This document shows, in pieces, positions 1-64,000 of a stretch of 64,000 bases of DNA. The notes beneath the pieces are model-generated. The model was not told where the DNA came from. It was given only the letters and a program-made list of their open reading frames with translations, and ran no database searches. This DNA is from Sphaerolaimus hirsutus (Eukaryota > Nematoda > Chromadorea > Monhysterida > Sphaerolaimidae), in contig OZ038452.1 in assembly GCA_964036195.1 (NCBI GenBank), positions 26,671,785 to 26,735,784 of the forward strand, in the 5' to 3' direction. The position numbers and the translations under genes are program-made. Each line of letters opens with the position of its first letter. The stretch's first letter is position 1.

Positions 1-282
1 CGCGAGGTCAATATGGCCGGGATTGATAATTGCAAAGGCGCAATTGCATAATCGACCTGCGCTCTGATAGAAACCACAAAGTCCGCGCCGTGGCCCTGAC
101 TTCGAGCGATAACAATCAAAGAAAATATAAATGGCACCGTACGTGAGGGAAATGCCTCGGGCGGGTCACGCCGATCCAGACCACGATAAATATAACAGCA
201 AAAAAAAATAGCCGCCGCTTCTGGCCCACAGTCGAAACAGCGCGACAATATTCATTCGATCTACTCGACTATCTCCTTGGCG

Positions 283-1388
283 ATGTTGAACCGGGCGACG
301 GTGGCTTGGGCGGCGGCGCTGTGCGCGTTGGCGGCGGCGGGCGGCCAGCCGCCGCTCAGTCCAATGGAGGACGACGCGCAGCGGGAGGGCAGCGGCGTCG
401 ACTCGCCGCCGGAGCAGCGCCAGTGGACGCAGCAGCCGGTGGCCGTGCGCAGCCTGCAGCCGCACCGGCGCGGCGCCGCCGCCGGCACCGGGCACACGGC
501 GCACCAGCTGCACACGCTGCGGCAGGCGCTCGTCGCGCTCGCGCAGAAGGGTTGGCGACTTTTTGACGCGACTCGTTTTCTGTGGTGTGTAGTGATGGAA
601 AAGCGCCATGGCGCTAGCGCCAAAGGAAAAAGCGCCATGGCGCTTGGCGCTATTTTGCTGTGGCGCCACTGGCGCTTGGCGTTATTTTAGCGTGGCGCCA
701 GGAACAAAATGCCTGGCGCTGGCGCTAGCGCTAAAGCAAAAAGCGCGATGGCGCTTGGCGCCATTTTGCTCTGGCGCCATTGGCGCTTGGCGCTGAGGTA
801 CGGAAAAGCGCCATGGCGCTTTTCCATCACTAGGTGTGGCTTTTAAGAGCGGCGGGAAAAAACGGTGCCCCGCGCAGTGACCGACCTGGAGCAGCAGGTT
901 GTCGAAATGAAGCAGTGGCAGCTGGCGCAGGTCGCTGCGAGCAAAACCCGCACTGTGAGTCGCACGTTCAGAAACCAAAATTCTGTGCAACACGCTAGTT
1001 TACTGCCAGTTAAATAAAAATTTGGCAAACTCAAATCAACTTCGAACGGAATTTGAGTTTACCGGAATTAGGTGTACGTGAACTGCAGTTGACGGAGAGT
1101 GAAAATAACTCATTCCTGTAAACTCAAATGTATTCGAGGCGAATTTACGAGTTCACTGAATTTTTAAAACTGCATTTGCAAACTAGTGTGCACAGCGACA
1201 ATAAGCACGACGCAAACTGAAACACTGGAAACCCATAGTGGCAGGAGGCTGCGAGTGCGGCGGCCAAAAAAGTCGACTCTAGGAACTACTACTTGGCTTT
1301 GTCTGCGCCGCGGTCCATGGCGGCGCCGGTGCCGAACAGCAAATACTCGTACTACACGGCCAGAGCGACGAGCACGGACATCGAATGA
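283..1388 (+). CDS. Small secreted protein, three exons, family unknown
   Basis: Exons 283-550, 878-930 and 1245-1388 join with GT-AG sites and matching phases (1 then 0) into about 154 residues. The protein starts MLNRATVAWAAALCALAAAG, a clear signal peptide. The mature part has no Cys and is rich in Gln, Ala and Arg, with a heptad-like segment (TDLEQQVVEMKQWQLAQ) suggesting a short coiled coil and a Tyr-containing tail (NYYLALSAPR, KYSYYTARATSTDIE). I recognise no family. It lies beyond the 3' end of the calcium channel on the opposite strand. Intron 1 contains foldback repeat 590-834 and intron 2 contains 989-1192. It could be incomplete upstream, although the ATG is followed directly by a good signal peptide. 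Confidence 0.6.
590..834. mobile_element. Foldback MITE, GCGCCATGGCGC family
   Basis: Ends TAGTGATGGAAAAGCGCCAT and the complement ATGGCGCTTTTCCATCACTA; inside, TGGCGCTTGGCG units. In intron 1 of the 283-1388 gene. Relatives: 18080-18187, 22309-22500 and 22950-23047. Confidence 0.8.
989..1192. mobile_element. Foldback MITE, family A (CTAGT ends)
   Basis: Family definition: about 200 bp, almost fully palindromic. Outer ends (g/t)cACACTAGTTT...AAACTAGTGTg, arms containing ...aCGCATTTGAGTTtaC(c/t)AGAATGAG, and core GTCAACTGCAGTTGACGG. This copy lies in intron 2 of the 283-1388 gene. Other copies: 1964, 4257, 5933, 8075, 9041, 9617, 10050, 38955 and 55866. Confidence 0.85.
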
Positions 1389-1497
1389 TTATTGATGCGT
1401 TTTGAATTAGGTGACTATGTATAGTTTATTTACCTGTTATCAACTTGCCTCGATAGATAGTATTGTAGATAATGGAGTTCATTCTAACGGCAGGTGG

Positions 1498-1682
1498 CTG
1501 TAAAGTGTAAGGGATAGTGTCAAATGTCAAGTGAAATGGCATACAAATTTGTCAAATGCTGTGCAAAATGTGAAAACTGCAGAAATAATGAAATATTTTC
1601 GTGTTTTTTAAAATTTTAATTCAAATTTTACATGGCATTTGTGATGTTATTTTACACTTTGCATGGTGAGGTACTGCCCCTT
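1498..1682. mobile_element. Family B copy, diverged
   Basis: GGCTGTAAAGTGTAAGGGAT to TTTACACTTTGCATGGTGAG and GTACTGCCCC. Lies in the intergenic stretch after the 283-1388 gene; the rest of 1390-2395 is AT-rich with no other feature except family A at 1964. Confidence 0.6.
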
Positions 1683-1963
1683 ATATAATCATTTCACATC
1701 ATTTTGTCTTTATTACGATCATTACTCAAATCAGTATCAAATTATAGATGATTCTGAACAATTTTTTGGCCTAAGTTGAGTTACAGGTGAACGACATGAA
1801 CAAAATAATAAAACTGTTCCAAATAGACATTTCTACAAGGTAATATTAGCACCTTTTCTGCTGTGAACTGTGCTCTTGAGGATAGACTTGACACAAATGT
1901 GAAGCGGCCCAAACGCTTAAAAAATTGATACATCAAAATTACGTATTTACGATACAGTTTTGT

Positions 1964-2152
1964 GCGTACACAAACTGGTTTTCACCCAAACAGTCAAAAA
2001 CTCAAAAATCAGCATTGAACACATTTGAGTTTACCACAATGATTTGCTTTTAAAGCTAGTCAACTGCAGTTGACGGACACCTCAGTCTGGTAAACAGAGT
2101 TGACAGCTGATTTATGAGTTTTCAAAATTCTAGTGGAAAACTAGTGTCTGGA
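1964..2152. mobile_element. Foldback MITE, family A
   Basis: Complete copy; core CAACTGCAGTTGACGGACAC and right end GGAAAACTAGTGTCTGG. Confidence 0.8.
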
Positions 2153-2395
2153 GCAACACTGTAATAAGTATAAATTTGTGTAAATATTTACATGTATGAA
2201 TAGGTAGGTAATTAGGTAATTAGGTATTTATATGGGACAAAATTTGAGCATCATTTCAAACATAAATATTTACCTTTGGCAGGATTTCACAGCTATAAAA
2301 ATGACCTTTATCATCATGCACAAATTTTGCGCAAATTTGTCAAAATAATTAGTTCGCCCTATTCATACAATAAATATTACCATACGCTAAAATAT

Positions 2396-2804
2396 TAAAG
2401 CGGCGTTTACACGGTTTCGTGTGCCGACAAAAAAAAACGAGTGAAAAAGTTCCATAATTCCGGAATAAAGTTCCATATCTGCAAGGAAAGGCACTGAAGT
2501 ATACTCACTAGTTAAGTGCATACACATGCCAATTTGCAGATAATTTGCTCCTGTCGTTCAAGATTTGAAAGCAAATTACAGTTGTCGGTTCGGTTTCAAA
2601 ACGAAAACCGAACCGACAACTGTAATTTGTTTTTAAGTCGTGAACGACATGCTCGAATTATCTGTAAATTGGCATGTGTGTACATTCAACTAGTGAGTAT
2701 ACTTCACTGCTTTGTCTTGCAGATATGGAACTTTATCGTGGAATTATGAAACTTTTTGTCGTCTTTTTTTGTCGGCACAAAATGCAGTGTAAACGCCGCT
2801 TAAC
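2396..2804. mobile_element. Foldback element with AGCGGCGTTTACAC ends
   Basis: Perfect outer 14-bp inverted ends flanked by TAA on both sides (a TAA target duplication would fit PIF/Harbinger). Central palindrome 2573-2632 around GTTGTCGGTTCGGTTTCAAA. Arms match over most of 400 bp. Confidence 0.8.
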
Positions 2805-3083
2805 GAGAAACTACCATGTCAATAGTTTTTCAAAAAAGAAAAATGTGGTAAAAAATGACTATGAGTTGAACACTATGACACGCACAGTGATTATCGCACC
2901 GGTTTCACAGGACCAGATAGAATAAATATTCAGGTCGAAAACAAAATACAGTAATAAAAATGCGAGGAAATTGGGGTTGATATTTTTATGGTGGAAATAG
3001 TTGGATGTATGAAAACGTATGAGGACGGAGCGCGTGGCAGGCACCAACGATCGGCCAACAAAACTGGGAACCAGTCAAGCTAA

Positions 3084-3507
3084 CTACCGTATTTCTACTA
3101 TACTCGGCGTACAGCACACCTAGTTTGAAAACCTACCATAATTTAATGAATACGATCTTGTGATCAATTTCGTAATTAATCATTCCATAGTACAAACGAG
3201 ATATTATGATGAAAAACTGTAATTTTTTTGGTTCATTATTCAGATGGGTTATGGTAGGTTTTCATACTACGTGTGATGTCCGCCGAGTATACCTAGCGCT
3301 GTTCTATTTTTTTCAGCAATTTTCTACCTGTAGTTATATTGGAAACTGCTGTTCCATTCTTTTCACCAATTTTTTTCACACATTCATTTGAATTTTTTTT
3401 AAAAATTGAAACAGATGAAATTATAAAACGACACCACCAATAGAACGGCAGGCAAATGTTTACGAAAAAATAGAATGGTGCTCTTCTATTAGAAGAAATA
3501 TGGTACT
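3084..3507. mobile_element. Family D element with nested family E copy
   Basis: D ends ACTACCGTATTTCTAC and TAGAAGAAATATGGTACT enclose a family E copy (3099-3294) whose ends are TATACTCGGCG and CCGCCGAGTATA. D resembles 60826-61192. Confidence 0.6.
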
Positions 3508-4256
3508 TCAAAGTGTTGTCACTGATTGATGTCAAATACCACCATTGAAATATTGAGAAAAAATTACAAACTACAGAAAGGAACGGGTCGGCCATCGCAC
3601 AGCAGCAAGCTCTGCATGTTTTTAGAAAGGCAATGTTGTTTGAAGAAAAAACATCGTCTACACTTGGCACTAGACAAACAGCGGACCATTGAAAACCCAT
3701 CAAATTTTTACCTATGCACACATTGTCAGAACATCTATACTTTTTTGACAATGTGTCCAGGGGTTAAGGTGGAGTTGCAGCAAAGACAAAAAACGTGAAA
3801 GGACAAATTCTGTCAAGATATATTTACTTATCGGGTTGCGCTTTCAACCTGTCAATTTCAAACGTTCCTGTGTATTTGTAATTTGTCCAAAAAAAATTGT
3901 GTCGTTTCAGCTTTTATTTGTCACTATGCAACACCTTTGAATTTCCACTAACACAATGCCCAAGCGTTTCTTTGTCAAAAATATCTTTGGTTCAAATGAG
4001 CTTGCACATAACAAACGAAAAATTGCTCGAACTGTTCGGAGAGTAGTGCGTTCTGAATTACCTCATTACTATCTAGGTATAAAATAGGTAAATATGTTTA
4101 TTTTGGCTCAGCGTCATGTCTCTCGAAAAAATCCAATAAAACTTAACGCGCACGATTTCCCGAACATCACGAGTTAAAACATAAATAGGTATAATACTTA
4201 ATAAATAAATAAATAACTATAATACTCACTATTTCATGGGCAAATATTCTCCATTG

Positions 4257-4456
4257 GCGCCACACAAGCTAGTTTTCAACCAAAATTTTGAAAACTTGTA
4301 GATCTGCATTGAATGCATTTGAGTTTTCTAGAATGAGGTGCCCGTCATCTACAGTTGACAGAGAGTAAAAATGACTCATTCTAGAAAACTCAATGCGTTC
4401 AATGCTGATTTACGAGTTTTCAAAAAGGAACATTGAAAACCAGCTTGTGTGGCCAC
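4257..4456. mobile_element. Foldback MITE, family A
   Basis: Arms nearly perfect (CTAGAATGAGG against TCATTCTAGAAAACTC). Lies downstream of the channel stop codon and may fall in its 3' UTR. Confidence 0.8.
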
Positions 4457-4529
4457 ATTGAAGCGGGGAAACGAGAACAAAATAGGTGACGAATCACAAC
4501 AGTTAGTCCACCTCAATTTTGCGCCAAAA

Positions 4530-4602
4530 GGAAACAATGTCAGATTTTGCACGACAGTTGACATTTTACAGGGCATTTTACAGGGTCTGGGACTGCCCAA
4601 TC
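4530..4602. mobile_element. Family B half-copy
   Basis: Only the right arm, ending TTTTACAGGGTCTGGGACTG at 4600; next to family A copy 4257. Confidence 0.65.
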
Positions 4603-4721
4603 AAGAATTCTGAATGCTCACCGGCATGGATGGCATTGCATCTGTATAAGTAACCATATACTACACTTGACAGTGCGGTACAAAATGTTTGACGTGGACT
4701 TGAAAGGTGGGTGTGCAGCGG

Positions 4722-43404
<38,683 letters not shown>

Positions 43405-43560
43405 CTGTGCGACGGGGGCTGCCTTGTCTCCACCCTAACACACGCTGCCCTGTTTACTCGGATTAAGTGCCCTACTAATAGGGTTAAGCACGGGGTTATG
43501 GGTTACGCTCAAGTGCACTCGTCTACGGAATGTGAGTTCGCTATAGGTATCCTAATGGCG

Positions 43561-43781
43561 GCCCACACACTAGTTGACACACGCGTGTCAACTGGTTTGT
43601 GTCAACTCAGATTTCGGCTTCACGTGTCGCACAGCGATCTTCCAATGCACTTGCCGCAATATATTTTTTTCAACATTGCCGCATGTGCATTCAGAGATCG
43701 CTGTGCGACACGTGAAGCCGAAATCTGAGTTGACACAGACCAGTTGACAAACATGTGTCAACTAGTGTGTGGACTGCCAAT
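43561..43781. mobile_element. Foldback MITE with long clean arms
   Basis: About 90-nt arms (CACACACTAGTTGACACACG against GTGTCAACTAGTGTGTGGAC), including a 40-nt nearly perfect stem around TTCGGCTTCACGTGTCGCAC. Upstream of IS1 exon A. Confidence 0.8.
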
Positions 43782-44581
43782 GTGTATGTATCCACCGTGT
43801 CGGTTCGTTGGCTCGGGTTTGATGGGTCGGCTTTTTGCGGACAAAAACACGGGCGCCGGAACAAAACGGTCCGGCTTAGCGTCCGGCCGTCGCTTGTATA
43901 CATGGATCACTTTTTGCGGGTAAGTGTACTCAACGGTGTAGTAAGGTTGGTCTATAATCGAGTGGAAAAGTGGAATGTAAGTGGCGTGCACAAGCGCAAG
44001 CGGGTGGGGGTCTGGGCTGGGGTGGGAGAATAAACACCTTCTTACCCAAGTTCGGCAGTCATTGTGTCGTGAGATAGTGACTGCCATAGCTCCGACTATG
44101 GGGGAATAAATGTCTAAAATTCTGAGGAAGGTACCAAATGATCAAACAAACCAAGTCTGGCATAAAATGGAATTTTTACAAATAAGGTGCTTCAGCCTGG
44201 TAAATCGGGTACATAGCTGCATTTAAAAAATGCAGTGACCGTTTTCCTGGCTGAATTAAAGAAAGGTATAAAAGAGTATGTGGTTCTTTCATTCATTTTA
44301 TTTTCATATCTTTCATTTTATGTATGGTATGGCAAATTTAGCCACCCAAGTAAATGCCAGCTAAAGAAATTGTCTTATTTCATTTTTAGCACCACACTTT
44401 ATGATGCTCTCACTTTATGATGCTCTCTCATAGGGTAAAAGCATCAAATTTGGGTGAAAAACATTTCCCCAAATTACAGTCCAGAGTTTCAGAGGGGGTG
44501 AATGCAAAAGTGCCAAAATAGGTTGCAATTTGATGTCATTGATGGGCTGACCATACCCTGCCAGTGTTCAAAAGTGGGGGT
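43782..44581. other. Channel intron left of the LTR element
   Basis: Unique-looking sequence, moderately AT-rich, no coding signal. I searched here for the exon that should precede IS1 (ending EWK) and did not find it. Confidence 0.5.
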
Positions 44582-44734
44582 TGTAAAGTGTGCGGATCTC
44601 ACTTTAGAGTTTATTTCGGTTTCGGGGTGATCACACAGTGTCTTTTTATCACTAAAACATTGCTTAAATAGCCATCACAACAGAAGTGCTCAAATCTACT
44701 AGTTTACGTTCACACAAGTCTCTGTCAACTTACA
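44582..44734 (-). repeat. 3' LTR (153 bp)
   Basis: Begins TGTAAG and ends CTTTACA on the element strand, giving the usual TG...CA ends. Read in element sense it contains TATTTAAG (44664-44670), then about 50 nt later AATAAA (44610-44615), the order expected of U3-R-U5. The inner boundary is inferred from TG next to the polypurine tract, because the other LTR is hidden. Confidence 0.8.
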
Positions 44735-44745
44735 TTCTCCCCCAC
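44735..44745 (-). promoter_or_regulatory. Polypurine tract
   Basis: Element strand GTGGGGGAGAA directly precedes the TG of the 3' LTR, the normal plus-strand priming site of an LTR retroelement. Confidence 0.7.
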
Positions 44746-44755
44746 GAAGAAAAAA

Positions 44756-44771
44756 GAAAAGAAAATCCTGT
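44756..44771 (+). repeat. 16-bp direct repeat, left copy
   Basis: GAAAAGAAAATCCTGT, identical to 48616-48631. The two copies bracket the accessory-gene cassette on both sides. A-rich, so chance is possible. Confidence 0.5.
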
Positions 44772-44788
44772 TGTAGTGTCTGATCCTC

Positions 44789-46590
44789 TCAATTTTTATC
44801 CTTGGTTGTCATTCCCGAGCAAGTGGCCATTTCTGTACTGTTGTCTTGATCCTCATAATCCTCGATTTCGTCCTCTAAATCCATGTTTTCGACTTCTTCT
44901 CTGGTGTATCCATGCTTTGCGGTGAGCGTCATCTTGGATGGGGCACCAGGCGAAGTCGCAGAAGTAGCTAAAAAGTGTTTTCATTTAATTAATTTTCTTT
45001 AATCAAGATGTTCGGATGGGATAAATTTTAATCATGGGGAAATTGTAGATGTAAAGTGTAAAATCTTTATTAGATGTAAGTGTTGACTAGTCTGTTTTCC
45101 CGTTTTTATTTGAAGAAAAAAGGTTTGTCATGCGTAATTTAGGTTATACATTTTATATCACGCAGAAAATTGGTTTACCGGTGTTTTTGTTCACCATAGG
45201 GGTTTTCGGTTTGGTGCTGCGTGGCAAGGCTATATTGCAATTTTCTTGGTCTTCCGTGGTGTAACTATGAATGCTCTCGTTGTCATCCATATCGGGTTCG
45301 GTTGTATTTGCTCCACCCATTTTATATGCGAAATAGTCATCGAGGAAGCGTGACATATCTGTAATTATTATAGAGCCGAAAATAATTGAGTTTTTCATGA
45401 AAACTCTTATTAAATAATTAAGTTCCAGAAAAACAATATTCTGGCAGAAAAAAGTGGAATTTAAATTATTTTTCTTTCTTTTTAGTGCAAATTTGTATCT
45501 CCCGTATTGCACGTCGGATGATAGAGTGGTATTTTATTTGTATTTGTCTTACCTTTTTGGTTAAAGCTTCCGCGTGTGTTTCCACGTTTAAAGTTTCCAC
45601 GCCTGGGGAAACGTTGATACCCCCTTCTGTTGCCGCGATAATTTCCCCTGCCCCTGCTGGCAGTTAAGCCAAGAGATGCAGTCACTGAAGTTGGTATGTC
45701 GTTAAACAAATTGTCGGTTCCACAGGGTGTATAGGTAGGCACCTGTGTTGTGTGGACCAGTATAAATGGAAGTAGCTATTATGTTTTAGCTATTTCAAAT
45801 CCGTTTGATCAATTCGAATTTTGATTTTAAAATTTAGAAAAAGGTAAAATTTCCAAAAAAAAAAATTTTATTCACCTTTTTCTTGGGAAAATTGCCCAAT
45901 TGACTCTTCGATTGCGTGAGTTTCGGTTTGCATAGGTCATTAACAATAGTCTTTGTGGTATCTGTTGTGGCCAATTTTTCATTATCAAACCCTTCAAAAT
46001 CGACTTGGCAGTCTTTAGTTTCTTCATTTTGTAACAATTGTGGCGTAATTTTCAAGCGTTTATTCATTCTAGATGCCAGTGCGTGGACCATCCATTCTAC
46101 CTGATATTGAGATATTGTAATTATAAAATTGTAAATTACAGTTTAACTGTATTTCTATTTTATTGAAAGTTAACCGAAATTTTATTTTATATAATTGTAA
46201 AATTTGTTGTTGAATTTGATTCTATTTATATTTTATTTAAAATTTTATCAAATTTTACCTGCAAAGGTAAAAGAATGTAAAAGTAGAACAAACATCAGTT
46301 CCGGGAACTAAATGCGCTTTCTCTTGATATTTCAGTTTGTCTGATAGTACTTGCATTTGCAAAGATTTCTGATTTAGCAGTTTTTCATATTCCAAGTTCT
46401 GTTTCAGCAACTTTGCGATTTCGGCTTGGCTTTTTACTTTTTCACTTTCCTGGGCAAATAGCTCTTTGCTAACTTTATGCAAAAAAGTTCTGCACGTTTG
46501 GCATTTGCTGACATAAGGATAATGATAAGGGCATAACTTTTCGAGAATTGCGTTTGCGCGCGGTGTGGGAGCGAAGTTTTTTGCATCCAT
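44789..46590 (-). CDS. Accessory gene 1 of the LTR element (sense, five exons, about 356 aa)
   Basis: Exons 46294-46590, 45876-46100, 45553-45742, 45179-45358 and 44789-44967; every junction is GT-AG and phases run 0,0,1,1 to TGA. Exon 1 has a Cys/His cluster (CPYHYPYVSKCQTC, residues 20-33) followed by a Lys/Leu/Glu-rich coiled coil (about 45-92). Exon 3 carries an Arg/Gly box (GRGNYRGNRRGYQRFPRRGN), a single-stranded nucleic-acid binding signature. Exons 4-5 are acidic (MDLEDEIEDYEDQDN). It lies between pol and the 3' LTR, in the same sense, where env would be. The first donor (gtttgt) is weak; another 34 nt further on would break frame. No homologue recognised. A nuclear or RNP role is inference from composition only. 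Confidence 0.75.
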
Positions 46591-46902
46591 TTTCACACAC
46601 CTATGCCCTTTTAGCTGTTCGTTGTGTTGTTTATTTCGTTATAAAATTATTATTCGGAACAAGTGATTGGAAATATCGTTGAGTTTCCTGACTGTAAAGG
46701 TAGTGTGACTAATTGGCCACTATTTTTCAAAAAAGAAAAAAGCGCCAAAAAGGCGGAGTTTATAATATCAAAAATTTCCTTTATTTCGAATGTTTGTGTT
46801 CTCTAAGCGGGAAATTCGATGTTTGTGATTAGATTTTTTGCTGGACAAGCGTTTGTAAGACGCGATCTAATAGAGTTTGAAAAAAAGTTGACCCGTAATA
46901 AA
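46591..46902. promoter_or_regulatory. Divergent promoter region between the two accessory genes
   Basis: 312 bp separates the two ATGs. It is AT-rich with several A runs and no long open frame; no clear TATA box at the usual distance on either side. Both genes must start here or upstream in the other gene's leader, so a bidirectional promoter is the simplest reading. Confidence 0.5.
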
Positions 46903-48617
46903 ATGGAGCAATATCTAGAACCGCAGTTGTTTGCGGCGGCCGCTATTAGGCCGTTTGTCGTGAGCACTATAAATCAGGTTTGAATTAAGTAATCGAGTAT
47001 CATAGTTTTAATAACATTGTTGATAGCGTGCCAAATTAATTTCAGCGTGCATTTATTGGCTCCGAATACGATTTCACGGGATTTTTTGAAAACCGCAATT
47101 TCATCAAAATGGAGAATTATCTAAATGGAAATGTAAACGGCGTGACATTTGTCATTATTGAGCGCCCAGATCAATGCGAAATATTGTTGCACGAAGATGG
47201 TACGGTTTCCCGCCCGCCGTTCCACCAGATGGCTGTGTGTTTTTTTCCATTTTTATTTAATTTTTGTCTGTTGCTGACATTGCAATTATGCGAATGTTCA
47301 AAGTGCTTTCTTTTGCAGTCGAAGTATTCGGTGAACGATCTCAGTTTGCACAAATTCTGTCGCGAGAATAGATTTCAAAAACACATTGCCGGCATGATAG
47401 ACTGTGCCATGTGCATCTGTGGGCTCTGTGGCGATCATGCCCTCAAAAATGTGTTTGACTTCTGTAAAAATTTCGTTTTCGGCGACTGCGGAATTTTCGA
47501 GAACAAAAAAGGCGTCAAATGTGGCCCAATTGTTAGCATTGTTTTATTTTTCATTTTGTTTAATGACTACGTAATTAGTTGTGTTTACGTAATTAATTAT
47601 TAATGGTAAAATTACTGTTCACTGAATTAAATAATTGTATCAAAAGATACTAATTGTCCATGCATCTAATTTTCGCAATTATGATGTAATGATTACATGA
47701 TCTAATTATGTTGAATTACTAATTATGTTGAATTACCAGTAATTAAATTTCTACGCAGTTTGGCATTGATTGTCACATGTCCGGAGATAGATGTGCCCCA
47801 GCCGTGAATGCTATCATGGAAGGGTTTGCATACAGGCGCGCTAATTTTCTGGATAACAGCACCGACGTTGGAAAAGTAAAAATCTTCAATTTCAACCCTT
47901 TTGTATATGGGTGAGTTTCAAGTTTATGTGTGAATTACTTTGAACGATAATGACGTTGTACTTTCAACTTTTGTGGATTCATAATAACGTAATTTTTAAT
48001 TTATTTTCTCCTGAATTTGAGATATTTTGACATTTTAGAGATGTATACTGTAATATCAAATGTTTACTGTGAGTTTTTACCAGAAGACTTATTAGAATAT
48101 CAGGGGATTTATTAGAATATAACTTAATTTATTTATTTTTTCTTTCAGAAAGAAAGATCAAACGAAGTTGAGTAAATTGGCTTTGAGCGAGATGGAAAAA
48201 TTGAATGCCGTCATTTGTGATGACGGTTTACCTAAAATGTCTATTGTATATAGAAAATCACATGGCACTGGCGATGAAGGAAAAGAGGTGTGTCATGTTG
48301 ACTGTTTTTGTATTTCAGCGTTCGATTGTTTTTATTTTCAAGCGTTCTTTATCTTAATTTTAGATAACTCTGACGGGTCGCAAATTGACGTCCGAATTGG
48401 AACGTATGAAAAACTCAAATACAATGAAGTCTGCTTTGGAGTGTTATTTTAAAAAGACTGGTTTGTTGTGTTTCTAAGTTGTGTATTTTAGTTACTAGGA
48501 TGTAAATATGTGTTTGTGGTTAAATTTCTTTTGAACTCAGATTTTCCGCGCGTGTCGGGCAGCACGGCGAGTAGCAGTAGTGTCTACGGCGGTGCTTGTA
48601 GCAGTTCGAAAAAATGA
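46903..48617 (+). CDS. Accessory gene 2 of the LTR element (antisense, seven exons, about 313 aa)
   Basis: Exons 46903-46977, 47046-47234, 47319-47531, 47759-47910, 48149-48287, 48364-48460 and 48541-48617 join in frame (phases 0,0,0,2,0,1) to TGA. Begins MEQYLEPQLFAAAAIRPFVV. Exon 3 has a tight Cys/His cluster (CAMCICGLCGDH) and later Cys pairs, a possible metal site. The tail is Ser-rich (GSTASSSSVYGGACSSSKK). No signal peptide or membrane segment remains after splicing. It points away from accessory gene 1 and meets gag-pol tail to tail, with 125 bp between the stops. Because it is antisense, its introns are invisible to splicing of the element RNA and survive retrotransposition. No family recognised. 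Confidence 0.78.
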
Positions 48618-48631
48618 AAAGAAAATCCTGT
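48616..48631 (+). repeat. 16-bp direct repeat, right copy
   Basis: Second copy, overlapping the stop codon of accessory gene 2. Located between that gene and gag-pol. Confidence 0.5.
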
Positions 48632-48742
48632 GTTAATTAGGCTTTGATTGGACAGTTGTTAGTTTTCGTTTGTGTTTTATTTTGAAGTGACACTTTACAG
48701 TTAAGTTACTGCGATTATTTAATTACTAGTAAAGTTTAGAAC

Positions 48743-51700
48743 TCAAGTTCGAATTGGCACTAACATGCTGACATGTTTTTCAATGGCTGGAAGTGTTTCG
48801 TCATTCAAATTTTTCAAAGTTGCGTAGCCATTTTCTAATTTTAGAATTTTAAACGGTCCCTCGTTTCTAGGTGCCAATTTTGACTCTGGCGTTATTTTTA
48901 TAAATACATGCATGTTTGCTTTGAGTTGATTTGACGGATTTTGATTATGGCGGCCTTTAAACCATTCTGAGTATTTTTTTCGGTTTGCGTCAGAATTGAA
49001 TTTTGCGATACGCCATTGTTTAGCCATATTCATGGAAGAAGTAATAAAATTTCCATAATGTTTGTGTATTGGCATTCGATCAAATAATAATAAAAATGGT
49101 GGAAAACCAGTAGATTGGTTCGTGGTTAGATTGTGACGTAAAACACATAGTGGCAATAAGTTTACCCAATTTTTATCTCCCTCTAAAGAAGTTCGTAGAA
49201 TTTTACAAATAGACTGAATTGCTCTTTCAGCCATCCCGTTTGACTGGGGATGGTACGGATGGATGTTTGAATGGTTTACCATATACTTCTGAAACAAAGT
49301 TGTAATGTTTTTACCCACAAATTCTCGCCCGTTATCTGTAACGAACGTTTTTGGAGGACCGTAAACTGCGAAACAGTGTGTTTCAATAACTTGTGCAATT
49401 GTAGCGTTTGTTTTCTGTTTAATGGGAACAGCAACAATGTATCTGGTAAAAGAGTCAATAATTAACAGAATGTATTTGTATTTTTTATACATGGGCATTT
49501 CACATAAGTCGGCATGTACTGTATGGAACGGTTGTGAAGCTGTTGGGTGTACTAAAATTTCGGGTGTACATGTTCGAGAGGTTTTATATGTTTGACAAGT
49601 AATACAATTTCTACAGTACTTTTCAACATCTTTTTCTATATTTGGCCACATTCCATAATGCGTTAATAATTGCGCCGTTTTCTGGGCAGCAGAATGTGAC
49701 CCGTATAGTCCATTATGGAATTCCATCAAAAATGCTTTTCGCAGGTGTTCTGGGACTAATGGAACGTATTTTCCTGTTGGATTTTTCATACATAAAATTG
49801 AATCAATATAAGTATAGATTGTGTCATTAGAGTTCGATTTAATATTGATGTCAACAATTTTTTGAATTTCAGCGTCTTTTAGTTGTTCTGCAGCCCAATT
49901 TAAAGTTCCAGAAAAACTTGAACCATATTGTGGAGCTTCCGTTCCCTCTGGAATAGAATTGAAAAATGATTCTGTCATTTTTATGTCTTCAGGATCCACT
50001 GGAAATAGATGAGGTTGAATATCAATTAATTTTGCAGATTCTGTCAACTCATAAGTGTCTTCTGGGGAATCGATTGGGTTTCTTGAAAGTTGATCTGCCA
50101 CTATATTCAAATTGGCATTTTTATGTTCAATTCTAGTTATTTTCGCCTGTAGGTACATAGCCCACCTCTCCAAGATTGATGCATGTGGAGATTTAAATGC
50201 GTCCACAACTCCACGATTATCAGTCTGTAAAATAATGGATTGGCCCTCAATTAACGGAGAAAGTCTTCTCACAGCAAAAGCTATAGCCAATGCTTCCAGC
50301 TGTGCTGCAGACCAATTTTTGTATTGAGCATGAACCCTCTTACTAATATAGGCTATAGGGTGTAATTTTCCATCATTTATATCTTCTTGAAGTAAAACAG
50401 CTGATAATCCTTGACGGCTTGCATCCGTTTGTAAGATGAAAGGTTTATTTGAGTGATAGTTTGGGTGTGCTAATACTGGAGCGGTTGTTAGAGCGAATTT
50501 CAGTTTTACATAAGCTGATGTCATTTCTGGAGTCCACTGAATTGCTTCAAATCCATTTTTAGGATACTTTCCACTAATTGCGTCAGTCAATGGCGCTGCA
50601 ATAATGGAATATTGTGGAATGAAATGTGAAAAAGTAGTTGTCTTTCCTAGAAATCTGCGTAGGTCTTGTTTAGACTGTGGTTGGTCTTGGTGTCTTACAG
50701 CATTAACTCTGTCATGAGCTGGAGCAATTCCCTCGGCACTGACGTCATGTCCGAGATATCTTAGTTTTTTTACTAAAAATAAACACTTTTTTGGCCCAAG
50801 TCTCAACCCAGCCCATTTCAAGCGTGCAAATACTTTGTCTAAATGTATTAGATGTTGTTCAATATTATCGCTGGATATTAAGATATCATCTAAATAGGCT
50901 CGTACCCACTTATTGGTATAGTCTTCGCAAAGTCCGCGTAATAAGATTGTCATCAATTTTTGAAAGGAAGCGGGGCTGCCAGAGGCTCCCATGGGTGCTC
51001 GCAGAAATCTAAATTGTCCGAGTGAACACACAAACGCGGTAGCGTCTTTGGTTTCCTCATTACCTAGGGGTATATTGTAGAAGCCGTGTTTTAAGTCTAA
51101 TGAAGAGAAAACTTTTCTCCCTGCTAGTTCTGTTAAGATGTGCCCAATTTGTGGCAATGGCCAAGACTGTGTTAATGTGACACTATTTAATAGTCTAAAG
51201 TCAACTACTAGACGCCACCCCCCGCTGCTTTTCTTAGCAACTGAAATAGGGCTGGCCCAGGGGGAGTCGCAGGCTTCAATTATGCCTTGCTGTAGCATAT
51301 TTTCAATTGTTTCATAAATGTATTGTCTTTTTTCTAAGGATTCATACCTGGGGGGTTGTTTCATTGGTTTTTGACTAGGATCTGTCTTGATATAATGTTT
51401 AACTAATGTGGTACAACCCACATCAAATTCTCCACAGCTAAATATGTCATGATAATTTTCAATTAAGTCCCAAAATGTTTTTGATTGTGACTTTGTCAAT
51501 TCAATTTGATTGTCCACAGGTAAATGTGTTTTTATGTGTTGAAAACGTTCTTTTGGGTCTATAGGGAAGCTATTTAATGGTGGTTTCCAATTTGGAGGGG
51601 TTGGCCATGGTGTGGCATAGTTGCAAGTTATTTGATTATTTTTGGTTTCTTTTATTTTCCATATTTGTTGATTTGGGTACCAGGACCCTAATTTGAGGTT

Positions 51701-54700
51701 TTTACGTAATTGAATGGAAATATCTGCAGTGTTCAATACATAAAATATATATTGTGTATGTTTTTTAATAGGTGTATCGATATAGACAGAATGTGTTTCC
51801 AAAAATGGGTAAATTTCAGCCAGATTTATGTCAATAATTCCCCCAGTAGATGTAGTGCAGTTGAGATGACAATGTAATTTATTCATTGAATTTGGTTTCA
51901 AATTGTAACTTTTTGTCAAGTAAACAGTTGACTGAGATGAAGTTGTTGGTTCGTCCATGTAATTCTTCCAGTCAGAAAATTTCGGTTCTGACAAGCACCA
52001 TTTTACAGCTGCTTCATTTTTTGTCAATTGAATGGCATTTTTACTTTGTACGTTTTTACGCTGTGGTAAAGTAGAATGATAAAATTGGTCAATTTTTTTG
52101 TGTAACTTTAATGAGGAAAGTAGATCGTTTCCAATTATAATTTTTTCAGAAGCATTTTTTGACATATTTACTAAGAAAGTGCAAATTGCATGATAGCATT
52201 TTTTCTTAGTATTATTTAAATAGGCAATTGGCAGTCTGAGTTTATGTATTGACCCTGGCAGTGTTAGTGCTGCAATTTGTCTTAATTGAAATTTCGATTT
52301 AGATGTTGTTATGGATGGAAATTTTTGTTTTATCTGTTGAACAAATGTGTATGGAATAATGGATTTCATTGATCCAGTGTCTATGATGACATTTGTCATT
52401 ATTCCAAACAAAAATAATGGCATTTCGATCAATTTACCAACTGTTGACTTTATTTTACCATAATATTTGTGTTTATATGTTGTTTCAGTTTTAGGAGGAA
52501 TGCTTTCATTCTTGGTCGATGTATCAAAACATTTTTTACTTTCACAATTGACATTCTGAGGTGATAAACTAGTAGGATCGGAATTGAATTTTAATTCACC
52601 GGTTCGATCACAATTCACTATTTTCTTCAACTGAGTTTTCATTTGATGGGACATTTTCCACGTTTTTTTCATCGGTTTCCTGGCCTTCGTCGTCGGCATC
52701 TGCAAGTGGGAGTTTAATGGTGAATTAGTATAATAAGAGTGTAAAATTTTTTGGAAATTACCTGATTCGTTTTCTGTGGCCACGAAATCATAAACTGTTT
52801 TGGCTATCTGTTCTTGTAACTGTTCTGGTAATTCATGGGCTTGTTGCGAAAACTCGGTCATAAATGTATGTAGTGTATTTTTATTCTCTCCCGGCAGTTT
52901 ATATGCATTAGAGGGAGCATTTTTTGGGAAAGTTGTATTGTGAGTTGGCGAAGGGCCCACGGTGCGAACTCCCTGGTAACCAGCATTTGACGGAAATTTG
53001 TTGAATTTATTATCTGCGACATTTGAATTTCCCAAAACTAATTTTGCATTTTGCTGTAGACGTTTTCGTTTTATGCAATCGGCTTTAGAGTGATTGCCAT
53101 GTCCTGGAAAATCACATGGTTCAGAATCTACTTTTTTGACAAATTTTTTATTTTTCCACGTTTGTCCTGTATAGTTTTTGGGTGATGCATTTTGATTATC
53201 TTGAGTTTTTATCATTCCAGAGTCTTCCAACTCGCGTGAATATAAATCCAATTGAAATGCAATTTCCCTGGGCTCTGTAATTTTGTGTGTAGTCAAATCC
53301 CTTTTTAAATTAAACAAAAAGTTGGAATCATATTTATTTGTGATCAAATTTCTCAATAGGTGATTGGAAACAAAATTTTTCCATGATGTGGCATTCATAT
53401 TTTGCAATACTTCATTTGGTAGTTTTGCCAGCAGCCGAGCACAGAACTGTACTGCGGTTTCGTTTGGTTTTTGGTTTAGTTTCTGCCACATAACCATGCT
53501 CATTCGTTTATCAAATGGATTGAAAAGTTGCAAAAATTCTTTTAAAACGAATTTATAGTCAAATTTTTGTTCGTCAGAAAACGTTTTGTAAATATCTCTG
53601 GCTGAGCGTTTTAATTTGGTTTGGAAAATCAATTTCCAAATAGCCGGCCAAAATGGTTCGGGGAAAACGGTCAAATGACAAATTACTGAGTTTTTCCAGT
53701 CCCTAAAACTTTCGGTGGTTGAACCCTCATAATCTGTTATTTGTTGCAGTAGTAATTGTAATGTAGTGGTCAAATTAGGGTCTAAATCGCTGAGAGAGGG
53801 TTGATTTACGGTCTCGCTAAGTTTTTCCAAAGTTTTTATATTTCCGGCCGTTTGCTTGGTACTTTTGGAATTTATTAATGTTTCTACTTGATCCTTTAAA
53901 TTGTAATATTCTTGATACATTGGCGTCAAATGTTGCCTAAGTTCCTGATTAACAACATTTTTTACTTCTTCGGCAACCATTACGCCAATAGTACTTGATA
54001 AATTTTCGACGATGTCGGTTGACATTTGAGCATTTTTTTGATCAATCGTTTTTGAGTAGAGAGACAGTTTATTTTCCAACATTACTTCCATTTGATGAAA
54101 CAAATGATCATAATTTATGACACTGTTCATTAATTGTGAGTTTAGCGACGCGCTGAAATGTGTCCTTTCATTACTGTAATTTGGATTCATGCTATTATTG
54201 TCCGGTTGAATGGCTGTATGCGTGCTCATATTTACTACTGGGTTGTGGTTTCTAGTTTTTGGTTTCGTTTTCAATGCTGCATTTGCTTGTAAGAAAAATT
54301 GTTCAGTGGTGACGTCATCTCCCAAATTTGGGTTGCGAGAGCGTGTATTTTGAGAAGGTTTTTCGAAACCGGGTGGTGGTATGGCCAAAAAGGCGAATTC
54401 CGGTGCCGGTAAGTTCCGTGAAGATGGTCCCTGAATTTCTGGCTCGGAGCCATGTAACGACATTTGTAGGGAACCATTATGGGAGACTGGTAAAGTACCG
54501 TTTAAAGGAGGCGCGGGGCCATTTTCCATGTGTATCATCCCATTTTGAGAAGGCTCTGAGCCAATTGTCGAACCATTTTGGTTCAGAATGAAGCGATCTT
54601 CAGAAATCGAATCATTTGAATGAGCGTGGTCATTCATTGTCGGCTGTTCTACCCAAAGGGTGAATTGCCAAAGCACTAGTATAAGTGCGATAGTCGTCTG

Positions 54701-54778
54701 TAGATGTAACATCCAGACTTTACTGTGATTTTTCACTCCGAAATTTTTGTGGGAGATGTTGCCCACCAGGTCCACCAT
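48743..54778 (-). CDS. Gag-Pol polyprotein of the LTR element (single frame)
   Basis: 2011 codons, stop TGA at 48743-48745. Gag region, then a zinc-knuckle variant at C555-C568 in which the second Cys is Pro (C-x2-P-x4-H-x4-C); aspartic protease DTGS at D800; RT with D1228 (SLDLKHGF) and YLDD at 1295-1298; RNase H with QTDAS at D1452; integrase zinc ligands H1688, H1695, C1722, C1725 and catalytic D1757, D1815, E1851 (35 residues between the last two); then a GPF-type C-terminal module (NEGPFKIL). The domain order PR-RT-RH-IN and the GPY/F module place it in Ty3/gypsy (Metaviridae). There is no chromodomain. Translation probably starts at the Met near codon 48 (MNDHAHSND), since codons 1-47 overlap the primer site. 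All catalytic residues are present. Gag and Pol share one frame, so no frameshift separates them. Confidence 0.95.
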   Translation of the reverse strand: MVDLVGNISHKNFGVKNHSKVWMLHLQTTIALILVLWQFTLWVEQPTMNDHAHSNDSISEDRFILNQNGSTIGSEPSQNGMIHMENGPAPPLNGTLPVSHNGSLQMSLHGSEPEIQGPSSRNLPAPEFAFLAIPPPGFEKPSQNTRSRNPNLGDDVTTEQFFLQANAALKTKPKTRNHNPVVNMSTHTAIQPDNNSMNPNYSNERTHFSASLNSQLMNSVINYDHLFHQMEVMLENKLSLYSKTIDQKNAQMSTDIVENLSSTIGVMVAEEVKNVVNQELRQHLTPMYQEYYNLKDQVETLINSKSTKQTAGNIKTLEKLSETVNQPSLSDLDPNLTTTLQLLLQQITDYEGSTTESFRDWKNSVICHLTVFPEPFWPAIWKLIFQTKLKRSARDIYKTFSDEQKFDYKFVLKEFLQLFNPFDKRMSMVMWQKLNQKPNETAVQFCARLLAKLPNEVLQNMNATSWKNFVSNHLLRNLITNKYDSNFLFNLKRDLTTHKITEPREIAFQLDLYSRELEDSGMIKTQDNQNASPKNYTGQTWKNKKFVKKVDSEPCDFPGHGNHSKADCIKRKRLQQNAKLVLGNSNVADNKFNKFPSNAGYQGVRTVGPSPTHNTTFPKNAPSNAYKLPGENKNTLHTFMTEFSQQAHELPEQLQEQIAKTVYDFVATENESGNFQKILHSYYTNSPLNSHLQMPTTKARKPMKKTWKMSHQMKTQLKKIVNCDRTGELKFNSDPTSLSPQNVNCESKKCFDTSTKNESIPPKTETTYKHKYYGKIKSTVGKLIEMPLFLFGIMTNVIIDTGSMKSIIPYTFVQQIKQKFPSITTSKSKFQLRQIAALTLPGSIHKLRLPIAYLNNTKKKCYHAICTFLVNMSKNASEKIIIGNDLLSSLKLHKKIDQFYHSTLPQRKNVQSKNAIQLTKNEAAVKWCLSEPKFSDWKNYMDEPTTSSQSTVYLTKSYNLKPNSMNKLHCHLNCTTSTGGIIDINLAEIYPFLETHSVYIDTPIKKHTQYIFYVLNTADISIQLRKNLKLGSWYPNQQIWKIKETKNNQITCNYATPWPTPPNWKPPLNSFPIDPKERFQHIKTHLPVDNQIELTKSQSKTFWDLIENYHDIFSCGEFDVGCTTLVKHYIKTDPSQKPMKQPPRYESLEKRQYIYETIENMLQQGIIEACDSPWASPISVAKKSSGGWRLVVDFRLLNSVTLTQSWPLPQIGHILTELAGRKVFSSLDLKHGFYNIPLGNEETKDATAFVCSLGQFRFLRAPMGASGSPASFQKLMTILLRGLCEDYTNKWVRAYLDDILISSDNIEQHLIHLDKVFARLKWAGLRLGPKKCLFLVKKLRYLGHDVSAEGIAPAHDRVNAVRHQDQPQSKQDLRRFLGKTTTFSHFIPQYSIIAAPLTDAISGKYPKNGFEAIQWTPEMTSAYVKLKFALTTAPVLAHPNYHSNKPFILQTDASRQGLSAVLLQEDINDGKLHPIAYISKRVHAQYKNWSAAQLEALAIAFAVRRLSPLIEGQSIILQTDNRGVVDAFKSPHASILERWAMYLQAKITRIEHKNANLNIVADQLSRNPIDSPEDTYELTESAKLIDIQPHLFPVDPEDIKMTESFFNSIPEGTEAPQYGSSFSGTLNWAAEQLKDAEIQKIVDINIKSNSNDTIYTYIDSILCMKNPTGKYVPLVPEHLRKAFLMEFHNGLYGSHSAAQKTAQLLTHYGMWPNIEKDVEKYCRNCITCQTYKTSRTCTPEILVHPTASQPFHTVHADLCEMPMYKKYKYILLIIDSFTRYIVAVPIKQKTNATIAQVIETHCFAVYGPPKTFVTDNGREFVGKNITTLFQKYMVNHSNIHPYHPQSNGMAERAIQSICKILRTSLEGDKNWVNLLPLCVLRHNLTTNQSTGFPPFLLLFDRMPIHKHYGNFITSSMNMAKQWRIAKFNSDANRKKYSEWFKGRHNQNPSNQLKANMHVFIKITPESKLAPRNEGPFKILKLENGYATLKNLNDETLPAIEKHVSMLVPIRT
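54760..54777 (-). promoter_or_regulatory. Candidate primer binding site
   Basis: Immediately after the LTR CA the element strand reads TGGTGGACCTGGTGGGC; TGG complements a tRNA CCA end. I could not match it to a particular tRNA. The first ATG of the long open frame overlaps this junction, which is probably coincidental. Confidence 0.5.
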
Positions 54779-54806
54779 GTAAAGTGTGCGGATCTCACTT
54801 TAGAGT
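54778..54806 (-). repeat. 5' LTR end, truncated by gap
   Basis: 29 bp identical to the left LTR (start 44582) before the run of N. In element sense it is the 3' end of the 5' LTR, finishing in CA directly before TGG of the primer binding site. Confidence 0.85.
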
Positions 54807-55006
54807 NNNNNNNNNNNNNNNNNNNNNNNNNNNNNNNNNNNNNNNNNNNNNNNNNNNNNNNNNNNNNNNNNNNNNNNNNNNNNNNNNNNNNNNNNNNNNN
54901 NNNNNNNNNNNNNNNNNNNNNNNNNNNNNNNNNNNNNNNNNNNNNNNNNNNNNNNNNNNNNNNNNNNNNNNNNNNNNNNNNNNNNNNNNNNNNNNNNNNN
55001 NNNNNN
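54807..55006. other. Assembly gap (exactly 200 N)
   Basis: The round length suggests a placeholder of unknown true size. It hides most of the 5' LTR, the element's right flank and possibly the channel exon preceding IS1. Confidence 0.99.
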
Positions 55007-55069
55007 AGTCGGGCGTGACCGGCACCACCGCGCCCCCCGACTGCGACGCCTCCCCGTTCGCCTGCACCA
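55007..55069 (-). CDS. Possible N-terminal exon of the calcium channel, cut by the gap
   Basis: After an acceptor (cctcgcag, at 55070 going up) an open GC-rich stretch encodes about 21 residues starting VVQANGEASQSGG before entering the N gap. Position and strand suit the poorly conserved cytoplasmic N-terminus of the channel, and base composition matches the other exons. There is no homology I can name, and the downstream end is not visible. It could instead be an unrelated exon or chance. Confidence 0.35.
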
Positions 55070-55258
55070 CTGCGAGGCGGAGGGTGACTGGGTTTACTGC
55101 GCGGAACACTTTTTGGTTCACTCTTGTTTTTTGTGGATGATTATTTTTGTGACACCTGAGAGCCAGATGCGGCGGTGCGCTACACACCTGCAAATCGCGA
55201 TGGTTGTGAATTTCTAATTTCGAACTGGAAATATATTTCGGTCGAGTAATATTGCAAT

Positions 55259-55823
55259 TACCGTATTTCCTCGAAATACCCCCCCTCGAAATACCCCCCT
55301 CAAAATGGACACTATGAACTTATAAACCCCCCCCTCGAAATACCCCCCCCCCCCCAAATTTAGTGTATAGAGAACGTAAATGACAAAGGCTGCGGTTTGT
55401 CATCCCGACAATGCAGAACACACGTTAAAAACGATGACTCTGTTATGTGAGAACAGTGTTTGTACGTCTACACACTTATAAATGTCTTTAGAGGCTTATA
55501 AATATACCGTATTTCCTCGAAATACCCCCCCCCCCCCCTTTGAAATACCCCCCCCCCCCCTCGTTTGACCCCCCCCCCCCCCCCCTCTCGAGACCACTAT
55601 GAAACAATATTAGTCTACAGAACCTTAAAAATGGCGGTTTTTGTTGCATTTTTCGACGTCTGCGTACGTTTCAGACGACATTTTAGTACTGGGATTTCAA
55701 AAATTTTCTGGCGAAATAATAACCCCCCCCCCCTCGAAATACTCCCCCCCCCTCGTTTAACCCCCTTAAAATTATCACTCTGAAACAATAAACCCCCCGG
55801 GGGTATTTCGAGGAAATACGGTA
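55259..55823. mobile_element. Family C elements, two in tandem
   Basis: Two starts (55260 and 55506, ACCGTATTTCCTCGAAATAC) and one shared end (55822). C runs up to 15 nt. Confidence 0.75.
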
Positions 55824-55865
55824 GTCAGGTGTAGCGCACTGCCATTCAAATTTACTCAAATTTAG

Positions 55866-56082
55866 CGCCGCGCACCCTAGTTTACTCTCAGTGAACTCAG
55901 ATTTTGGTTAACACATAAATCTGCTTGGAACGCATTTGAAGTTACCTGAATGAGGTGTCCGTCAACTGCAGTTGACGGAGATTTCAAATAAATCACTCTG
56001 GTAAAGTGAATTATGTTAAAAGATGATTAATGAGAAACCAATTTGAGTTTACTTCTGTTAGTAAACTAGTGTGGTTGCGGCA
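55866..56082. mobile_element. Foldback MITE, family A
   Basis: GCACCCTAGTTTACTC to GTAAACTAGTGTGGTTGC; core CAACTGCAGTTGACGGAG. Confidence 0.8.
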
Positions 56083-56324
56083 ACACTGAATTGAAATCAA
56101 ATTTGGGCCCTGGTGTTCAGTAGATACTCTATGAAGAAAAATACCTACGTGCAGCCATGACTGCGAGGGATTTGCAAAAAACTTCTCAATGCATTTAGAA
56201 AGGCAAAATTGTTATGACAAGTTAAAAACACATAAATACGGTGTGTGACACGACACACAGAGACATTTGAAGATGACAACATTGCAGCACGACACTGGGT
56301 TAATTCTAGGTGGACCGGGGTTCA

Positions 56325-56492
56325 ATTCCGCAAATGGAGAAGTAAACAACTTTTTGAGAAATGAGAAGTGAGATGTGAAATCAGCGGTAGAAGGTTTCTT
56401 TTTCACTTTTCACTTTCACTTCACCGCCTTTTCACTTTTAACTTCTCATTTTGCTTCTCACTTCTCAACTGGTTTTTACTTCTCCATTTGCG
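56325..56492. mobile_element. Small element with AATTCCGCAAATGGAGAAGT ends
   Basis: 24-bp perfect inverted ends (CAATTCCGCAAATGGAGAAG and complement); interior of TTCACTTTTCACTT steps. 31130-31312 is similar but eroded. Confidence 0.7.
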
Positions 56493-56504
56493 GAATTGGC
56501 ACCT

Positions 56505-56672
56505 GGGGGCAGTCCCGATTACGAGCCCTGTAAAGTGTAAAATGTCAATCAAAAGAACAAAATAAGAGTTGATTACTGAACTTTGCATGATAATTAGCAA
56601 ATTTGTATGAAATTTGTCATGACATTTTACACTTGACTTTACAGCGCTTGGAATGGGACTGCCATCAGGGAA
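56505..56672. mobile_element. Family B copy
   Basis: GGGGGCAGTCCCGATTACGA to TTACAGCGCTTGGAATGGGA; adjacent to the next copy, giving a tandem pair. Confidence 0.75.
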
Positions 56673-56673
56673 C

Positions 56674-56876
56674 AGTCCCAAGCCCTGTAAAGTGTCAAGT
56701 AAAGTGTCAAATGTAAAGTCAAATGCAAAGTAAAGTGTTTTATAAGTAAGTAATCAAAACAAAAAGAAAAGATTTTATTACTGAAGTTTGCATGACAATG
56801 GACACTTTACTTTGCATTCGACTTCACAATTGACACTTTACTTTACACTTTACAGGGCTTGGGACTGCCCCTAGGA
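56674..56876. mobile_element. Family B copy, GTAAAGTG subfamily
   Basis: ACAGTCCCAAGCCCTGTAAA to TTTACAGGGCTTGGGACTGC. Confidence 0.82.
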
Positions 56877-57290
56877 GTGGAACTTGATCCTGCGCAAATG
56901 GCAATTCCCCTTGGAAGCAGGATTAAGACTGGTCATTTTTGTTTCTTGGTGTGTGGAATTGGGATGCGGAACATCGTTCATTTTTGATTTATGTGCATCG
57001 GGTTGGATATTCAGGAGGATCGGTATCTTTATTTCTCAGGACCGGAATCCGGATAAAAAAAAACGGATGAAAAACCCAAATGCTTGGGAAATTGTCAACC
57101 CAAAATTTGGACTGTTAACCTAAAATTTGTTTGCATGCACACGAAAATACAAATTTGTACACACTGAGCTCTCGGGGGGAGCTATTTCATAGAAAAACAC
57201 CAAATTATTCTAAATAAATTTTCTACATAACACTTAAAATTCAAAAATTGTACCCGCCACCCCCAGCTCGCTTTTTTATCTATTTAGCTG

Positions 57291-57640
57291 CGATTACGGG
57301 TCGACGTAAAATTCACGCGTAAAATTTCACCGCTAAATTGATTACATAAAATTGGATGATATTTGTCTCCAACTTGTCATGGACCTTCAGGCTTCCAGTA
57401 CTAATCCATCACTAAATCGTGTACAACACTCAGCGTGAACAGTCGACATTTTTTGGAGATATCGGTCTTTCAATCATTTTAAATCATTTTAATTCATTTC
57501 ATTTAAACATTTTTGAAATTCAATTTAAAATTTCGACGTGAAGTCGTTGAAAAATCTATCAATGCGAGTAAATAAAAATCAATGAATCGACGCGGTGCAA
57601 TTTTACGCTCGAATTTTGCGTCAATTTTATCGCAGCTTTT
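57291..57640. mobile_element. Relative of the GATTACAGCTCGGGCG MITE
   Basis: Left end GCGATTACGGGTCGACGTAA, right end ATTTTATCGCAGC; shares AAATTGATTACATAAAAKTGGATGA inside. Confidence 0.55.
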
Positions 57641-58454
57641 TAGTTGTAGAACGCGCTAACTCCGCCCCATCCACGATAATGGACAACCAAAAATAAATAG
57701 AACAGAAGCCATCTAGAAAACTCACCCCGATATCCGAAACTTTCGGTTCTTTGGGGACCTGAAGGGCAGCCGAGAAGAGTGAAGAAAATTTTGGAGAGCG
57801 AAATGAGAGGTCCCCACTTCCAAAAGTCGATAAAACCAAAATGTTGAAAATTAAGTTATGCACGGAAACGGCATCTAGAATTGGTTCCGCCCATATCCCA
57901 CCATTTTTCACGTTTGTTTCAATGTCACTTGCCGTTTTTAAAGTGTCACATTTTGATGCTTTTGGGACAATTAGGAATAATTTTGAAAGCATATCCATCA
58001 ACTCAACGTCGTATCCAACAAAAAGTCGATAACTCCACTCTTTTTGTATGAAAAAAATAGTAAGAATGTATGGCGCTGACTTTTAAAAGTTGATAGGTGT
58101 ATTAATTGTCTGTCAGGCAAATTTATTGGGGCTGTGAACAAAAATTGTAAAAAACACATTTGAAACAAGAAGTCGATAAGCCCACTTGTTTGGTGGACAT
58201 CTTCCTATATGCTTTTTCCTTCCTGTCCAAATGCATTTTGAGGATAGGCCACTGCTTCCAGATATATTTATGTTGAAGCGAAATGCAGAGGTAGAAAATT
58301 TGACACTTTATAATCAACATTTGGAACTTTACAATCTTCCTGCAAGCGTGCCCATTGGACAAGCGTCATCAGTAGAGAGTTGGAATTTTATCGAAATTGT
58401 TTTTTGAGTTATCGACTTCTAGAAGTAGACGCTTCAAATGGATTTTAGTAGGTA
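57641..58454. other. Repeat-derived sequence with CACGGAAACGGCATCTAGAA
   Basis: GTCGATAAAACC and CGGAAACGGCATCTAG motifs recur near 7215-7330 and 34650-34930, so this is a dispersed, poorly defined repeat. No gene. Confidence 0.5.
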
Positions 58455-58740
58455 TATATTTACCTACACTCCGCGGACCGCATGCTATGCATTTTTCTGA
58501 AGGTAACACTCCATCATGACGTCATCGATAGAAAAAATATAGTAACAAAAAAAAATTCTTCAAAAAAGGGAGAAAAAACGTTCCACGAGAAAAAAACATC
58601 CGTCACGTGTACGGAACTCAGCTATTTTCAATATTTTGTTTCTTTCTCAATATTTCCCTTTTTGGGAACGTGCGTACATAAGTAATCGACATAGACCTAA
58701 GAAATTTTGGACCCATACTTTGCAGTCTGCTGAGTATAAG
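58455..58740. mobile_element. Family E element
   Basis: ACACTCCGCGGACCGCATGC, CATCATGACGTCATCGATAG, right end TTTGCAGTCTGCTGAGTATA. Confidence 0.7.
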
Positions 58741-58807
58741 TATTTAATGTTCATACAAGTGTGTATGTTCTAGTACAGCTTTTCAGAGTTGCAGTAATTT
58801 TTCCATT

Positions 58808-59110
58808 TACGGTTAGGGTGTCAAATTTCCGTTTCCGTTTTCCGTTTCCGCCTTTCCGCAGGAAAATTTTTTACCTTTCCGTTTTCCGTTTTCCGGCAGC
58901 CGAAAAAATTTTACCTTTCCGTTTTCCGTTTTCCGGCAGCTGAAAAAATTTTACCTTTCCGTTTTCCGTTTTCCGGCAGCTGAAAATTTTTTACCTTTCC
59001 GTTTCCGTTTTTCCGGCCCATTTTTCCGTTTTCCGGCTGAAAAATTTTTACCTTTCCGTTTCCGTTTTACCAGGCCATTTTACCATTTTCTGGCTCGATT
59101 TTCAGTTTTC
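58808..59110 (+). repeat. TTTCCGTTTTCCG minisatellite, left block
   Basis: About seven imperfect units of roughly 35 bp (ttacctttccgttttccg plus ttccggcagctgaaaa), starting after TTAGGGTGTCAAA. Directly abuts the BEL/Pao fragment. Confidence 0.85.
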
Positions 59111-60458
59111 TGGCATTTTTCCATTGTTTTTCCAATCTGTATTTATCTTCAATCGGCTCATCCCATTGTGTTGTTTTTGTCTCTTGGAGCATCATTGACA
59201 ACTGGGATTTCAGGGTCAGTGAAACAGGTGCTGTGAACCCAATTGGGTCATATGCTGACACCAATAATTTATTCAAGTTTCATCTGGTTGGTGTTGTGAT
59301 GCTGTCAATTTGCAATTTTGGTGTTGATATTGCCAGCATGTCCGTTCGGTGATTTTATTTCATGTCCATTACTGTGACAATTTTATTCACTTTTGGACTC
59401 CTGTCATTTTCTGCTATTTCATTCATGACTGATCTGGAGTTTGACAGCCATTCCCTCATGTTCATAGAACATTGGTTAAATAAAGCTTTGACTTTGTAAT
59501 ATAGTTCTAAAGCTTCAACTTCATTCGTGACACTCATGATGAAGTTATCAATAAAAATGTTGTTTATTATCATCACCAACTGGTTTTGTTCCCCTTCATT
59601 TTCTTCATATTCATTCATGTTGTTTATTGTCACATTTAAATGGTATTTTATGACTGCTCCCAAAACTGCTGGGCTGCAGACAAGTCCAAACAGTACACGT
59701 TTAAAACGAAGTACTATTAAGTTATTTTCAGTTACTGGTTTTGAGGCATCTTTCAGCCAGAAAAATTGTGTGTAGTCTCTAGCTTGGTCATGCAATCCTA
59801 TTTGCAAAAATGCCTTTTCAATATTGGCAATTAATGCTAGATTGCCTGCCCTGAACCTCAGGAGTAGGCCCAGTGCTAATGGTGTTGTAATTGGTCCTCT
59901 AAAAAGGCACTCGTTGAAACTGGGCTTACCTGCCGACCCATTGTACATGATTCTGCATGATGTCAATTTGCCCAGTGTGATTACTGGCTGGTGTAGCAGG
60001 TAATGAATCCCCTTGTTGTCTGTTTTGTCTTCACAGATCTCAATTATTCCCTTTTTTAGTTGGTTGTCCAAAACTTTCCGGTATTGTTCGAATAAGTTTG
60101 GATCTTTGTTGAATCTTCTTATCAGTGATTTAAACCACACCAAGGCATCTGCTTTTCCTGTGGGCAGGTCACTGATACTCTCTTTATATGGCCAGTCAAT
60201 ATAGTATTGTTTGTTGTTGTCGTTGAATTTTATGCTATTTATTATCATCTCCTCTGCAATGTTGTCATCAATTGCATAGGGGTCATCAGTGATTCCCACT
60301 GCTTCTAGACTGTGAAATTGTCGTAGTGTTTCCTTTCCTATGGCCACTATCGCTACTTTTTGATGATTTTTTGTTGGTTCAGTTAAGCTTGAACTACAAG
60401 TGAAGTTACAGGCATGATCCATAGTTGCAGAATGTACAGCTACCACAATCAAAGCCAA
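59067..60458 (-). pseudogene. BEL/Pao reverse transcriptase fragment, catalytically dead
   Basis: One open block (59355-60458) is followed in frame, past a stop, by another (59067-59276). BEL/Pao features in order: FHSLEAVGITDDP, GKADALVWFKSL, FNECLFRGPITTPLALG, LIANIEKAFLQIGLHDQARD, then FIDNFIMS, SMNMREWLSNS and SAYDPIGFTAPVSLTLKS. The catalytic Asp of DIEKAF is Asn, and the YVDD box reads FIDN. There is no gag, protease, RNase H or integrase around it. It sits inside a pyrimidine-rich minisatellite that continues on both sides. Confidence 0.85.
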
Positions 60459-60524
60459 ACAGGCAAACCTGCATGCAGGTTTTCCTTCTGCAAATTTGTC
60501 TATTACCGTGCTAATTTCACTTTA

Positions 60525-60785
60525 TTTTTTTCCGTTTCCGTGAAAATTTTGCTTTCCGTTTTCCGTTTTCCGACATTTCATTTTTCCGTTTTCCGTTTTC
60601 CGGCTGACAATTTTTTTTACCTTTCCGTTTTCCGTTTTCCGCTGAGTGGAATTTTTTTACCTTTCCGTTTTCCGTTTTCCGGCAGAAATTTTTTTTTTAC
60701 CTTTCCGTTTTCCGTTTTCGGTAAAGTGAAAAAATTTTACCTTTCCGTTTTCCGTAAAAAATTTTTTTTGACACCCTATTTACGG
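60525..60785 (+). repeat. TTTCCGTTTTCCG minisatellite, right block
   Basis: The same unit in the same orientation on the far side of the RT fragment, closing with TTGACACCCTATTTACGG, which is inverted relative to the left edge. The whole 58808-60785 unit therefore has inverted ends around direct internal repeats. Confidence 0.85.
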
Positions 60786-60825
60786 TAGCATTTAGCAGAG
60801 GTGGGGTGTGATGTCCGAGCTGAGA

Positions 60826-61192
60826 TACCATATTTCTTCAAATAGAATGGCATACCTCCGACAGAAAGGCGCCTCCAATAGAACGGTAGGTTTTTACTTT
60901 TTCATCCACAAAAACATTAGAACGGCAGCCTCCAATTGAACGGCAGCCTCCGACAGGTACAAAGTAGATTGGACGAGTGCAAAAACATAAAAAAATATAT
61001 ATAAATTATGATGAGAACATTCAGAGCATTGAAATATTGATATTGAATTTCAAATTGATGCTCTGATATCAGAGTTTCTTCTGTCTGATTCTCAAGATTG
61101 ATTAATTATAAAACTGTGCTAAAATGAAACGTGTGTGAAAAAGTTGACAAAATAGAACGGCGCTCTTCTATTAAATAGAAGAAATACGGTAA
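60826..61192. mobile_element. Family D element
   Basis: ACCATATTTCTTCAAATAGA to TAAATAGAAGAAATACGGTA; both arms carry AATAGAACGGC units. Confidence 0.7.
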
Positions 61193-61599
61193 CTGACCGG
61201 TAAACTTGCCCAGCCGGGTACATTCACTGCGCAAAACCCAATCTATTTTATTATCAATGTCTTATACTGTTATTGTGCTCTTTCACAGCTGATTTCGTAT
61301 ATAGGTATTCCGGTGACGTGATATTCTGTTATATGTGTGATATGTGTTAATTATCGTTGGCACGCTTCCAGCGTGAACCACGCGTGCAAGGAGTAAAGTC
61401 ACTGGAGTATACGCCAATGTGCCGTGGGTAGCAAAAATGCTAGAATTAAACAAACGCGAAACCTCCCAGCTGGCATCAGAGGAAAACTGATTAACCGATA
61501 TTGAAATCACAGTAGGAACAATTTTGTGCCCTGCACATGCTAAACTATGCGGCAGCGGTCTAGAGAAAAATACGTTTTGAACGCGTTTAACTCAACTGG

Positions 61600-61712
61600 G
61601 TACAATCCCAGACCCTGCAAAATGTCAAATGTCAAGCAAACGTTTGCCATTTTGCAGGACATTATACAGATTTCGACACTTTGCCCGACATTTGACATTT
61701 TCCATGGTTCAT
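61600..61712. mobile_element. Family B copy, truncated right
   Basis: CAATCCCAGACCCTGCAAAA with GCAAACGTTTGCCATTTTGC core. Abuts hairpin 61726-62095. Confidence 0.75.
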
Positions 61713-61725
61713 TTGGGGCAGGCCT

Positions 61726-62095
61726 GATACGCACACGTGCCCGATACGCACATATGCCCGTTTTTTTCACTTGACACTTTTTCAAGTGATTTTCAGATAT
61801 GAGTAAAGTGAAAAAAAGTTGCGCAATGACATTAGTGAACTTTTTTCACTTCACTCATATCTGAAAATCACTTGAAAATGTGTCAAGTTAAAAAAAACAC
61901 TGAAAAATAGCCATTTTTCACTGTTTTTCATTTGACACATTTTCAAGTGATTTTCAGATATGAGTGAAGTGAAAAAAGTTTACTAATGTCATTGCGCAAC
62001 TTTTTTTTCACTTTACTCATATTTGAAAATCACTTGAAAAAGTGTCAAGTGAAAAAAACGGGCATATGTGCGTATCGGGCACGTGTGCGTATCAG
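61726..62095. repeat. Double hairpin of the same family
   Basis: Outer arms TGATACGCACACGTGCCCGA and complement; inside, the ATATGAG-TGAAG stem occurs four times in alternating orientation, so a copy appears inserted in or duplicated within another. Confidence 0.82.
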
Positions 62096-62340
62096 TGCAC
62101 CCCCGTTTATTTTACAGGTCTGGAAGTGCCCTCCGAACGCATACCGTATTTCATCAAACTGAAGGGTACCTCCAACAGAGATCGGCAGGTTTTCTCTTTT
62201 TACATTCACGAGAATAATAAGTTTATCCACCAATTCTTACAGTTTGAAAAGAATTTAGTCTTTCGGTTGCTAACTTTGCACATTCTTGCTGTTTTTTACC
62301 GCACAAAATTATTACGAGAGTGGTATATTTCTTGAATAAT

Positions 62341-63060
62341 TTCTTTGCAAAACTATCCAAAAGTGACACAAAATTTGCTTTGAAAGTGGGATAAGTATAG
62401 GTATTTACCTAATCGTAAGCCTGTATCAATGCTCTAGCCCCGATGTAATTTTGTACTAGTTGCCTAATCTACTTAAAAAGAATCTTTTTTTTATAAACTT
62501 CGGGGGTGGGTGGGGGAACCAACCAGCCATGAGGTGTCGCTGCACGGGCGCAGGCTTCTATTTAGTTTGGCAACCTGCCAACCGGCTGGATACTCAGCTG
62601 CGCCACGCCGCTGCACCCATGTCCGCTGTGATACGCGAGCTAATACTCGTCTGCTAGCTTCACAACGCTCCCAATATTATTGTATAGAAATACAGCATTA
62701 ACGGCCGCTTTTAAGTTCGATCGAGATGTTTTTTACTGGGATAATAAAACGCGTAAAAATAATAATAATTATACCTGCGTGAGCGCGGAAATAATCATGA
62801 GTCACGATTGAAAGGAAATTAGATAGGAGTGCGAGACGACGGAAAGGGCCCTAGTGAAATGAAATGGATACACACTGTGTCAACTGAATGTCAACTAAAT
62901 AACACAAAAAAGTTTTTAAGGTATAACACTTAATAGAGACGATCAAAATCAAGTGTCACGAACGATATAAAATTAACTATGTTCGACCAAAAAAGAAACT
63001 TGAAATCACCAAATTACCCAAGATTTAGTCGCCATTCAGTTGACACGGATTTCGCTGTCA
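62341..63060. other. No recognised feature
   Basis: Includes a short plus-strand frame (62529-62657) encoding MRCRCTGAGFYLVWQPANRL; its composition is not convincing and no splice context closes it. The remainder is AT-rich. Confidence 0.4.
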
Positions 63061-63859
63061 ACTAATAATGCGTGCAGGCCCAGCCCAGCCCAAAGCGGGG
63101 CGGCGCGAACGGGGCGGGGCGGCGCAGCGCACTGCACACACACAGAGACGCGTCGATGCGGCGCACTGCATTCGTACTGGACGGCGACGCGTGCGAGCGG
63201 CGCGATGCAAATCAGCTAGAAAATAACGAGCCCCGGCGAGCGTCGGGCCGCCGCCTACGACCATACGCACACAACCGCACAAAAAATGGCTTTAGGGCTT
63301 TCGAAAAAATCAAACGACCGCGCGGCGCGGCCGCATTTTGGAGAGGAAAAAACACGTGGCGAGCATGTGAGTGATATTTAAGAGGCGAAGCGGCCGCGGC
63401 AAGAAGTGGCTATAGGCACAAAGGCACGACGTGCCGGTTGAATGCGCGCCGCGGGAGTGTGCAGCGGCCGCCGGGGCACATAATAATGCGGGGCGGCAGC
63501 TGCAGCCGCGTCTGCTAAACGCCAGTTGCAGGGCGACCCAGGCGACCGGAGCCGCCGCAGCCGCAGCCCGGGGCGACATTAAGAAGAAGCGCGACTGCGC
63601 GACTGCGCGACTGCACGACTGGACGACTGCACGACTCGGTTTGACCTGCGACTGCACGCAGAGAGCGCACGTGGTAGAATGGAACGAGTGCGGGCTCGTT
63701 GCGGCACGGCCACCTGCACGCCGAAGTGCAGCGTGACAAGGGCGAAGACGCGAGCGACGCGGCACACTGTATGCGAGCTGCGGCTGGTGGGCGAGAAAAG
63801 CTTAACCCCCGGCCGCCCGCCGCCGCGCTCGCACTCGGCTGAACGGTACTTTGCGACGC
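63061..63859. other. GC- and CpG-rich island with GACTGCGC tandem repeats
   Basis: About 800 bp far above the local GC level, with GCGACTGCGCGACTGCACGA units at 63588-63660. It may be a promoter or first noncoding exon, possibly of the channel (which runs leftwards from here), but no exon or initiator is certain. Confidence 0.4.
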
Positions 63860-64000
63860 CTGGTGCCACTCCCAGACCCTGTAAAATGCCCTGTCAAATG
63901 TCATGCAAATTGTCAAAAGTCATGGAAAATACCCCGCAAAATGGCAAACGTGTTTGCCATTTTGCAGGGCATTTTCCATGACTTTTGGCAATTTGCATGA
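63860..64000. mobile_element. Family B copy running off the window
   Basis: GGTGCCACTCCCAGACCCTG, core GGCAAACGTGTTTGCCATTT; right end beyond 64000. Confidence 0.82.

Follow-up and report, generated by a model that had tools for sequence, protein, structure and literature searches.

A divergent pair of predicted spliced genes between pol and the 3′ LTR in a lineage of Ty3/gypsy retrotransposons from the nematode Sphaerolaimus hirsutus

Retrotransposons are copied via RNA, and introns that lie in the direction of the genomic RNA should be lost as soon as a spliced copy is made. How, then, can an LTR retrotransposon hold a multi-exon gene on its genomic strand, and is such a gene a property of the element or a passenger? 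This question is raised by a Ty3/gypsy-type element on the minus strand of a 64,000-nucleotide stretch of S. hirsutus DNA (contig OZ038452.1, positions 26,671,785 to 26,735,784; the whole stretch is called the window), which carries a 4.0 kb cassette of a 7-exon antisense gene and a 5-exon sense gene. We propose that the element lineage has kept a spliced gene pair, whose sense protein would act on unspliced genomic RNA and whose antisense protein would be a regulator. As a whole, this explanation is the best that we can offer, with a probability of about 0.5.

Structure of the element and its two additional genes

The 3′ LTR (153 bp, 44582..44734, minus strand) runs from TG to CA on the minus strand and contains TATTTAA and AATAAA. 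The visible end of the 5′ LTR (54778..54806) comprises 29 bp and the remainder lies inside a 200-N gap (54807-55006). The original prediction that the LTR ends at 44582 and 54778 match was confirmed: 44582-44610 and 54778-54806 are identical at 29/29 positions, which is the whole readable length of the right LTR. In two related elements, C4 and C15, both LTRs are complete. The expected polypurine tract, GTGGGGGAGAA (44735..44745), was read from the sequence directly upstream of the 3′ LTR. A presumed primer-binding site beginning with TGGTGGACC (54766..54777) lies just inside the 5′ LTR, and TGGTGGAC of this presumed site recurs in C4, C3 and C15.

The gag-pol gene (48743..54778, minus strand), predicted to be intact, is indeed a single open frame of 2011 codons with domain matches to RVT_1, RNase H, Integrase_H2C2 and rve. 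The protease was recognized by eye only, from a DTGS motif; a Cys/His stretch in gag was likewise seen by eye. Because the first ATG spans the junction between the LTR and the primer site, translation may in fact begin at Met48 (54637). As judged by the LTRs, primer site, polypurine tract and pol order (protease-RT-RNase H-integrase), the element fits Ty3/gypsy (Metaviridae). Use of gag-pol residues 330-1180 as a query retrieved two distant gag-pols. Rfam at gathering scores gave no match in the whole window.

The sense gene is predicted on the minus strand. Exon 1 (46294..46590) encodes a C-x2-H-x6-C-x2-C motif and then a charged, coiled-looking stretch; exon 2 (45876..46100) is modelled in frame with GT-AG sites; exon 3 (45553..45742) is Arg/Gly-rich; exon 4 (45179..45358) contains the SIHSYTTEDQENCNIALP motif; and exon 5 (44789..44967) encodes an acidic C-terminus and the stop. 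The predicted protein has 356 amino acids. The antisense gene is predicted on the plus strand. Exons 2 (47046..47234) and 4 (47759..47910) rest on the gene model and on the spliced alignment of relatives, and exons 5 (48149..48287) and 6 (48364..48460) on the gene model; exon 3 (47319..47531) encodes an invariant C-x-C-x2-C, and the stop lies within exon 7 (48541..48617). If translation starts in exon 1 (46903..46977), the predicted protein has 313 amino acids; a further in-frame Met upstream at 46822 would give about 340. The two start codons are separated by 312 bp (46591..46902), which presumably act as a two-way promoter. The antisense coding start (46903 or 46822) is about 2 kb from the LTR, and a non-coding exon may lie further upstream.

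All exons of both genes have GT-AG sites and close in frame, and their GC contents (0.37-0.55) differ from those of the introns (0.18-0.31). With codon scores trained on gag-pol, the predicted frame was better than the two other forward frames in 6/7 antisense and 5/5 sense exons, and remained the best in 5/7 and 5/5, respectively, when the three reverse frames were added; the score itself was negative in 3/7 antisense and 2/5 sense exons. Spliced alignment of homologues gave scores of 150-261, as compared with 30-42 in shuffles (12 shuffles of one C4 region per protein, with 2.0 and 1.8 kb of control sequence as against 3.8-5.1 kb in the searched stretches). Antisense exons 3 and 7 score higher in reverse frames than in the predicted frame, as might be expected if the exons were chance open stretches, but the spliced-alignment scores, the intron phases common to relatives, the GC contrast and the codon scores of most exons make such an artefact hardly credible. 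Thus, the models of two divergent genes with 5 and 7 exons hold, with intron positions that homologues share. Both genes are very probably expressed as spliced proteins.

Homologues of the gene pair in related elements

We analysed four RT matches from the same genome (C3, C4, C15 and C16B), which share the RT spacing of the window element and were picked blind to cassettes, and a fifth relative, C16A, which was encountered by chance. Homologues of both genes are present behind pol in C4, C15 and C16B, and of the antisense gene only in C16A. Among these five elements, an antisense homologue is therefore found in four, on the strand opposite to pol (E 3e-13 to 2e-4), and a sense homologue in three, on the strand of pol (E 5e-9 to 4e-6); C3 has neither. 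The presence of both genes behind pol in other copies was thus borne out for C4, C15 and C16B; C3 is an internally deleted element without gag. In C4 (LTRs of 148 bp, 99.3% identical) and C15 (165 bp, 99.4% identical), the LTRs enclose gag, pol and the cassette. LTRs were sought and not found in C16A and C16B, and C16A also gave no gag match. For the sense gene in C16A, three relatives used as queries gave scores of 59-61; the best score, 61, compares with 43-69 for 12 shuffles (43-62 with the second query for which shuffles were made), and no sense gene is detectable. A short C-x2-H...C-x2-C stretch is the sole resemblance to the sense gene in C16A. Outside these relatives, 12 stretches that follow the RT in other elements (L018-L029) gave no match to either protein at E 0.001, and neither was matched in L031, a related element (RT 48%) that has ORFs behind pol.

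Two copies look damaged. The C4 antisense gene looks broken by an apparent frame shift near the end of exon 2, and the C16B sense gene by an in-frame stop and a frame change in exon 1. The LTRs of C3 are identical to each other. Because C3 has neither gag nor the cassette, this identity suggests that copying is possible without the cassette in cis, perhaps with help in trans.

The identity to the window element is about 73% in RT, 38-47% in gag, 43-48% in RNase H-integrase and about 30% in the accessory proteins. The C-x2-H-x6-C-x2-C motif is present in the window, C15 and C4, and the C16B copy has a stop inside it. The Arg/Gly stretch is found in the window's element only; C4, C15 and C16B have KRKR instead, which may be a nuclear signal. 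Several introns are shared. Antisense intron 1 (phase 0, residue 53) is present in 4/4 relatives and intron 2 (phase 0, residue 116) in 3/4, with an apparent frame shift at that point in C4. In the sense gene, intron 1 (phase 0, residue 98-100) is present in 3/3 relatives. The position of the second sense intron differs, being residue 174 in the window against about 140 in the relatives, and C15 and C16B lack the third sense intron of the window.

The dN and dS values come from exons matched by their order, four of the antisense gene and three to four of the sense gene in each element. The open frame was picked for each exon, and some sense pairs were hence aligned only in part; the final antisense exons, poorly modelled in relatives, did not enter dN/dS at all and are largely missing from alignment A2. 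For the antisense gene, C4 and C16B gave a dN of 0.24 and a dS of 1.98. For the sense gene, the dN of C4 against C15 and C16B was 0.26-0.27 with saturated dS. Among C4, C15 and C16B, dN is therefore far below dS, although dS is mostly saturated; comparisons with the window (dN 0.64-0.78, dS saturated or 3.0) are little informative. These values show signs of purifying selection on the cassette. In small trees of pol, the antisense protein and the sense protein alike, C4 and C16B form one group, separate from C15 and the window, whereas the identity of the C4 sense protein is contrary to the tree (0.67 with C15 and 0.62 with C16B). Furthermore, the near identity of the LTRs in C4 and C15 shows that recent copies retained the sense-strand introns.

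The homologues, the shared introns, the lower dN than dS and the recent intron-bearing copies argue for an old, selected trait of the lineage rather than a one-off capture, and we are nearly certain that the gene pair is a lasting trait of these elements. In a capture, a single copy would have taken up a host gene pair or inserted around one, and the cassette would be incidental. A direct repeat (21/22) that flanks the window cassette (44750-44771 and 48610-48631) could be the scar of such an event, but no comparable repeat was found beyond 10 bases in C4 and none of at least 10 in C15, and the repeat was dropped as a candidate scar. Capture is extremely improbable also because homologues occupy the same place and strands in other elements and share introns with the window's genes, and because the cassette shows signs of selection and the small trees agree. 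The original prediction offered two possibilities, that the pair was captured or that the lineage has regulatory proteins of its own. The homologues, the partly shared structure and the agreeing trees support the lineage part of the second.

Proposed roles of the two proteins

Neither the antisense protein nor the sense-protein alignment A1 had a match at E 0.01 among 5.8 billion proteins, and Pfam gave nothing above a cut-off. In IMG/VR, the antisense protein, an RT piece, A1 and A2 retrieved no relative. The best PDB match (E 0.019) was a tau entry over a possibly coiled stretch, which we do not consider credible. No 19-residue segment of the window's two proteins exceeds 1.6 on the Kyte-Doolittle scale, which indicates no clear membrane segment; by the membrane-segment and Pfam tests, no membrane fusion protein, the mark of env between pol and the 3′ LTR, was found among them.

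We suppose that a single LTR-driven RNA serves as the genome and also as the mRNA of gag-pol. This RNA would contain the sense gene, whose end would precede the poly(A) signal of the LTR. Because splicing of the genomic RNA would remove the sense introns, the element needs a means of protecting its genome from splicing. In the account that we favour, the sense protein would be a nuclear RNA-binding factor that helps to export or protect unspliced genomic RNA, a proposal based on the C-x2-H-x6-C-x2-C motif, the likely coiled stretch, the basic Arg/Gly or KRKR stretch and the acidic tail. We regard action on unspliced genomic RNA as plausible, at a little less than an even chance. The antisense introns would run no risk in genomic RNA. 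The Cys-rich antisense protein, probably expressed from a promoter between the genes, might act as a regulator of the element, in the manner of HBZ in HTLV-1; this role is suggested more tentatively.

Instead, the sense protein could serve as a nucleocapsid or as a packaging partner, bound to genomic RNA within particles without exporting it. The zinc-like C-x2-H-x6-C-x2-C motif in the window, C15 and C4, together with the Arg/Gly stretch in the window copy, would suit this role, but the KRKR of three relatives, as a possible nuclear signal, and the Cys/His stretch already present in gag argue against it, and we consider it unlikely. A similarly low chance is given to the idea that the proteins counter host silencing (small-RNA or chromatin pathways) instead of acting on genomic RNA: their fast divergence (about 30% against about 73% in RT) is as expected in a conflict with the host; gag and RNase H-integrase also diverge fast, and Pfam gave no domain that points either way. 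It is very improbable that the two genes replace env and aid cell-to-cell movement, since the window's two proteins have no clear membrane segment and one gene is antisense, although sense extra ORFs of plant elements include env-like ones (PMC7264820).

The proposal of an export or retention factor and a regulator can be extended. A two-strand control module comparable to that of complex retroviruses may have arisen independently in the lineage: a divergent promoter would serve a spliced sense export/retention factor and a spliced antisense regulator, and the pair, with its introns, would have been copied through RNA and selected since before the lineage split. We consider this extended form rather doubtful.

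Comparison with known elements

In complex retroviruses, Rev or Rex exports the unspliced genome RNA, and HTLV-1 has both Rex and a spliced antisense gene, HBZ, which is read from the 3′ LTR. The element resembles these viruses in that both of its strands would encode regulatory proteins, partly by way of spliced RNA, and in that an unspliced genome would have to be exported, the roles in the window being proposals. In contrast to HTLV-1, the antisense coding exons begin inside the cassette and no env was found in the window; furthermore, no homology was found.

Cer1 of Caenorhabditis is also a Ty3/gypsy element without a stop between gag and pol, and its CERV protein is described as acting in the export of unspliced genomic RNA in C. 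elegans (PMC10309623). However, the first exons of CERV overlap gag, whereas the sense gene in the window starts on its own beyond pol, and the window has a divergent antisense partner, while the word "antisense" is absent from the main text of PMC10309623. The likeness of the window sense protein, with five in-frame predicted exons and partly shared introns, to CERV is one of description. In the plant elements Grande, RIRE2 and Retand, an antisense extra ORF of unknown function lies between pol and the 3′ LTR throughout the families, and that of Grande has its own promoter (PMC7264820 and PMC11963269). The animal element described here differs in its two multi-exon genes, which are divergent, and the word "intron" does not appear in the main text of either paper. 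LTR elements of bdelloid rotifers possess varied third ORFs (env, GDSL, DEDDy, TM and coiled coil types), reportedly expressed from spliced messages, and no divergent pair is described in the passages of PMC5408684 considered here. Transposable elements of Ectocarpus were set aside as a parallel, given that the accessory genes are there described in giant DNA transposons (PMC12477816).

The gene pair adds two protein families for which our searches found no relatives. The sense gene, with four introns in the genomic direction in the window and at least three in the modelled relatives, has outlived the divergence of the lineage and is present in very recent copies. Thus, how an element keeps its genome unspliced and yet splices its own mRNAs becomes testable beyond the vertebrate retroviruses.

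The element and its two cassette genes

The Ty3/gypsy-type LTR retrotransposon is in minus-strand orientation. The LTR on its left-hand side (44582-44734, minus strand) has the ends TGTAAG...TTTACA on that strand and contains TATTTAA and AATAAA at promoter-like and poly(A)-like sites, respectively; the polypurine tract (GTGGGGGAGAA) is immediately internal to it. The original prediction of matching LTR ends at 44582 and 54778 agrees with our comparison: in the other LTR (minus strand, from 54778), 29 of 29 bases are identical up to a 200-N gap. The predicted intact gag-pol of 2011 codons was recovered as a single open frame (54778-48743, minus strand), which matches the RT, RNase H and integrase families. 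The distance from its stop to the LTR is 4,008 bases, and this region holds the cassette of two genes. A 21/22 direct repeat at 44750-44771 and 48610-48631 brackets the cassette; a comparable repeat was not found in C4 or C15, two elements of the same lineage. For the window's element, a 200-N assembly gap (54807-55006) lies inside the 5′ LTR; for C4, another 200-N gap (L016:5337-5536) lies 21 bases from the 5′ LTR.

The sense gene (minus strand, like gag-pol) has five predicted exons and would encode a 356-residue protein. The antisense gene (plus strand) has seven predicted exons and would encode a 313-residue protein, or about 340 residues counted from an upstream Met. The start codons are 312 bases apart. 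As had been predicted, both genes close in frame: every junction is GT-AG and keeps the frame, and the introns are GC-poor and 68-238 bases long. We then scored the exon frames with a codon model trained on gag-pol. Against the other two forward frames, the predicted frame was favoured in six of seven antisense and all five sense exons; against all five other frames, it was favoured in five of seven and five of five. The codon score of the predicted frame was below zero in 3/7 antisense and 2/5 sense exons. A clear membrane segment was not found in either protein, and searches of Pfam, PDB, IMG/VR and protein databases gave no relatives of them.

The element sits upstream of the first recognised segment of a voltage-gated calcium channel gene (15200-43500, minus strand), which has a GPHH domain (18908-19405) and four motifs that we take to be pore-like (EGWT 37318, GEDW 33228, FEGWP 26036 and GEAW 19667). 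The first membrane segment of the channel has two candidate exons that resemble each other (43502-43182 and 42481-42056, minus strand) and are perhaps mutually exclusive. A weak RT remnant is present at 59355-60458 on the minus strand (RVT_1, E 0.00087, short of the family cut-off).

Relatives in the same genome

In an RT search of the 348-Mb genome, 150 of 3,823 candidate RT places were scored; the resulting lineage list is incomplete and lacks the window's own RT. From these 150, we picked the four places with a 495-base match, a length near the 164-residue RT spacing of the window's element, blind to cassette content, and 12 other RT-bearing stretches were taken for contrast. All four (C3, C4, C15 and C16B) proved to be relatives, with 71-74% identity to the window in RT and 45-48% in RNase H-integrase; gag identity was 39% in C4, 47% in C16B and 38% in C15. 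A fifth relative, C16A, was found by chance directly upstream of C16B (RT 65-74%, RNase H-integrase 43%). Thus, the whole sample is six elements from one animal genome. Whether other copies possess the cassette, a check raised by the original prediction, was examined in the five relatives: homologues of the antisense gene are present in four of them (C4, C15, C16B and C16A) and those of the sense gene in three (C4, C15 and C16B); neither is present in C3. C3 (L014:1439-1593 to L015:6775-6929) measures about 4.3 kb and has an internal deletion: between its identical 155-bp LTRs, RT to integrase is kept, and gag and the cassette were not found; it possibly moved with help in trans. In the 12 contrast stretches, neither accessory protein had a match at E 0.001. 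Behind the integrase of a more distant gypsy element (L031:2630-3479, minus strand; RT 48%) there are short sense ORFs, one of them coiled-looking, and these matched neither protein. Open frames of 4,837 codons that contain RT were also observed at two places (G000:C3:21887261 and C16:23421047).

In C4 (about 10.2 kb), paired 148-base LTRs with 99.3% identity enclose gag, pol and the cassette. C15 has paired 165-base LTRs (99.4% identical) and about 13 kb of other DNA inside its gag-pol stretch. Short flanking duplications are CCCC at C4 and AACGG at C15. LTRs of C16A and C16B were looked for and not found. Because LTRs enclose the cassette in C4 and C15, the cassette moves with the element, and in these two cases it did so recently. 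C-runs are found beside the LTRs of C4 and C3 and, in the window's element, on the one flank that can be read (44571-44581), and C15 has AACGG; the C-runs may reflect an insertion preference.

Shared gene structure and descent

The window proteins were aligned to the relatives with a purpose-written splice-aware program. The scores were 153-203 in four elements for the antisense gene, and 150-261 in three elements and 52 in C16A for the sense gene; shuffle controls gave 30-42 and 31-41 (12 shuffles of one C4 region per protein, these regions being shorter than the stretches searched). In the 341-residue numbering, antisense intron 1 (53, phase 0) is common to all four relatives. Three of four share intron 2 (116, phase 0; the exception is C4, apparently frame-shifted), intron 3 (187-191, phase 0; the exception is C16A) and intron 4 (231-237, phase 2; the C4 model ends before that site). 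Sense intron 1 (98-100, phase 0) is common to 3/3 relatives. In contrast, sense intron 2 is not shared (174 in the window, near 140 in the relatives), and intron 3 of the window is missing from C15 and C16B and at another position in C4. For the last sense intron, the window gene and those of C16B and C4 have phase 1, and the C15 model has phase 0. Two genes look broken, namely the antisense gene of C4 (frame shift in exon 2) and the sense gene of C16B (stop and frame change in exon 1).

In the antisense family, C-x-C-x2-C is invariant in all five rows. The sense family has a charged, coiled-looking stretch, a conserved motif (S-Y-T...D-Q...N-I-x-L-P) and a basic stretch, which is KRKR in three relatives and rich in Arg and Gly in the window; C-x2-H-x6-C-x2-C is present in the window, C15 and C4 rows, and the C16B row begins past it.

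For antisense exons of C4 and C16B, dN was 0.24 and dS was 1.98. For sense exons (C4-C15 and C4-C16B), dN was 0.26-0.27 with saturated dS. The remaining pairs of both genes (dN 0.38-0.80, dS saturated in nearly all) are less informative about selection. Trees of RNase H-integrase (seven rows), antisense (five) and sense proteins (four) placed C4 and C16B together every time (support 0.95-1.0), with the window, and C16A where included, outside them. In plain sequence identity, the sense protein of C4 is closer to C15 (0.67) than to C16B (0.62). The agreement of these trees, which have few tips, is modest evidence that pol and both genes descended jointly.

A possible role of the sense protein

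Reverse transcription of spliced RNA would remove the introns of the sense gene. C4 and C15 are recent copies with sense introns; therefore, no such intron loss took place in those copies. The antisense introns are safe, because their sites do not act as splice sites in genomic RNA. The element thus keeps its genome unspliced and yet, provided that the predicted gene models hold, splices its sense mRNA. The C. elegans element Cer1 solves the unspliced-genome problem through its accessory protein CERV, a nuclear protein that is made from a five-exon mRNA, has a potential leucine zipper and KRKK, and has no obvious relatives outside nematodes (PMC10309623). Other papers describe antisense extra ORFs in plant LTR elements (PMC7264820, PMC11963269) and varied ORF3s in those of rotifers (PMC5408684). 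In the open-licence literature searched, a divergent pair of multi-exon genes in an LTR element was not found; absence from that literature is no proof. The likeness of the sense protein to CERV is one of position, predicted splicing and overall features rather than of tested homology. Because of this likeness, we propose that the sense protein may play a CERV-like role in which the genome is kept unspliced, with a probability slightly below even (about 0.45). That the antisense protein is a regulator is a guess, and a more doubtful one.
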